This document shows, in pieces, positions 1 through 64,000 of a stretch of DNA of 64,000 nt. Under the pieces are notes generated by a model, which did not search any database, was not told the DNA's origin, and saw only the letters and a list, made by a program, of their open reading frames with translations. The DNA is taken from assembly GCF_019263705.2 (NCBI RefSeq), contig NZ_JADQDK010000001.1, positions 3,472,001-3,536,000 on the forward strand. The letters run 5' to 3'. Position 1 is the first letter of the stretch. Each line of letters starts with the position of its first letter. The position numbers and the translations under genes are program-made. The stretch is from Pseudonocardia abyssalis. Its GTDB lineage: Bacteria; Actinomycetota; Actinomycetes; Mycobacteriales; Pseudonocardiaceae.

Positions 1-422
1 AAGCCGGTCCAGGACTGCTCGACCGCACGCTTGCGGAACCGGTAGTAGTTCACGCCCTTGCGCCCGATGACGTAGAGCACCGGCTCCTTGCCCTGCTCGC
101 GCAGGAGCGACTGCAGCTGCTCCGCCTCCTTGAGCACACCGGCGTTGTAGCCGCCGCACTGGCCGCGGTCACTGGTGACGACCAGCACCGCGGCCCGCTT
201 GGGCTCCTCCCGCTCGACGAGCAGCGGGTGGTCGAGCGCCGAGTTGTTGGCCAGCTCGGTGAGGACGGCCGTCATCTGCTCGGCGTAGGGCTTGGACTCC
301 TCGACCCGCGCGCGGGCCTTGACGATCCGGGAGGTCGCGATCAGCTCCATCGCGCGAGTGATCTTCTTGATGGACTGCGTCGACTTGATCCGCCGCCGCA
401 GGACGCGAATCTGCGCTGCCAT
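1..422 (-). CDS. atpG: F1 ATP synthase gamma subunit (partial)
   Basis: The gene starts with ATG at 422 and runs off the left edge, so only about 140 N-terminal codons are present. The reverse strand reads [20 protein letters not shown], the classic N-terminal helix of the gamma subunit, the central rotor shaft that turns inside the alpha3beta3 head. It lies 11 bp downstream of atpA in the same orientation, the expected place in an atp operon; atpD and atpC would follow outside the window. Identity is secure from the N-terminal motif plus context. Confidence 0.95.
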
Positions 423-433
423 GCGTTACCCGC

Positions 434-2086
<1,653 letters not shown>

Positions 2087-2120
2087 GGCTGTCGTCTGTC
2101 CTTATCTGTAAGAAGGAATG

Positions 2121-2954
2121 TCAGCTCGGGAGGTGGCGTCCGGCGGCGGCGAGGCGGCCCGCGACGCTGCCGTCGATGACCTCTCCGCCGACCTCGACGA
2201 CCAGACCACCGAGCAGGGATTCGTCCAGCTCGACCTGCAGCGACATCGGCCGCCCGTAGATGCGGGTGAGCGTGTCGGCGAGCTTGCGCTCCTGCTCGTC
2301 GCTCAGCGCGACGGCGGTGATGACCCGCGCGACGTACCGGTCGCGGCGGGCGGCGGCCAGCTCGGAGAGCTCTTCGGCCGCGATGTCGAGGTGCCGGCCG
2401 CGCGGGATACGGACGGTCTGGCGCAGCAGCGCGGCCGTGACCGGGGAGACCCGGTCGCGCCCGAGCACGGAGTCGAGCAGCGCGGTGCGCTTGTCCTCGG
2501 GCTGCGTGGCGTCGGCCAGCAGTGCGGTCAGCTCGGGCTCCCGGTCGAGGATCCGACCGAACCGGAACAGCTGGTCCTCGACCTCGTCGAGGCTGCCGTC
2601 CTTCTCCGCGACCGCGAGCGTGGCCCGGCGGGCCACGGTCTCCAGCGCCTCGACCAGGTCGAGGGACTGCGACCAGCGCGACCCGACGATGCCCGAGACG
2701 ACGTCGAGGGTCCGCTCGCCGACCTTGCCGTCGAGCACCTGTCGGATCAGCCCGCTGCGGGCCTCCTGCGGTACCGACGGGTCGGCGAGGTGGGTGCGCA
2801 GCGGCTTCTGGGCCACCACCAGCCGGGTGACGGCGAACAGCTCGTCGCCGAGCGTCCCGAGGTCGGCCGCCGACGAGGAGTCGACGATGCCGTCGAGCCG
2901 CTCACCGGCCGTGGCCAGGGACTCCCGGCTCGCCGCCTGCAGGACGACCGCCAT
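2121..2954 (-). CDS. atpH: F1 ATP synthase delta subunit
   Basis: 277 residues, longer than the roughly 180 residues of the E. coli delta subunit. The C-terminal half carries the typical delta signature (VITAVALSDEQERKLADTL, then a Gly-rich end). Delta links the F1 head to the peripheral stalk. The ATG overlaps the atpF stop by one base (TGATG), so translation is probably coupled. In mycobacteria the equivalent gene is fused to a b-type subunit; here atpF and atpH remain separate, though the long delta has an extra N-terminal region. Confidence 0.93.
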   Translation of the reverse strand: MAVVLQAASRESLATAGERLDGIVDSSSAADLGTLGDELFAVTRLVVAQKPLRTHLADPSVPQEARSGLIRQVLDGKVGERTLDVVSGIVGSRWSQSLDLVEALETVARRATLAVAEKDGSLDEVEDQLFRFGRILDREPELTALLADATQPEDKRTALLDSVLGRDRVSPVTAALLRQTVRIPRGRHLDIAAEELSELAAARRDRYVARVITAVALSDEQERKLADTLTRIYGRPMSLQVELDESLLGGLVVEVGGEVIDGSVAGRLAAAGRHLPS

Positions 2955-3520
2955 CAGCTCGCTCCGGTCGTCTGGGTCGGAGCGGTCTGCCGGGACTCCA
3001 TGCCGTCGAGCTCGGCCAGGAAGGAGTCGACGGTGCCGCGGCGGGCCTCCGTGTCGGACAGCTCGCGGCCGATGAGACGGCCGGCCAGCTGGACCGACAG
3101 GCCACCGATCTCGCCGCGGAGCTGGCGCACGGCCTGCTCGCGGGCGGCCGCGATCTGCTCCTCGCCGCGCTGCTTGATGCGCGCGGCCTCTTCCTCGGCC
3201 TGGGCGCGCAGCTCGGTCTTGATCTGCGTGCCCTCGGCACGGGCGTCGTCGCGGATGCGCGCGGCCTCGGCGCGGAGCCCGGCGATCTGCTCCTCGTACT
3301 CGGCCTTGAGGCGCTGTGCCTGCTCCTGCGTCTCCTCGGCGCGCTTGAGCCCGCCTTCGATCGCGTCGGTCCGCTCCTCGTAGAGGGCCTCGAACCGCGG
3401 GACCGCGAACTTCCAGAGCACGAAGAGCAGGATCGCGAACGCGACGAGTCCGACGATCAGCTCACCGGGCAGCGGGAGAACCGGGAGCGGCTCCTCGGCG
3501 GCGAGGATCGAGATGTCCAC
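2954..3520 (-). CDS. atpF: F0 ATP synthase b subunit
   Basis: One N-terminal membrane segment (GLVAFAILLFVLWKFAVPRF) is followed by a long charged helix rich in Glu, Ala, Arg and Gln, the parallel coiled coil of the peripheral stalk. I place the start at the GTG at 3520 because GGAAGGA sits about six bases upstream. The ATG codons at 3526 and 3559 are alternatives; the first leaves no Shine-Dalgarno spacing. Length is then about 188 residues, normal for subunit b. The stop overlaps the atpH start. Confidence 0.92.
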   Translation of the reverse strand: MDISILAAEEPLPVLPLPGELIVGLVAFAILLFVLWKFAVPRFEALYEERTDAIEGGLKRAEETQEQAQRLKAEYEEQIAGLRAEAARIRDDARAEGTQIKTELRAQAEEEAARIKQRGEEQIAAAREQAVRQLRGEIGGLSVQLAGRLIGRELSDTEARRGTVDSFLAELDGMESRQTAPTQTTGAS

Positions 3521-3596
3521 CGTCATTCCTTCCATCAGGAGTGTTGGCCCGTGGAACACGGAGCCGCTGGGGTTGATCGTGCCGCGGGTCGGTCGA

Positions 3597-3854
3597 TCAG
3601 GCGGCGGACGCGATGAAGAAGACGACCAGGCCGATCAGGGCGAGCAGCTCGACGAGGACGAACGTGGTCCACGCGATGCCCATCAGGGTGCCGCGGGCCT
3701 CCGGCTGGCGGGCCGTGCCGCTGATGACGGCGGACCAGATCATGCCCACGCCGATGGCCGCACCGATGGCGCTGGTGCCGTAACCGATGGCCGCGAGGCC
3801 CGGGTTGATGTTGACGGCCTCGGCGGCCTGGGCGAGGACGATGCTCGAGTTCAC
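3597..3854 (-). CDS. atpE: F0 ATP synthase c subunit
   Basis: 85 residues making two membrane helices around the polar loop ARQPEA near residues 48-53, the hallmark of the c-ring subunit. The ion-carrying carboxylate is Glu69 in VLVELLALIG. The GTG start at 3854 has AAAGGAA upstream. It sits in canonical B-E-F-H-A-G order. This is the subunit family targeted by diarylquinolines in mycobacteria, but nothing here lets me predict sensitivity. Confidence 0.96.
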   Translation of the reverse strand: MNSSIVLAQAAEAVNINPGLAAIGYGTSAIGAAIGVGMIWSAVISGTARQPEARGTLMGIAWTTFVLVELLALIGLVVFFIASAA

Positions 3855-3929
3855 GTGCTGGTTCCTTTCGGTGGGTCCGCCGGGGAGCGGATCGTTCGTC
3901 GAAGCGCAGTCGGCCGTCGCGGCCGGGGA

Positions 3930-4703
3930 TCAGTGTTCGGTGGAGACCGCTGCGCCGATGTAGACACCGGCGAGCAGGGCGAAGACGTAGGCCTGGATGG
4001 CCATGACCAGCACCTCGAGGAAGGTGAAGGCGATCGCCGCGATGAAGGCGAACGGTGCGGCGACGACGAGCGCACTGCCCGACGAGAGCAGGAACTCCCC
4101 GCCCACGACCGCCAGCACCAGGATCAGGTGACCGGCGAACATCGCCGCGAACACACGCAGGGCCAGCGAGAACGGCTGGAAGGCGAACTTCGTGAACAGT
4201 TCGATCACGATGATCAGCGGAGCCACGAACGGCGGGACCCCCGGAGGCAGGGCCGCGTGCTTGATGTAGCCGACGAAGCCGTGCTTCTTGAAGCCCGCGT
4301 AGTGGTAGGCCACGTAGACGAACAGCGCCAGCGCGATCGGGAAGCCGATGCGCGACATGGTGGGGAACTGGAAGAACGGGATGATCCCGAACAGGTTGTT
4401 CACCAGCACGAAGCTGAACAGCGCGAGGATCAGCGGGATGAAGGGCTTGAACTCCTTGCCACCGATCTGGTCCCGCGCCATGGTGTTGCGGGCCATGCCG
4501 TAGATGTACTCGGCGATGAACTGGCCCTTGCTCGGCACCATCGACATGCGTCGGGTGGCGACCGTGAAGTACACGCCCACGATGATCGCGGCGAGGACGG
4601 CCTGCACGATCGGCTTGGTGACCTCACCGAAGATCGGCGGGTAGATGAAGGTGCCGACGCCGGGCGGAGTGAACTCCTCGGCCGCCAGTACGAACTCGCC
4701 CAA
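3930..4703 (-). CDS. atpB: F0 ATP synthase a subunit
   Basis: 257 residues with five to six hydrophobic segments. The conserved stator helix contains LALRVFAAMFAGHLILVL, including the essential Arg that faces the c-ring. The start is an unusual TTG at 4703 preceded by GGAAGG seven bases upstream, which may set a lower initiation rate. It is the first gene of the F0 block; atpI lies 210 bp upstream, so a separate promoter is likely in that gap. Confidence 0.95.
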   Translation of the reverse strand: MGEFVLAAEEFTPPGVGTFIYPPIFGEVTKPIVQAVLAAIIVGVYFTVATRRMSMVPSKGQFIAEYIYGMARNTMARDQIGGKEFKPFIPLILALFSFVLVNNLFGIIPFFQFPTMSRIGFPIALALFVYVAYHYAGFKKHGFVGYIKHAALPPGVPPFVAPLIIVIELFTKFAFQPFSLALRVFAAMFAGHLILVLAVVGGEFLLSSGSALVVAAPFAFIAAIAFTFLEVLVMAIQAYVFALLAGVYIGAAVSTEH

Positions 4704-4840
4704 TGGGGATCCTTCCGGTGCTCCCGGCCCGCCTACCGTGGCCCAGGAGATCGCCTAGCCCGCACGATGTCGTCGCGGGCGCCTGGCGCGCACACGACGA
4801 CTTGCGGCCGTCTGCGCCAGGTTTCGCTTACGTTGCGCAC

Positions 4841-4846
4841 ATTATC
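4841..4846 (-). promoter_or_regulatory. Possible -10 box of the atp operon promoter
   Basis: The reverse strand reads GATAAT preceded by TG (CTGATAATG), one of the few A/T-rich hexamers in this region and close to the sigma-70-type -10 consensus. It lies about 140 bp upstream of the atpB start in the 210-bp gap after atpI. I see no convincing -35 hexamer at 17 bp, so an extended -10 type promoter is possible. Confidence 0.4.
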
Positions 4847-4913
4847 AGCCGGTTCCGAGGAGACGGACGGCCCCACCCTGCGTGCGACCAGGCCCTTCGG
4901 TCTTGCGAAACGA

Positions 4914-5456
4914 TCACTCTTCGCGGTCGGGGTGCGACGGGAGCCCGACGGCCCGACCGTCCGCGTCCGGTTCCGCACCGGTCGTCGAGCCCGACATACC
5001 GGTCATCGATCCGCTGGTCGCGGGCACGTCGGGTACCACGTACATGGTGCGGAGCCGGTAACCCGCCCAGCCCTCGGCCGCGGTCGCCGCGATGAGGACC
5101 GCGAGCAGGCCGACTCCCAACGACACTCGGTGAACGCCGTCGACCGCCCCGATCGGGAACAGCACCGCCAGCAGGAAGATCATCTTGGTGAGCAGGCCAC
5201 CGAATGAGGCGACCATCACAGCCTGGGGCTCGTGGGTCGCGGTACGCCGCATCAGCACCAGCGTGAACAGGGAGGACAGCACGCCCAACAGGGCTCCGAC
5301 CAGCGCACTCACCGCTCCGGCCGCTCCAGCGGTCAGCCACGACGCCACGACCACGACGACCGTGGTGATGCTGGACACGATCACGACGTTGCGCAGCATC
5401 GCGCGGCCCAGGGCGAGGACCGTCTCCTCCTGCCCCTCAGGCAGCTTGCGGGTCAT
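4914..5456 (-). CDS. atpI: AtpI-like membrane protein of the atp cluster
   Basis: About 180 residues from the ATG at 5456, which overlaps the upstream gene's stop as ATGA. Four hydrophobic segments are visible (around VIVSSITTVVVVVASWL, ALVGALLGVLSSLFTLV, LLTKMIFLLAVLFP and GLLAVLIAATAA). Position immediately upstream of atpB and this topology match ATP synthase protein I, thought to help assemble the c-ring or carry Mg2+. Primary sequence of the family is poorly conserved, so the call leans on context. The C-terminal tail is hydrophilic and Asp/Ser-rich. Confidence 0.8.
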   Translation of the reverse strand: MTRKLPEGQEETVLALGRAMLRNVVIVSSITTVVVVVASWLTAGAAGAVSALVGALLGVLSSLFTLVLMRRTATHEPQAVMVASFGGLLTKMIFLLAVLFPIGAVDGVHRVSLGVGLLAVLIAATAAEGWAGYRLRTMYVVPDVPATSGSMTGMSGSTTGAEPDADGRAVGLPSHPDREE

Positions 5457-6589
5457 CGCATCCTCGCTCTCGGTACGGACGAGGCGAGCACGGCCACGAC
5501 CAGGCCGACTCCCACCGCCCACAGGACCACGAACGGGTCGTCGATCAGCGCCAGCGCGACCGCGCCGAACGCCAGCACGCCCGCCCAGAGGTAGATCAGC
5601 AGCACCGCGCGGCGCTGGCTGTGCCCGATCTCCAGCAGCCGGTGGTGCAGGTGCATCTTGTCCGGTGCGAACGGGCTGCGTCCCGCCCGGGTCCGCCGGA
5701 CGACGGCCATCAGCAGGTCGAGCACCGGGATGAACACCACCGCGGCCAGGACGATCAGCGGCGCGAACAGCGCCAGCAGGTCACCGCCGGTGGTGACGTC
5801 GGTGAGCCGCCCCGACGCCATCGTCGTGGCCGCGGCCAGCAGCAGGCCGATCAGCATCGACCCGGAGTCGCCCATGAAGATGCGCGCCGGGTTGAAGTTG
5901 TGCGGCAGGAACCCCAGGCACGCCCCCGCGAGCACGAACGCGATCAGCGCCGGGGTGAAGACGAAGGGGTCGTTGCCGTTGCGCAGCACCAGTCCCATCG
6001 TGAACAGGGCGGTGGCGCCCGCGGCGATGAGCCCGATGCCCGCGGCGAGGCCGTCGAGCCCGTCGACGAAGTTCATGGCGTTCACCAGCGCCACCGTGAG
6101 CAGCACCGTCAGCAGCACACCCTGCTCGCGGCCGAGCCCGACCTGCCCGCCGAGGAACACGTCCGGCAGCACGGTCCACTGCACGCCGAACAGCGTCATC
6201 ACCCCGGCCGCCGTGGTCTGGCCGGCCAGCTTCGTGAGCGCGTCGAGCTCGTAGCGGTCGTCCAGCGCCCCGACCAGCACGAGGATCAGCGACGCCAGCA
6301 CGACCCCGACCATCTCCTCGGAGTACGCGAACGCCAGGCGCATCGCCGGGAGCTGGTAGGCCATCGCGATCCCGGCCAGCACACCCGCCAGCATCGCGAG
6401 CCCGCCCCAGCGCGCCGTCGGCGTGACGTGCACGTCGCGGCCGCGCGGCCAGGCGACCGCGCCGACCTGCAGCGCGAGCACCCGCACCGGCCCGACCAGC
6501 AGGAACGTGACGACCGCCGCCGTCACTCCCGCGAGCAGGTACTCCTTGATCGGGAGGATCTGCGCCGGGAGTGCCTGGGCGAGCAGCAC
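5453..6589 (-). CDS. Undecaprenyl-phosphate GlcNAc-1-phosphate transferase, WecA/TagO type
   Basis: Polytopic MraY/WecA-family enzyme that would transfer a sugar-1-phosphate from a UDP-sugar to a polyprenyl phosphate, starting arabinogalactan linker or teichoic-type polymers. About ten membrane segments are present. Family motifs are visible: ALDDRYEL near residue 105, NAMNFVDGLDGLAAG, NFNPARIFMGDSGSM and the cytoplasmic His motif PDKMHLHHRL. Mycobacterial Rv1302 occupies the same place upstream of the atp genes. Start is uncertain: GTG at 6589 follows the glyA stop, while GTG at 6646 would overlap glyA by 40 bp. Confidence 0.9.
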   Translation of the reverse strand: MLLAQALPAQILPIKEYLLAGVTAAVVTFLLVGPVRVLALQVGAVAWPRGRDVHVTPTARWGGLAMLAGVLAGIAMAYQLPAMRLAFAYSEEMVGVVLASLILVLVGALDDRYELDALTKLAGQTTAAGVMTLFGVQWTVLPDVFLGGQVGLGREQGVLLTVLLTVALVNAMNFVDGLDGLAAGIGLIAAGATALFTMGLVLRNGNDPFVFTPALIAFVLAGACLGFLPHNFNPARIFMGDSGSMLIGLLLAAATTMASGRLTDVTTGGDLLALFAPLIVLAAVVFIPVLDLLMAVVRRTRAGRSPFAPDKMHLHHRLLEIGHSQRRAVLLIYLWAGVLAFGAVALALIDDPFVVLWAVGVGLVVAVLASSVPRARMR

Positions 6590-6605
6590 CGTGGGGAGGA
6601 TCGCG

Positions 6606-7895
6606 TCAGGGGCGCGGGTAGGCGGGTGCCCGTGCCACGAGCGCACCCACGGCCTCGGCGACCGACGCCAGCTCGGCGTCGCCCGCGGACGTGCCGTGCT
6701 CGGCCTTCACCGCGCGGGCGAGCAGCGAGCCGACCTCGGCCATGTCGGACTCGTCCATCCCCTGCGTGGTGAGGCTCGGCGACCCGACGCGCACGCCCGA
6801 CGGCTTGAGCGGCGGCGCCGGGTCGTAGGGGATCGCGTTCTTGTTGAGCGTGATGCGCGCGGCGTCGCAGCGGGTCTCGGCGTCGGCCCCGGTGACGCCG
6901 ATCGGCCGCAGGTCGATCAGCGCGAGGTGCGTGTCGGTGCCGCCGGAGGTGGCGCGCATCCCCTCGGCCTCGAGGCTCTTCGCCAGCGCCTGGGCGTTGG
7001 CGACGACCTGGCGCGCGTAGGTCTGGTAGGCGGGCTGTGCCGCCTCCTTCATCGCGACGGCCTTCGCGGCGACCGCGTGCATCAGCGGCCCGCCCTGGGA
7101 GAACGGGAAGACGGCCTTGTCGAGCGCCTTCGCGTGCTCCGCCTTGGACAGGATCATGCCGCCGCGCGGGCCGCGCAGGACCTTGTGCGTGGTGGCGGAG
7201 ACGACGTCGGCGTAGGGCACCGGCGACGGGATCGCCTGGCCCGCGACCAGCCCGATGAAGTGCGCCGCGTCGACCCACATGATCGCGCCGACCTCGTCGC
7301 AGATCTCGCGGAACGCCTTGAAGTCGATCAGCCGCGGGTACGCCGTGGCGCCCGCGATGATCATCTTGGGGCGGTGCTCGCGGGCCAGGTCGCGGACCTG
7401 GTCGTAGTCGATCTGCTCGGTGTCCTGGCGGACGGAGTAGCTGATGTTGTTGAACCACTTGCCGGAGAAGCTGACCTTCGAGCCGTGGGTGAGGTGCCCG
7501 CCCTGCTTGAGGTCCATCGCCAGCACGGTGTCGCCGGGCACGGTGAACGCGCCGTAGACGGCGAAGTTGGCCGACGCGCCGGAGTGCGGCTGCAGGTTCG
7601 CGTGCTCGGCGCCGAAGAGCTCCTTCGTGCGCGCGTTGCCGATCTCCTCGGCCTGGTCGACGACCTCGCAGCCGCCGTAGTACCGCTTGCCGGGGTACCC
7701 CTCGGCGTACTTGTTCGACAGCGTGGATCCCAGTGCCGCGAGCACCGCGGGGCTGGTGAGGTTCTCGCTCGCGATGAGCTGGAGCCCGCCGCGCAGGCGC
7801 TCCAGCTCGTCGAGCACCACTCCCGCGATCTCGGGGTCCTGCTGCTGCAGTGCGTCGAAGTCGGGGCCCCAGAACGGTGTCGTCACGGCGACCAC
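6606..7895 (-). CDS. glyA: Serine hydroxymethyltransferase
   Basis: 429 residues, normal for bacterial SHMT. It converts serine and tetrahydrofolate to glycine and methylene-tetrahydrofolate with PLP. The PLP-lysine region reads VVSATTHKVLRGPRGG, and the N-terminal substrate segment NLTSPAVLAALGSTLSNKYAEG-type stretch is present, as are QPHSGASAN and YYGGCE. GTG at 7895 is taken as start; the GTG three codons later is an alternative. It lies 17 bp upstream of the wecA-type gene, and the two are probably cotranscribed. Confidence 0.96.
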   Translation of the reverse strand: MVAVTTPFWGPDFDALQQQDPEIAGVVLDELERLRGGLQLIASENLTSPAVLAALGSTLSNKYAEGYPGKRYYGGCEVVDQAEEIGNARTKELFGAEHANLQPHSGASANFAVYGAFTVPGDTVLAMDLKQGGHLTHGSKVSFSGKWFNNISYSVRQDTEQIDYDQVRDLAREHRPKMIIAGATAYPRLIDFKAFREICDEVGAIMWVDAAHFIGLVAGQAIPSPVPYADVVSATTHKVLRGPRGGMILSKAEHAKALDKAVFPFSQGGPLMHAVAAKAVAMKEAAQPAYQTYARQVVANAQALAKSLEAEGMRATSGGTDTHLALIDLRPIGVTGADAETRCDAARITLNKNAIPYDPAPPLKPSGVRVGSPSLTTQGMDESDMAEVGSLLARAVKAEHGTSAGDAELASVAEAVGALVARAPAYPRP

Positions 7896-7907
7896 GGTAC
7901 CCGGCCG

Positions 7908-8858
7908 TCAGGCCGCGACCGTCGCCTGCTCCCGCCACCATGCGACGGTCGCGGCGAGGCCGTCGGCCAGCGGCGTGGGCGCGAGACCGAACGTGTCCTG
8001 CGCCACCGAGGAGTCGATGACGAACGGCTCCGCGAACTGGTACCGGACCTCGGCGAGCTCCCGCAGGAACGGCACCGCCAGCCCACCGAGGCGTACCGCG
8101 AACGCCGGCAGCACCTGCACCGGTCGCTCGGGGACGCCCGCGGTCCGCGCGATCCGGTCCAGCATCCCGTTCACCGACTGCGCGGGTCCGGTCGGGACGT
8201 GCCACGCCCGGCCCCACGCCCGCTCGTCGCCGGCGAGGGTCACCAGGGTGCGGGTCACGTCCTCGACGTAGGTCCAGGAGTGCGGCGCGTCCGGGTCGCC
8301 CTGCAGCAGGCGCGGTCGCTTGCCGTCGAGGAGCCGGCCGACGGCCTGCTCGGCCAGGTGGCCGGTGGTGCGCAGGCCGGGGCCGTAGAAGTCCGACGCG
8401 CGCGCCTCGGTCATCCGGATCCGCCCCGCCTCGTGCGCGGCCAGCGCGTCGGACCACATCCGGTTGCGGATCGCACCCTTGGTGCCGGGCGCCGAGCCCA
8501 GCGGGGTGTCCTCGGTCATCGGGGCGTCCACGGGGCCGTAGCCGTAGAGGCTCGACATGACCGTGAGGACCGCGCCGGAGCGCTCGGCCGCCGTCAGCAG
8601 GGCGGCGGCCAGCGGTGGCCAGTCGGTGGCCCAGCGGTGGTACGGCGGATTGGCGCAGTTGTAGAGCGCGTCGGCGCCCGCCGCCAGTTCGGCGAGCCGG
8701 TCGGCGTCGGATGCGTCCGCCGCGACCCGCTCGATGCCCTCCCCCACCGGTCCCGACCCGCTGCGGGAGACGATCCGGACGTCGTGGCCCTGACCGGCGA
8801 GGAGGCGGGCGACCCCGCTCCCGATCGTTCCGGCTCCGACGATCACGTGCTGCGACAT
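7908..8858 (-). CDS. NAD-dependent epimerase/dehydratase (extended SDR)
   Basis: 316 residues with a Rossmann start MSQHVIVGAGTIGSGVARLL (GAGTIGSG in place of GxxGxxG). Further on are YGYGPVDAPMTED, WTYVEDVTRTL and ASDFYGPGLR, typical of atypical extended SDRs acting on nucleotide-sugar-like or small carbonyl substrates. The classical YxxxK is not obvious, as in several atypical groups. AAAGGGAA precedes the ATG. It is divergent from the TetR gene at 8968 with two operators between them, so it is probably the regulated target. Its substrate cannot be told. Confidence 0.82.
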   Translation of the reverse strand: MSQHVIVGAGTIGSGVARLLAGQGHDVRIVSRSGSGPVGEGIERVAADASDADRLAELAAGADALYNCANPPYHRWATDWPPLAAALLTAAERSGAVLTVMSSLYGYGPVDAPMTEDTPLGSAPGTKGAIRNRMWSDALAAHEAGRIRMTEARASDFYGPGLRTTGHLAEQAVGRLLDGKRPRLLQGDPDAPHSWTYVEDVTRTLVTLAGDERAWGRAWHVPTGPAQSVNGMLDRIARTAGVPERPVQVLPAFAVRLGGLAVPFLRELAEVRYQFAEPFVIDSSVAQDTFGLAPTPLADGLAATVAWWREQATVAA

Positions 8859-8878
8859 GGGGTTCCCTTTCGATGCGT

Positions 8879-8889
8879 GAGCACTGCTC
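8879..8889. promoter_or_regulatory. TetR operator half-pair, site 1
   Basis: GAGCA-C-TGCTC is a perfect inverted repeat with one central base, 20 bp upstream of the epimerase start. The same palindrome recurs at 8932-8942. A pair of such sites in a TetR/target divergent promoter is the standard autoregulation layout. Confidence 0.75.
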
Positions 8890-8931
8890 TCTGTTCGTCA
8901 CACTGTTCACCACCTGCGGCCCGACTGTCAA

Positions 8932-8942
8932 GAGCAGTGCTC
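8932..8942. promoter_or_regulatory. TetR operator half-pair, site 2
   Basis: GAGCA-G-TGCTC, the reverse complement of site 1; with flanks it extends to AGAGCAGTGCTCT at 8931-8943. Centre-to-centre distance to site 1 is 53 bp, about five helical turns, so both dimers would bind the same DNA face. It lies 25 bp upstream of the TetR start. Confidence 0.75.
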
Positions 8943-8967
8943 TCGTATCTGTGCGAGACTGCCCGGT

Positions 8968-9657
8968 GTGACCGCCACCGGAGCCCGTGCCCGCGTCCGC
9001 GCCGAGCTGACGCGCGAGATCACCGAGGTCGCCCGCAGGCACCTCGCCGTCGACGGCGCGAGCGCGCTGTCGCTACGGGCCGTCGCGCGCGAGCTGGGCA
9101 TGGCGTCGTCGGCGGTCTACCGCTACTTCCCCAGCCGCGACGAGCTGCTGACGGCGCTGATCGTCGAGGCATACGACGCGCTGGGCAGCGCGGCCGAGCA
9201 GGCCGACGCGGCCGTTGCCCCCGACGACCTGCGCACCCGCTGGCACGCCGTCTGTCGCGCGTCGCGGGAGTGGGCGCAGGCCCATCCGCACGAGTACGCG
9301 CTGGTCTACGGCTCACCGGTGCCCGGCTACGCCGCCCCGGAGACGACGATCGGGCCTGCGGCGCGGGTGGGCGAGGTGTTGTGCACGATCGTCGCCCGCG
9401 GGGTCGCCTCGGGGGAGGTCGTGCCGGACGGGAGCGGCACCGGGGCGCTGCACCCCGGCCTCGCCGAGCTGATGGGCCTGCCGGGCGACTCCGCGCTGGC
9501 CGAGCGCGCGATCTCCGCCTGGACCGGCCTGTTCGGGCTGATCGGCTTCGAGCTGTTCGGGCACCTGCACAACGTGGTCGACGACCGCGCGGCCTTCTTC
9601 ACCGACGCCGTCGACCGGATGGCCGACCAGATCGGCCTGCCGGGTCCTACGCGGTGA
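8968..9657 (+). CDS. TetR/AcrR-family repressor
   Basis: 229 residues. The N-terminal helix-turn-helix reads ALSLRAVARELGMASSAVYR-type followed by YFPSRDELLTALI, a textbook TetR DNA-binding domain at residues 20-70. The C-terminal ligand domain resembles the WHG-type regulators (GLFGLIGFELFGHL). The GTG start at 8968 follows the second operator closely with no clear Shine-Dalgarno, so the message may be short-leadered. It presumably represses itself and the divergent epimerase gene. The ligand is unknown. Confidence 0.92.
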   Translation: MTATGARARVRAELTREITEVARRHLAVDGASALSLRAVARELGMASSAVYRYFPSRDELLTALIVEAYDALGSAAEQADAAVAPDDLRTRWHAVCRASREWAQAHPHEYALVYGSPVPGYAAPETTIGPAARVGEVLCTIVARGVASGEVVPDGSGTGALHPGLAELMGLPGDSALAERAISAWTGLFGLIGFELFGHLHNVVDDRAAFFTDAVDRMADQIGLPGPTR

Positions 9658-10294
9658 GGACCTCGCGGCCCAGCACCTCGGCCACGTCGGCCCGCGACAC
9701 CGCTCCCTCGCGCAGGATCAGCGGGTCGTCGCCGGTCAGGTCGACGACGGTGGAGGCGACGGGCTCGCCGGAGTCGCCGCCGTCGAGATAGACGGCCGCG
9801 CTCCCCTTCAGCTGCTCCTCCGCGCCGGCCGCGGTGGCGGGGGCGGGCTGCCCGGAGATGTTGGCGCTCGAGACCGCCATCGGGCCGACGTCGCGCAGCA
9901 GTTCCAGCGCCACCGGGTGCAGCGGCATCCGCAGCATGACCGTGCCCTTGGTGGAGCCCAGGTCCCAGGACAGCGACGGGGCGTGCGGCAGGACCAGGGA
10001 CAGCCCGCCGGGCCAGAACGCCTCGATCAGCTGCCGCGCCGTCCTCGGCACGCCGAGCACGAGTCCGTCGATCGTCGACCAGGAGCCGACGAGCACGGGC
10101 ACCGGCATGTCGGGGCCGCGGTTCTTCGCCTTGAGCAGGGCGCGGACGGCGGTGGCGGAGAACGCGTCGCAGCCCAGGCCGTAGACGGTGTCGGTGGGCA
10201 GCACGACCAGGCGTCCGGCGCGGACCGCACGGGCCGCGGCGGCGAGGCCGTCGCGGCGGGCGTCGGCGTCCGCGCAGTCGTAGGTGGGAGGCAC
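9647..10294 (-). CDS. Threonylcarbamoyl-AMP synthase (Sua5/YrdC family)
   Basis: 215 residues. It makes threonylcarbamoyl-AMP from threonine, bicarbonate and ATP for the t6A37 modification of ANN-decoding tRNAs. YrdC motifs are present: LVVLPTDTVYGLGCDA near residue 32, KNRGPDMPVPVLVGS, and MAVSSANISGQPA. It is the last of a prfA-prmC-sua5 run, the usual actinobacterial arrangement. It lies 10 bp after prmC and its 3' end overlaps the convergent TetR gene by 11 bp. GTG start. Confidence 0.94.
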   Translation of the reverse strand: MPPTYDCADADARRDGLAAAARAVRAGRLVVLPTDTVYGLGCDAFSATAVRALLKAKNRGPDMPVPVLVGSWSTIDGLVLGVPRTARQLIEAFWPGGLSLVLPHAPSLSWDLGSTKGTVMLRMPLHPVALELLRDVGPMAVSSANISGQPAPATAAGAEEQLKGSAAVYLDGGDSGEPVASTVVDLTGDDPLILREGAVSRADVAEVLGREVLTA

Positions 10295-10304
10295 GGGCGC
10301 GAGC

Positions 10305-11174
10305 CTACGAGGGCGGCGGAGGCCCGACGCGGCGGGCCGTCGCGAAGCGGGGGCGGCCGGTCAGGTCGAGGTGCTCCTCGACGTCGGTGAGCACCTTGCG
10401 GCGGCGCAGCAGTGCGGGCACGACCTCCCCGTGGGTGTCGTCGTGCTCGATCGCGAGGTGGCCCCCGTAGCGGAGCAGCCCGGCCGAGGTCCCGATGACC
10501 GCGCGGATGACCTCCAGGCCGTCCGGTCCGCCGAACACGGCCCCGGGCGGGTCCCACTCGGTGACCTCGGGCGGAAGCGCCGTGGCGTCGGGGACGTAGG
10601 GCGGATTGCACAGGACCAGGTCGACGTGCGACTCCAGCTCGATGAGCAGGTCGCTCCAGCGCACGTCGGCGGCGTGCAGGACGACGGTGTCGCCGTGCGC
10701 GGCGATGTTGTGCCGGGCCCAGGTCAGCGCGCCGGGGTCGGCCTCGACGGCGTGCACCTGCGCGTCCGGGCGGCTCGCGGCGACGGCCAGCGCGAGCGCC
10801 CCGGTGCCGGTGCACAGGTCGACCACCAGCGGCGACGCGACGTCGGCGATCGCGCGGAGCCCCCACTCCAGCAGCAGCTCGGTCTCCGGGCGCGGCGTGA
10901 AGACCCCCGGCCCGACCGCCACGGCGACCGGCCCGAGCACCGCGGTGCCGAGCAGGTGCTGCAGCGGCTCGCGGGTGGCGCGGCGCACGACCAGCCGGCG
11001 CAGGGCCTCCACCACGGGCGGGTCGACGAGCGGGTGCATCATCAGCTTCCCGCGCTCCACCCCGACGACGTGCGCGGCGAGGATCTCGGCGTCGACGCGC
11101 GGGGAGGCGACCCCGGCCTCGGTGAGCATCCGCTCGGCCTCGGCGATGGCGAGACGCAGCGGCTGGCGGCTCAC
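10305..11174 (-). CDS. prmC: Release factor glutamine methyltransferase
   Basis: 289 residues. It methylates the glutamine of the GGQ motif in release factors. The N-terminal helical domain is followed by a SAM-binding fold: TPRPETELLLEW, VVDLCTGTGALALAVA (SAM loop) and the catalytic NPPY motif in LVLCNPPYVPD. It lies 31 bp downstream of prfA, whose product is its substrate. GTG start at 11174. Confidence 0.95.
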   Translation of the reverse strand: MSRQPLRLAIAEAERMLTEAGVASPRVDAEILAAHVVGVERGKLMMHPLVDPPVVEALRRLVVRRATREPLQHLLGTAVLGPVAVAVGPGVFTPRPETELLLEWGLRAIADVASPLVVDLCTGTGALALAVAASRPDAQVHAVEADPGALTWARHNIAAHGDTVVLHAADVRWSDLLIELESHVDLVLCNPPYVPDATALPPEVTEWDPPGAVFGGPDGLEVIRAVIGTSAGLLRYGGHLAIEHDDTHGEVVPALLRRRKVLTDVEEHLDLTGRPRFATARRVGPPPPS

Positions 11175-11205
11175 CGGCCCGTCCCCCGTCGCGCTCGCCG
11201 GCCGG

Positions 11206-12270
11206 TCATGAGCTCAGCTGCTCCGCCCGGTCGGCCGCCGTGAGGGCCGTCAGCAGGTCGTCGAGGTCGCCGTCGAGGACCGTGCTGAGGTTGTGCGCCT
11301 TGTAGCCGACGCGGTGGTCGGCGATGCGGTTCTCGGGGTAGTTGTAGGTGCGGATGCGCTCCGAGCGGTCGACGGTGCGCACCTGCGACTTCCGCTCCGC
11401 CATCGCCTCCGCGGCCAGCTCGGCCTCGTGCACCGCCTGCAGCCGCGACCGCAGCACCTCCATCGCCCGCGCCCGGTTCTGCAGCTGGCTGCGCTCGTTC
11501 TGGCAGCTCACGACGATGCCGGAGGGCAGGTGGGTGATCCGCACGGCCGAGTCGGTGGTGTTGACGCTCTGCCCACCGTGGCCCGAGGAGCGGAACACGT
11601 CGACGCGCAGGTCCTTCTCGTCGATCTCGACGTCGGCGTCCTCACCGGTGTCGGGATAGACGAGCACGCCGGCGGCGGAGGTGTGGATGCGGCCCTGCGA
11701 CTCGGTGACGGGCACGCGCTGCACGCGGTGCACCCCGCCCTCGAACTTCAGCGCGCTCCACACCCCGTCGGGCTCGGGCGCCCGCGCCCGCACGATCAGG
11801 GTGATGTCCTTGTAGCCGCCGAGGTCGGAGACGTTGGCGTCGAGCACCTCGGTCCGCCAGCCGCGCCGCTCGGCGTAGCGGGTGTACATGCGCACGAGGT
11901 CGCTCGCGAACAGCGCGGACTCCTCGCCGCCCTCCCCCGACTTGACCTCCATCACGACGTCGTCGCCGTCGTGCGGGTCGCGCGGGACGAGCAGCTCGGC
12001 GAGGCGGGTCTCCAGTGCGGGGATGCGGGCGACGAGGTCGTCGGCCTCGGCGGCGAACGAGGGGTCCTCCCCCGCCAGCTCACGGGCGGCGGAGAGGTCC
12101 TCGCGGGCGGTGGACAGCTCGCGGGAGGCGGCGACGATCGGGCCCAGCTCCGCGTAGCGGCGGCCGAGCTTGCGGGCCAGCGACGCGTCGGCGTGGATGG
12201 CCGGGTCGGCGAGGCGCAGCTCCAGCTCGGCGTGCTCGGCGAGCATCGCGTCGACGGCCGGTGCCGGCAT
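11206..12270 (-). CDS. prfA: Peptide chain release factor 1
   Basis: 354 residues from the ATG at 12270, chosen because AAGGGACGAGGAG lies directly upstream and the longer open frame merely reads through rpmE out of frame. RF1 recognises UAA/UAG. The GGQ loop [17 protein letters not shown] lies near residue 230, with ASSO-type conserved [11 protein letters not shown] and GYKDI upstream. The PxT stop-codon tripeptide region appears around [10 protein letters not shown]. It is followed by its modifying enzyme PrmC. Confidence 0.96.
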
Positions 12271-12305
12271 CTCCTCGTCCCTTCGGATGGTCTCGTGACA
12301 CGCGA

Positions 12306-12336
12306 ACGGCGCCCACCCGGATCGGGTGGGCGCCGT
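12306..12336 (-). terminator. Hairpin terminator after rpmE
   Basis: A perfect 14-bp stem (ACGGCGCCCACCCG paired with its complement) closes a 3-base loop, 9 bp after the rpmE stop and 36 bp before the prfA start. There is no U tract, as usual for high-GC actinobacteria. It would separate rpmE from prfA. Confidence 0.75.
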
Positions 12337-12344
12337 CGGCGGAA

Positions 12345-12560
12345 CTACTTGCCGGCCCGCTTGCCGTAGCGCGCCTCGAAGCGCGCCACGCGGCCACCGG
12401 CGTCGAGGATGCGCTGCTTGCCGGTGTAGAAGGGGTGGCAGGCGGAGCAGGTCTCGGCGGTGATCGAGCCGTTGGACTTGGTGCTGCGCGTGGTGAACGA
12501 GTTGCCGCAGCTGCAGGTCACCTGGGTGGTGACGTACTCGGGGTGGATGCCAGATCGCAC
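12345..12560 (-). CDS. rpmE: 50S ribosomal protein L31 (zinc-binding form)
   Basis: 71 residues from the GTG at 12560, with AGAGGAA upstream; the longer open frame starts far into the leader. It begins [20 protein letters not shown] and carries the zinc-ribbon cysteines CSC near residue 16 and CSAC near residue 37, followed by HPFYTGKQ. This is the C+ (zinc) form, which in actinobacteria is exchanged for a Cys-free paralogue under zinc limitation. It lies between rho and prfA, the conserved order. Confidence 0.96.
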
Positions 12561-12643
12561 GGTGGTTCCTCTCGAAGTGGCACCGGGTCCTCGTCGTGCG
12601 AGGTGAACCGGGGCCGGAGCGTGACAGGTCATTCAACCACCCG

Positions 12644-12671
12644 GGCCGCCCGCGGATTCCCGCGGGCGGCC
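12644..12671 (-). terminator. Hairpin terminator after rho
   Basis: A 12-bp GC stem (GGCCGCCCGCGG with its complement) and a 4-base ATTC loop, starting 8 bp after the rho stop. It lies between rho and rpmE and lacks a U tract. Confidence 0.7.
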
Positions 12672-12678
12672 GGGCGGG

Positions 12679-14922
12679 TCAGTCGGTGTCGCCGACCGGG
12701 AGGCCCTTGGCGACCTGCATCAGGAACTCGATGTTGGTGCGGGTCTTCTTGAGCTGGGTGAGCAGCAGGTCGATGGCCTGCTGGTCGTCCAGCGCGGAGA
12801 GCACCCGGCGCAGCTTGACCATGACGGCCAGCTCGTCGGGCGAGAGCAGCAGCTCCTCCTTGCGGGTGCCCGAGTCGCCGACGTCGACGGCCGGGAAGAC
12901 CCGCTTGTCGGCGATGCGGCGGTCGAGCTTGAGCTCGGCGTTGCCGGTGCCCTTGAACTCCTCGAAGATCACCGTGTCCATCGTGGAACCGGTCTCGACC
13001 AGCGCGGTGGCGAGGATGGTGAGCGATCCACCGTTCTCGATGTTGCGCGCGGCGCCGAGGAAGCGCTTGGGCGGGTAGAGCGCCGTGGAGTCGACACCAC
13101 CGGAGAGGATCCGGCCCGACGCGGGCGCGGCCAGGTTGTAGGCCCGGCCCAGGCGGGTGATCGAGTCGAGCAGCACGACGACGTCGTGGCCCATCTCGAC
13201 GAGGCGCTTCGCCCGCTCGATGGCCAGCTCGGCGACCGTGGTGTGGTCGGAGGCGGGACGGTCGAAGGTGGAGGCGATGACCTCGCCCTTCACCGACCGG
13301 GTCATGTCGGTGACCTCCTCCGGCCGCTCGTCCACCAGGACGACCATGAGGTGGCACTCCGGGTTGTTCGTGGTGATCGCGTTGGCGATCGCCTGCAGCA
13401 CCATCGTCTTGCCCGCCTTGGGCGGGCTGACGATCAGCGCGCGCTGACCCTTGCCGATCGGCATGACCAGGTCGATGATCCGCGTGGTCATGATGTGCGA
13501 CTCGGTCTCGAGGCGCAGCCGGTCGTTCGGGTAGAGCGGCGTGAGCTTGGTGAACTCGGCGCGGTTGCGCGACGCCTCCGGGTCCTGCCCGTTGATGGTG
13601 TCGACGCGGACGAGCGGGTTGAACTTCTGGCGGGACTGCTCGCCCTCGCGGCCCTCGCGGACCGCACCGGTGATCGCGTCGCCGCGGCGCAGGCCGTGCT
13701 TGCGCACGAGCGAGAGCGAGACGTAGCAGTCGGTGGGGCCGGAGAGGTAGCCCGTGGTCCGGACGAACGCGTAGTTGTCGAGGATGTCGACGATGCCGGC
13801 GACGGGGAGCAGGACGTCGTCGTCGCGCACCTCGGTGTCGACGTTGCCCTGGCCGCCGCCGTTGCCCGCGCCGCCGCGGTCGCGGTCGCGGCCGCGTCGA
13901 CGGTCCCGGAAGCGACGGCCGCGGCGGCCGCGGCCGTCGCCGTCGTCGTCGGAGTCGTCGTCCGGGCGGTTGTCGCGCGGGCCGCGGTTGTCGTTGCCGC
14001 CGCGGTTGTCGTTGCGGTCGGCCCGGTTGTCGCTGCGGTCGTTGCCGCCGCGGTTGTCGTTCCGGTTCTCGCCGCGGTCGCCGCCACCCCGGTTGTCGTC
14101 GCGGGCGTCGCCGACGCGGCCCTCGGAGCGCTGCTCACCGGCCGTGCCGTTCTGGCCGGCCCCGTCCTGGTTGCCGTTGCGGCCACCGTTCTGGGTGGCG
14201 TTGTTCTGGGCGGCACCGTTCTGCGAGCCGCGCGTGCGGTTGCGCCCGCCGCGCTCCTCGGTGGCGTCACCGGCGTCGGCGGCCACGGGCTCGGCCTGCT
14301 CGGCATTGCGGTTGCGACGGCTGCGGCCGCGACGGCCACCACCCTCGGTGGGGGCGTCGGTGTCGGCCGAGGGGGCCGACCCGTTGACGGACGGCGCCTG
14401 CACCGCCGTCTCGACGGCGGCTGCCGGGGCCTCGACGGCCGGGGTCTCCACGACGGGCGTCTCGACCGCGGGGGTGACGGCGGGGGTGACGGCGGCCGGG
14501 ACCTCGACGGGCGCGGCAGCGGGAGCCGGGACCTCGGGGGCCGGGGGCTCGGCCGCGGGCGGCGGGGTGGTCGCGGCGGGCGCCCACGTCGAGTCGGGCG
14601 CGCCGGCCGGGCGCGATGCCGTGCGGCGCCGACGGGTGGTGGGGGCCGGGGCCGCGCCGTTGTCGGCGGCGGCCGGGGCCGGAGCCGCGGCGACGGGCAC
14701 CTCGACGGCGGGCGCCGGGGCGGCGGCCGCGGCGGGGGCCGGGGCGGCGGGTGCGCCGGCCTGGCGCTCCTTGATGGCGGCGATGAGATCGCCCTTGCGC
14801 ATCCCGGTGGTGCCGGAGATGTTCAGCTCCTCGGCCAGCTGGCGGAGCTCCGCCAGCACCATTCCGGTGAGGCCACCCCGCTTGCGGGCGGGCGTGGTGC
14901 TGACGAGATCGGTCTCGCTCAC
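12679..14922 (-). CDS. rho: Transcription termination factor Rho with long low-complexity insertion
   Basis: 747 residues from the GTG at 14922 (AGGAAGGAC upstream); E. coli Rho has 419. The N-terminal SAP-like helical module ([20 protein letters not shown]) is followed by about 270 residues of low complexity: first Ala/Pro/Val-rich, then Asn/Arg/Gly/Asp-rich with many DNRGG and RGRRGRR units. After it come the RNA-binding cold-shock fold and the hexameric ATPase with P-loop [17 protein letters not shown] and the Q/R-loop region. Such insertions in actinobacterial Rho bind RNA. Near-repetitive codons make this tract prone to slippage. Confidence 0.96.
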
Positions 14923-15262
14923 AGATGTCCTTCCTGACCGACCGGGTCTCTTGCCCTGGTCAGCGGATGTCACACACTCGCCCGGACGGTGTGCCGGACG
15001 ACATGTCGGTCTACGGATCGCAGGTCAGGGAAACTGACCAGTTCGCGGCCGCCCCGACAGGCAAGGGCGACGATCGCTGCGACTGTTCGCGGGGACGGCC
15101 GCTCGGGACGGGCGCGGGTCTGGCTCCAGCGCTGATTCGGGAGAACCAGGGTGCCGGGGTGCGCAGATGGCCCGAGTGGCCACGCGGTTGACGCGTGGAT
15201 CGCCGTTGCGAGGCCGAGACTAGACTCCCGCGCTGGTCACGGCAACCACCACCCCGGGCGTG
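14923..15262. other. Gene-free stretch: rho leader/promoter and thr operon end
   Basis: 340 bp without a supported gene. On the minus strand it holds the rho upstream region: an inverted repeat GGTCAG-GGAAA-CTGACC (15023-15039) and a possible -10 TAGACC (complement of 15008-15013). Nearer thrB is the hairpin at 15180-15198. I see no conserved leader peptide or recognised riboswitch. Confidence 0.5.
15180..15198 (-). terminator. Possible terminator of the hom-thrC-thrB operon
   Basis: A 7-bp stem CCACGCG/CGCGTGG with a 5-base loop, about 65 bp downstream of the thrB stop. It is the only clear hairpin between thrB and rho. Confidence 0.45.
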
Positions 15263-16165
15263 TCAGCCGATCTCGACTTGCGCCCCTGCCGCGTCGATGG
15301 GAAGCGGCAGCGTCGAGAAGCCGCGCAGGTCCAGCCCGTCCGGCAGGCTGCCGCCGGTGGTGAGGGCGAGCACGGTGGGCCCGGCACCGGAGATCGCGGC
15401 CGGGACGCCCCGCGCGCGCAGCGCGTCGACCAGGTCGGCGGAGTCCGGGTAGGCCGGACGCCGGTAGCCCTGGTGCAGGCGGTCCTCGGTGGCCGGGAGC
15501 AGCAGATCGGGGCGAGAAGTGAACGCCAGCACCGCGAGTGCGGTGCGGCTGCCGGTGAAGGCGGCGTCGACCAGGGGGACCCGGTCGGGCAGCAGGCCCC
15601 GGGTCGTCGCCGTGGACGACTCCGTTCCCGTGACGAGCGCCACGGGGCGGATCCCGGGATGCGCGTCGAGCCGTACGGCGTGGAACCGCCCCGCGGTGTT
15701 CCCCACGGTCTCCCATGCGATCACGAACCCGCCGAGCAGGGACGCCGCGGTGTTGTCGGCGTGCCCCTCCATCCCCGCCGTGACCTGCAACAACGTGTCC
15801 TGCTCCAGCTCCGCGTCGCGCCCGGCGAGCACGATCGCGGCGACGGCCCCGGCCACCGCGGCGGTCGCCGAGCTACCCAGCCCGCGCGAGTGCGGGATCG
15901 CGTTGCGGCAGCGCAGTCTCAGGCCGGCCGGCGCGTCGCCGGTGATGTTCCACGCGGTGCGCATGGCGCGGACCACGAGGTGGGAATCGTCACAGGGCAC
16001 CTGCCCTGCGCCCTCGCCCACGACCTCGACGCTCACCCCGTCGCCGGCGACGCAGACCTCGATCTCGTCGTAGAGGCCGAGCGCGAGACCGAGCGAGTCG
16101 AATCCGGGGCCCAGGTTCGCCGACGAGGCCGGGACCCGCACCCGGACTTCGCTCGGCCGTCCCAT
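15263..16165 (-). CDS. thrB: Homoserine kinase
   Basis: 300 residues, GHMP kinase family. It phosphorylates L-homoserine for threonine synthesis. The ATP loop reads PHSRGLGSSATAAVAG near residue 90, the N-terminal motif VPASSANLGPGFDSLGLALG is intact, and the C-terminal GHMP motif is ISGAGPTVLAL. The ATG overlaps the thrC stop by one base (TGATG), so it is probably translationally coupled. It is the last gene of the hom-thrC-thrB operon. Confidence 0.96.
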   Translation of the reverse strand: MGRPSEVRVRVPASSANLGPGFDSLGLALGLYDEIEVCVAGDGVSVEVVGEGAGQVPCDDSHLVVRAMRTAWNITGDAPAGLRLRCRNAIPHSRGLGSSATAAVAGAVAAIVLAGRDAELEQDTLLQVTAGMEGHADNTAASLLGGFVIAWETVGNTAGRFHAVRLDAHPGIRPVALVTGTESSTATTRGLLPDRVPLVDAAFTGSRTALAVLAFTSRPDLLLPATEDRLHQGYRRPAYPDSADLVDALRARGVPAAISGAGPTVLALTTGGSLPDGLDLRGFSTLPLPIDAAGAQVEIG

Positions 16166-17238
16166 CAGGCCAGCTCCAGGGCCGCAGCGACGGCGCTCGG
16201 GTCGATCGGGACGACGGTGGGCGTGGGCGCGGTGAGCAGTGCGGTGTCGGGGTCCTTCAGCCCGTGGCCGGTGACGGTGCACACCACGAGCGAGCCGCGG
16301 GGCAGCGTGCCGTCGCCGGTGGACTGCAGGAGCCCGGCGACACTCGCCGCGGACGCCGGCTCCACGAACACGCCCTCGCGCGCGGAGAGCAACCGGTAGG
16401 CGGTGAGGATCTCGTCGTCGGTGACGGCGGCGAACTTCCCGTTCGAGTCGTCGCGGGCCGTCATCGCGGCCGTCCACGACGCCGGGGAGCCGATGCGGAT
16501 CGCGGTGGCGATCGTCTCGGGGTTCTTGACCGGCGCGCCGTGGACCAGCGGTGCCGCCCCGGCGGCCTGGTAACCGAACATCCGCGGCGGCGCGGGGATC
16601 AGACCGTCGTCGAGGTACGCGCGGTAGCCGGCCCAGTACGCGGTGATGTTGCCGGCGTTGCCGACCGGCAGGCAGTGCACGTCGGGCGCGCGGCCCAGCA
16701 CGTCGCAGATCTCGTAGGCGGCACTCGCCTGACCCGCGATCCGGGTCGGGTTCACCGAGTTGACGAGCGCGGCCACCGGGTAGTCGGCCGCGGTCTTGCG
16801 GGCGAGCTCGAGGCAGTCGTCGAAGTTGCCGTCGATCTGCAGGATCCGGGCCCCGTGCGCGACGGCCTGGGCCAGCTTCCCGAGCGCGATCTTGCCCTGG
16901 GGCACGAGGACCGCGCAGGTCATGCCCGCGCGGGTGGCGTACGCGGCGGCCGAGGCCGACGTGTTGCCGGTGGACGCGCAGATGACGCCCTGCTGGCCGT
17001 TCGCGAGCGCTGCGGTGACCGCCATCGTCATCCCGCGGTCCTTGAACGACCCCGTGGGGTTCATGCCGTCGACCTTGAGGAACACGTCGCAGCCGGTCAG
17101 CTCGGACAGGTGCGGCGCGGGGAGCAGCGGCGTGCCGCCCTCGCCGAGCGTGACCACCGTCCACCCCGGTTCCACCGGCATCCGGTCCCGGTAGGCCTCG
17201 ATCACTCCCGGCCAGCGGTGCGTCGTCAACGACGTCAC
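16165..17238 (-). CDS. thrC: Threonine synthase
   Basis: 357 residues, PLP fold type II. It converts O-phosphohomoserine to threonine. The PLP-lysine motif is [15 protein letters not shown] near residue 62, and the phosphate-binding loop [11 protein letters not shown] is present. The GTG start at 17238 overlaps the hom stop as GTGA. Length matches the short actinobacterial ThrC class (about 350-360) rather than the longer enterobacterial one. Confidence 0.96.
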
Positions 17239-18578
17239 GGCGCCACTCCCTTTCGTCCGAGGTCTTCGACGCGCAGCACGCTGTCGACGGCGCGAACCAC
17301 GTCGAGCCCGGCCAGCACCTGCACCGTGGCGGCGAGCGCGGCCTCCGGCGCAGCGTGGGTGACGACGACGAGCCGGGCGGCGCTGACGGTGCCGGACCCG
17401 GCGGAGTCGGCGACACCGCCCGTCTGTCGCACGGCGGCGATGCTCACCCCGTGCGTGGAGAACTCGCCCGCGATGGTGGCCAGCACGCCCGCGCGGTCGG
17501 CCACCTCCAGGCTCACGTGGTAGCGGGTGTCCACCGCACCGATCGGCAGCACCGGCAGGTGCGCGTAGGCCGACTCGCGTGCCCCGCGCCCGCCGTGCAC
17601 GCGGTTGCGCGCCACGGCGACGAGGTCGCCCAGCACGGCGCTCGCGGTGGGCGCGCCACCGGCGCCCTGACCGTAGAACATGAGCTGCCCCGCCGCCTCG
17701 GCCTCGACGAACACCGCGTTGAACGCGCCGTCGACGGTGGCGAGCGGGTGCGCGGCGGGGATCATCGCCGGGTAGACACGGGCGGAGACCGCCTCGGGAG
17801 CGGCGTCGGTGGCCGGTCTGCGCTCGCAGATCGCCAGCAGCTTGATCACGCAGCCGATGCCCCGCGCCGCGGCGATGTCGGACGCCGTGACGTGCCGGAT
17901 GCCCTCGCAGTGCACGTCGGCGGCCGTGACGCGGGTGTGGAAGGCCAGCGTGGCGAGGATGGCGGCCTTCGACGCGGCGTCGTAGCCGTCGACGTCGGCG
18001 CTCGGGTCGGCCTCGGCGTAGCCGAGCCGCGTGGCCTCCTCCAGCGCGTCGGCGTAACCGGCGCCGGACTCCGTCATCGCGGAGAGGATGAAGTTGGTGG
18101 TGCCGTTGACGATCCCGGCGACGCGCGTGATCCGGTCCCCGGCCAGGCTCTCGCGCAGGGGTCGCAGCAGCGGGATCGCGCCCGCGACGGACGCCTCGTA
18201 GAACAGGTCGACACCCGATGAGTCGGCGGCCGCGGCGAGCGCCGCACCCTCCTCCGCGAGCAGGGCCTTGTTCGCCGTGACCACCGACTTGCCGGCCTTG
18301 AGCGCCTCGAGCAGCAGCGTGCGAGCGGGCTCGATGCCGCCGATCACCTCGACGACCACGTCGACGTCGTCGCGCGTGACGAGCGCGGTGGCGTCGGTGG
18401 TGAGGAGATCGCCCAGCTCGGGGTGCTTGTGCGGGCGCCGCACCGCCACCCCGACCAGCTCGACGGGGGCTCCCGCGCGCGCCGCAAGCTCGTCGGCCTG
18501 CTCGCGCAGCAGGCGGACGATCTCCCCGCCGACGGTGCCGCAGCCCAGCAGTGCGACGCGCACCGCGTTCCCGTTCAC
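17235..18578 (-). CDS. hom: Homoserine dehydrogenase with C-terminal ACT domain
   Basis: 447 residues. It reduces aspartate semialdehyde to homoserine. The NAD(P) loop is [14 protein letters not shown] at the N terminus. The catalytic region includes [13 protein letters not shown] and [16 protein letters not shown]. Residues from about 360 form an ACT domain ([20 protein letters not shown]), the usual site of threonine feedback inhibition. GTG start at 18578 with GAGGAG upstream. It is followed by thrC with a 4-bp overlap, and lysA lies 76 bp upstream. Confidence 0.96.
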
Positions 18579-18654
18579 TGAGGACTCCTCGCTGACGACA
18601 GTGGGCCCATGGTCCGGTGCCGGGCACCGGGGCGGTCGGCGGGCGTGACAGGTC

Positions 18655-20097
18655 TCACGGCCCGACCTCCAACCGGAACTGGTCCTCCGGCGTCTCCCGC
18701 CGCAGGATCACCCGCGCCTCCCCCGCACGCACCGCGACGACCGCGGGGCGGGGCAGGCGGTTGTACGAGCTGGCCATCGAGTAGCAGTACGCGCCGGTGG
18801 CCGCGACGCCGAGCAGGTCGCCGGGGGCGAGGTCGGCGGGCAGCCAGCAGTCGCGCACGACGATGTCGCCGCTCTCGCAGTGCTTGCCGACGACGCGCGA
18901 CAGCACGGCCTCGCCGCTGCCGTCGCGCTCGGAGGAGCGCGAGACCAGGCGGCAGTCGTACACCGCGTCGTAGAGGGCGGTGCGGATGTTGTCGCTCATC
19001 CCGCCGTCGACGCTCACGTAGCGACGGCCGGTCGACCCGCCGAGCGACACGTCCTTGAGCGTGCCGACCTCGTAGAGCGTGACGGTGCCCGGTCCCGCGA
19101 TCGCGCGCCCGGGCTCGACCGCGATCTCCGGCACGTCGAGCTCCTCCGCGTGGCACTCCTTCTTCACGATGCCGCGCAGCTCCTCGGCGAGCTCGGCGAC
19201 GTCGAGCGGGGTCTCCCCCGCGCGGTAGGCGATGCCGAAGCCGCCGCCGAGGTCGAGGGTGGTGAGCGAGGTCAGCGCGTCGCCGCCGTGTTCCTTGTGC
19301 AGCGCGGCGAGGAAGCGGACGACGCGGTGCGCGGCCACCTCGAAGCCCTCGGTGTCGAAGATCTGGCTGCCGATGTGGCTGTGCAGGCCCACCAGCGACA
19401 GGCCCGGCGAGCGCAGCACCCGTCGTGCCGCCTCGGCCGCAGCGCCCGCCTCGCCCCCGGCGATCGAGAACCCGAACTTCTGGTCCTCGTGGGCGGTGGC
19501 GATGAACTCGTGCGTGTGCGCCTCGACCCCGACCGTCAGGCGGATCATCACCGGCGTGACGACCCCGCGGTCGGTGGCGATGGCGTCGAGCCGGGCGATC
19601 TCGTGGAAGGAGTCGATCACGACCCGGCCGACGCCCGCGTCGACCGCGGCTGCGAGCTCCCCGGTCGACTTGTTGTTGCCGTGCACCGCGATCCGCTCGG
19701 CCGGGAACCCGGCGCGCAGCGCGACGGCCAGCTCGCCGCCGCTCGCGACGTCGAGCGAGAGACCCTCCTGCGCCACCCAGCGCGCGACCTCGACGGACAG
19801 GAACGCCTTCGCCGCGTAGTGCACCGACGACGCCCCGAACGCGGCGGCGAACTCCGCCGCGCGCGAGCGGAAGTCGTCCTCGTCGATCACGAACAGCGGG
19901 GTGCCGTACTCGGCGGCGAGGTCGCGCACGTCGAGCCCGGCGATCTCCAGCGCCCCGCCGGCCCCGCGCGCGGCGTTCCGCGGCCAGACCGAGGGGGCCA
20001 GCTCGTCGAACCCCGCGGCGTCGACGGGACGCGGGCCCGCCGTCTCGGGCGGGGCCGAGATCCCGGCGTGCAGGGGCCCCGCCGGATGCGCCCTCAT
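18655..20097 (-). CDS. lysA: Diaminopimelate decarboxylase
   Basis: 480 residues, PLP alanine-racemase fold. It makes lysine from meso-diaminopimelate. The PLP lysine is Lys97 in VHYAAKAFL. Further motifs are [23 protein letters not shown] and the C-terminal [11 protein letters not shown], where Cys and Glu contact substrate. The ATG is preceded by GGAGGCGAC. The first 40 residues are Pro/Ala/Gly-rich and look dispensable. It lies 34 bp after argS and shares its direction with hom-thrC-thrB, an [15 protein letters not shown] block. Confidence 0.96.
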
Positions 20098-20131
20098 GAC
20101 GTCGCCTCCGCGGGAACGAACACGTCGCCGG

Positions 20132-21775
20132 TCACATCCGCTCCGGCGCGCTCACGCCCAGCAGGTCGAGTCCGTTGGCCAACACCTGGCGGGCCGCGAC
20201 GCACAGCGCGAGGCGGGCGCGGTGCAGCTCGGAGATCTCCTCGTCACCCATCGGCAGGACCCGGCAGGCGTCGTAGAACTTGTGGTACGCCGCCGCGAGT
20301 GTCTCCAGGTAGCGCGCGACGCGGTGCGGCTCGCGCAGCTCCGCGGCCGAGCGGACCACCGCGGGGAACTCCCCGATCGTCCGGATCAGGTCGCCCTCGC
20401 GCGGGTGCTCCAGCAGGCCGAACGCCGTGCCGGGCTCCAGGCCGAGGTCGGCGGCGTTGCGGGCCAGCGAGGCCAGCCGGGCGTGCGCGTACTGGACGTA
20501 GAACACGGGGTTGTCGTTGCTGCGCTTCGACAGGATGTCGAGGTCGAGATCCAGGACGGAGTCGATCGAGCTGCGGATCAGCGAGTAGCGGGCCGCGTCG
20601 ACGCCGACGAACTCCACCAGGTCGTCCATGCTCACCGCGGTGCCGGCGCGCTTGCTCATCTTGAGCATCTGGCCGTCCTTGAACAGCCGCACCAGCTGCC
20701 CGATCAGGACCTCGACGGTGTCCGGGTCGTCGCCGAACGCGGCCGCGGCCGCGCGGAGCCGGGCGATGTAGCCGTGGTGGTCGGCGCCGAGCATGTAGAT
20801 GCACAGGTCGAAGCCGCGGGCGCGCTTGTCGAGGTAGTAGGCGAGGTCGCCGGCGATGTAGGCCGGCCTGCCGTCGCTCTTGATGACGGGGCGGTCCTTG
20901 TCGTCGCCCTCGTCGGTGGAGCGCAGCCACCACGCCCCGTCGGCGAAGTAGAGGTTGCCGGAGTCCTTGAGCCGCTGGACCGCGGCGTCGACGGCCCCGG
21001 AGTCGTGCAGCGACTTCTCGTGGAACCACACGTCGAAGTCGGTGCCGAAGGCGTGCAGGGCGCGCTTGATCTCGTCGAACATCAGCTCGACGCCGATCCG
21101 GCGGAACACCTCGTCGCGGTCGGGGTCGGTCAGCGCCCCGGGCTCCGCGGCGAGCACCTTCTCCGCGATCTCCCCGATGTACGCGCCGCCGTAGCCGCCC
21201 TCCGGCGTCGGCTTCCCCTCGGCCGCGGCCACCAGCGAGGCGACGAACCGGTCGATCTGGCCGCCGGCGTCGTTGAAGTAGTACTCGCGGGTGACCTTCG
21301 CGCCCCGCGCGGCCAGCACCCGGCCCAGCGCGTCGCCGACGGCGGCCCAGCGGGTGTGGCCCAGGTGCAGCGGCCCCGTCGGGTTGGCCGAGACGAACTC
21401 GAGGTTGACGGTGCGGGCGGCGTGCTCGTCGCCGGTGCCGTAGGTCGAGCCCGCCGCCAGCACGTCGCCGACGACCGCGCCCTGGGCGTCGGCCGCGAGG
21501 CGCAGGTTGATGAAGCCGGGGCCCGCGATCTCGGCCGACGCGATGCCGTCGAGGGTGCCGAGGGCGTCCACCAGCCAGGTCGCGAGGTCGCGCGGCGGGA
21601 CGCTGGCCTTCTTCGCGGTGCGCATGGCGACGTTGGTGGAGTAGTCGCCGTGGTCGGGGTTGCGGGGGCGCTCGACACCGACGTCGTCGGGCAGTGCCGC
21701 GACGTCCAGGCCGCGCGTCGTGAGGACCTCGGTCGCTGCTGTGCGGACCAGGTCGGCGAGCTGGGCGGGGGTCAC
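20132..21775 (-). CDS. argS: Arginyl-tRNA synthetase
   Basis: 547 residues, class I. The HIGH motif appears as HLGH in [18 protein letters not shown] near residue 125, and the KMSKS-type loop as [13 protein letters not shown] near residue 375. The C-terminal DALR anticodon domain is present. The GTG at 21775 follows a TAGACT -10-like hexamer by six bases, so the message is probably leaderless. argS-lysA-hom order is common in actinobacteria. Confidence 0.96.
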
Positions 21776-21781
21776 CCGCCG

Positions 21782-21787
21782 AGTCTA
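21782..21787 (-). promoter_or_regulatory. -10 box for leaderless argS
   Basis: The reverse strand reads TAGACT ending six bases before the argS GTG, so transcription would begin at or next to the start codon. No Shine-Dalgarno is present, which fits a leaderless message. Confidence 0.5.
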
Positions 21788-21868
21788 GATCTACCCGCCC
21801 CGGGGCCTCCCCCGTCGTCCCCTCCGTCCCGAGGAGGTGCTGCTCATCGGTTTCTCAGGCACCGCTCC

Positions 21869-21874
21869 TAGACT
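21869..21874 (+). promoter_or_regulatory. -10 box upstream of the DUF3105 gene
   Basis: TAGACT lies about 45 bp upstream of the DUF3105 start region. TTTCTC lies about 13 bp further upstream and is a poor -35 match. Confidence 0.35.
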
Positions 21875-21916
21875 CGGGGGCCGCAAGGGCCGTCCGGGTG
21901 ACGGCACCCGGACGCG

Positions 21917-22714
21917 ATGGTGGGACGGTTCATGGTCAGCGGCAAGAACAGCAAGGCGGCCCGCAACGCGCGGGCCGCGGTCGTGACCCAGCGGTCGACG
22001 CCGTGGGGCCTGATCGCGGCGGTGCTCGCCGTGGTGGTGTTCGCGGGGGCCGTCTTCGGCTACGCGTTCATCCAGAACCAGGCGAACGCCGACCGCCTCT
22101 CCGCGCTCGCTCCGTTCACCCCCACGGCGGAGAACCCCGACCCGTCGACGCAGATCGAGGGCGTCCAGGTCGTCGAGTACACCGGTGGGCAGCACGTCGA
22201 TCCCGTCACGCAGGTCGCCTACACCCAGAGCCCGCCCTTCGGCGGCGCGCACGACGCGGTCTGGGCCGCGTGCAACGGCGTCGTCTACGACCAGCCGGTG
22301 CGCACCGAGAACCTCGTGCACTCCCTGGAGCACGGCGCGGTGTGGATCACCTACAACCCCGACCTGGTCTCCGGTGCCGCGCTCGACACGCTCCGCGCGA
22401 AGGTCGACGGCCAGCAGTACATGGTCATGTCGCCGTACCCCGGTATGGACTCCCCGTTCTCGCTCCAGTCCTGGGGGCACCAGCTGAAGCTCACCGACGT
22501 CGCCGACGGCCGCATCGACCAGTTCGTCGCCGCGCTGCGGGTCAACCGCAACACGCACCCCGAGCCGGGGGCCAGCTGTGAGGAGGTCGGGCCCGGCGGG
22601 TTCGTCCGCGCCGACCCGCCCCCGTTCGTCCCCGCGCCCGCCCCGGGCACGCCCGGGACGCAGCCCGAGAGCACCGCGGGCGCCGACACCGTCACCCCCG
22701 ACGCCGGATCGTGA
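21917..22714 (+). CDS. DUF3105 membrane-anchored protein
   Basis: 265 residues. After a short Lys/Arg-rich cytoplasmic end comes one membrane segment (GLIAAVLAVVVFAGAVFGYAF, roughly residues 30-50), then an exported domain. Conserved DUF3105 features are PPFGGAHDAVWAACNGVVYD and HSLEHGAVWITY. The His and Cys residues suggest metal binding, but that is inference. The C terminus is Pro-rich. The ATG at 21932 is an equally good start. It overlaps the next gene as GTGA; the two form a small operon. Confidence 0.85.
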   Translation: MVGRFMVSGKNSKAARNARAAVVTQRSTPWGLIAAVLAVVVFAGAVFGYAFIQNQANADRLSALAPFTPTAENPDPSTQIEGVQVVEYTGGQHVDPVTQVAYTQSPPFGGAHDAVWAACNGVVYDQPVRTENLVHSLEHGAVWITYNPDLVSGAALDTLRAKVDGQQYMVMSPYPGMDSPFSLQSWGHQLKLTDVADGRIDQFVAALRVNRNTHPEPGASCEEVGPGGFVRADPPPFVPAPAPGTPGTQPESTAGADTVTPDAGS

Positions 22715-23409
22715 CCGTCACCGCCCCGCCCACCACGACCTCGCCGCCGCCCACCGGTGGCGGCGAGGCGCGGTGGGTGCGCCCGTTGGTCGCGCTGGTC
22801 GCGGTCCTCGGGCTCCTGCTGTTCGGCGCTGCGGGCGGGCTGCTGCTCGGCCTCCCCGGCTCGTCGACCCCGGAGCCCGGCCCGGTCGACGTCGGGTTCT
22901 CCCAGGACATGTCGGTGCACCACCTGCAGGCCGTCGAGATGGCGAGCTGGGAGCGCGACCACACCGCCGACCCGGTCCTCGCCCAGATCGCCACCGACAT
23001 CGAGAAGACGCAGAACAACCAGGTCGGCCAGATGCAGGGGTGGCTGGCCCTGTGGGACGCCCCCGCGCTGCCGATCGGCGGCTACATGGGATGGATGGCC
23101 GGCGGCCCCGGCGGGCACGGGCACATGGACGCCGCCACCGGCGTCGTCACGACGATGCCGGGCATGGCCTCCGCGGCCGACCTCGACGCGCTGCGCGCCG
23201 CCACCGGCCCTCAGCTCGACGTGCTGTTCCTCCAGCTGATGCTGCGCCACCACGAGGGCGGGGCCGAGATGCTCCGCTACGCGGCCGACGTCGCCGCGGT
23301 CCCGCAGGTCCGCAGCCTGGCCGCGCAGATGCTCGGCTCGCAGGCGTCGGAGTCCGACTACCTGCGCCGGCTGCTGGTCGAGCGCGGCGGGACTCCCCTG
23401 CCGTTGTGA
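22711..23409 (+). CDS. DUF305 membrane-anchored protein
   Basis: 232 residues. One N-terminal membrane segment (about residues 27-52) is followed by a His/Met-rich helical domain in two halves. The first contains GFSQDMSVHHLQAVEMASW and the second LMLRHHEGGAEMLRYA, the paired signature of DUF305. The repeated His/Met pattern would suit copper or another soft metal, as suggested for the family; nothing here proves it. A Met/Gly-rich loop (GYMGWMAGGPGGHGHM) lies between the halves. It is coupled to the DUF3105 gene by a 4-bp overlap. Confidence 0.87.
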   Translation: MTVTAPPTTTSPPPTGGGEARWVRPLVALVAVLGLLLFGAAGGLLLGLPGSSTPEPGPVDVGFSQDMSVHHLQAVEMASWERDHTADPVLAQIATDIEKTQNNQVGQMQGWLALWDAPALPIGGYMGWMAGGPGGHGHMDAATGVVTTMPGMASAADLDALRAATGPQLDVLFLQLMLRHHEGGAEMLRYAADVAAVPQVRSLAAQMLGSQASESDYLRRLLVERGGTPLPL

Positions 23410-23441
23410 CCGGGCGGGTGCGCTAGGCTCGACGTACCCGA

Positions 23442-23516
23442 GCCCCCGTAGCTCAGGGGATAGAGCGTCGCCCTCCGGAGGCGAAAGCGCAGGTTCGAAT
23501 CCTGCCGGGGGCACCA
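23442..23516 (+). tRNA. tRNA-Arg (anticodon CCG)
   Basis: 75 nt including an encoded CCA. Acceptor stem GCCCCCG/CGGGGGC, D arm GCTC/GAGC, anticodon stem TCGCC/GGCGA with loop CTCCGGA giving anticodon CCG, and T arm GCAGG-TTCGAAT-CCTGC. It would read the CGG arginine codon, common in this genome. A TAGGCT hexamer at 23424-23429 is a candidate -10. Confidence 0.96.
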
Positions 23517-23601
23517 CAGCCGATCCGCGGCACTCCCCTTTCCCCGCGCGTCCTCGTCCACGCTCGCCGGTGCGCAGGCGTCGGCGGGACGGGGAGCGGA
23601 C

Positions 23602-24030
23602 ATGGCGGAGCCCGAGGTCGACGGCGTCGCCCGTCGGCCGCTGCGCGGATCCTGACGCACGTGGCTGGGCCTCTCCGCCCTGATCGCCCGCGCCGGCCTG
23701 GTGCTCGTCGCGTCGGCCCTGGCCGGCGGGGGGCTGCCGGGGTTGGTCCTGCTCCCGGTCGGCGCCGTCGTCGCATGGCAGGTCGCGCACACCGCGCACA
23801 CCGCGGTCCTGCACACCGACGGGACGCTCGTCGTGCACCGCCCGCGCGGCCCGCTGCGCACCCGGCTCGACGCCGTGACGGCGGTGCGGCCGTCGGGGCT
23901 GTGGTCCTCGCACACCCGACGGTCCTCGAGTCGACCGACGGCTGGGCGTACCCGATCCACGACGAGCGGACCAGAGCGACGCTGGTGAGGGCGCTGGGGC
24001 CGGGCACCCGCCCTCCCACGGGCCCTGTCG
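23602..24030 (+). pseudogene. Decayed small membrane protein gene
   Basis: An ATG at 23602 after GGGGAGCGGAC opens a frame that hits TGA at 23653-23655 after 17 codons. The same frame then continues as a plausible protein: TWLGLSALIARAGLVLVASA and a second hydrophobic stretch, then [20 protein letters not shown]. Near 23892-23905 the sensible sequence moves to the frame starting one base earlier, reading VVLAHPTVLESTDGWAYPIH then DERTRATLVRALGPG. So one in-frame stop and one frameshift separate parts of what looks like a two-TM protein with a PH-like domain. The 3' limit is approximate. Confidence 0.6.
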
Positions 24031-24256
24031 CGGTGACCACGGCGCGGTGTGGACCCTCGGGCGCGACCTGGTCACGACCGCCGGCAGGCTGCCCGGCCGG
24101 ACCCCGGCCGCACCGTGGTCCCCGCCCGGGGCGGCGGCCGTACCCGCCGCCCCGAGCGGCGCCGGGCTCGGTGCCCGTCGCGGCCGTCGCCGGGGGGGTG
24201 CGGTGGCGCGGCGCCCAGGGAGCCGAGGCGCCGCGCCACCACCGCAGGGTGGTCGG
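24031..24256. other. Gene-free stretch before the MHS transporter
   Basis: Sequence is extremely GC-rich with open frames in several registers, none with a credible start, hydrophobic pattern or motif. It may be the decayed tail of the pseudogene upstream. GGCGCGGCGCC-like short inverted repeats near 24211-24240 could end the transporter transcript. Confidence 0.4.
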
Positions 24257-25612
24257 TCAGGCCCGGACGGTCTCGGTCTGCTCGTGCTCCAGCGCCCGGT
24301 TGCGGGTCTCGGGCAGCAGCGACACGCAGACCAGCGAGAGCACGCCGATCAGCGACAGCATGACGCCGATCGCGAACGACCCGAACGACGCCGCCAGACC
24401 CGCGGCGAGCAGCGGCGGGATCGCCCCGCCCAGCACGCCGGCGAGGTTGTAGCCCAGCCCCGCACCGGTGTAGCGGTAGCGCGCGGCGAACAGCTCGGGC
24501 AGGTAGGACCCGGCCGGGCCGTAAGCGATCGCGAAGATCACCATCGTGACCGACAGGCCGATCGCGAACGCCGTCGCGGTGCCGGTGTCCAGCAGCGGGA
24601 ACAGCACGAGCGCCCAGAGGATCCCGGCGACACAGGACGTGCGGATGACGTTGCGCCGGCCGAAGCGGTCCGACAGCACCCCCGCCACGACGGTCGCGAT
24701 GCCGAACACCACCGCCACCACGATGCCGATACCCAGCACGACCGGGCGGGCGAGCGCGGCGCCGTCGGGGTTGGTGCCGTAGGAGGTCAGGTAGGCGGTG
24801 CCCATGTAGAAGAACGCGAAGAGCATGGCCAGCGCGCCGGCCGAGAGCAGCACCTCGCGCGGCTGGGCGCGCACGGCGTCCAGGAACGGCAGCCGCCGCG
24901 ACCGGTCCGGCGACGCGGCGTCCGCCTGTGCCCGCTGCTGGAGCTCCTTGAACGCCGGGGTCTCCTCGATGGACAGGCGCACCCACAGCCCGACCCCGAC
25001 GAGCAGGATCGACAGCAGGAACGGGATCCGCCAGCCGTAGGACAGGAACGCCTCGTCGGTGTCGCCCATGACGAGGCCGGTGATGAGGAACGTGGCCGAC
25101 GACAGGGCGAAGGCGATCGCCGGGCCGAGCTGCGGGAAGACCCCGTAGAGCCCGCGCTTCTCCTTCGGCGCGTACTCGGCCGTCAGCAGCGTCGCCCCGG
25201 CCCACTCCCCGCCGACGGCGAATCCCTGCGCGAACCGCAGCACCACCAGGATGATCGGCGCGGCCACCCCGATGGTCTCGGCTCCGGGCAGCAGTCCGAT
25301 CAGGACGGTCGCGATGCCCATCAGCAGCAGCGTCGAGATCAGGGTGCGCTTGCGGCCGATGCGGTCGCCGTAGTGGCCGAACACGATCGCACCGACGGGG
25401 CGGGCGAAGAAGGCCACCGCGAACGTCGCGAACGAGGCGACGATGCCGGCGGTGGAGCCCAGCGCGGGGAAGAAGACCTTCGGGAACACCAGCGCGGCCG
25501 CGGTGCCGTAGATGAAGAAGTCGTAGAACTCGATCGTCGTCCCGGCGCAGCTCGCGGCCGCGACCCGGCGCAGCGGCACCGGTGGGCTCCCTGTGGTGGC
25601 GGGTGTGGGCAT
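24257..25612 (-). CDS. MFS transporter, metabolite:H+ symporter (MHS) type
   Basis: 451 residues from the ATG at 25612, preceded by GGAGGAGGAG; the longer open frame is antisense to the regulator gene. Twelve membrane segments. MHS-family marks are CAGTTIEFYDFFIYGTAAAL at TM1, GDRIGRKRTLISTLLLMG in the loop after TM2 and RFAQGFAVGGEWAGATLL. MHS members carry organic acids such as shikimate, benzoate, citrate or proline/betaine; the substrate is not readable. It is divergent from a GAF-LuxR regulator, which probably controls it. Confidence 0.9.
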   Translation of the reverse strand: MPTPATTGSPPVPLRRVAAASCAGTTIEFYDFFIYGTAAALVFPKVFFPALGSTAGIVASFATFAVAFFARPVGAIVFGHYGDRIGRKRTLISTLLLMGIATVLIGLLPGAETIGVAAPIILVVLRFAQGFAVGGEWAGATLLTAEYAPKEKRGLYGVFPQLGPAIAFALSSATFLITGLVMGDTDEAFLSYGWRIPFLLSILLVGVGLWVRLSIEETPAFKELQQRAQADAASPDRSRRLPFLDAVRAQPREVLLSAGALAMLFAFFYMGTAYLTSYGTNPDGAALARPVVLGIGIVVAVVFGIATVVAGVLSDRFGRRNVIRTSCVAGILWALVLFPLLDTGTATAFAIGLSVTMVIFAIAYGPAGSYLPELFAARYRYTGAGLGYNLAGVLGGAIPPLLAAGLAASFGSFAIGVMLSLIGVLSLVCVSLLPETRNRALEHEQTETVRA

Positions 25613-25723
25613 CGGGGCTCCTCCTCCGGTCCGTGGGCGGTGACATCGCACACGTTGTGGACCCAACCGGGCCCGTCCGGACGAGGTGACGCGACCACGA
25701 ACCAAAGTAGGTAGGCCGGAACG

Positions 25724-25735
25724 ACCCGATCGGGT
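25724..25735. promoter_or_regulatory. 12-bp perfect palindrome in the divergent promoter
   Basis: ACCCGATCGGGT lies near the middle of the 201-bp gap between the MHS transporter and the LuxR-type gene. It is a candidate operator for the regulator. A second palindrome, CCTGATCAGG, lies at 25792-25801. Confidence 0.45.
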
Positions 25736-25791
25736 GATGTTCTCGGCGACCCGCGCGTCGTTGCACCCCACGACACCTCGGGTGGAAACCG

Positions 25792-25801
25792 CCTGATCAG
25801 G
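25792..25801. promoter_or_regulatory. 10-bp palindrome just upstream of the LuxR-type gene
   Basis: CCTGATCAGG ends immediately before the GAAGGAG ribosome-binding site of the gene starting at 25814. A protein bound here could block its own expression. Confidence 0.35.
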
Positions 25802-25813
25802 ACGAAGGAGTCC

Positions 25814-26629
25814 GTGATCGACGACGAAGCGATGTCCCGCGCCCTCGACGCGGTCCTGCCCCGCCACCTGGCCGAGCTCCGGAGCGCGACCGGGCTGCCG
25901 GTCGTGTTCGGCGGGAGCACCCGGCCGGTGCAGGGCGCGCTGCAGCTCACCATCAGCCGGACGGCCGGCACCTACGGCGACGCGCTCCGGCTCGTCAGGG
26001 TCGTCACCGGGCGGGGGCTGGGCGGCGCCGCGATGGAGCGGAGGACGCCGTGCCGGGTCAGCGACTACGCCTCGACGCCGGGCATCACCCACGACTACGA
26101 CCAGGCCGTCGTGGAGGACGAGCAGCTGGCGTCGGTCATGGCGTACCCGGTCGTCGTGGACGGCGCGGTGCGCGGGGTCCTGTACGGCGCGGCGCGGGAG
26201 AGCAGCCGCATCGGCGACCTCGCCGTCCGCAACGCGGGGATCGTCGCCGCCCACGTCGCGCGGGACGTCACGGCGCTGATCGGGACGCCCGCCGCGCAGG
26301 GCCGCGTCGCCACGGCGCTCGACGAGCTGGCCGAACTCGCCCGCTCCACGGCCGACCCGCGGCTGCGGGCCCGGTTGAGCCGTATCCACACCGAGCTCGC
26401 CGACGCGGCCACGCCGGTGCAGCCGGTCGTCGGCGGCCCGACCCTGTCACCTCGGGAGGCGGAGGCGCTGCGGCTCGTCGCCGTCGGGTCGACCAACGCC
26501 GAGGTCTCCGCCGAGATGGGCATCGGCGTCGTCACGGTGAAGTCCTACCTGCACAGCGCGATGCGCAAGCTCGGGGTGACCAACCGGGGCCGGGCGGTCG
26601 TGGCGGCACGGGCCGCCGGCCTCCTCTGA
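25814..26629 (+). CDS. GAF-domain LuxR-type transcriptional regulator
   Basis: 271 residues. The first 160 form a GAF-like sensor (LRLVRVVTGRGLGGAAMERR, SVMAYPVVVDGAVRGVLYGA). A short helical linker follows, then a LuxR helix-turn-helix at about residues 210-265: LSPREAEALRLVAVGSTNAE, then VTVKSYLHSAMRKLGVTNR. There is no receiver domain, so it probably senses a small molecule directly. GTG start at 25814 with AAGGAG four bases upstream. It is likely the regulator of the divergent MHS transporter, with ligand and cargo possibly the same compound. Confidence 0.88.
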   Translation: MIDDEAMSRALDAVLPRHLAELRSATGLPVVFGGSTRPVQGALQLTISRTAGTYGDALRLVRVVTGRGLGGAAMERRTPCRVSDYASTPGITHDYDQAVVEDEQLASVMAYPVVVDGAVRGVLYGAARESSRIGDLAVRNAGIVAAHVARDVTALIGTPAAQGRVATALDELAELARSTADPRLRARLSRIHTELADAATPVQPVVGGPTLSPREAEALRLVAVGSTNAEVSAEMGIGVVTVKSYLHSAMRKLGVTNRGRAVVAARAAGLL

Positions 26630-26645
26630 CCGGGCCCGGGTGAGC

Positions 26646-26670
26646 GGCACCCCCGTGCTCCGGGGGTGCC
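26646..26670. terminator. Bidirectional hairpin between convergent genes
   Basis: A perfect 10-bp stem GGCACCCCCG/CGGGGGTGCC with a 5-base loop lies between the LuxR-type gene stop at 26629 and the msrA stop at 26679. It serves either strand and has no U tract. Confidence 0.75.
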
Positions 26671-26678
26671 GTCCGTCG

Positions 26679-27188
26679 TCAGCGGGCCGTGGCCTCGCGC
26701 CGCGGCAGGACCCAGTCGGGGCGGACGTAGTGGCAGGTGTAGCCGTAGGGCGACTTCTGCAGGTAGTCCTGGTGCTCCTCCTCCGCCTCCCAGAACGGGC
26801 CGGCGGGCTCGACGTCGGAGGTGACGCGGCCGGGCCAGATGCCCGAGGCGTCGACGTCGGCGATCGTGTCGAGGGCCACCCGCTTCTGCTCGTCGGTCGT
26901 GTAGTAGATCGCGGAGCGGTAGCTGCGACCGACGTCGTTGCCCTGCCGGTCCTTCGTCGACGGGTCGTGGATCTGGAAGAAGAACTCCAGGATCGCGCGG
27001 TAGGAGATGACGTCGGGATCGAAGACGACCTCGACCGCCTCGGCGTGGTCGCCGTGGTTGCGGTAGGTGGCGTTCGGGGTGTCGCCGCCGGAGTAGCCGA
27101 CGCGGGTCGAGAGGACGCCGGGCCGCTTGCGCAGCAGCTCCTGGGCGCCCCAGAAGCACCCGCCGGCGAGGATGGCCGTTTCGGACAT
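26679..27188 (-). CDS. msrA: Peptide-methionine (S)-S-oxide reductase
   Basis: 169 residues from the ATG at 27188, preceded by TGGAGG. It repairs oxidised methionine. The catalytic Cys is in [15 protein letters not shown], followed by [27 protein letters not shown] family sequence and [10 protein letters not shown]. The C terminus is CHYVRPDW, where the Cys could act as a resolving residue. It appears to be transcribed alone; the upstream DUF2231 gene is divergent. Confidence 0.96.
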
Positions 27189-27252
27189 GGTGCGAACCTC
27201 CAGATGTCGAAGAACCTCTACTCCGAACGCCCCGGGAGCGGGCGATGTTCCG

Positions 27253-27258
27253 TAGGAC
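27253..27258 (+). promoter_or_regulatory. -10 box for a leaderless DUF2231 message
   Basis: TAGGAC ends nine bases before the GTG at 27268, so the transcript would start at or next to the start codon. No Shine-Dalgarno is present. Confidence 0.45.
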
Positions 27259-27267
27259 AATGCCGCG

Positions 27268-27714
27268 GTGTTCTCCGTCGCGGGCGTCCCGGCCCATCCA
27301 CTGCTCGTGCACGCCGTCGTCGTGCTGCTCCCCCTGGCGGCGCTCGGCGCGGTCGCCGTGGCCGTGCGTCCGGTGTGGGCCCGCCCGTACGGGCTGCTCG
27401 TCGCGGCGGGGGCCCTCGGCGGCGCGGTCGCCGCGGTGGCGGCCCGGATCGCGGGCGAGCAGTTGGAGGACGCCATCGAGATCACGCCGGGCTTCGAGCC
27501 GGTGATCGACCAGCACGAGCGGTTCGGCACGCTCACCGTCCTCACGTCGTGGCCGTTCGCGGTCCTCGCCGTGGCCGCGTACCTGCTGGCCCGCCGCGAC
27601 CGCGGGCGGATCGTCGGGGTGCTGGCGGCGGTCGCCGGGGTGGTGGCCGTCGTCGCGACGGTCCTGGCCGGTCACAGCGGCGCGGCGGCGGTCTGGGGCG
27701 ACGTCGTTGGCTAG
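27268..27714 (+). CDS. DUF2231 four-helix membrane protein
   Basis: 148 residues with four hydrophobic segments. The N terminus [20 protein letters not shown] is the DUF2231 signature. The paired HP and VH histidines and the later [16 protein letters not shown] histidines resemble haem or metal ligands across the membrane, which is inference. It overlaps the start of the FkbM methyltransferase gene by a few bases. Confidence 0.87.
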
Positions 27715-28462
27715 CGGATTCGCGCGCGTGCGGGGCGTGGCCCGCTCGCTCGCGATGTACCACGGCATCCCCGGCCGGCACCGCCGGATCGTCGCCTTCT
27801 ACGGGCGGTTCCTCGGGCCGGGCGACGTCGCGTTCGACGTCGGCGCGCACGTCGGCAGCCGCGTCCGGGCGTGGCGCAAGCTCGGGGTGCGGGTCGTCGC
27901 GCTCGAACCCCAGCCCGACTGCCTGACGGTGCTGCGCCTGCTCTTCGGGCGCGACGACGACGTCGTGATCGCACCGGTCGCCGTCGGCGCGGCGGCGGGC
28001 ACGGCCCGGCTGGGGCTGTCCAGCGCCACACCCACGGTGTCGTCGATGTCGCCGGAGTGGATCGGCACGGTCGGCACCGACCGCGGCTTCGCCCGGGTGC
28101 GCTGGGACCGTTCCGTCGAGGTCCCGGTGACGACGCTGGACGCCCTGATCGCCGCCCACGGTGAGCCCGCGTTCGTCAAGATCGACGTGGAGGGGTTCGA
28201 GCTCGACGTGCTGCACGGGCTGAGCCGGCCGGTCCGGGCGCTGTCGTTCGAGTACCTGCCGCCCGCCCACGACGCCGCACTCGCCGCGCTCGACCTGGTC
28301 GACGCCCTCGGCCCGTACCGCTACAACTACTCGCCGGTCGAGACCATGACCCTCGCCTCCGAGGGGTGGCTCGACGCCGACGGCCTCCGCGCGCTGCTGG
28401 ACCGGTTCCGCCCGCTCGGCCGCTCCGGCGACGTCTATGCGCGGCTCAGCCCGGATCGCTGA
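27707..28462 (+). CDS. FkbM-family methyltransferase
   Basis: 251 residues. SAM-binding motif I reads FDVGAHVGSRVRAWRKLG, followed by VVALEPQPDCL, and the family motif FVKIDVEGFELDVLHGL is near residue 155. FkbM enzymes O-methylate sugars, polyketides or lipids. The TTG at 27707 overlaps the preceding stop; the in-frame GTG at 27728 is an alternative start. It converges on the histidine phosphatase gene, whose stop it overlaps by 17 bp, and sits at the edge of the glycolipid-like island. Confidence 0.85.
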   Translation: MASGFARVRGVARSLAMYHGIPGRHRRIVAFYGRFLGPGDVAFDVGAHVGSRVRAWRKLGVRVVALEPQPDCLTVLRLLFGRDDDVVIAPVAVGAAAGTARLGLSSATPTVSSMSPEWIGTVGTDRGFARVRWDRSVEVPVTTLDALIAAHGEPAFVKIDVEGFELDVLHGLSRPVRALSFEYLPPAHDAALAALDLVDALGPYRYNYSPVETMTLASEGWLDADGLRALLDRFRPLGRSGDVYARLSPDR

Positions 28463-29009
28463 ACGTCACCAGCCGCGGCACCCGCCCGCCGGTGTCGATC
28501 CGGCACACCCCGGCGTCGGCGAGGAACAGCCGCCACACCGCGACGTCGGCCAGGCCCAGTGCCCACGCCACCGCCGCCTTGATCGGCGAGACGTGGCTGA
28601 CGACCACGACGTCACCCCGGGCGGCGTCGGACGCCAGGTCCCGGCACGCCTCCCGGACCCGCACCCCGACGGCGGCGAGCGACTCCCCGCCCGCGGGCAC
28701 GAAGTCCGGGTCGGTCCGCCAGCGCGACCAGGTGGCGACGTCGACGTCGGCGGGGGCGGCGCCGTCGAGGGTGCCGTAGTCCATCTCGATCCAGCGCTCG
28801 TCGACCTCCACACCCGCCGGGGCGAAGGCCGCGGCGGTCGCGCGGGCCCGGCCCAGCGGGCTCGACACGACCCGTGACGGCCGCGGCAGCACCGCCGCCA
28901 GCGCCCGGGCCTGACGGCCGCCGAGGTCGGTCAGCGGCGGATCGGCACGCCCGCAGAGCAGGCCGCGTGCGTTGGCCGCGGTCTGGCCGTGGCGGACGAG
29001 GATCAGCAC
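28446..29009 (-). CDS. Histidine phosphatase superfamily protein
   Basis: 187 residues. It has the phosphohistidine motif VLILVRHGQTAANARG at the very N terminus, the Arg/Glu region around MDYGTLDG, and the second catalytic His in VVVVSHVSPIKAA. Members dephosphorylate small phosphometabolites (sugar phosphates, alpha-ribazole phosphate and others). The GTG start at 29009 overlaps the upstream membrane protein gene by 7 bp, tying it to the island. It could remove a phosphate from an island intermediate; the substrate is unknown. Confidence 0.87.
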   Translation of the reverse strand: MLILVRHGQTAANARGLLCGRADPPLTDLGGRQARALAAVLPRPSRVVSSPLGRARATAAAFAPAGVEVDERWIEMDYGTLDGAAPADVDVATWSRWRTDPDFVPAGGESLAAVGVRVREACRDLASDAARGDVVVVSHVSPIKAAVAWALGLADVAVWRLFLADAGVCRIDTGGRVPRLVTFSDPG

Positions 29010-29857
29010 GGGAGGGGCTCCGGCCGCGGCACCGGGCGCAGCAGGACGGCGAGGCCCGGCAGGCAGGCGATCATGCCCAGCACCCCGTAGACGACGGCGG
29101 TGGTGAGCCCCTGCGCGGCACCGAGCCCGGCGGCGGAGAACGCGACGGTGCCCGCCGCCTCGCGCGGTCCGAACCCCCCGACGTTGAGCGGCAGCACCAT
29201 CGCCAGCAGGGCCACCACCAGCAGCGGCAGCAGCTCGCCGACCGGCGCCGTGACGCCCGCGGCCCGCGCGGCGACGACGAACAGCACGAGGTACCCGGCC
29301 AGCGCGGTCAGCGACAGCGCGACGACCGCCAGAGCGGTGCGGGCGGTGAACCGCCGGACGTCGACGAGGAAGGGGACGAGCAGGGACCGCACCCGCGGGA
29401 CCCGGGACGCCGCCAGGAGGAGCCCCGCCCCGACGGCGAACCCGGGCAGCAGCCCGCCGAGCAGCACGGGCTGCGCGAGCAGCACCAGCAGCCCGGCGAC
29501 GACCACCACCGCCTGCCCCGCCGTCCGCTCCAGCACGACGGCGCGCAGACCCCGCCCGTCGGCGCGGCCGTGGGCGACGGCGCGGTGCACGTCGCCGAGC
29601 ACGCCCGCGGGCAGGACGGAGTTGAGCGCGACGGCCCGGTAGGTGTCGGCGACGGCCGTCGCGAACGGCAGCGCCAACCCCAGTCCGCGTGCGACCAGGC
29701 ACCAGCGACCGGCCGCGCACAGCGTGGTGAGCAGCCCGACGGCGAGCGCGGCGAGCACGGCCGGGGGGTCGATCGCGGCGAGGCCGGCGAGCACGGCGTC
29801 GGTGCCGACCCACACGGCCAGCGCGACGAGAACGGCCGCCCCGATCAGCACCCTCAC
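29003..29857 (-). CDS. LPG synthase-like (UPF0104/AglD-type) membrane protein
   Basis: 284 residues from the GTG at 29857, which overlaps the methyltransferase stop as GTGA. About seven to eight membrane segments. Family features are NSVLPAGVLGDVHRAV, the motif with VVLERTAGQAVVVV, and GGFGPREAAGTVAF near residue 215. It lacks the soluble lysyltransferase domain of MprF and corresponds to the flippase-like half. Such proteins usually sit with glycosyltransferases and are thought to move or modify polyprenyl- or phospholipid-linked intermediates. Confidence 0.85.
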   Translation of the reverse strand: MRVLIGAAVLVALAVWVGTDAVLAGLAAIDPPAVLAALAVGLLTTLCAAGRWCLVARGLGLALPFATAVADTYRAVALNSVLPAGVLGDVHRAVAHGRADGRGLRAVVLERTAGQAVVVVAGLLVLLAQPVLLGGLLPGFAVGAGLLLAASRVPRVRSLLVPFLVDVRRFTARTALAVVALSLTALAGYLVLFVVAARAAGVTAPVGELLPLLVVALLAMVLPLNVGGFGPREAAGTVAFSAAGLGAAQGLTTAVVYGVLGMIACLPGLAVLLRPVPRPEPLPC

Positions 29858-30687
29858 GACGGGACCGCCAGCACGTCGACGTGCCCGACGGTCACGCGCA
29901 GGGCCCCGGCGGCGCGCGCGACCAGCCGGCGGCGCAGGTACCGACCCGCCTCCCGGTCCAGGTCGGGCCGCTGTTCGACGGCGGCGGCGATCCAGCCGCG
30001 CAGCCACTCCTCGGCCAGCTCGGCGCTCTCCGGCCCGAGCCGCCACGGGCTGGGGCGGGTCTCGACGGCCATGCCGTGCCGGGCGAACGCCGCGGCGGCG
30101 ACGGGCCCGGCATCGGGGCCGAGCAGGGTGCGGCCGTCGACGGTCCGGCGCTGGTGGGCGTCGAACGCGGCGGCCAGTGCGGCGTCGAGCGGGTCGGGCG
30201 GGTCGATCGCGACGTCCCCGGTGACCGACAGCGCCAGCAGCGCCGCGCACCCGGCCCCCGCGCACGCGGCGGCCAGCGCGTCGACCTCCTCGGCGGTGAG
30301 CAGGTCGAGCAGCGCCGACGCCGTGACCAGCGACGTCCCGGCCAGGTCGGCCGCGCGCAGTGTCGTCAGGTCGCCTCCGACCCCCTCCGCTGACGGGGTG
30401 CCCGCGACGGCGCGCGCGAGCAGGTCGGGGTCGCGGTCGTGCAGGATCCACCGCGGCGATCCCGCGAGCCGGGGCGCGAGCCAGCGCACCATGGACCCGG
30501 TGCCGCACCCGACGTCGCGGACGACCGTCGGGGCGAGCCCGCCGACCCGCTGGGCCAGCTCGGCCGACCGGGCGTCGGCGTCGGCGGGCTCGCGCAGGGT
30601 CAGCCAGCCCGGGGTGCAGACCGGTGAGCCCGCGACGCTCAGGCGGGCGTACCGCTCCGAGCGCGGTCCAGGATCGTGATCAGGCAT
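29854..30687 (-). CDS. SAM-dependent methyltransferase (class I)
   Basis: 277 residues from the ATG at 30687 with GGAGGTGAC upstream. SAM motif I is TVVRDVGCGTGSMVRWLAPR near residue 55, followed by an acidic turn (ILHDRDPDL) and a motif IV-like region (TASALLDLLTAEEVD). It overlaps the glycosyltransferase gene by 49 bp and the next gene as GTGA, so it is tightly coupled. An RxxR-rich C terminus follows. Target unknown; within the island a sugar or lipid hydroxyl is the natural guess. Confidence 0.85.
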   Translation of the reverse strand: MPDHDPGPRSERYARLSVAGSPVCTPGWLTLREPADADARSAELAQRVGGLAPTVVRDVGCGTGSMVRWLAPRLAGSPRWILHDRDPDLLARAVAGTPSAEGVGGDLTTLRAADLAGTSLVTASALLDLLTAEEVDALAAACAGAGCAALLALSVTGDVAIDPPDPLDAALAAAFDAHQRRTVDGRTLLGPDAGPVAAAAFARHGMAVETRPSPWRLGPESAELAEEWLRGWIAAAVEQRPDLDREAGRYLRRRLVARAAGALRVTVGHVDVLAVPS

Positions 30688-31703
30688 CGGGACGTCACCT
30701 CCCACCCGGTGAGCTCGGTGCGGCGGGCCTGCGCGCCCGCGCGGAGCTCGGTGCGCAGGTCGGGCCGGTCGAACCAGCGGATCAGACCCATCGAGAGGGC
30801 CGGGACGTCGGCGGTGGGGACGAGCAGCCCGGCGCCGCCCAGCGCCGACCGGACTCCCCCGACGTCGGTGGCGAGCACCGGGATCCCGCGGGCCGACGCC
30901 TCCGTGACGACCATCCCGAAGGCCTCGACGCGGGAGGGCAGCACGAGCAGGTCGGCCGCGGCGAACGCGGCGGCGAGCGGCGCACCGACCAGCGCTCCCG
31001 GCATCCGGATCCGGCCGTCGAGCCCGTACCGGGTGATCGCCGCCCGGACGTCGGCGACGTGCGCGGGGGCGCGGCCGAGCGGTCCGACGAGGTCGCAGCT
31101 CCACGACCGGTCGGCGACGTGGGCGAGCGCCTCGACCAGCAGGTCCTGGCCCTTCGTCGGCGTCACGGAGCCGACGCACAGCAGCCGGCCCACGCCGTCG
31201 GTCCCGACCGCGGACGGGGCCGGGTCGACGCCGGGGGTGACGACGTCGACGGACCCGAGATCGTGCTTCTCGCGCAGCCGCTGCGCGGTCCACGGGCTGG
31301 TGGCGACGACGGCCGCCGCGGCGTGCAGCGTCTCGCGCTCGCGGTCCGCGAGGTCGGCGGCGCCCACCTCGTCGCCGAGCGGCAGGTGCACGAGCACGAC
31401 GATCTCCAGGCGACGCGACTGCGGCACGACGACGTCGGGGACGCCGCACGCGACGAGCCCGTCGATCAGGACCGCCGATCCGGTGGGCAGGGCCGCGAGG
31501 GTGCGCTGCAGTGCACCGCGCTCGGGGACCGACGGCCGCGGCCACCGCCCGGCGACGGCGACCTGCGCCACGGTCGCACCCGCCGCGCGCATCCCGGCGA
31601 TCACGCGCCGGTCGTAGGTGTTGCCGCCGCTGGGACGGGAGGTGTCGTCGATGTCGGCGGGGACGATCACGTGGACGGCCCCGCTCGTGCCGGCCCCGAT
31701 CAC
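30639..31703 (-). CDS. GT4-family glycosyltransferase
   Basis: 354 residues, GT-B fold. The donor-binding C-terminal half reads [20 protein letters not shown], then [20 protein letters not shown] with the EX7E motif (Glu at each end of EAFGMVVTE), and [13 protein letters not shown]. The N-terminal Gly-rich loop is [13 protein letters not shown]. It would transfer a nucleotide-activated sugar to an acceptor at the membrane face. GTG at 31703 overlaps the PTPS-like gene stop as GTGA; it overlaps the methyltransferase by 49 bp. Confidence 0.92.
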
Positions 31704-32098
31704 AGCGCGCGCTCGTAGCTCGCCCAGGCGACGTGCGACTCGTGCAGCGCGACGGTGATCCCGGCCAGTCCGCGGGCACCCTCGCCCAGCGCGCCGGAGT
31801 GGACCCGGTCGGCCAGCCGGTCGGCGACCACCTTCGCCAGGAACTCCGTGGAGGTGTTGATCCCGGCGAAGGCGGGCTCGTCGTCGAGGTTGCGGTAGTC
31901 GAGGTCGGCGAGGACCCCCTTGAGCTCGGTCGTGGCCAGCCCGATGTCGACGACGATGTTGTCGGCGTCGAGATCGCGCCTGCGGAACGTGGCGTCGACG
32001 ACGAACGTGGCGCCGTGCAGACGCTGCGCGGGCCCGAAGACCTCGCCGCGGAAGCTGTGCGCGACCATCACGTGGTCGCGGACGGTGATGCTGAACAA
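31700..32098 (-). CDS. 6-pyruvoyl-tetrahydropterin synthase-like protein with altered active site
   Basis: 132 residues from a TTG at 32098, chosen because GGAAGGGG lies just upstream and it follows the dehydrogenase stop by 28 bp; the longer frame would overlap that gene. The T-fold is recognisable in [20 protein letters not shown] and [16 protein letters not shown] and [11 protein letters not shown]. The canonical catalytic Cys before the HGH zinc motif is absent, and HGH itself reads HGA. It therefore may not make sepiapterin precursors, carboxy-pterin or preQ0 by the standard chemistry. S. coelicolor has a similar PTPS-like protein (SCO6650, from memory). Confidence 0.85.
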
Positions 32099-32126
32099 CG
32101 GTTGCCCCTTCCGTACAGCTGAGAAC

Positions 32127-33119
32127 TCAGCCGTAGACGACACGGACGCAGGGCCCGGACGGTTCACCGGAGGTGAGGCGGGTCAGGAGCCGCGGCAGGT
32201 CGTCGAAGGGCGCCGAGTCGGTGACGAGCGCGTCGTAGCGCGGGTCGGCGAGCAGGCGCAGCGCCAGCGCGAGGCGGTCGGCGTGGCTGCGGCGTCCCCG
32301 CCGGGCCGGGGCGACCATCCCGACCTGGCTGGCGCGGATGCTCAGGCGCCGCGAGTGGAAGCCCGCGCCGAGCGGGACGGTGACGGCGCGGTCGCCGTAC
32401 CAGCTCAACTCCAGCACCTCCCCCTCGACGGCGAGCAGCTCCAGGCTCCGCGCGAGCCCGGCGTCGGTGGCGCTGGCGTGCACCACGAGGTCGCGGTCCC
32501 CCGCCGCGTCCGCCGGGAGGGCGAAGCCGACGCCGAGCGCGTCGGCGACGGCGGCCCGCGCCGGGTCGAGGTCGACCAGCTCGACGCGCACACCCGGGAA
32601 CCCGGCGAGCACCGCGGCGACGCAGCACCCGACCATCCCGGCCCCGACGACGGCGATCCGGTCGCCGACCAGCGGGGCGGCGTCCCACAGGGCGTTGACC
32701 GCGGTCTCGACGGTGCCGGCCAGCACCGCACGGGCGGGCGGGACGTCGTCGGGGACGATCGTGACCGCGGTCGCCGGGACCACCCAGCGGGTCTGGTGCG
32801 GGTAGAGCCCGAACACGGTGCGTCCGAGCAGGTCCGGCGGGCCCTGCTCGACGACGCCGACGTTGAGGTAGCCGTACTTCACGGGTCCGGGGAACTCCCC
32901 GTCCTGGAACGGTGCCCGCATCGCCGCGTGCTGGCTCTGCGGCACCCCGCCGCGGAACACGAGGGTCTCCGTGCCGCGGCTGACGCCGGAGGTCAGGGTG
33001 CGCACGAGCACGTCGTCCGGGCCGGGGGCCGTCAGCGCGACGTCGCGGATCTCGCCGTGCCCCGGTTCGACGACCCAGAAGGCACGTGCCCCTGAACCGC
33101 CGGATGCACTGTGATCCAC
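32127..33119 (-). CDS. MDR-family dehydrogenase, BchC-like, lacking zinc ligands
   Basis: 330 residues from the GTG at 33119 (GAGGGGATCGG upstream). Medium-chain dehydrogenase fold with a Rossmann loop [19 protein letters not shown] near residue 175. Where zinc alcohol dehydrogenases have a Cys ligand, this protein reads [16 protein letters not shown], the SGxSxGTE motif of the bacteriochlorophyllide dehydrogenase (BchC) group, so it is probably zinc-free. It heads the minus-strand operon and is divergent from the CDP-alcohol phosphatidyltransferase. It would oxidise or reduce a carbonyl on a complex substrate. Confidence 0.85.
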
Positions 33120-33179
33120 CCGATCCCCTCTGAACTCCGACGCCTTCCGGGCCGTGTCCGATGTGTGTACACAAGCCCC

Positions 33180-33851
33180 GTGACGACCGTATCCCGGCAG
33201 CGACGCGCGCAGCAGGCGTGCGGAGCGGCGGCCCAGGTCGTCCTGCTCGCGCTGCTGACGGCGGTCGCCGGGCTCGGCGCGGCCGGTTGGGCGGCCGGGC
33301 TCGGGTTCGCCGCCGGGCTCTGGGCCCTGCTGGACACCGCCGCCCGGCGCGCGGGCACCGACACCCTCGGACCGGCCGACGTGGTCACGCTCGCCCGGGC
33401 CGCACTGGTCGGTGGTGTGCTGGCACTGGTGGTCCACGGGGCGGGGCCGGTCCCGATCGTCGTCGTCGCGTCCGTCGCGCTCGTCCTCGACGCCGTCGAC
33501 GGGCGGGTGGCCCGGCGCACCGGCACGGTCTCGGCGCTGGGTGCGCGGTTCGACATGGAGGTCGACGCGGTACTGCTGCTGGTGCTGTCCGTGCACGTGG
33601 CGACGCTGCTCGGTCCGTGGGTGCTGGCGATCGGGCTGATGCGCTACGCGTACGTCGCCGCGGGGCGGGTGCTGGGGTGGCTGCGGGGGTCCCTGCCGGT
33701 CCGGTACTCGGCGAAGGTCGTGGCCGCGGTGCAGGGGATCGTGCTGGTGGCGGCCGTCGCCGGGGCGCCGGGCTGGACGGTCGCGGTGTCGCTGGCCCTG
33801 CTCGTGTGGTCCTTCGGGCAGAGCGTGGTGTTCCTGTGGCACGCGCGGTGA
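33180..33851 (+). CDS. CDP-alcohol phosphatidyltransferase family protein
   Basis: 223 residues from the GTG at 33180, with about six membrane segments. The complete family signature is present: LDAVDGRVAR, eight residues, then G-ARF-D-MEV-D, i.e. D-x2-DG-x2-AR-x8-G-x3-D-x3-D with the four metal/catalytic Asp residues. The enzyme would displace CMP from a CDP-alcohol (CDP-diacylglycerol or similar) with an alcohol acceptor. The acceptor is unknown. Its stop overlaps the next gene as GTGA. Confidence 0.92.
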   Translation: MTTVSRQRRAQQACGAAAQVVLLALLTAVAGLGAAGWAAGLGFAAGLWALLDTAARRAGTDTLGPADVVTLARAALVGGVLALVVHGAGPVPIVVVASVALVLDAVDGRVARRTGTVSALGARFDMEVDAVLLLVLSVHVATLLGPWVLAIGLMRYAYVAAGRVLGWLRGSLPVRYSAKVVAAVQGIVLVAAVAGAPGWTVAVSLALLVWSFGQSVVFLWHAR

Positions 33852-35332
33852 GGACCGCCGCCGCCGCACTCGTCGTCCTCGTCGCGCTGGTGGTCCCACG
33901 GGACGCCCTCGGGGTGCTGCGGCTGCCCGTCGAGGGGCTGCTCCTCGTCGCGCTGCTGCTCCTGCTGCCCGCCCGGGCGGTCCGGCCCGCCGCCACCGTC
34001 GCCGGGATCGGTCTGGGGGTCGTCGCCGTCGTCGCCGTGCTCGACGCCGGGTTCCGCGCCGTGCTGGCCCGCCCGTTCGACCCCCTGCTCGACGCCACCT
34101 CGGTCGGGGCGGGCGTCGAGTTCGCCGCGGGGTCGGCGGGCCCGGTCGCGGCGGTCGGGGCGGTGCTGGGGGCCGTCGTCGTCGCGATCGCGGTGGTCGT
34201 CGGGGTCGCGCTGGCCGTCCGGCACCTGGCCCGGCTCGCCGTCGCGCACCGGCGCACCGCCGCCCGCGCGGTCGCCGTACTGGCGCCGGTCTGGGTGGTC
34301 GCCGCGCTCGTCGGCGCCCCGGTCGCCTCCGCGGGCGCGGCACTGCTCGTCCGCGACCACGCCGTCCAGGTCCGCGACGGGCTCGCCGACGCCGAGACGT
34401 TCGCCGCGGAGCTCGCCGCCGACCCCTACCGCGACACCGACGGGCTCCTCACCGCGCTCGAGGGCAAGGACGTCGTCGTCGCGTTCGTCGAGAGCTACGG
34501 CCGCGACGCGGTCGACCTGGTCGGCCCGCACCTCGACGCCGGAACCCGCGACCTCGACGCCGCCGGGTTCGCCACGCGCAGCGGCTTCCTCACCTCACCG
34601 GTCGTCGGCGGCAACAGCTGGCTGGCCCACGCGACGTTCCTCTCGGGCCTGCGCGTCGACGACCAGCGTCGCTACGCCGCACTCGTCGACAGCGACCGGA
34701 TGACGCTGAGCAGCGCGTTCGGCGACGCCGGCTGGCGGACGGTCGGGGTCATGCCCGGCACGACCCGCGAGTGGCCCGAGGCCGGCTTCTACGGCTACGA
34801 CACCGTCCACGACTACCCCGCGCTCGGCTACCGCGGCCCCGACCACGGCTGGGCGACCGTGCCCGACCAGTACACCCTCGCCGCCTTCCAGCGCGCCGAG
34901 CGCGACACCCCGCACGCGCCGCTGATGGCCGAGATCGCGCTGGTCAGCAGCCACGCGCCGTGGGCGTACGTGCCGCCCGTGCTGGACTGGACGGCCGTCG
35001 GCGACGGGTCGGTGTACCACGAGGTGGCGCCGGGCCCCGCGGAGTACGCGGGCTCGATCGCCTACTCGCTCGGCAGCGTCGTCTCCTGGGTGCGGGCCTA
35101 CGGCGACGACGACCTCGTGCTCCTCGTCCTCGGCGACCACCAGCCGTCCGCGGCCGTCACCGGCGGGGGCGCGACCGCGGACGTCCCGGTCTCCGTGGTC
35201 GCCCGCGACCCCGCGGTGCTCGACCGGATCGCCTCCTGGGGCTGGACACCCGGCCTGCGCCCCGCCCCGCACGCCCCGGTCTGGCCGATGGAGGGATTCC
35301 GGGACCGCTTCCTGGCCGCGTTCACCGGGTAG
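33848..35332 (+). CDS. Membrane-anchored sulfatase/phosphotransferase (LtaS-like)
   Basis: 494 residues from the GTG at 33848. The first 190 residues hold four or five membrane segments; the rest is an exported alkaline-phosphatase-fold domain. Metal and nucleophile regions are visible: VVVAFVESYGRDAV, GGNSWLAHATFLSGLR (Ser/Thr nucleophile region), and VLLVLGDHQPS. This architecture matches LTA synthase and phosphoethanolamine/phosphoglycerol transferases, which move a phospho-alcohol head group from a phospholipid to a glycan outside the cell. It is coupled to the CDP-alcohol transferase gene. Confidence 0.88.
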   Translation: MRTAAAALVVLVALVVPRDALGVLRLPVEGLLLVALLLLLPARAVRPAATVAGIGLGVVAVVAVLDAGFRAVLARPFDPLLDATSVGAGVEFAAGSAGPVAAVGAVLGAVVVAIAVVVGVALAVRHLARLAVAHRRTAARAVAVLAPVWVVAALVGAPVASAGAALLVRDHAVQVRDGLADAETFAAELAADPYRDTDGLLTALEGKDVVVAFVESYGRDAVDLVGPHLDAGTRDLDAAGFATRSGFLTSPVVGGNSWLAHATFLSGLRVDDQRRYAALVDSDRMTLSSAFGDAGWRTVGVMPGTTREWPEAGFYGYDTVHDYPALGYRGPDHGWATVPDQYTLAAFQRAERDTPHAPLMAEIALVSSHAPWAYVPPVLDWTAVGDGSVYHEVAPGPAEYAGSIAYSLGSVVSWVRAYGDDDLVLLVLGDHQPSAAVTGGGATADVPVSVVARDPAVLDRIASWGWTPGLRPAPHAPVWPMEGFRDRFLAAFTG

Positions 35333-35345
35333 GAAGGATGGGCAC

Positions 35346-36392
35346 GTGGCCGAACGGGAGCTGTCGTGGGCGCGACTCAACCGGGCGCTGCTGGCCCGGC
35401 AGCTGCTGCTGGAGCGCGCCGACCTGACGCCGGTCGCGGCCGTCGAGCGGGTGGGCGGGTTGCAGACGCAGTACAGCCCGTCGGCCTACGTCGGGCTGTG
35501 GTCGCGGCTCGCCGGGTTCCGCCGCGCCGACCTCACCGACGCCCTGACCCGCGGCCGGATCATCCAGGGCTGGGTGATGCGCTGCACGATCCACATGGTC
35601 TCCGCCGCCGACCACCCGCCGATGACCGAGGCCGTGCGCGCGCACCGCAGGCTGCTGTGGAGCCGCGATCCCCGCAGCACCGGCATCGACATGGCGGCCG
35701 CCGCCGACACCGTCCGGGACCTGCTCGCCGGCGGACCGCTGACCCAGGCGGCGCTCGTCGAGGGGCTGCTCGCGGCGGGGTTCACGAAGGACGCGTTCGC
35801 CGGGGTGCAGCTCTGGATCGACCTGGTGCGCGTGCCACCCGCCGGCACATGGGAGCGCCCGCGCGCGCACGTCTACGGCCTCGCGAAGGCCCCCCGCACC
35901 CCCGTCGACCCCGCCGCGGCCGAGGAGCTGCTCGCCCGCCGCTACCTCCGCGGCTACGGGCCCGCCACGCCCGGTGACCTCGGCCGCTACGCCGGCTGGA
36001 CGATCACGCACACGAAGACCGTGCTCGACCGCCTCGTACTGCGCACCGCCCGCGACCCCGACGGCACCCTGCTCGTCGACCTGCCGCGCGCCCCGCTCCC
36101 GGACGCCGACACCCCCGCGCCGGTGCGGTTCCTCGGCAACTTCGACGGCGCGCTGCTCCTCGGCCACGCCACCCGCGCCCGCCTCGTCCCGGCCGAGCAC
36201 CGGCACGAGGTGTTCCACGTCCGCAAGCCGCAGTCGATGCCGACGTTCCTGGTGGACGGTCGGGTGGCGGGCACCTGGCGGTTCACCGACGGGCGCGTGG
36301 AGACCGCGCCGTTCGAGCCCCTGCCGCCCGCCGCCCGCGACGAGGTCGACGCGGAGGCGGCCCGGCTCACCGCGTTCCACCTCGACGGCTGA
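35346..36392 (+). CDS. Winged-helix protein of the AlkZ (HTH_42) family
   Basis: 348 residues, GTG start with GGAAGGATGGGC upstream. It matches the HTH_42 winged-helix family that includes the interstrand-crosslink DNA glycosylases AlkZ/AlkX. The catalytic QxQ-type motif is visible as Gln40 and Gln42 in VGGLQTQYSPSAY. Later family sequence includes VMRCTIHMVSAADH and FLGNFDGALLLGH. In Streptomyces such enzymes protect against their own DNA-damaging products, but many HTH_42 proteins have no known substrate. It follows the sulfatase by 13 bp. Confidence 0.86.
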   Translation: MAERELSWARLNRALLARQLLLERADLTPVAAVERVGGLQTQYSPSAYVGLWSRLAGFRRADLTDALTRGRIIQGWVMRCTIHMVSAADHPPMTEAVRAHRRLLWSRDPRSTGIDMAAAADTVRDLLAGGPLTQAALVEGLLAAGFTKDAFAGVQLWIDLVRVPPAGTWERPRAHVYGLAKAPRTPVDPAAAEELLARRYLRGYGPATPGDLGRYAGWTITHTKTVLDRLVLRTARDPDGTLLVDLPRAPLPDADTPAPVRFLGNFDGALLLGHATRARLVPAEHRHEVFHVRKPQSMPTFLVDGRVAGTWRFTDGRVETAPFEPLPPAARDEVDAEAARLTAFHLDG

Positions 36393-36549
36393 GGTCGGGG
36401 CGAGGAGCCCGGCGGGATCGAAGTCGGCGCGACCGGTGCCGAAGCCGGTGCGGAACGTCGCCCGTCCAGCCCGGGCCCCGCCCCCACCGACTCGTGCAGC
36501 GCACCGGCCGGGATCAGGAGGTCGCCGACGTCGCCGACGACCGAACGGG

Positions 36550-37989
36550 TCATGCCGCGGCGTCGACCTTCTCGGCCGCGGCCCTCCTCTTCGGCGCCAC
36601 CAGCAGCGACACCCCGATCGCGCCGAGCGAGATCACCGCGGCGGTCCCGAACGCGACGCGGACCCCGGCCGCGTCGATCGCCCCGTCCGACACCGATGCG
36701 ATCGTCATCACGGTGACGAACAGCGCGGTGCCCGCGGCGCCCGCCACCTGCTGCAGCGTGGTGATGATCGCGCTGCCGTGCGAGTACAGCGACGCGGGGA
36801 GCGAGCTCAGGGCGTCGGTCATCAGCGGCGTGAGCATCACGGCGATGCCCGCGCTCAGCACGACGTGCGCGGCGACGACGGTCCACAGCGGGCCGCCGAC
36901 CAGCAGCGTGAGCATCCACAGCGCCGCGCTGAGCACCACGGACCCGGGGATCACCAGCGGGCGCGCGCCGACGCGGTCGAAGGCGCGGCCGACCACCGGG
37001 CCGAGCAGGCCCATCACCAGGCCGCCGGGCAGCACCACCAGCCCGGTGGTGAACGGGTCGGTGCCCAGCACCTCCTGCAGGTAGAGCGGCAGCAGGATCA
37101 GCGCACCGAACAGCGCCATCATGCTCAGCGCCACGAGCAGGACCGACACGACGAACGAGCGGTGCGCGAACGGCCGCAGGTCGAGCAGGGCGCGGTCGTC
37201 GCGCTGCAGCCGCAGCTGGCGCCGGACGAACACGACCATCGCCACCGCCCCGACGGCCACCGGGATCCACGGCGGCACCCGGGCCCCGCCGCGCGCGGCC
37301 TCGCCGATCGCACTCAGGCCGTAGACCAGGCCGCTGAACGCGACCGCGGAGATCAGCACCGACAGGACGTCGAGCGGGACCTTGCGTGTCTGCACCGGCA
37401 CCCGCAGCAGCGTGGCCCCGGTGGCGAGCGCGACCAGGGCGATCGGCAGCACGATCCAGAACATCCAGCGCCAGTCGAGCGCGGAGAGGATCAGGCCCGA
37501 GATCGTGGGGCCGACCGCGGGCGCCACCGCGATGACGATCGAGATCGTGCCCATCGTCGAGCCGCGGCGCTCGATCGGGATCAGCGTCATCACCGTGGTG
37601 AACAGCAGCGGGATCATCACCGCGGTGCCGACGGCCTGCACCACGCGGCCCACCAGCAGCAGCTCGAAGCCGGGCGAGAGCGCCGCGATCAGCGTGCCCG
37701 TCGAGAAGATCGTCATCGCCGCGACGAACACCTGCCGCGGCGAGTAGCGCTGCAGCAGGTACCCCGTGACCGGGATGACCACCGCCATCGTGAGCAGGAA
37801 CCCGCTGGTCAGCCACTGGGCCGTGCTCGCGCTGATCTGCAGGTCGACGATCAGCACGGGCAGTGCGACGCTCATGATCGTCTCGTTGAGGATCATGACG
37901 AACGCCGAGCCGACCAGCAGCCCGATCGCCAGACCCACCCGCGTGGCCGGTGCCCCCGGCTCGTGGAGAGCGACACCATCGCCGGACAT
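36550..37989 (-). CDS. MFS drug exporter, DHA2 family (14 TM)
   Basis: 479 residues from the ATG at 37989 (GGGGGGAAG upstream); the open frame extends further but lacks a ribosome site. Fourteen membrane segments. DHA2 marks are LNETIMSVALPVLIVDLQIS in TM1, the motif around GYLLQRYSPRQVFVAAM (motif A position) and APAVGPTISGLILSALDWRW (motif C). It would export lipophilic compounds by proton antiport. About 150 bp separate it from the preceding gene and nothing links it to a specific regulator. Confidence 0.9.
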   Translation of the reverse strand: MSGDGVALHEPGAPATRVGLAIGLLVGSAFVMILNETIMSVALPVLIVDLQISASTAQWLTSGFLLTMAVVIPVTGYLLQRYSPRQVFVAAMTIFSTGTLIAALSPGFELLLVGRVVQAVGTAVMIPLLFTTVMTLIPIERRGSTMGTISIVIAVAPAVGPTISGLILSALDWRWMFWIVLPIALVALATGATLLRVPVQTRKVPLDVLSVLISAVAFSGLVYGLSAIGEAARGGARVPPWIPVAVGAVAMVVFVRRQLRLQRDDRALLDLRPFAHRSFVVSVLLVALSMMALFGALILLPLYLQEVLGTDPFTTGLVVLPGGLVMGLLGPVVGRAFDRVGARPLVIPGSVVLSAALWMLTLLVGGPLWTVVAAHVVLSAGIAVMLTPLMTDALSSLPASLYSHGSAIITTLQQVAGAAGTALFVTVMTIASVSDGAIDAAGVRVAFGTAAVISLGAIGVSLLVAPKRRAAAEKVDAAA

Positions 37990-38177
37990 GTACTTCCCCC
38001 CGTTCCAGCGACCGGTCGGGCCGCCGTGATCCGACGGTACCGACCACCCCTGACACGCCGCAGCCGTGATAACCGCGGCCGTGACCGCCGCCACGCCCTC
38101 AGGCCGCCTGCGCCGTCGCCCGCCGCGAACCCGACCACCGGCGCCGGCAGCACGCCAGGTCGGCGTACGCCCGGTCG

Positions 38178-38711
38178 CTACGTCCGGGGCCCGTCCCGGT
38201 CACGGCGGGAGACGGGGTCGCGGCGGTACGCGGGCGCCCGGGGCGACGATCGGCGCGGGCCCCGCTCCAGCAGGGGCGCCGTCCGGGGCGCGACGACGGT
38301 CGACAGCACGATCACACTCGTCGAGCGGGAGACGGTGCCGGAGCGGTCGATCTGCAGCAGCGTCTCCTGCAGGTCCTCGTGCGAGGCCGCGGCGAGGCGG
38401 CACAGCACGTCGGACGTGCCGGTGGTGGCGTAGGCCTCCAGCACCGCGGGCAGCGCCGAGAGCTCCGCGGTGACGTCGTCGAGAGCACCCTGGGCGATCT
38501 CCAGCGTCACGAACGCCTGCACCGCGAACCCGGCCGCGACGACGTCGACGTCGGGCCCGTAACCGGTGACGACGCCGTCGCGCTCCAGGCGGTCGAGCCG
38601 CGACTGCACGGTGCCCCGCGCCACCCCGAGCGTGCGGGACAGTTCCAGGACGCCGGCGCGGGGCGTCTCCCGCAGGGCGCGGAGCAGGTCGACGTCGAGG
38701 GCGTCCAACAT
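38178..38711 (-). CDS. Lrp/AsnC-family regulator
   Basis: 177 residues from the ATG at 38711. N-terminal HTH: LDALDVDLLRALRETPRAGV, then ELSRTLGVARGTVQSRLDRL. The C-terminal RAM ligand domain follows (FVTLEIAQGALDDVTAELSA, YATTGTSDVLCRLAA). The last 30 residues are Arg-rich and beyond the normal 150-residue family length. It is divergent from hppD 109 bp away and has a 10-bp palindrome just ahead of its start, so it probably controls hppD in response to an aromatic amino acid. Confidence 0.9.
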   Translation of the reverse strand: MLDALDVDLLRALRETPRAGVLELSRTLGVARGTVQSRLDRLERDGVVTGYGPDVDVVAAGFAVQAFVTLEIAQGALDDVTAELSALPAVLEAYATTGTSDVLCRLAAASHEDLQETLLQIDRSGTVSRSTSVIVLSTVVAPRTAPLLERGPRRSSPRAPAYRRDPVSRRDRDGPRT

Positions 38712-38717
38712 GGGCAG

Positions 38718-38727
38718 ACTGTACAGT
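38718..38727. promoter_or_regulatory. Perfect palindrome ahead of the Lrp gene
   Basis: ACTGTACAGT, a perfect 10-bp palindrome and one of the few A/T-containing sequences here, lies seven bases upstream of the Lrp start in the divergent lrp-hppD promoter. It is a candidate operator for autoregulation and hppD control. Confidence 0.55.
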
Positions 38728-38804
38728 TTCTGACGGTTCCGACTGGCCGATCTGCCCATCCCGTCCAGCCCGAGCGGGGCCTGTTGCGCAGTGTCGGGTC
38801 GTGA

Positions 38805-40010
<1,206 letters not shown>

Positions 40011-40035
40011 GACACCCGACGCGGCGGGGCACCGC

Positions 40036-40041
40036 TAGATT
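40036..40041 (+). promoter_or_regulatory. -10 box for a leaderless small gene
   Basis: TAGATT ends six bases before the ATG at 40048, so the message of the small hypothetical gene would be leaderless. Confidence 0.5.
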
Positions 40042-40047
40042 CCGGAC

Positions 40048-40320
40048 ATGGACGACGTGCTCCCCATCCTGGAGAAGGTGCCCTTCCTCGTCGACGCCCA
40101 GATCTGGGAGGTCGCCTCGCGGTGCCGCATCTACCGCTCGCGGGCCGACGAGGAGGACCAGACGGTCGAGCTCGAACTCAGTCGCGACACCGCCGGGCGG
40201 TGGATGGTGGTGGCGCGCGACGAGGAGCGTGACCTGACCGCGCAGGGCGTGCCCATGCCCGGCCTCAACGGCGCGATCAACATGGTGCCCTGGTACCTGC
40301 TGGACGACCCGCCGGCCTGA
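40048..40320 (+). CDS. Small hypothetical protein
   Basis: 90 residues, not recognised. Acidic, soluble, no signal peptide or membrane segment. The sequence has alternating beta-like stretches (DQTVELELSRDTAGRWMVVA) and ends with NGAINMVPWYLL. A TAGATT -10 hexamer ends six bases before the ATG, arguing that it is a real, leaderless gene. It follows hppD by 37 bp; a functional link is unproven. Confidence 0.7.
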   Translation: MDDVLPILEKVPFLVDAQIWEVASRCRIYRSRADEEDQTVELELSRDTAGRWMVVARDEERDLTAQGVPMPGLNGAINMVPWYLLDDPPA

Positions 40321-40388
40321 CCGGCTGCCGACCGCCGGAGCACCGTCCGACGCATCCCAGGCCACTCCCGACCGCCCCCGGGAACGAC

Positions 40389-40424
40389 GGAAGCCCGCCA
40401 CCCCCGAGAGGGTGACGGGCTTCC
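40389..40424. terminator. Hairpin terminator after the cold-shock gene
   Basis: A 15-bp stem (GGAAGCCCG and CACCC pairing with GGGTG and CGGGCTTCC, one C/A mismatch) with a short loop lies 16 bp after the cold-shock stop. It lies between convergent genes and may serve both. Confidence 0.75.
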
Positions 40425-40439
40425 GCGAAGAAGGGTGGG

Positions 40440-40643
40440 TCAGACGACGCGAACGCCGGTGGCCTGCGGGCCCTTGGCGCCCTGGCCGACCTCGAACTCC
40501 ACGCGCTGCCCCTCGTCGAGCGAACGGAAGCCGCCCGCGTCGATCTCGGAGTAGTGCACGAAGACGTCAGCGCCGCCCCCGTCGACGGAGATGAAGCCGA
40601 AGCCCTTCTCCCCGTTGAACCACTTCACAGTTCCCTGCGCCAT
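40440..40643 (-). CDS. Cold-shock domain protein (CspA type)
   Basis: 67 residues from the ATG at 40643 with TAGGAG upstream. Both RNA-binding motifs are intact: [14 protein letters not shown] and VFVHYSEI. Actinobacterial Csps act as RNA chaperones. The reverse strand shows about 150 bp of untranslated leader candidate before the start, as is common for cold-shock genes. Confidence 0.96.
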
Positions 40644-40977
40644 GCGATGAGCTCCTAGCAGATGGTGGTGGGGGTCGCACTGCGCGACCACCCGACCGAC
40701 CGTCCCTGACGGCGACCCCCCGGACCTCTGTGGACCGGGCTGACTCCGACAACTTGTTCCTGCGGGCGTGCATCACACGAACACCGAAACCGACGGACGA
40801 ACACCACGAACCCTACACGGGTCGATCAGGCCCCGGATTCGGGCTGCTCATCGTCGGTCCTCCCAGGTTTCGGACATCGGGGACGACATACGTTTAGCAC
40901 TGGCAATGATCCACTTCCGGGCGTAGCTTCCGGGTCACCGAGAAGAGTGAACCGACCTGGAACTGGAGCTCGACGTC
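40644..40977. other. Gene-free promoter region between csp and carbonic anhydrase genes
   Basis: 334 bp between divergent genes. The csp side has a long leader with no clear hairpin ladder. On the plus strand ATACGTTTAGCACTGGCAAT (40889-40908) is unusually A/T-rich and could hold the carbonic anhydrase promoter. I see no coding frame. Confidence 0.45.
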
Positions 40978-41781
40978 GTGCCCACCCGCCGCTCGTTCCT
41001 GACCGCCGTACCCGCCCTCCTCCTCGCCCCCGGGGTCGTCGGCTGCGCCGCCACCCCGTCACCGCCCCTCACGAACCCTCCGCAGACGGGCGCGGCGTCC
41101 ACGAGCCCCGCACCCCCGATGGGCCCGCAGCAGAGCCCGATCGCGCTGAGCACGACCGACGCCGTCGCCGCACCCGAGCTGCCGGAGCTCGTCGTCGACT
41201 ACCCGCGGTCGGTCGACCTGTCCGTCCGCTACGTCAGTCGCGACCCCGACGACCCGACCGGCTGCACCACCCGCGGCCGCGAGGAGACGATCGAGGCCGA
41301 GGTCCCGGCGGGCGCGGCGGGCATCTCGCTGGACGGCGTCCGCTACGAGCTCGAGCAGTTCCACTTCCACACCGGGTCCGAGCACACGCTCGACGGGCGC
41401 CGCTTCCCGGTCGAGCAGCACTTCGTGCACAAGGGCCCGAACGACGAGACGCTCGTGATCGGCCGGTTCCTCGACGGCGGCGGGCCCGGGACCACGGCTG
41501 CCGACCGCGTCCTCGACGACCTGCCCGAGGAGTGCGGTGAGGAGGTCGCGATCCTCGGGGCCGACCTGGCCGGCGACCTGCCCGCCGACCTCTCGACCCT
41601 GCGCTACCCCGGATCGCTCACCACGAAGCCCAACACCGAGGGCGTGTCGTGGCTCGTGTTCCGCACCCCCGGCGCGCTGGCCGACGAGACCATCGCCGAC
41701 GTCCGCGAACTGTTCCCCGACGGTGACGCCCGGGACCTGCAGCCCCTCGACGGCCGGGTGGTCCGACTGCGCGAGCAGTGA
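40978..41781 (+). CDS. Secreted alpha-class carbonic anhydrase
   Basis: 267 residues. The N terminus has twin arginines and a hydrophobic core ending in a lipobox-like GVVGC (TRRSFLTAVPALLLAPGVVG then Cys), so it is exported, probably as a lipoprotein through Tat. The alpha-CA core follows: MGPQQSPIAL, then zinc ligands in EQFHFHTGSEH and EQHFVHKG. The enzyme interconverts CO2 and bicarbonate outside the membrane. GTG start. The Thr near the C-terminal active-site segment is in a normal context. Confidence 0.93.
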   Translation: MPTRRSFLTAVPALLLAPGVVGCAATPSPPLTNPPQTGAASTSPAPPMGPQQSPIALSTTDAVAAPELPELVVDYPRSVDLSVRYVSRDPDDPTGCTTRGREETIEAEVPAGAAGISLDGVRYELEQFHFHTGSEHTLDGRRFPVEQHFVHKGPNDETLVIGRFLDGGGPGTTAADRVLDDLPEECGEEVAILGADLAGDLPADLSTLRYPGSLTTKPNTEGVSWLVFRTPGALADETIADVRELFPDGDARDLQPLDGRVVRLREQ

Positions 41782-41790
41782 CCGCGCCCC

Positions 41791-41828
41791 GTGCGACGAA
41801 TGGGCCAGCCAGGCGCCGTTCGTCGCAC
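41791..41828 (+). terminator. Hairpin terminator after carbonic anhydrase
   Basis: A 13-bp stem GTGCGACGAATGG/CCGTTCGTCGCAC (one G-T pair) closing a 12-base loop, 10 bp after the stop codon. Confidence 0.7.
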
Positions 41829-41932
41829 GCTGCGTGACGGTCGCCGTAGCGGAGTGCGTCCGAGCGAGCGGAACGCGCGGAGGTTGCCTAGTTTCGGTCC
41901 CGGGTCAGTGACGGCACGGTCACGAACTGGAC

Positions 41933-41974
41933 ACGGGACTCCCCACCCGACCGGCTCCCCCGAACCGGACGTCC
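41933..41974 (+). repeat. Conserved leader element, copy A
   Basis: A sequence of about 42 bp, beginning ACGGGACTCCCCACCCGACC, lies 31 bp upstream of the secreted protein gene at 42005. It recurs with few changes at 42980-43020 ahead of the paralogue at 43044. Shared core: TCCCCACCC then CCCCGAACCGGACG. It may be a structured RNA leader. Confidence 0.6.
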
Positions 41975-42004
41975 AGCCGCACCGTCGGCCCGGAAGGTTC
42001 ACAC

Positions 42005-42874
42005 GTGGCTCGGCATCGCTCCCCCCGAGGTCGCCGCGCGCACGAGGGCTCTCCGTCCCCGGCACTGCGCCGGGCGACCGGATCGCCCTCGACGCGCCGG
42101 GCGGTCCCCGTCTCCGCCCCGTCGGCACCGGCGTTCCCCGGACCGCTGGGCTCCACCCCGGTGCGCCGCGGTGCCGCGGTCGTCGCCGTCGCCGGTGGCG
42201 CGCTGTCCCTGATGGGAGCCGCCGCACCCGCCGCGACCCCGGAGATCGCCGACGTCGCGGCCCGCTCCGAGCTCCCGGCCCAGGGCGACGTACCCGAGGT
42301 GCTGATGCTCCCGGCGGTGGTGCCGGTCGTGCCGGACACCGACGTGCTCGACGACCCCACGCCGCTCGTCAAGGCCGTGCAGATGGCCGAGGAGCAGATC
42401 GCGCGGGCCGAGGAGGAGCGCGTCGCCGCCGAGGCCCGCGCCGCGGAGGAGGCCGAGCGGGCCGCCGCCGAGGCCGCGGAGGCCGAGCGCCGGTCCTCCG
42501 TCGGCGACTGCGGGATGGACACCGGTCAGCTGGGCGCCGTGAAGGACTTCGTGCGCGATGCCGCCGAGTTCCTCGGCTGCATCTTCGACGTGTCGGCCAT
42601 GCACGGCGTGGCGGGCCGCGCCGGCACCTCGGACCACCCGTCGGGCAAGGCCATCGACTTCATGGTCGACAGCTCCACCGGCGACTCGCTCGCCGCCTGC
42701 GCCCTGCGCAACATGGACTCCCTGGGCATCAGCTACGTCATCTGGGAGCAGCGGATCAACCACGGCAGCGGCTGGGAGCCCATGGAGGACCGGGGCGGTG
42801 CCACGGCCAACCACATGGACCACGTGCACGTCTCGTTCGACTCCGGCGGCGGCGGCAGCCTCGCCGGGTGTTGA
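42005..42874 (+). CDS. Secreted protein with ARB_07466-like C-terminal domain, paralogue 1
   Basis: 289 residues, GTG start with GGAAGG upstream. A basic N terminus is followed by a hydrophobic export segment (AAVVAVAGGALSLMGAAAPA, about residues 60-80). Next comes an Ala/Glu-rich helix (EEERVAAEARAAEEAERAAA), then a folded C-terminal domain from about residue 165 with KDFVRDAAEFLGC, SDHPSGKAIDFMVDSS, YVIWEQRIN and MDHVHVSF. The HxxGxAxD and HVHVS residues resemble the Hedgehog/D-Ala peptidase-type zinc site. The role is unknown but a cell-wall location is likely. Confidence 0.83.
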   Translation: MARHRSPRGRRAHEGSPSPALRRATGSPSTRRAVPVSAPSAPAFPGPLGSTPVRRGAAVVAVAGGALSLMGAAAPAATPEIADVAARSELPAQGDVPEVLMLPAVVPVVPDTDVLDDPTPLVKAVQMAEEQIARAEEERVAAEARAAEEAERAAAEAAEAERRSSVGDCGMDTGQLGAVKDFVRDAAEFLGCIFDVSAMHGVAGRAGTSDHPSGKAIDFMVDSSTGDSLAACALRNMDSLGISYVIWEQRINHGSGWEPMEDRGGATANHMDHVHVSFDSGGGGSLAGC

Positions 42875-42979
42875 TCGCCGCTCGTCGCGCCGAGCGACAC
42901 GCCCGACCCACCCGGAGTGACGGTTGACTCCGATCCGTGACCAGTTCGCTACCATCGGCGACGGAACAGCCCGTACGGC

Positions 42980-43020
42980 ACCGGGGTCCCCACCCCGGCC
43001 GGTCCCCGAACCGGACGCCG
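42980..43020 (+). repeat. Conserved leader element, copy B
   Basis: Begins ACCGGGGTCCCCACCCCGGC and contains CCCCGAACCGGACG, matching copy A at 41933-41974. It ends 23 bp upstream of the paralogue start at 43044. Confidence 0.6.
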
Positions 43021-43043
43021 GACGGCCCGACGAAGAGGTAGAC

Positions 43044-43301
43044 GTGTCCCGGCATCGCTCCCCCGCCGGCCGGCGCACGCACCAGCGGCCCGCTCCCCAG
43101 GCGGTCGCGGTCCCCGGTGCGTCGCCGCGTCGCGCCGACGCGCCGCCTGCCCCGTACGAGGGCGGCGGTGGGGTCGCCCTGCTCGAACGGCCCGACGACC
43201 GGACCCCGCCCCGCGTGTTCGCCGCCCCGCCCCGCGAGTTCGCCGCCCCGCCCCGCGAGTTCGCCGCCCCGCCCCGCGAGTTCCCCGCCCCGCCCCGCGA
43301 G
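43044..43301 (+). repeat. Heptapeptide-coding tandem repeat inside the paralogue 2 gene
   Basis: Within this N-terminal coding stretch, positions 43218-43301 hold four head-to-tail copies of a 21-bp unit encoding FAAPPRE or FPAPPRE, flanked by partial copies. Copies 1-3 are identical at DNA level and copy 4 differs by one base, so the array is recent and likely length-variable. Confidence 0.85.
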
Positions 43302-44090
43302 TTCCCCGCCCTCGCCCCCCGCGTCGGCCCGCGGCACTCCGCGCCGGCCGTCCGCAACGGGCTGGTGGCCGCGGCCGCGGCCGCCGGGCTGCTGTCCGTC
43401 GCCGCGCCGCTCGTCCCGGTGCTCCCGGCCGCCCCCGACGACACCGCGTCCCTCGCACTGGCCGCCGAGTCGGCCGCCGGGACCGCCGCCGCCCCCACCC
43501 CCGCGGCCGCGTTCGCCGCGACCCCGGCCGCTCCCGTCGAGGGGCAGCTCGTCGACGGGCGGCTGCTCGCCGCGAGCATCCTGCCGGTGCTGGGCCAGGA
43601 CGACTCCCTGCCCCCCGTCGCCGACGCGGAGTCGCTGCTCAAGGCCGCCGGGCTCGCCGACGCCGCACGCGCGGAGGAGGAGGCGCGCCTGGCCCGCGAG
43701 GCCGCCGCGAACTGCGACGTGCCGCTGCGCGGGCTCGGGTCGGTCAAGGACTTCGTCCGCGACGCCGCCCGCTTCATCTCCTGCCTCTACGAGTCGCCGA
43801 CGCTGATCGGCGTCGCCGGGCGCGCCCGCGTCTCCGACCATCCGCGCGGCCTCGCGATCGACTTCATGACCGAGCGCGAGCGCGGCGACCGGATCGCCGA
43901 CTGCGCCCTGGCCAACCAGGAGGCGCTCGGCATCAGCTACGTGATCTGGCGCCAGCGCGTCAACTACGGCGACGGCTGGGAGTCGATGTCGGACCGCGGC
44001 GGCGTCACCGAGAACCACTACGACCACGTTCACGTGTCGTTCGAGCGCGGCGGCGGGTCGGGCGACCCGCTCGCCGGGCTCTGCACGTAG
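43044..44090 (+). CDS. Secreted protein with ARB_07466-like C-terminal domain, paralogue 2
   Basis: 348 residues, GTG start (GAAGAGG upstream). Its start VSRHRSPAGRRTHQ matches paralogue 1 (VARHRSPRGRRAHE). A Pro-rich region contains the FAAPPRE heptapeptide array (residues 59-86), followed by a hydrophobic export segment near residues 110-130. The C-terminal domain aligns with paralogue 1: KDFVRDAARFISC, SDHPRGLAIDFM, YVIWRQRVNYGDGWESM and YDHVHVSFERGG. The two genes are tandem duplicates 169 bp apart, each with the same leader element. An exported cell-wall role is inferred. Confidence 0.83.
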   Translation: MSRHRSPAGRRTHQRPAPQAVAVPGASPRRADAPPAPYEGGGGVALLERPDDRTPPRVFAAPPREFAAPPREFAAPPREFPAPPREFPALAPRVGPRHSAPAVRNGLVAAAAAAGLLSVAAPLVPVLPAAPDDTASLALAAESAAGTAAAPTPAAAFAATPAAPVEGQLVDGRLLAASILPVLGQDDSLPPVADAESLLKAAGLADAARAEEEARLAREAAANCDVPLRGLGSVKDFVRDAARFISCLYESPTLIGVAGRARVSDHPRGLAIDFMTERERGDRIADCALANQEALGISYVIWRQRVNYGDGWESMSDRGGVTENHYDHVHVSFERGGGSGDPLAGLCT

Positions 44091-44093
44091 CTC

Positions 44094-46208
44094 CTACTCC
44101 CCGATCCGCCCCGGGCGCCCGCCCTCGCCCTCCCGCCAGATGTTGACGACCGACGGCCGCGGCTGCGAACCCGGCCCGTCCGGCCAGGTCGACTGCGGCG
44201 TCTCGGTGCTCGCGCCGTCGAGGTCCCCGGGGTGCTGCGGCGAGATCAGCACGAACTCGTCCGTGACGACGGGGCCGCAGCACTCCGCACCGTTCGGCAC
44301 GGTCGCGAACAGCGCGATGCGCCCGCGCGTCTCGCCCTCCAGCGACACCCCGTAGAGCCCGTCGTTGATGCCGGCCGGCGCGCCCGGCACCTCCAGCGCG
44401 CGCCCGGAGTCGGTGGAGATCCACAGGTTGCCGTGGCCGTCGAACGCGAGGTTGTCCGGCGAGGTGATCGGGCTGACCTGGGACTTGTCGAACCCGGAGA
44501 AGTACGTGCTCGGGTCGTCCGGGTCGCCGCAGACCAGCAGGATCCGCCACGCGAACGCCCCCGCCGCCGCGTCGCCGCCGTCCTCCTCGAACTCGACGAC
44601 GTGCCCGTGCGCGTTCTCGATGCGCGGGTTCGCCTCGTCCGGACCGGCCTTCCCCTCGGTGCCGCGGTCGGTGTTGTTGGTGAGCGCGATGTAGACGCGT
44701 CCGGTCACCGGGTTGGCCTCGACGTCCTCGGGACGGTCCATCTTGGTGGCTCCGACGAGGTCGGCGGCCTGGCGGGTGAAGACGTAGACCTCCTCGGCCG
44801 ACATCCCCGGCACGAACGACTCGGTGCCCGCCGCGAGCTTGATCCACTCTCCGGTCCCGTCGAACGCGCCGTCCGCGGGCAGGGCCCCGTCGCCGGTGAT
44901 CTCCGCGGCCGGGCTGTTGCCGGTGAAGCGGGCGACGTAGAGGGTGCCCTCGTCGAGCAGGGTGGCGTTGGCCTCGCGGGCGGCGCGGGTGTTGCCCTCC
45001 TGCACCGTCGCGTTCGAGACGTACTTGTAGACGTAGTCGAAGCGCTCGTCGTCGCCCATGTAGGCCACCGCGCGGCCGTCGGCGGCGAGGTGGATGGTGG
45101 CGCCCTCGTGCTTGAAGCGGCCCAGCGCCGTGCGCTTGACCGGCGTGGCCGCCGGGTCCTGCGGGTCGACCTCGACGATCCAGCCGAACCGGTTGGGCTC
45201 GTTGGGCTCGGCGAGCATGTCGAAGCGCGGGTCGAAGCGCTCCCACTTGCGCTCCGACGCCTCCTCGGTGATGCCGTAGCGCTCGGCCCGGGTGAGGACC
45301 ACGGGGTCGACGACCGACGCGGCGTTGGCGAAGTACTGGTTGAAGTTCTCCTCGCCGGACAGGAACGTTCCCCACGGCGTGACGCCGCCCGCGCAGTTGT
45401 TGAGCGTCCCGAGGACACGGGTGCCGGTGGGGTCGGCCGTGGTCCGCAGCAGCGCGGAACCGGCGGCGGGACCGGTGAGCACGAACTCCGACGTGGCGGT
45501 GTAGCGGCGGTTGAGGGGGTCGAGCACCGCGCGCATCTCGCCCGTGGCCGGGTCGCGCTCGACGACGTGCACCGACAGCCCGTGCGCGGCCATCCCGATG
45601 CGCACCTGCGTCTCGGTGGGGTTCTCCTCGTCGTAGCCCGCGAACATCAGCGGCTCGATCGTGTACTCGTGGTTGTTGAACATGACGAGGCGGTCGCCGT
45701 CGAGCGGCAGCACCCCGCAGAAGTCGTTGTTGTAGCCGAACTGCTGCGCCTGCGCCTCGGGCGTCTGGTTCGCGAAGTCGAACTCCGGGGCGCCGTCGAC
45801 GATCGGGTCACCCCAGCGGATCACGACGTTGCTGCGGTAGCCCGGCGGCACCGTGATCGCGTCGGTGTTGTTGACGGGGACGGTCTCGTAGTCCAGGCCT
45901 GCGGGCAGGCCACCGCCGGTGCCCTCGGGGGCGCCGGGAGCTGCGGGCGCACAGGCCGCGAGCGCCCCGGTGGCCCCGACGGCCAGGGTGATCACCGCCC
46001 CGGCGCGCAGTGCGCCGCGGCGGGAGATCGCGCGCTGCAGGATCGTGCCGAAGTACTCGTTCTCGGAACGGTTGGGCACGGGCTGCGCGCAGGCGTCGCC
46101 GCAGCGGTAGCGGCAGGTGTAGAGACGGCCGGGGCGGTGCTGGTCGGTGACCAGCGGTAGCAGGCCGGTCCGGGTGGTGGGTTCGGCATCCGGGCAGGAC
46201 TGGGCCAC
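44094..46208 (-). CDS. PhoX-family alkaline phosphatase (DUF839)
   Basis: 704 residues. I take the GTG at 46208 because AGGAGG lies six bases upstream; the ATG at 46214 touches that site. After about 45 cytoplasmic-looking residues with Cys-rich CRYRCGDACAQP comes a Tat-type signal (ISRRGALRAGAVITLAVGAT). The body has PhoX features: FGYNNDFCGVLPL, MFNNHEYTIEP, NCAGGVTPWGTFLSGEENFN and DSGRALEVPGAPAG. PhoX enzymes are calcium/iron phosphatases that release phosphate from organic esters outside the cell. No pho-box was identified. Confidence 0.9.
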   Translation of the reverse strand: MAQSCPDAEPTTRTGLLPLVTDQHRPGRLYTCRYRCGDACAQPVPNRSENEYFGTILQRAISRRGALRAGAVITLAVGATGALAACAPAAPGAPEGTGGGLPAGLDYETVPVNNTDAITVPPGYRSNVVIRWGDPIVDGAPEFDFANQTPEAQAQQFGYNNDFCGVLPLDGDRLVMFNNHEYTIEPLMFAGYDEENPTETQVRIGMAAHGLSVHVVERDPATGEMRAVLDPLNRRYTATSEFVLTGPAAGSALLRTTADPTGTRVLGTLNNCAGGVTPWGTFLSGEENFNQYFANAASVVDPVVLTRAERYGITEEASERKWERFDPRFDMLAEPNEPNRFGWIVEVDPQDPAATPVKRTALGRFKHEGATIHLAADGRAVAYMGDDERFDYVYKYVSNATVQEGNTRAAREANATLLDEGTLYVARFTGNSPAAEITGDGALPADGAFDGTGEWIKLAAGTESFVPGMSAEEVYVFTRQAADLVGATKMDRPEDVEANPVTGRVYIALTNNTDRGTEGKAGPDEANPRIENAHGHVVEFEEDGGDAAAGAFAWRILLVCGDPDDPSTYFSGFDKSQVSPITSPDNLAFDGHGNLWISTDSGRALEVPGAPAGINDGLYGVSLEGETRGRIALFATVPNGAECCGPVVTDEFVLISPQHPGDLDGASTETPQSTWPDGPGSQPRPSVVNIWREGEGGRPGRIGE

Positions 46209-46305
46209 GGTCATCCTCCTGGTGGGAGCTCGGGAACGCTCCGACACTAGGTAGCCCGATCGAGGAGCCGGTGGCGCCCGGATGGACGCGAGGTGAATCC
46301 CCCGA

Positions 46306-46770
46306 TCAGCTTCCCGGAGTGGCCTCGTGGCCAGCCCGACCCGCCGTGCGGCGACGCGCCTTCATCTCCGCTTCCAGCACGTGGCGGCGCCCGCCCATCG
46401 TGGCGTCGCGGACCGTGCGCTCCAGCTCCCGCCAGGTCGCGTAGTAGCCGTCGTCGAACTCCTCGACGATCTGGAACGTCCAGCGCCCGGCGATCGCGTT
46501 GAGGCCGATCAGCTCGTCGGCGATCCGCTCGGCGAGATCCCCGTGCCCCTCGGCCCGCAGCGTGTCGACGACGTCGTCGAGCTGGGCGTCGGCGCCGCCG
46601 GTGAGCTGGTGGAACTCGTAGAGCGCTCCGCGGGCCCGTTCGATCCGCTCCAACGCCTCCGACAGCGCACCGACCGCGGACACGAGGTCGTCGGAGGCAC
46701 CGGCGGGCCGGGCGTGGGCGTCGTCGAGGGGTTCCACGGCGGTGGGATGTCCGGTTCGCCGACGGCGCAA
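46306..46770 (-). CDS. Hypothetical helical protein
   Basis: 154 residues, not recognised. The middle is strongly helical (SEALERIERARGALYEFHQL, AERIADELIGLNAIAGRWTF), followed by QIVEEFDDGYYATWRELE and a basic C terminus. There is no signal or membrane segment. It looks like a small soluble helical-bundle protein of a type common in actinobacteria. It is divergent from the ClpP-like gene 80 bp away; no functional link is visible. Confidence 0.7.
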   Translation of the reverse strand: MRRRRTGHPTAVEPLDDAHARPAGASDDLVSAVGALSEALERIERARGALYEFHQLTGGADAQLDDVVDTLRAEGHGDLAERIADELIGLNAIAGRWTFQIVEEFDDGYYATWRELERTVRDATMGGRRHVLEAEMKARRRTAGRAGHEATPGS

Positions 46771-46849
46771 ACGCGGGCCCTCGGCGAACGCCGCCCGCCG
46801 GCGCAGCCGGCCGCCCTAGCGTCGAGGTACCGCCGACCGAGGAGCCACC

Positions 46850-47428
46850 GTGCACGAACCCCGCCAGCCCACCGTCACCCCGCAACCCGCCGTCCCGTCG
46901 CTGACCTCCACGGTGCTCGTGGCCGGGGCCGACCCGCTCGTCGAGCACCTGCTCGACGTCCGCGTCGTGCACGTCGGCGGCGTCCTCGACACCGACGCCG
47001 CCGACCGGGTGTGTGCCCGGCTGCGGCTCCTCGCCGCCCGCGACCCGCGCCGCGGGATCACGCTGACCGTGTCCTGCACCGCGGGGTCGGCTGGCGCCGG
47101 GCTCGCCGTCGTCGACACGATGGCGCTGGTCGCACCCGCCGTCGCCACCTGCGCGGTCGGCGTCGTGGCCGGGGTGGGGCAGCTGATCGTCACCGCGGGT
47201 GCGCCCGGGCAGCGGACGGCCGCACCGCACGCCCGGCTGGCCCTGCGCACGCCCTCGGCCGGCGCCGTCGGGGCAGCGGTGTTCGGCGAGCAGAAGCAGG
47301 AGGTGCTCGCCGTGACCGCGGCCCGGAGCGGTCAGGACGTCGAACGGGTGGCGGCCGACACCGCGGCCGAGCGCTGGCTCACCGCGGCCGACGCGCTGGA
47401 GTACGGGCTGGTCGACGCCGTGGCCTGA
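46850..47428 (+). CDS. ClpP-like protein with all three catalytic residues replaced
   Basis: 192 residues, GTG start with GAGGAG upstream. The ClpP/crotonase-type fold is clear (VGGVLDTDAADRVCARLRLL, DALEYGLVDAV). The triad is lost: the nucleophile motif ASMG reads AGVG (Gly108 for Ser), the His of the HQP segment is Arg133 in LALRTPS, and the Asp aligns with Glu174. It stands alone, without clpX or another clpP beside it. It could be a structural partner of active ClpP subunits or a scaffold; an active protease is unlikely. Confidence 0.82.
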   Translation: MHEPRQPTVTPQPAVPSLTSTVLVAGADPLVEHLLDVRVVHVGGVLDTDAADRVCARLRLLAARDPRRGITLTVSCTAGSAGAGLAVVDTMALVAPAVATCAVGVVAGVGQLIVTAGAPGQRTAAPHARLALRTPSAGAVGAAVFGEQKQEVLAVTAARSGQDVERVAADTAAERWLTAADALEYGLVDAVA

Positions 47429-47451
47429 ACGGGCCCGCGCACCGGCTCGCC

Positions 47452-47479
47452 GCCCGCGCACGTCCGGACGTGCGCGGGC
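47452..47479. terminator. 28-bp perfect palindrome between convergent genes
   Basis: A perfect 14+14 palindrome centred on GTCCGGAC, 24 bp after the ClpP-like stop and 55 bp before the end of the convergent gene. It is most likely a bidirectional terminator. Confidence 0.7.
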
Positions 47480-47533
47480 CGCGGGAAGGTGCGCGGGCGG
47501 CGGCCCGCACCCGGGCGGGTCCGCAGGCCGGCC

Positions 47534-48328
47534 TCAGCCGGGACCGCCGTCTCCCGGCGCCCAGTGCGCCGGGCGCCCCGTCCCCGCCGGGAGCACGGTC
47601 GCCCCGTCGCCGCGGGCCGCGTCGAGCTGGGCCTGCACGCAGAACAGGGCACCCGTGAGGTCGGCGCCGGACAGGTCGGCGCCGCGCAGGTCGGCGCCCA
47701 GCACGTCCGCCCCGCGCAGGTCGGCTCCGCGCAGGTCCGCCCCGAGCAGGACGGCCCCGCGCAGGCAGCCGCGGCGCAGGTCGCGCAGGCGGGACCCGAC
47801 GAGGTCCGCGCCGGCGTGGTCGGGGCCCGCCGGGTCGCGGACCAGCGCACTCACCGCGCGCAGCAGCCCCGCCACCTCCGCCCGGTGCGCCGACGGGTCG
47901 AGCGCGGCGAGCGCGTCGGGGGTGCCGTCGGACAGGCGCAGCGTCTCGTCGCGGGCGCGGCGCAGGTCGTCGTCGAGCGCCGTCCCCATCGCCAGGGCCG
48001 CGGTCTCGAACGCCAGCAGCTCGTGCAGCACCCGCATCGTCGGGAAGACCGCGGCGACGCGGGCGTCGGGGCGCCCGCCGAACGTCACCTGGACGACCTG
48101 CTGCCCCGCGCCGAAGCAGTCGTAGACGGTGCAGCCGGGGAACCCCCGGTCGCGCAGGGAGGTGTGGATGCCGCAGCCGTGGTCGGGCCGCAGGTTCGGG
48201 CACGGCGTCCCGGCGGGCTTGTCGATCGCGAAGTCGGCCGAGGCGGCGAACGCGGGGACGACGCAGCACAGCGCCGTGCAGCGCGCGCAGTCGGCCGTCA
48301 GCTCCCGCACGTCCAGCCCTCCTCGCAC
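47534..48328 (-). CDS. Cys-cluster (YkgJ-like) and pentapeptide-repeat fusion protein
   Basis: 264 residues. Residues 10-75 carry a cysteine cluster: CARCTALCC, then CPNL, GCGIH and GFPGCTVYDCFGAGQ, the pattern of the YkgJ zinc/iron-cluster family. A helical middle follows, then from about residue 165 pentapeptide repeats: LRDLRRGCLRGAVLLGADLR and onward with A(D/N)LRG units forming a right-handed beta-helix of eight or more coils. It has no signal peptide. The function is unknown. Confidence 0.82.
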   Translation of the reverse strand: MRGGLDVRELTADCARCTALCCVVPAFAASADFAIDKPAGTPCPNLRPDHGCGIHTSLRDRGFPGCTVYDCFGAGQQVVQVTFGGRPDARVAAVFPTMRVLHELLAFETAALAMGTALDDDLRRARDETLRLSDGTPDALAALDPSAHRAEVAGLLRAVSALVRDPAGPDHAGADLVGSRLRDLRRGCLRGAVLLGADLRGADLRGADVLGADLRGADLSGADLTGALFCVQAQLDAARGDGATVLPAGTGRPAHWAPGDGGPG

Positions 48329-48387
48329 CGTCGAACCCGGCGACGCTAGCGTGTGCCCACTTCTGCATCGATGGAGAGGCCTCTCAC

Positions 48388-49413
48388 ATGCGCGTCGGCG
48401 TGCTCACCGGTGGTGGCGACTGCCCCGGACTGAACGCGGTCATCCGGGCGATCGTCCGCAAGGGCGTCCCCGAGTACGGCTACTCGTTCGTCGGCTTCCG
48501 CGACGGCTGGCGCGGGCCGCTGGAGGCCCTCACCAAGCCCCTGGACATCCCCGCCGTCCGGGGCCTGCTCCCCCGCGGCGGCACGATCCTCGGCTCCTCG
48601 CGCACCAACCCGTTCGCGATCGAGGGCGGTGTCGAGAAGATCCGCACCAACCTGCAGAACCTCGGCGTCGACGCCCTCATCGCGATCGGCGGCGAGGACA
48701 CCCTCGGCGTCGCGACGAAACTGCACGAGATCGGCGTCAACGTCATCGGGGTGCCGAAGACGATCGACAACGACCTCTCCGGCACCGACTACACCTTCGG
48801 CTTCGACACCGCGGTGAACATCGCGATGGAGGCCATCGACCGGCTGCACACCACCGCCGAGTCGCACCACCGCGCGCTCATCGTCGAGGTCATGGGGCGG
48901 CACGCGGGCTGGATCGCGCTGCACGCCGGCATGGCGGGCGGGGCCAACATCATCCTCATCCCCGAGGTGCCCTTCGACATCGAGCAGGTCTGCACCTGGG
49001 TCGAGTCGCGGTTCCGGCTCGACTACGCGCCGATCATCGTCGTGTCCGAGGGCGCGAAGCCGAAGGACCGCGACGAGTCCCTGCTCAACGAGGAGAAGGA
49101 CGCGTTCGGCCACGTCCGCCTCGGCGGCATCGGCGACTGGCTGGCCCGGGAGATCGAGGCGCGCACCGGCAAGGAGGCCCGCACGACGGTGCTCGGGCAC
49201 GTGCAGCGCGGCGGCACCCCCACCGCACGCGACCGCTGGCTCGCCACCCGCTTCGGCCTGCACGCGATCGACGCGGTGCACCGGGGCGACTGGGGCCAGA
49301 TGACGGCGCTGCGCGGCACCGACATCACGATGGTGCCCCTGAGCGAGGCGACGAAGGAGCTCAAGGTCGTCGACCCCGCCCTGTACGCCGAGGCCGAGGT
49401 CTTCTTCGGCTGA
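48388..49413 (+). CDS. pfkA: 6-phosphofructokinase, pyrophosphate-type residues
   Basis: 341 residues, PFK-A family, ATG with GAGAGG upstream. It phosphorylates fructose 6-phosphate. Gly-rich start MRVGVLTGGGDCPGLNAVIR and the catalytic TIDND motif are intact. Two specificity positions are informative: GGED gives Asp104 and VPKTIDND gives Lys124, whereas ATP enzymes have Gly at both. These residues mark PPi-dependent PFKs such as that of Amycolatopsis methanolica, so this enzyme probably uses pyrophosphate and works reversibly. It is monocistronic and abuts the convergent DUF4126 gene. Confidence 0.92.
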   Translation: MRVGVLTGGGDCPGLNAVIRAIVRKGVPEYGYSFVGFRDGWRGPLEALTKPLDIPAVRGLLPRGGTILGSSRTNPFAIEGGVEKIRTNLQNLGVDALIAIGGEDTLGVATKLHEIGVNVIGVPKTIDNDLSGTDYTFGFDTAVNIAMEAIDRLHTTAESHHRALIVEVMGRHAGWIALHAGMAGGANIILIPEVPFDIEQVCTWVESRFRLDYAPIIVVSEGAKPKDRDESLLNEEKDAFGHVRLGGIGDWLAREIEARTGKEARTTVLGHVQRGGTPTARDRWLATRFGLHAIDAVHRGDWGQMTALRGTDITMVPLSEATKELKVVDPALYAEAEVFFG

Positions 49414-50007
49414 TCAGCCGACCGCGAGCCGCCGCTCCCGCCACGCGCGGTAGCGGCGGTACCCGCGCCGCACGTTCTTCCACAGCACCACGAGCAGGAT
49501 CACGCCGAGGACCAGCAGCACCGCGGCGATCCCGAACGCCACCGCCGGCGCGACGACGACGAGCGTCGCCACACCGGCCACCGCGACGTCCTCCCCGAGG
49601 CTCACCCCGATGTTCGTGACGGGCTCGGGCGAGGTGTTGACGATCAGCCGCAGCCCGCCCTTGACGAGGTGGCTGACCAGGGCCGCCGCCCCGCCGCTCG
49701 CGGCCAGCACGGCCTGCTCCAGCGAGCCCGCGTCGCCCGCGATGAGCAGCCCGATCACCGCGCCCGCCGTCGGCCGGATCGCGGTGGAGACCGCGTCCCA
49801 CAGCGAGTCGACGTAGGGGATCTTGTCGGTGACGAACTCCAGCAGGTAGAGCACCGCGGCGACGACCAGCACGTCGGTGCGGGTGAGGGCCTCGGGGACG
49901 GCCTCGATCCCGCCGAACCGGCCCAGCACGCCGAGCACGACGACACACAGGTAGGCGTTGACACCGCTCGCCCACCCGCTCGCCAGCACCGCAGGGACCA
50001 GCTCCAT
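49414..50007 (-). CDS. DUF4126 membrane protein
   Basis: 197 residues with about five membrane segments. The N terminus LASGWASGVNAYLCVVVLGV and the segment LEFVTDKIPYVDSLWDAVST are characteristic of DUF4126, as are ASGGAAALVSHLVKGGLRL and the C-terminal Arg/Tyr-rich RRGYRRYRAWRERR. The function is unknown. Its stop lies directly against the pfk stop, with no intergenic base. Confidence 0.86.
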   Translation of the reverse strand: MELVPAVLASGWASGVNAYLCVVVLGVLGRFGGIEAVPEALTRTDVLVVAAVLYLLEFVTDKIPYVDSLWDAVSTAIRPTAGAVIGLLIAGDAGSLEQAVLAASGGAAALVSHLVKGGLRLIVNTSPEPVTNIGVSLGEDVAVAGVATLVVVAPAVAFGIAAVLLVLGVILLVVLWKNVRRGYRRYRAWRERRLAVG

Positions 50008-50028
50008 CGGAGCAGGGTAGAGCAGGAC

Positions 50029-50754
50029 TCAGACGATGCCCTGCCGCGTGGCCGTGTAGACGATCTCGGTGCGGCGGCGGACCTCGAGCTTGTCGCGCAG
50101 GTTGCGCACGTGGAACTTGACGGTCGCCTCGCTGATCAGCAGCCGGGCGCCGATCTCGCGGTTCGACATCCCGACGGCGAGCAGGCGGAGCACCTGGTTC
50201 TCGCGGTCGGTGAGCATCGCGCCGCCGAGCTGGCGGACGGCGGGGCGGTCCTCCTCGCGCACGACGTCGGCGGGCGTGCCCGGGCCGCGGGAGTCGAAGA
50301 CGCTCTCGCCGCGCAGCAGGGCGTGGATCGCGCGCAGGATCTCGACGGTCTCTGCGCCCTTGCGGAGGTAACCGTGCACGCCCAGGCGCACGGTGCGGCG
50401 CATGACCTCGCGGTCGCGGCTGCCGGTGAGCACGAGGATCCGCACACCGCGGTGGCGCTCGAGCAGCATCCGGGCCAACTCGACGCCCGCCGAGTCGCCG
50501 CGGCCCAGGTCGACGTCGAGGATCACCAGGTCGGGGGGACATCGGTCGGCGACAACGAGCGCGTCGCGCGGCGAGGCGGCCTCGCCGACGACGGCCAGCT
50601 CGGGATCGGGTGCCACGAGCTGGCGGAGACCGAAGCGGACGATCGCCTCGCCGTCGACGATCAGCAGGCGGGCGGTGCGGGATGCCGTCGGGCGAACCGC
50701 GGCGGATCGGTCGAACGGAGCCACGTCCGGTTCGAGCACGGCGTCGATGGTCAC
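50029..50754 (-). CDS. Orphan NarL-type response regulator
   Basis: 241 residues. A receiver domain from about residue 28 (RLLIVDGEAIVRFGLRQLV) holds the phospho-acceptor Asp in DLVILDVDLGRG and the conserved Lys in GYLRKGA. The C-terminal LuxR helix-turn-helix reads LTDRENQVLRLLAVGMSNRE and VKFHVRNLRDKLEVRRR. One residue of the N-terminal acidic pair reads Gly (VDGE rather than VDD). No histidine kinase is adjacent. It is divergent from a GAF-domain regulator, with an inverted repeat between them. Confidence 0.9.
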   Translation of the reverse strand: MTIDAVLEPDVAPFDRSAAVRPTASRTARLLIVDGEAIVRFGLRQLVAPDPELAVVGEAASPRDALVVADRCPPDLVILDVDLGRGDSAGVELARMLLERHRGVRILVLTGSRDREVMRRTVRLGVHGYLRKGAETVEILRAIHALLRGESVFDSRGPGTPADVVREEDRPAVRQLGGAMLTDRENQVLRLLAVGMSNREIGARLLISEATVKFHVRNLRDKLEVRRRTEIVYTATRQGIV

Positions 50755-50831
50755 GGGCCAACCTCCTTGGGGCCGTCGGGCGTGTCACGCGTCACTGAGG
50801 TGCGACGTTAGGCACCGTCGCGTTGCCTCGA

Positions 50832-50847
50832 CGTTGCACGCGCAACG
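50832..50847. promoter_or_regulatory. Inverted repeat in the divergent regulator promoter
   Basis: CGTTGC-ACGC-GCAACG, a 6-bp inverted repeat with a 4-bp spacer, lies between two divergent regulator genes. A further direct CGTTGC copy lies at 50821-50826. It is a candidate operator for the NarL-type protein. Confidence 0.5.
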
Positions 50848-50929
50848 AGGGGTCGGCTTGCCCCGTCCGGGGGCCTGGGCAATGATGACCGCAGGGCATG
50901 TCCTGGGGCGATGACGCTCGGAGCTACAG

Positions 50930-52420
50930 ATGACGACGCGCGGAGAGCCCGGCACGACGCCGGTGCACGATCCCGTCGAGCACGCCTGCGTGCTGCACGG
51001 GATCTACGACAGGGCGCTGTCCGGGGAGACCGGCGGGCAGGGCCCGAGATCGCTGGTGTCCGCGAGCTGGCAGCGCAGCCTCGCCGCGCACGTCGACCCC
51101 GACCGGCACACGCCGCCCGCCACGTTCGCCGAGGACGACCTCTCCGAGGTACGCGACACGCATCCGCTCAACGACGTGCTGCCGCTGCTGCGCAGCACGC
51201 TCGTCAGCATCGCCGACGAGGCCATGCACGTCATGCTCGTCACCGACGCCGACGGCACCATCCTCTGGCGGGAGGGCGCGGCCCGGCTGCTGCACATCGC
51301 CGACGACACCGGCCTCTCGCCGGGGTTCCGGATGTCCGAGGACGCCATCGGCACCAACGCGATGGGCACCACCCTGGCGATCGACGCGCCGGTGCAGATC
51401 CACTCCGCCGAGCACCTGGTCCGCGCGTTCCACGCGTGGACGTGCGCGGCCGCCCCGGTGCACGACCCCGACACCGGCGCGATCCTCGGCGCCATCGACA
51501 TCTCCGGCCCCCTGCACACCGTGCACCCGGCGATGGTGCAGCTCGTCTCGGCCACCGCCCAGCTCGCGGAGAACCAGCTGCGCGTGCGCCTGGCCATCGC
51601 CGACGAGCGGTTGCGCGTGCGCAACATGCCGCACCTCACGAGCCTGCGCGGGCAGGGAGCGCTCGTCACCCCGACCGGTCGGATCGTCGCGGGCGAGCCG
51701 TACGGCGCGTGGCCCGAGCGCGTCGCGCTGCCCCAGGGGTCCGACCGCGTGCTGCTCGACGACGGCCGGGAGATGGTCGTCGAGCCGCTCGCCGAGGGCT
51801 ACCTGCTGCGGACCCCGCGCACCGCCCGCGCCGTCCGACGCAGCGCACTGTCGCTGCGGTTCATGGGCGAGGCGGGCCCGCGCGTGGTGCTCAACGGGAA
51901 GACGGTGCCGGTCACGCTGCGGCCCGCCGAGATCCTCACCGCGCTCGCCCTGCACCCCGACGGCCTCACCGCGGAGCGCCTCGCCCTGCTGCTCTACGGC
52001 GACTACGGCAACCCCACCACCGTCCGCGGGGAGATCCTGCGGCTGCGCGGCCTGATCGGGGCCGACGTCCTGCGTACCCGCCCGTACCGCCTCGACGCCG
52101 CCGTCGACACCGACTTCGACACCGTCCGCACCGCCCTCCGCAAGGGCCGGGCCACCGAGGCCCTGCGCGCGTGCGCGGGCCCCCTGCTGCCGCGTTCGGA
52201 CGCCCCGGAGATCCGGGAGCTGCGCGACCAGCTGGAGGTCGGCCTGCGTCGCCTGGTCCTCGACGCCGACGACGTGGAGCTGCTCGCCGAGCTCGCCGCG
52301 CACCCGCTGGGCCGCGACGAGCTCGAGGTGCACGACCGGCTCGGCGAGCTCCTGCCCGCCGACGACCGGCGCCGTCCCGAGGTGCTCGCGCGGCGCGCAC
52401 GGTTGCTCGCCGACGACTGA
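50930..52420 (+). CDS. GAF-domain regulator with C-terminal winged helix
   Basis: 496 residues. The N-terminal third matches AcoR/DhaR-type sensors: SLVSASWQRSLAAHVDPDRH, then a GAF domain with LRMSEDAIGTNAMGT-like FRMSEDAIGTNAMGTTLAID and HAWTCAAAPVHDPDTG. Unlike AcoR there is no sigma54 ATPase domain; instead residues 300-390 form a winged-helix-like module (LRPAEILTALALHPDGLTAE, LLLYGDYGNPTTVRGEILRL). In actinobacteria such proteins often sit near aldehyde dehydrogenase genes; none is here. It is divergent from a NarL-type regulator. Confidence 0.83.
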   Translation: MTTRGEPGTTPVHDPVEHACVLHGIYDRALSGETGGQGPRSLVSASWQRSLAAHVDPDRHTPPATFAEDDLSEVRDTHPLNDVLPLLRSTLVSIADEAMHVMLVTDADGTILWREGAARLLHIADDTGLSPGFRMSEDAIGTNAMGTTLAIDAPVQIHSAEHLVRAFHAWTCAAAPVHDPDTGAILGAIDISGPLHTVHPAMVQLVSATAQLAENQLRVRLAIADERLRVRNMPHLTSLRGQGALVTPTGRIVAGEPYGAWPERVALPQGSDRVLLDDGREMVVEPLAEGYLLRTPRTARAVRRSALSLRFMGEAGPRVVLNGKTVPVTLRPAEILTALALHPDGLTAERLALLLYGDYGNPTTVRGEILRLRGLIGADVLRTRPYRLDAAVDTDFDTVRTALRKGRATEALRACAGPLLPRSDAPEIRELRDQLEVGLRRLVLDADDVELLAELAAHPLGRDELEVHDRLGELLPADDRRRPEVLARRARLLADD

Positions 52421-52424
52421 GCCG

Positions 52425-52590
52425 GCCCGTCCACCACGGGCGCCGCCGGGCTCGTCCGGTGGGCCGCGCGGAAGCGACGGGCGAGATGGCCGGCGTCGCC
52501 GTACCCGACCCGCGAACCGACCTCCGCGACCGTCGGGGCGGGGTCCACGAGCAGCAGGCGGGCCGAAGGCGCCGCCCTCGGTGAGCCGCC
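52425..52590 (-). pseudogene. Remnant of an AraC-family regulator
   Basis: The reverse strand reads ARLLLVDPAPTVAEVGSRVG then YGDAGHLARRFRAAHRTSPA, the second half of an AraC DNA-binding domain (recognition helix and GF/P loop). The upstream DNA-binding half and the sensor domain are missing. The adjoining 52591-52735 contains another frame reading HPLCSAHAHDFLLPSS that belongs to nothing I recognise. The whole 315-bp gap looks like a decayed gene. Confidence 0.55.
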
Positions 52591-52735
52591 GGTCGCGCCC
52601 GTCGACCCGGCGGACCTGGTCCCCGCGCCCGACGGAGGACGGCAGCAGGAAGTCGTGCGCGTGTGCGCTGCACAGCGGGTGACCGTCGACCGTCGGGGTC
52701 CCGGACCCACGGTGGCGCAGCGCTGAGCGGGCCGT

Positions 52736-54058
52736 TCAGGCCCAGTCGTCCGTGCCGCCCGGCACCGGCGCGGCGGGGTCGTACGGGGTGCGGGTGAAGA
52801 CGAACGTGGCCAGGTCCAGTGCCACCGGGTCCAGGCGCAGGGTCTCGCCCGCGAAGTAGCCGTCAAGGCCGATCCAGGTGCCGTCCGGGCCGGGACGGAA
52901 GCGGCTGGAGCGGCCAGGGCGGCCGAGCCCGCCCAGGTGCAGCAGACCGCCGGACACGGCGCGCAACACGTACGGCGAGGGGCCCCAGTACCAGGGGCCG
53001 AGCAGTTCCAGCGGCACCGGCGACGGTGCGGGCGCCCAGGCGTCGACGACGCGGGGTTCGGCCGCGCGGACGTCGGCGAGCAGGGCTGCGGGCAGCCCGC
53101 CGTCGAGACCGGAGGTGGTGTTGCCCAGGGCGAGTGCGCCGGTGCCCTCCTCGCGGTCGACCCACAGCCCCGCGAGGAAGCCCGGCATCGATCCGCCGTG
53201 GCCGACCAGCACCGTCCCGCCTGATCCGTGGCCCCCGCCGGTGCGCTGGACCTGCACTCCGAGGCCGTAGGACGACCAGCCGGGCGCGGAGGAGTCGATC
53301 CCGGCCGGGAGCGTCATCTCCTCGACGGTGTCGGGCGAGAGCACGTCGCCGGTGTCGCCGAGCAGGAACGCGCCGAGGCGCGCGAGGTCGTCGGCGGTCG
53401 CCCACAGCTGCCCGGCCGGGGCCATGACCTCGGCGTGGTGCTCGGGCTCGGGCACGACGACCTCGGCCCACGGGTGCACGGCGTACCCCTGGGCGGCGCG
53501 GCCGTCCGGGCGCGGGGTCGTGCGGCGCATCCCCAGCGGGAGCAGCACCTCCTCGCGCGCGACGTCGGACCAGCTGCGGCCGCGCACCCGGGCGACGAGC
53601 TCGCCGAGCAGCCCGAAGCCGAGGTTCGAGTAGTGGAAGCGGCGGGCGGCCGGCAGCACGACGTCGGCGTCGGAGAGGGCGAGCCCCTCCAGCGTGGTGC
53701 CGGGCGTCCGCTCCCACCACTGCCCCGGGCTCTCCGACCCGGCGCCCGCGAGGTGGCTGAGCAGCTGCCCGAGCGTGCGGTCACCGAGCGGCGTGCCGGG
53801 CAGGTGGCGCTCCAGCGGGTCACCCAGGTCGAGCAGCCCCTCGTCGCGCAGCCGCAGGACCGTGACCGCGGTGACGGTCTTGCTGATCGAGCCCAGCCGG
53901 TACTGCACGTCGCGGTGCGGTTCCTCGACCGCACCGCGACCCGCCGACCAGACCAGCCCGCCGTCCCGCACCACCCCCGCCACCAGCGACGGGACGCGGC
54001 CGTCGCGCTGGGCGCGGGCGGTGCGGGCGAGCAGGACGGCGGCGGTGGAGTCGAGCAC
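52736..54058 (-). CDS. Serine hydrolase (class C beta-lactamase-like)
   Basis: 440 residues. The penicillin-binding fold motifs are intact: SxxK at Ser57-Lys60 (GSISKTVTAV), YxN as YSN in FHYSNLGFGLLGELV and the third motif as HGGSMPGF. There is no signal peptide, so it acts in the cytoplasm or is not a classical secreted beta-lactamase. This family includes esterases and D-aminopeptidases; the substrate cannot be assigned. A C-terminal beta-rich domain of about 80 residues follows (GPWYWGPSPYVLRAVSGGLL). It lies just downstream of glmS. Confidence 0.88.
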   Translation of the reverse strand: MLDSTAAVLLARTARAQRDGRVPSLVAGVVRDGGLVWSAGRGAVEEPHRDVQYRLGSISKTVTAVTVLRLRDEGLLDLGDPLERHLPGTPLGDRTLGQLLSHLAGAGSESPGQWWERTPGTTLEGLALSDADVVLPAARRFHYSNLGFGLLGELVARVRGRSWSDVAREEVLLPLGMRRTTPRPDGRAAQGYAVHPWAEVVVPEPEHHAEVMAPAGQLWATADDLARLGAFLLGDTGDVLSPDTVEEMTLPAGIDSSAPGWSSYGLGVQVQRTGGGHGSGGTVLVGHGGSMPGFLAGLWVDREEGTGALALGNTTSGLDGGLPAALLADVRAAEPRVVDAWAPAPSPVPLELLGPWYWGPSPYVLRAVSGGLLHLGGLGRPGRSSRFRPGPDGTWIGLDGYFAGETLRLDPVALDLATFVFTRTPYDPAAPVPGGTDDWA

Positions 54059-54073
54059 GGCCCCGATCCTGGC

Positions 54074-55900
<1,827 letters not shown>

Positions 55901-55916
55901 GGGCGTGTCCTCTTCT

Positions 55917-56183
55917 CTAGCCGTACACGAGGCGGCGCAGTTGCCGGGCCGACAGCGCGGGCGGGGCCACCCGCCGCGTCGCCAGCTCGGCCCCGAGTGC
56001 CGCGAAGATCCGGTCGTTGTGCCAGCCGCGGTTCCTGAGCTCGGTGTGCCGGCGGCGGACGTAGTCCTGCACCGGCTCCGAGAAGTAGGCCACGACCTCA
56101 GCCACCACCCGCGTCGCCTCGCTCGCGCTCAACGGTGAGCTGCGCACGAGATGGTCGACGAGGTCGTCGTACGGGCCGGGCAC
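55917..56183 (-). CDS. Small hypothetical protein upstream of glmS
   Basis: 88 residues, not recognised. Predicted helical and soluble: LVDHLVRSSPLSASEATRVV, then VQDYVRRRHTELRNRGWHND and a basic end ARQLRRLVYG. It lies 16 bp upstream of glmS in the same direction and is probably cotranscribed. The REIFAALGAEL-like stretch RIFAALGAELATRRV hints at a small DNA- or RNA-binding helical protein, but this is weak. Confidence 0.7.
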   Translation of the reverse strand: MPGPYDDLVDHLVRSSPLSASEATRVVAEVVAYFSEPVQDYVRRRHTELRNRGWHNDRIFAALGAELATRRVAPPALSARQLRRLVYG

Positions 56184-56245
56184 CCGTCAGATGGTGCCGG
56201 ATCGCGGGAAGAACTCCAAACCCCTGCCCGAAATCGGGCAAAGCC

Positions 56246-56330
56246 GCGAGTTTGCCGCCGCCACCCGGCGAGTTTGCCGCCGACGCCCGGCGAGTTTGCC
56301 GCCGACGCCCGGCGAGTTTGCCGATCCTCC
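56246..56330 (+). repeat. 22-bp tandem repeat array 1
   Basis: Units start at 56246, 56268, 56290 and 56312. Unit: GCGAGTTTGCCGCCGACGCC then CG. Units 2 and 3 are identical, unit 1 differs by two bases, and unit 4 is truncated after GCGAGTTTGCCG. The TTT makes it stand out from the surrounding DNA. Confidence 0.9.
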
Positions 56331-56416
56331 ACGGGCCGGTGGAGGGCGTTCCGACCGCGATCGATGCCCCCGCCCTGCCCGGCAGCGCGACCCCGGCCCG
56401 ATGGCAGGGCCTAGGT

Positions 56417-56574
56417 CATGATCACCGTCTCGGAACCGGTCGCAGGCCCCGGCCCGATGGTCGTTCCGAGACGACGATCATGGAGTTCGGGCCGCAGCGT
56501 TCTCCCCGGGTGATCACCGTTCCGGAACGACCGACGGGCCGGGGACCGCGACCGGTTCCGAGACGGTGATCATG
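56417..56574. repeat. 158-bp near-palindrome with four copies of a 20-bp motif
   Basis: The motif CATGATCACCGTCTCGGAAC occurs forward at 56417-56436, reversed with changes at 56463-56482, forward with changes at 56510-56528 and reversed at 56555-56574. The outer arms (56417-56470 and 56521-56574) are about 90% complementary. As RNA it would fold into one long hairpin. The layout resembles REP/BIME-type extragenic elements. Confidence 0.85.
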
Positions 56575-56716
56575 GCGGGGCCCTCCCGGCTGCGGGTCGT
56601 CCCGGCACGTGCAGGGCCACGGGCGACTCACGGGCCCGTCCTCAGCTCCCGGGCCGATCAGCCGCCCGACCCGGCGACCCCGCGGTCCACAGGCGGCGAC
56701 CGGCGGTCGACGGGCG

Positions 56717-56819
56717 GCGACTCGCGGGCGCGGAACCAGCGACTCGCGGTCGCGGAACCAGCGACTCGCGGTCGCGGAACCAGCGACTCGCGGGCTGAAT
56801 CGCAGCGACTCGCGGGAAG
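56717..56819 (+). repeat. 22-bp tandem repeat array 2
   Basis: Units start at 56717, 56739, 56761, 56783 and 56805, each beginning GCGACTCGCGG. Units 2 and 3 are identical (continuing TCGCGGAACCA); unit 1 differs by one base, and units 4-5 are degenerate. The unit length equals array 1 but the sequence differs. Confidence 0.9.
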
Positions 56820-56863
56820 GGAGGCGGGGCTCGCGGGCGGGGGAACCGGGGGACGTGCGGGGG

Positions 56864-59800
56864 TCAGGCGGCGGGTTCCAGTTCCCCCGCCTGCCACAGG
56901 CGGGCGTAGGGGCCGCCCGCCGCGAGCAGCTCGGCGTGCGGGCCCTCCTCCACGATCCGGCCGCCCTCCAGCACCACGATCCGGTCGGCGCGGGCCGCGG
57001 TGGCGAGGCGGTGGGCCACCACGAACGCGGTGCGCCGGGACACCACCCGGTCCCCCGCGGCGAGCACGGCGGCCTCGGTGGCGGGGTCGAGGGCGGCGGT
57101 GGCCTCGTCGAACAGGAGCAGGTCGGGGTCGACCAGCTCGGCCCGGGCCAGCGCGATGAGCTGTCGCTGCCCGGCGGAGAGTCCCTGGCCGCGCTCCCCG
57201 ACCGGGTGCCGGAAGCCGCCGGACAGGGTGCGCACCAGGTCCAGCGCCCCGACCGCGCGCGCCGCCGCCTCGATCTCCGCAGGCGTCGCCGACGGGCGGC
57301 CGTAGGCGATGTTCGCGGCGACGTCGCCGGTGAACAGGTGCGGCTCCTGCGGCACGATCCCGAGCCGGTGCCGGTAGTCGGCGAGGGCGAAGCGCCGCAC
57401 GTCGACGCCGTCGACCAGCACCGCGCCCGACCCGGCCTCGTAGAACCGGGCCAGCAGCTTCACCATCGTCGACTTCCCCGCCCCCGTCGCGCCGACGAGC
57501 GCGACCGTCTCCCCGGGCGCGACGCGCAGCGACACGTGGTCCAGGGCAGGGGCGGGAGCGCCGGGGTAGGCGAAGCAGAGGTCGCGCAGCTCCACGTCGC
57601 CGCGCAGCCGGGCGGGCACCGGGACCGGGTCGACGGCGGGGGCCTCCGAGGTCGGGGTGCGCAGCAGGTCGGAGATCCGGGTCAGTCCGACGCGCGCCTG
57701 CTGGTAGGCGTCGAACACCTGCGAGAGCTGCTGCACCGGGGCGAAGAACAGGCCCAGGTAGAGCAGGAACGCGGTGAGCACGCCCGGGGTGAGGTCGCCG
57801 CCCGCCACCCGCGCGGCCCCGACGCCGAGTACCGCGACCTGCGAGACGTCCGAGAGCAGCGCGACGAACGGGAAGTAGGTCGCGATGTAGCGCTGGGCCC
57901 GCATCCGGGTGCGGCGGTAGGCCTCGCTGCGGTCGGAGAAGGCGGCGGCACTGCGCTCCTCCCGGACGTAGGCCTGCGCGATCCGCACCCCCGAGACGTT
58001 CTCCTGCATGTCGGCGTTGACCGCGCCGACCTTCTCCCGCGCCTCCGCGTACGCCCGCGACGACAGCCGCCGGAAGATCACCGTCGCGACGACGAGCACC
58101 GGCAGCACCGCCAGCGCGACGACGGCGAGCGCGGCGTCGGTGAGCAGCAGGGCCACGGCCACCCCGACGACGGTGAGCAGGCTGACCACGGCCTGCGCGA
58201 GCCCGGTCTGCAGGAACACCGACAGCGCGTCGACGTCGGTGGTCATCCGCGTCATGATCCGCCCGGAGACCTCACGCTCGTAGAAGTCGAGCCCGAGCCG
58301 CTGCAGGTGCGCGTAGCTGCGCACCCGCAGCAGGTAGAGCAGGCTCTCCCCGGCCCGCGCGGTGGTGACGGTCTGCAGCGCGACGACGAGCCAGCCCACC
58401 GCCACCACCCCGACGCCGAGCAGGGTGGCGGTCCACAGCGTCGCGGTGGAGCCCGCGGTGATCCCGCCGTCGACCGCCAGGCGCGCGACGGTCGGGAACG
58501 CGAGCGTGGTGAGGGCGTCGACCGAGACGAGCCCGATCGTCGCCACGATCAGCCAGCGCACCGGCCGCAGCAGCTTGCCCAGCCGGAAGCCGGGGTCGGG
58601 CGCGGTGGGTTCCTCGTCGCCAAGGCGCGGCTTCTCGGTGGCGGGCGGGAGCGCGGCGACGGCCGCGGCCAGCGCCGCGGTGACGGGCATCGCCCCGGCC
58701 ATCGCCGACGGCCCCCCGACCCCCGACGGCCGCCCGGTCGGGACCCCCGAGGCGGCGACCGCGGCCCGCAGCGCCGCGTCCGACCCGGGGACGGTCTCGG
58801 GCGCGGGCCACAGCTCCGGCGTGGTCCCGCCCGGCCCGGTCGACGCCGAGACCGGCGCCGGGGCGTCGTCGACGGCGAGCAGCTCGCGGAACAGCGGGCA
58901 GCGGGCCGTCAGCTCGGCCTCGGTGCCGACGTCGACGACCTTGCCCGCGTCGAGCACGGCGATGCGGTCGGCGAGGGCGAGGGTGGAGCGGCGGTGCGCG
59001 ACGAGCAGGGTCGTGCGCCCGGCCGTCAGCGTGCGCAGGGTGTCGTGGATGGCGGCCTCGGTGGCGCTGTCGACGGCCGAGGTGGCGTCGTCGAGCACGA
59101 GGACGCGCGGGTCGGTGAGCACGGCCCTGGCGAGCGCGATCCGCTGGCGCTGCCCGCCGGACAGGGTGAGCCCGCGCTCGCCGACCATCGTGGCGTAGCC
59201 GTCGGGCAGGCGTTCGACGAACTCGTGGACCTGCGCCGCGTCCGCCGCCGCGCGGACCTCCTCGTCGGAGGCGTCCGGGCAGCCGTAGGCGATGTTGGCG
59301 CGCACGGTGTCGGAGAACAGGAACGCCTCCTCGAACACCACGCCGAGCTCGCGGCGCAGGTCGGCGAGCCGCAGGTCGGGCAGCGGCACGCCGCCGAGCC
59401 GCAGCGACCCCTCCTGCGGGTCGTAGAAGCGCGGGAGCAGCAGCGCCACCGTCGACTTGCCGGAGCCCGCGGTGCCGACGAGCGCGAGCGTCTCCCCCGG
59501 CGCGACGGTCAGCGAGACCCCGTCGAGGACGGGTTCCCTGCGGGAGTAGCCGAACCGCACGCCGTCGAGCTCCACCGACAACGGCCCGTCCGGCAGCGTC
59601 GCGGGAACGGGCGGGTCGGTGACGTCGGGCTGCGAGTCGACCAGGTCGTACACCCGCTCGACGCCCGCCCGCGCGAGCTGCGCGCTCACGACGAGCGACC
59701 CGAGCAGCCGCGCGGGGCCGACGAGCCCGGCCACGTAGGTGGTGAACGCGAGGAAGGTGCCCAGCGTGATCGAGCCGGTCAGCGCGAGGTACCCGCCGAG

Positions 59801-60592
59801 CCCGATGACGCCGACCTGGCCGAGCGTGGGCAGCGCGAGCAGCGTGGGGTTGAGCCGCGCGGTGAGGCGGGCGGCGCGCAGCCGCTCGGCGTAGAGCGTG
59901 CGGGCGCGACCCTCCAGCGCCCCGACCTCGCGGGCCTCCTGCCCGAACCCCTTCACCACGCGGACGCCGGTGACGGTCTCCTCCACCTGCTGCGCGACGT
60001 CGGCCGCGCGCTGCTGCGCCGACCACGTCGCGGGGAACAGCGACGCCCGCGCCCGCGCGGTGACGAACCCGGCGACCGGCAGCAGGACCACCGCGACGAG
60101 CGTGAGCAGCGGCGAGAGCCACAGCATCGCCGCCATCGACGCGACGACGAGCACCACCGAGCCCAGCGCGAGCGGCACCATCGACAGCAGCGACTGCACG
60201 AGCTGCAGGTCGGTGATGGAGCGCGACACGACCTGCCCGGTGCGCATCGCGTCCTGGCGCTGCCCGTCGAGGCGCTGGACCGCGGCGAACACCTGGCGGC
60301 GCAGGTCGTGCTGCACGTCGAGCGCGAGGCGCCCGGCGAGGAACCGGCGCAGGAACGACGCCGCGAACCGCACGAGCGCGAGCGCACCGATCGCCACGAC
60401 CACGGTGCCGAGCACGGCCGTGGACCCGGCCACGGCGTCGTCGACGGCGACGCGCGTCAGGAGCGGCCCGACCGCCTCCAGGCTGACGCCGAGGGCGGAC
60501 GCGACGAGCGCGCCGATCGCGACGCCGCGGTGGCGCATGCAGGCGCCGGTGAGCCGGCGGATCCAGCCGGTGGGGGGAGCGTTCTCGGGCAC
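56864..60592 (-). CDS. Fused ABC multidrug exporter (TMD-NBD-TMD-NBD)
   Basis: 1242 residues: two complete six-helix membrane domains and two ATPase domains in one chain, as in mycobacterial Rv0194. NBD1: Walker A GTAGSGKST, signature LSGGQRQR, Walker B VLVLDDATSAVD, where the catalytic Glu is replaced by Asp. NBD2: Walker A GATGAGKST, signature LSAGQRQL and LLLFDEATAALD with the Glu intact. So one ATP site is degenerate, the usual asymmetry of heterodimeric exporters. A Pro/Gly-rich linker (about residues 590-660) joins the halves. Cargo is unknown; lipids or drugs are typical. Confidence 0.93.
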   Translation of the reverse strand: MPENAPPTGWIRRLTGACMRHRGVAIGALVASALGVSLEAVGPLLTRVAVDDAVAGSTAVLGTVVVAIGALALVRFAASFLRRFLAGRLALDVQHDLRRQVFAAVQRLDGQRQDAMRTGQVVSRSITDLQLVQSLLSMVPLALGSVVLVVASMAAMLWLSPLLTLVAVVLLPVAGFVTARARASLFPATWSAQQRAADVAQQVEETVTGVRVVKGFGQEAREVGALEGRARTLYAERLRAARLTARLNPTLLALPTLGQVGVIGLGGYLALTGSITLGTFLAFTTYVAGLVGPARLLGSLVVSAQLARAGVERVYDLVDSQPDVTDPPVPATLPDGPLSVELDGVRFGYSRREPVLDGVSLTVAPGETLALVGTAGSGKSTVALLLPRFYDPQEGSLRLGGVPLPDLRLADLRRELGVVFEEAFLFSDTVRANIAYGCPDASDEEVRAAADAAQVHEFVERLPDGYATMVGERGLTLSGGQRQRIALARAVLTDPRVLVLDDATSAVDSATEAAIHDTLRTLTAGRTTLLVAHRRSTLALADRIAVLDAGKVVDVGTEAELTARCPLFRELLAVDDAPAPVSASTGPGGTTPELWPAPETVPGSDAALRAAVAASGVPTGRPSGVGGPSAMAGAMPVTAALAAAVAALPPATEKPRLGDEEPTAPDPGFRLGKLLRPVRWLIVATIGLVSVDALTTLAFPTVARLAVDGGITAGSTATLWTATLLGVGVVAVGWLVVALQTVTTARAGESLLYLLRVRSYAHLQRLGLDFYEREVSGRIMTRMTTDVDALSVFLQTGLAQAVVSLLTVVGVAVALLLTDAALAVVALAVLPVLVVATVIFRRLSSRAYAEAREKVGAVNADMQENVSGVRIAQAYVREERSAAAFSDRSEAYRRTRMRAQRYIATYFPFVALLSDVSQVAVLGVGAARVAGGDLTPGVLTAFLLYLGLFFAPVQQLSQVFDAYQQARVGLTRISDLLRTPTSEAPAVDPVPVPARLRGDVELRDLCFAYPGAPAPALDHVSLRVAPGETVALVGATGAGKSTMVKLLARFYEAGSGAVLVDGVDVRRFALADYRHRLGIVPQEPHLFTGDVAANIAYGRPSATPAEIEAAARAVGALDLVRTLSGGFRHPVGERGQGLSAGQRQLIALARAELVDPDLLLFDEATAALDPATEAAVLAAGDRVVSRRTAFVVAHRLATAARADRIVVLEGGRIVEEGPHAELLAAGGPYARLWQAGELEPAA

Positions 60593-60632
60593 CCGACCAC
60601 GCTACGTCCCGGCCCCGGCTCGCGCCCCGCCG

Positions 60633-61463
60633 TCAGGTCACGTCCCGCCGTGCACCGAGCCACCCGCCCAGCACCCCCGCCACCGCCGTCCACCCGCCGA
60701 GGATCAGCAGCCCGCCCCACCACGGCGGCGGCCCGGACACCCCGGCCGCGAGCCCGAGCAGGTCGGCGCCGTCGGCGGGGCCGACGAGCACCCGCGCCGG
60801 CACGTCGTAGAGCGCCACCTCTCCCGCGTTGACCGGCAGGTACGCGCTGATCCCGGCCACCGCGGGTGAGTCGTTCGCGGTGAGCAGCAGCGACAGCAGG
60901 GGTTCCCCGAGCAGGACGTAGACCAGCAGCAGCACGAGCACGGTGACCTGGTTGGTCAGCACGGTGCCCAGCGCCGCGCCGAAGGCCCCCCACAGCGCGC
61001 ACACCGCCGCCCCGATCCCGACGACGCCGAGCAGCGCGCCCGCCTCGGGGAACTGCGTGCTCTCCTGCCCGATCAGCCCGCCGACGACGCCCACCACCGC
61101 CGTCGTCGCCGCGTAGACGACGCCGACCCCGGCCGCCACCAGCATCTTCGCGGCGAGCACGGCCCCGCGGCCGGGTGCGGTGAGGTAGGTCGTGGTGATC
61201 GTCCGGTGCCGGAACTCCCCCGCCGTCGCGATCGCCCCGTGCACGCCGGAGAACGTGGCCGTCAGCGCGAGGGAGTAGGCCAGCGAGGCGAGCAGCAGCG
61301 GGAGCCGGTCCTCGGCGTCGGGGCCCGCGCCCAGCGCGAGGGTGAACACCCCGCCGAACAGGTTGACCAGCAGCGCCAGCGCGGCGATCGGGACCAGCAG
61401 GCCCCACCACAGCCGCGTGGACGTCGTCTTGCGGAACTCCGAGCGGAGCAGCGACGCGATCAC
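60633..61463 (-). CDS. ABC-2 type transporter permease
   Basis: 276 residues from the GTG at 61463, which overlaps the ATPase stop as GTGA. Six membrane segments in the ABC-2 pattern, with the N-terminal VIASLLRSEFRKTTSTRLWW amphipathic start and the loop EFRHRTITTTYLTAPGR before a conserved segment, as in exporters of lipids or lantibiotic-type compounds. It pairs with the ATPase at 61460-62380. Confidence 0.88.
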   Translation of the reverse strand: MIASLLRSEFRKTTSTRLWWGLLVPIAALALLVNLFGGVFTLALGAGPDAEDRLPLLLASLAYSLALTATFSGVHGAIATAGEFRHRTITTTYLTAPGRGAVLAAKMLVAAGVGVVYAATTAVVGVVGGLIGQESTQFPEAGALLGVVGIGAAVCALWGAFGAALGTVLTNQVTVLVLLLVYVLLGEPLLSLLLTANDSPAVAGISAYLPVNAGEVALYDVPARVLVGPADGADLLGLAAGVSGPPPWWGGLLILGGWTAVAGVLGGWLGARRDVT

Positions 61464-62380
61464 CGGGCACCCGCCGTCAGGCCGAAGTAGAGCTGCTCGA
61501 GATCGACGCGCTCGGCCTCCAGGCCGTGCACCGCGACGCCCGCGGCCAGCGCGACGTCCCCGACGCGCGCGGGGTCGGCCCCGGTGACGGCGAGCCGGCC
61601 GTCGCGCCGCGACTCGATCTCGCCGAGCCCCGCCTTCGTCAGCGCCTCGGCCAACCGGCCGGGGTCCGGGCAGGCGACCAGCACCCGCGGGCGGCCGCGC
61701 AGCCGGGCGAGCGGGCCCTGGTGCACGCACCGCCCCCGGCTGATCACGACGACGTGGTCGACGGTCTGCTCCACCTCGGCGAGCACGTGGCTCGACACCA
61801 GCACGGTGCGCCCCTGCGCCGCGAACCCGCGGACGAACGCGCGCAGCCAGGCGATGCCCTCCGGGTCGAGGCCGTTGGCCGGTTCGTCGAGGACGAGCAC
61901 CTGCGGGTCGCCGAGCAGTGCGGTGGCCAGCGCGAGCCGCTGCTTCATGCCCAGGGAGAACCCGCCGACCGGCCGGGTCGCCGCCGTGTCGAGGCCGACG
62001 GCCGTCAGCACGTGCCCGACCGCGACGTCCGGCACCCGGATCGCCGCCGCGCACGCCGCGAGGTGCGCCCGCGCGCTGCGCGCCGGGTGGAATCCCTGCG
62101 CCTCCAGCACCGCCCCGACGACCCGCGCCGGGTAGGGCAGCTCCCCGAAGCGCAGCCCGTTGACCCGCGCCTCCCCCGCGGTCGGCGTGACGAGGCCGAG
62201 CAGCATCCGCAGCGTCGTGGTCTTGCCGGAACCGTTGGGGCCCAGGAAGCCGGTGACGGTGCCGCGCTCCACCGCGAAACTCAGGTCCTCGACGGCGCTC
62301 ACCGGGCCGAAGCGCTTCGTCAGCCCGTGCACGGTGATCCGCCCGCTGCCGTCGTCCCCCCGCAGAGAAGTCACGGCCAC
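61460..62380 (-). CDS. ABC transporter ATP-binding protein
   Basis: 306 residues. Walker A FLGPNGSGKTTTLRMLLGL near residue 45, signature GGFSLGMKQRLALATALL (SLGMK variant in place of LSGGQ, typical of DrrA/BcrA-type ATPases), Walker B VLVLDEPANGLDPEG and the H-loop VSSHVLAEVEQT. The C-terminal 80 residues are the small beta domain of this class. GTG start at 62380; the GTG two codons later is an alternative. It works with the ABC-2 permease in a two-gene operon. Confidence 0.92.
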   Translation of the reverse strand: MAVTSLRGDDGSGRITVHGLTKRFGPVSAVEDLSFAVERGTVTGFLGPNGSGKTTTLRMLLGLVTPTAGEARVNGLRFGELPYPARVVGAVLEAQGFHPARSARAHLAACAAAIRVPDVAVGHVLTAVGLDTAATRPVGGFSLGMKQRLALATALLGDPQVLVLDEPANGLDPEGIAWLRAFVRGFAAQGRTVLVSSHVLAEVEQTVDHVVVISRGRCVHQGPLARLRGRPRVLVACPDPGRLAEALTKAGLGEIESRRDGRLAVTGADPARVGDVALAAGVAVHGLEAERVDLEQLYFGLTAGAR

Positions 62381-62435
62381 GATCCTGCCGCACCCACCCG
62401 CGCGGCGGACGCTTCTCCCCCGATGTCCGAATCAG

Positions 62436-62441
62436 TAGGCT
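62436..62441 (+). promoter_or_regulatory. -10 box upstream of the acyl-CoA synthetase gene
   Basis: TAGGCT lies 43 bp upstream of the ATG at 62485. No clear -35 is seen. Confidence 0.35.
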
Positions 62442-62484
62442 CCCGCACGCTCGCGGGTGTGCCGCGGGCCACAGGGAGGACCGC

Positions 62485-64000
62485 ATGACGACGCTCGATC
62501 TCTCGACCGGGGCCGCCGACTTCACCGCGATCGTGGGCCACTGGGAGACCGTGCGCCCCGATGCGCCCGCCATCACCTACGACGGCACGACGCGCACCTG
62601 GGCGGAGTTCGCCCGGCGGATCCGGCAGAACGCCGCGGCCCAGCGCGCGGCCGGCCTGCGGCCCGGCGACCGCGTCGCCGTCCTCGACCTCAACCACCCC
62701 TCGTGCCTCGAGCTGACGCTCGCCTGCGCGCAGGTCGGCACGGCCAACGCGGTGGTCAACTTCCGGCTCGCCCCGCCGGAGATCGTGTACGTCGTCAACG
62801 ACTCGAAGGCCCGGATCCTGTTCGTCGGCCCGGAGTTCGCGGGTGCGGTCGCGCAGGTCCGCGACAAGCTGCCCGCGGTGGAGCAGGTGATCCACGTCGG
62901 CGGGGACGGCGACGAGTACGAGGCCTGGATCGCCACGCGCGATCCCGACCCCGAGGTGCACCCGTCGGAGCCCGGCGACTGCTTCGTGCAGCTCTACACC
63001 TCGGGCACCACCGGCTTCCCCAAGGGCGCGATGCTGACCCACAGCGGGATGGCCGCCCACTCGACGAACGTGATGGCCGACTTCGCGGTCGACGGCGACT
63101 CGCGCGTGCAGGTCGCGATGCCGCTGTTCCACGTCGGCGGCACGAGCTACGCGCTGCTCGCGATCACCGCGGGCGCGCACATCCACATGATGCGGCTGCC
63201 CGACCCGGCCGCCGCGCTGGAGATGCTGGAGCGCGAACGGATCACCCACACCTTCTACGTGCCCGCGCTGATGGGCGCGATGCTGCAGGTACCCGGCGCC
63301 GCCGACCGCGACTACTCGTCGGTGAAGGCGCTGTCCTACGGCGCATCGCCGATGCCGCTGCCCGTCATGCGCGGCTGCCTGAAGCTCTTCCCGAACGTCA
63401 TGCACCAGGTCTACGGCATGACCGAGGAGTGCGGCGTCGTCAGCTCGCTGGGCCCGGCGGACCACTCCGACCCGGCCTCCGAGCACCGCCTGATCTCCGC
63501 GGGCACGCCGATCCACGGCGTCGAGATCGAGATCCGCGACCCCGCCACCGGCGACGCCGTGCCGACCGGGGAGCCCGGCGAGATCTGGGTCCGCTCGGCG
63601 CAGGTGATGGGCGGGTACTGGGGCAAGCCCGACGCCACCGCCGCCGCGATCACCGAGGACGGCTGGCTGCGCTCCGGCGACGGCGGGCACGTCGACGCCG
63701 ACGGCTACGTCTACGTCACCGACCGGATCAAGGACATGATCATCAGCGGCGGGGAGAACATCTACCCCGCCGAGATCGAGCGGGTGCTGGCCGAGCACCC
63801 GAGCGTCGGCGACGTCGCGGTGATCGGCGTCCCCGACGAGCGCTGGGGCGAGACGCCCAAGGCGATCGTCGTGGCAGCGCCGGGTGCGGAGATCGACGAA
63901 GCGGCGCTGCTGGCCTGGTGCCGCGAGCATCTGGCGTCGTTCAAGTGCCCCAAGTCCGTCGACGTGCTCGACGAACTCCCGCGCAACCCCACCGGCAAGA
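62485..64000 (+). CDS. AMP-forming acyl-CoA synthetase (partial, 3' end missing)
   Basis: At least 505 codons; the gene runs off the right edge in frame. ATG at 62485 with AGGGAGGA upstream. ANL-superfamily motifs in order: P-loop LYTSGTTGFPKG near residue 170, YGMTEECGVVSS (A5), GYWGKPDATAAAITEDGWLRSGDGG-type A7 region with RSGDGG, and IISGGENIYPAEIE. The window ends at NPTGK, which includes the adenylation lysine. Overall it resembles FadD13/FadD3-like fatty or cyclic acid CoA ligases; the substrate is not assignable. Confidence 0.93.
   Translation, partial: MTTLDLSTGAADFTAIVGHWETVRPDAPAITYDGTTRTWAEFARRIRQNAAAQRAAGLRPGDRVAVLDLNHPSCLELTLACAQVGTANAVVNFRLAPPEIVYVVNDSKARILFVGPEFAGAVAQVRDKLPAVEQVIHVGGDGDEYEAWIATRDPDPEVHPSEPGDCFVQLYTSGTTGFPKGAMLTHSGMAAHSTNVMADFAVDGDSRVQVAMPLFHVGGTSYALLAITAGAHIHMMRLPDPAAALEMLERERITHTFYVPALMGAMLQVPGAADRDYSSVKALSYGASPMPLPVMRGCLKLFPNVMHQVYGMTEECGVVSSLGPADHSDPASEHRLISAGTPIHGVEIEIRDPATGDAVPTGEPGEIWVRSAQVMGGYWGKPDATAAAITEDGWLRSGDGGHVDADGYVYVTDRIKDMIISGGENIYPAEIERVLAEHPSVGDVAVIGVPDERWGETPKAIVVAAPGAEIDEAALLAWCREHLASFKCPKSVDVLDELPRNPTGK

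Follow-up and report, generated by a model that had tools for sequence, protein, structure and literature searches.

A widespread PTPS-IV gene set in Pseudonocardia abyssalis and a candidate pathway from GTP to a glycosylated membrane molecule

Introduction

The term PTPS-IV, which is also used in unrelated work on tea polysaccharides, denotes in the present sense a subfamily of the PTPS family (PMC5445326, PMC5041015), and its gene neighbours include PF00925 and PF01872 according to the accessible text of PMC5445326. A second point of reference is the creatininase family, of which a bacterial member, BrbF, was shown to possess formamidase activity (PMC9478397). A description of the full cluster treated below, or a report of the product of its pathway, was not found in the open-access literature.

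The present analysis concerns a stretch of 64,000 nucleotides from the actinomycete Pseudonocardia abyssalis (contig NZ_JADQDK010000001.1, positions 3,472,001 to 3,536,000), referred to as the window, which harbors a compact island of genes around a PTPS-IV protein. The gene set of this island is a widespread 'PTPS-IV pathway', whose gene order varies among distantly related bacteria. With about even confidence, and judged by the encoded families, the pathway would yield a GTP-derived pyrimidine or pterin that is glycosylated, methylated and delivered to the membrane or envelope.

Organization of the island

Eight open reading frames had been placed at positions 28446-35332 by an earlier note on this DNA, and all of them are present there, with their families assigned by profile match. 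The minus strand encodes a histidine phosphatase of branch 1 (28446..29009; PF00300, 154.2 bits; NCBIfam CobC, 101 bits, under its cut-off), an LPG_synthase_TM/UPF0104 membrane protein of flippase type (29003..29857; PF03706, 89.4 bits), a class I SAM methyltransferase (MT; 29854..30687; PF13649, 27.6 bits at a cut-off of 27), a GT4 glycosyltransferase (30639..31703; PF13692, 89.7 bits), the PTPS-IV T-fold protein (31700..32098; TTG start; PF01242, 80.5 bits) and an MDR dehydrogenase (DEH; 32127..33119). Head to head with this arm, across a divergent intergenic region of 60 bp (33120..33179), the plus strand encodes a CDP-alcohol phosphatidyltransferase (CDP; 33180..33851; PF01066, 54.7 bits) and a membrane phosphotransferase of LtaS/EptA fold, or 'sulfatase' (SUL; 33848..35332), which was assigned by fold comparison. 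The start codons of the island frames represent our choice among candidates.

The tight packing reported in that note was confirmed, the six same-strand junctions comprising one gap of 28 bp and five overlaps (4, 49, 4, 7 and 4 bp), while the GTGA sequence, said to mark many junctions, was seen at three of these six. The island does contain the eight genes but is not complete with them: a ninth member on the plus strand, an FkbM-family methyltransferase (27707..28462; PF05050, 56.8 bits; start at 27707, a TTG, or at 27728), had been omitted and is counted here in view of its linkage to this cluster in other genomes. This gene and the histidine phosphatase gene meet tail to tail.

The divergent region contains the palindrome TGTGTACACA (33164-33173), which occurs only once in the genome. 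Its role as a conserved operator was rejected, since none of the 200-bp stretches upstream of the DEH match, taken from 38 loci of the host family, contained a perfect 10-bp palindrome having 4 or more A/T. Likewise rejected was the membership of an AlkZ-like gene (35346-36392), for which a tblastn match appeared only in the Rubrobacter-type locus L074 and a Pfam AlkZ-like match in L056, without any pattern.

The PTPS-IV protein and the DEH dehydrogenase

The PTPS-like protein of the window reads FGPAQ, the signature of the PTPS-IV subfamily (COG0720), and shows HGA in place of the zinc motif HGH; despite its lack of a catalytic Cys, sources still name it 6-pyruvoyl-tetrahydropterin synthase or 6-carboxytetrahydropterin synthase. 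An assignment to PTPS-I or QueD (queuosine) was discarded in view of the missing CxxxHGH motif and an NCBIfam QueD score of 37 bits versus a cut-off of 89.25, and PTPS-II and PTPS-III were discarded for want of CxxxxxHGH or ExxHGH. In general, PTPS-IV proteins keep the T-fold and an invariant Glu, which we take to be the pterin anchor, while most members are devoid of one zinc ligand. A motif count spanning 149 proteins included 139 that are linked to DEH, of which 116 feature FGPAQ with HGA, 21 FGPA without the Q, one (L094) FGSA, and one is truncated. A work on the structure of SCO6650 is said to exist. By sequence, this protein is the nearest solved structure (PDB 3d7j, E=4e-71).

DEH gave no Pfam match above any cut-off, and its best NCBIfam match, BchC, reached 43 bits versus a cut-off of 291, so far below the threshold that identity with the bacteriochlorophyllide dehydrogenase was rejected. 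In 36 of 37 DEH sequences, xSxGTE stands at the CGTD stretch, and the two majority-Cys columns of the alignment both lie outside this motif; DEH thus lacks the catalytic zinc cysteine and does not belong to the zinc-dependent MDR enzymes. According to its structural model, which like that of SUL was compared with known folds in a second look using VIA-align, DEH is an MDR enzyme with a polyol-dehydrogenase-like fold.

Conservation of the core unit

Partner genes were scored within 6 kb of DEH in 59 genome_contigs loci, which are anchored on DEH, stem from other genomes and have at least 6 kb of flank on each side; nine PTPS-only loci (L066, L068, L069, L071-L073, L075, L076, L078) and the window were excluded from these counts. 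In addition, a host-family sample of 80 genomes was used, in which 38 family loci were scored for gene content. The 80 named loci represent the best 80 among 585 relatives sorted by their resemblance to a Rubrobacter-type DEH, and do not amount to independent samples. The compared loci are related to one another.

In the phylum sample, 27 of the 29 top-ranking non-own loci had PTPS, DEH and GT4 together on a single stretch of 3.4 kb, and PTPS identity went down to 33-38%. Within 6 kb of DEH, PTPS was present in 56, GT4 in 54, MT in 50, RibD_C in 49 and FkbM in 21 of the 59 loci. In the host family, 38 of the 80 genomes contain PTPS-IV and 39 contain DEH, and every genome with PTPS-IV also encodes DEH; in genome G407 the two genes are ~129 kb apart. 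GT4 is found in 36, MT in 31 and FkbM in four of the 38 family loci, and GT4 and MT share one frame in L099. Across these 38 loci, the genes remain neighbors although their order, orientation or content varies among 19 layouts, so that their clustering is above chance. The parts occur together in Actinomycetota, Pseudomonadota, Gemmatimonadota, Thermomicrobiota and Bacteroidota, while Spirochaetota possess a shorter core, located at a contig end. The association of PTPS-IV with DEH and GT4 is genuine and deep-rooted.

The recurring gene set supports the proposal of the earlier note that the island represents one conserved pathway with a membrane-facing part, an idea that withstood the search for co-occurrence beyond close relatives. 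The histidine phosphatase, on the contrary, is a local addition and no general member of the pathway: it is present in three of the 38 family loci, two of which have the window's own layout while the third (L192) is devoid of PTPS-IV, and no further locus emerged among the first 121 with a profile that rests on one sequence.

The membrane module and its substitutes

CDP is a CDP-alcohol phosphatidyltransferase according to its motif DxxDGxxARx8GxxxDxxxD, which is invariant in 14 sequences. For SUL, a sequence comparison with the PDB yielded no significant relative, an LTA enzyme appearing only at E=0.66; its top fold matches are LtaS/EptA-type enzymes, with an identity of ~10-16% in the LtaS, LtaP, GacH and Ept rows, in agreement with the LtaS-like enzyme claimed before. 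The metal-type E, D and H residues of SUL are invariant, and so is Ser257 within GGxSWL (14/14 sequences), at the place where the nucleophile is expected.

CDP and SUL are encoded in one frame in six loci (L054, L055, L132, L177, L185, L200). CDP lies within 6 kb of DEH in 28/59 loci and is found in 32/38 family loci despite changed gene order; UPF0104 is present in 33/38 family loci and in 17 of the 59, all 17 also featuring CDP. UPF0104 without CDP and SUL was seen in eight of 70 UPF-bearing loci (L040, L057, L099, L174, L184, L189, L191 and L195, among which L057 and L099 are incomplete). CDP and an MdoH-like GT2 never occur jointly within 6 kb of DEH (0/59, versus 28 loci with CDP alone and 12 with the MdoH-like gene alone), while over a longer locus both are present in L109 and L126. 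Of the well-flanked loci, 31 were scored as lacking CDP; 12 of them carry the MdoH-like GT2, six a PlsC-like acyltransferase and 13 neither. The CDP/LtaS-like pair represents a common module that is exchangeable rather than fixed, being absent for instance from Rubrobacter-type loci.

This distribution bears on a rather unlikely alternative, according to which the product is a soluble or secreted GTP-derived glycoside, such as a pterin, pyrimidine, flavin-like cofactor, pigment or signal, and the CDP/flippase/LtaS-like unit merely adjoins. Pterin glycosides are known compounds, and the core together with RibD_C does occur without CDP, SUL and UPF0104 in Rubrobacter-type, Thermomicrobiota and Roseomonas-type loci, just as the 13 loci mentioned above have neither CDP nor a substitute. 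Mere adjacency is opposed by the presence of CDP close to DEH in loci of Actinomycetota and Pseudomonadota and in one from Gemmatimonadota, including most family loci, and by the other membrane or envelope enzymes of the remaining 18 CDP-less loci.

A start from GTP

Family loci frequently include genes for early steps, namely GTP cyclohydrolase II (GCHII) in 24, a creatininase-family protein in 25 and RibD_C in 22 of 38 cases, and in L177, from the same genus as the window, 11 cluster genes are assembled in ~9.5 kb. Creatininase and RibD_C are encoded in one frame in L099 and L102, both from Gemmatimonadota, and GCHII and RibD_C in L192, whose DEH is a distant one. Since relatives add these three genes, the gene content indicates that the pathway most likely starts from GTP. 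None of the three is present in the window's island, and GCHII and RibD_C are absent from 22001-44000 of the window. In the genome, seven matches to the RibA domain were obtained, one RibD_C protein shares 50% identity with a cluster-type RibD_C, and the single creatininase-family match, which lies outside the island, may serve another role.

Work on SCO6655 reportedly deals with FAPy as the product and with a Tyr-to-Met exchange. Where the cluster GCHII has Met or His in place of Tyr105, creatininase accompanies it in 36/36 loci, versus 5/29 for those with Tyr (L126, in which the motif is absent, was excluded), a link that belongs essentially to one clade, with only two independent pairs on the tree. 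A strict rule by which the lack of Tyr105 demands a formamidase was rejected, given those five Tyr loci and the two pairs. Similarly, a pterin link via FolB in Rubrobacter-type genomes was dropped: 10/11 of these genomes have no FolB other than the linked one, which is hence probably the folate gene and no proof of pterin chemistry.

The early genes also weigh on a reading considered improbable here, that of the earlier note, by which the pathway makes a lipid or glycan head group and the PTPS-like protein and DEH act on a sugar or lipid intermediate with no GTP-derived unit involved. Most window genes are indeed of the envelope type, the window island is devoid of a GTP-pathway gene, and PTPS-IV, without a catalytic Cys and mostly without the zinc ligand, need not act on a pterin. 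This is opposed by the three early gene families, which recur across such islands, that of the same-genus genome among them, and by the fusion of creatininase to RibD_C. The initial picture of pure lipid/glycan assembly with an odd PTPS therefore gives way to a probable start from a GTP-derived heterocycle.

GT4, MT, FkbM, CDP and SUL have, to our knowledge, no place in the F420 or riboflavin pathways. A service of the cluster in coenzyme F420 or riboflavin synthesis is very improbable: the early steps are common to flavin and F420 precursors and an unpublished remark in PMC5041015 gives PTPS-IV a role in the archaeal synthesis of F420, but the profile of the cluster (38/80 family genomes) does not follow that of CofH/FbiC, which exceeds its cut-off in 75/80.

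Proposed pathway and possible role

In the preferred pathway from GTP to the membrane, GTP would be opened by a GCHII-family enzyme, formate removed by a creatininase-family formamidase, and the ribosyl chain converted to a ribityl polyol by the RibD_C reductase; in the window genome, these three steps would be supplied from outside the island. In window-type loci only, the histidine phosphatase may strip the 5'-phosphate. DEH would then oxidize the side chain, while PTPS-IV would bind the heterocycle and aid its rearrangement or closure to a pterin- or pyrimidine-type unit. Subsequently, GT4 would add a sugar and MT and FkbM methyl groups, FkbM probably by O-methylation of the sugar. In the last phase, the CDP-alcohol transferase would attach a phosphatidyl or phospho-alcohol moiety, the flippase-type UPF0104 protein would move the lipid-linked product across the membrane, and the LtaS/EptA-type enzyme would transfer a phospho-group outside; in other lineages, an MdoH-like GT2 or a PlsC-like acyltransferase may act instead.

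With about a dozen gene families and parts kept together across phyla, the pathway must make something useful. Speculatively, and with a low probability, its product would be a new molecule class, i.e., a glycosylated, methylated, GTP-derived pterin or pyrimidine head group on a membrane lipid or glucan, with a phosphatidyl, acyl or glucan anchor depending on the lineage, acting as a redox- or light-active cofactor at the outward-facing side of the membrane. Should the product prove to be a GTP-derived heterocycle linked to lipid, it would constitute a membrane molecule of a new kind.

Among 24 proteobacterial genomes, which represent 24 of 66 proteobacterial loci, were chosen by us, are related and are no random draw, 11 have a cytochrome b561 gene within 6 kb of DEH, versus 0.21 expected from their own b561 density. 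YceI genes occur within 6 kb of DEH in 5/59 loci. In Streptomyces coelicolor, SCO6652, whose place in the gene order suggests that it is the cluster methyltransferase, is raised 17- to 20-fold in aerial and in sporulating mycelium (log2 4.3 and 4.1; PMC3610822). These observations are hints toward a membrane-bound redox- or light-active cofactor, and the presence of the PTPS-IV protein SCO6650 in S. coelicolor renders the question open to testing there.

Comparison with known systems

SUL shares N-terminal helices and a C-terminal alkaline-phosphatase-superfamily domain with LtaS, EptA and GacH. It may differ from LtaS in the nucleophile, expected at the invariant Ser257 but a Thr in LtaS, and it differs by its partner, a CDP-alcohol transferase with which it shares one frame in the six loci given above. 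BchC is the best curated family match of DEH, yet DEH is not a BchC.

The FGPAQ reading and family of the window's PTPS protein agree with the PTPS-IV subfamily (PMC5041015, PMC5445326), and relatives of the island likewise feature the PF00925 and PF01872 neighbors named in the accessible text of PMC5445326. Unlike this published neighborhood trend, which is not a strict criterion, the window island has no GCHII or RibD_C, and the neighborhood description in that text does not include DEH, GT4, MT, FkbM, UPF0104, CDP, SUL, creatininase, the fusions or the interchangeable late modules. Finally, relatives of the island combine GTP cyclohydrolase, a creatininase-family protein and a RibD-type reductase, as do the riboflavin steps of archaeal ArfB and bacterial BrbF (PMC9478397). 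Lumazine synthase was not noticed among the gene families followed here, and the cluster differs from these riboflavin steps by its PTPS-IV, DEH, GT4 and methyltransferases.

Island architecture

We regard the island as a biosynthetic cluster centred on PTPS-IV, a subfamily already named but still unsolved. All eight genes that the earlier note had combined into a membrane pathway were found where it had placed them, with families and packing as described: a histidine phosphatase, a UPF0104 membrane protein (UPF), a class I SAM methyltransferase (MT), a GT4 glycosyltransferase, the PTPS-IV protein and an MDR dehydrogenase (DEH) on the minus strand, and a CDP-alcohol phosphatidyltransferase (CDP) and an LtaS/EptA-fold membrane phosphotransferase (SUL) on the plus strand. 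A 60-bp gap separates the two divergent arms; of the six same-strand junctions, one is a gap of 28 bp and five are overlaps (4, 49, 4, 7 and 4 bp). A ninth gene, encoding an FkbM methyltransferase (27707-28462, plus strand), overlaps the tail of the phosphatase gene. DEH had no Pfam match over the cut-off, and its assignment as BchC was dismissed at a score far under the BchC cut-off. The divergent gap harbors the perfect palindrome TGTGTACACA (33164-33173), which occurs once across the 6.3-Mb genome; in 38 family loci, the 200 bp preceding the DEH match contained no perfect A/T-containing 10-bp palindrome. An AlkZ-like gene (35346-36392) starts 13 bp past SUL on the same strand and was rejected as a cluster member, being linked to the cluster elsewhere only in two loci (L056, L074).

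The PTPS-IV protein

The PTPS-like protein of the window matches PDB 3d7j ('uncharacterized protein SCO6650'; E=4e-71), and among PTPS proteins with a named source organism the closest (92%) belongs to Pseudonocardia. SCO6650 is presumably devoid of both zinc and PTPS activity. The window protein carries FGPAQ, the motif given in PMC5445326 for PTPS-IV, a subfamily named in PMC5041015. Among 149 PTPS-family proteins from the compared loci, the 139 linked to DEH combine FGPAQ with HGA (116), FGPA with HGH (19, Rubrobacter- and Thermomicrobia-type), FGPA with HGA (2) or FGSA with HGH (1, L094), and one further is truncated; the ten without DEH are of the Cys-HGH type (7), HGY (2) or truncated (1). 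By these motif counts, PTPS-IV is a subfamily without the catalytic Cys, most members of which are also missing one zinc His. Another PTPS-family protein encoded in the genome (125 aa; G000:C1:6099648-6099962; loci L002, L080) is distant and unlike PTPS-IV; downstream of its gene lies one that we take to be methyltransferase-like.

Co-occurrence of the cluster genes

In a phylum sample of 396 genomes, 87 had a PTPS match at E 0.001. Of the best loci outside the window's genome, 29 were retained, and 27 of these have DEH, PTPS and GT4 within 3.4 kb; the exceptions are a contig end with GT4 and no DEH (L028) and a locus where PTPS alone was detected (L037). A DEH-anchored scan of genome contigs yielded at least 585 relatives, the best 80 of which derive from Pseudomonadota (66), Actinomycetota (9), Gemmatimonadota (2), and Thermomicrobiota, Bacteroidota and Spirochaetota (1 each). 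In the 59 of these best 80 that are flanked on either side by 6 kb or more, the genes present are PTPS (56), GT4 (54), MT (50), RibD_C, a RibD-type reductase (49), CDP (28), GTP cyclohydrolase II (GCHII, 21), FkbM (21), UPF (17), cytochrome b561 (15), SUL (13), MdoH-like GT2 (12), OtnK-like (7), creatininase-family protein (6), PlsC-like acyltransferase (6), YceI (5) and FolB (3), counting one best family per frame, so that the second domain of a fused frame, e.g. CDP in L132, is uncounted.

Of 80 genomes belonging to the window's family, 38 have PTPS-IV and 39 have DEH; all 38 PTPS-IV genomes hold both, and the leftover genome (G472) has a distant DEH. The 38 non-own family loci display 19 layouts, varying in order, orientation or content, and contain PTPS (36), GT4 (36), UPF (33), CDP (32), MT (31), creatininase (25), GCHII (24), RibD_C (22), SUL (18), FkbM (4) and phosphatase (3). 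The species being related, these counts and those above do not represent independent trials. Company kept despite altered gene order argues for functional linkage.

A probable GTP-derived start of the pathway

A locus of the window's genus (L177, genome G442) assembles 11 cluster genes in ~9.5 kb: FkbM, CDP, SUL, RibD_C, DEH, GCHII, creatininase, UPF, MT, GT4 and PTPS. L099 and L102 carry a creatininase fused to RibD_C. In L192, which lacks PTPS-IV and has a distant DEH, GCHII and RibD_C are encoded by a single frame. BrbF, a bacterial creatininase-family protein, is described in PMC9478397 as a proven formamidase acting on a GTP-derived formylamino-pyrimidine. Cluster GCHII with Met (20 loci) or His (16) at the E. 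coli Tyr105 position is always accompanied by a creatininase gene, Tyr at this position in 5 of 29 loci, and Leu (L104) goes without; L126, missing the motif, was excluded. Because the tree leaves two independent pairs, a link between this residue and creatininase presence is suggestive only.

None of GCHII, creatininase and RibD_C lies in the window island. The whole genome contains seven RibA-domain, 12 RibD_C and one creatininase-family match, and one RibD_C at 3.27 Mb is 50% identical to that of L053; these functions may possibly be supplied in trans. At loci L004, L006 and L007 of this genome, several presumably RibBA-like paralogs adjoin genes that we take to be flavin-reductase-like; the RibA-domain match is partial in some of these paralogs.

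Product and function

According to the best-supported reading, the cluster probably makes a GTP-derived pyrimidine or pterin that is glycosylated, methylated and delivered to the membrane or envelope. Co-occurrence, fusions, motifs and predicted folds are what the analysis shows, while each reaction, their order and the lipid link are inferred. A role in F420 is not supported: 75 of the 80 family genomes have CofH/FbiC over the cut-off, compared with 38 that have the cluster.

Of 24 proteobacterial genomes tested, 11 have a cytochrome b561 gene less than 6 kb away from DEH, compared with 0.21 expected from their b561 density (L100, L103, L104, L111, L127, L128, L133, L155, L163, L164, L170), and YceI genes are present in other loci. 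An MdoH-like GT2 gene adjoins DEH in many proteobacterial loci (L104, L111, L116, L122 and others), accompanied in L111, L122, L155 and L158 by the d29 protein, whose L122 copy had no Pfam match. Past MT, directly or one to two ORFs on, mostly Roseomonas-type loci (L118, L120, L129, L131, L142, L143, L145, L150, L166) carry a presumed four-carbon sugar-acid kinase-like gene, which we call OtnK-like.

Relation to known systems

A clue to the biology of the cluster comes from Streptomyces coelicolor. In family f5, probably Streptomyces, 11 of 13 loci have exactly four scored genes (GT4, MT, UPF, creatininase) between PTPS and GCHII, the other two (L047, L049) additionally RibD_C. Since SCO6650 is PTPS-IV by the PDB match of the window protein and SCO6655 is termed GTP cyclohydrolase II in PMC2853524, this gene order implies, by gene numbering, that SCO6652 should be the cluster MT. 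PMC3610822 gives log2 values for SCO6652 of 0.8, 4.3 and 4.1 at 24, 48 and 72 h versus young mycelium.

In the open-access literature, nothing was found on the full cluster, its fusions, late modules or product. PTPS-IV and its PF00925/PF01872 neighbours are already published (PMC5445326); if its product is lipid-linked, the cluster would be categorically new.
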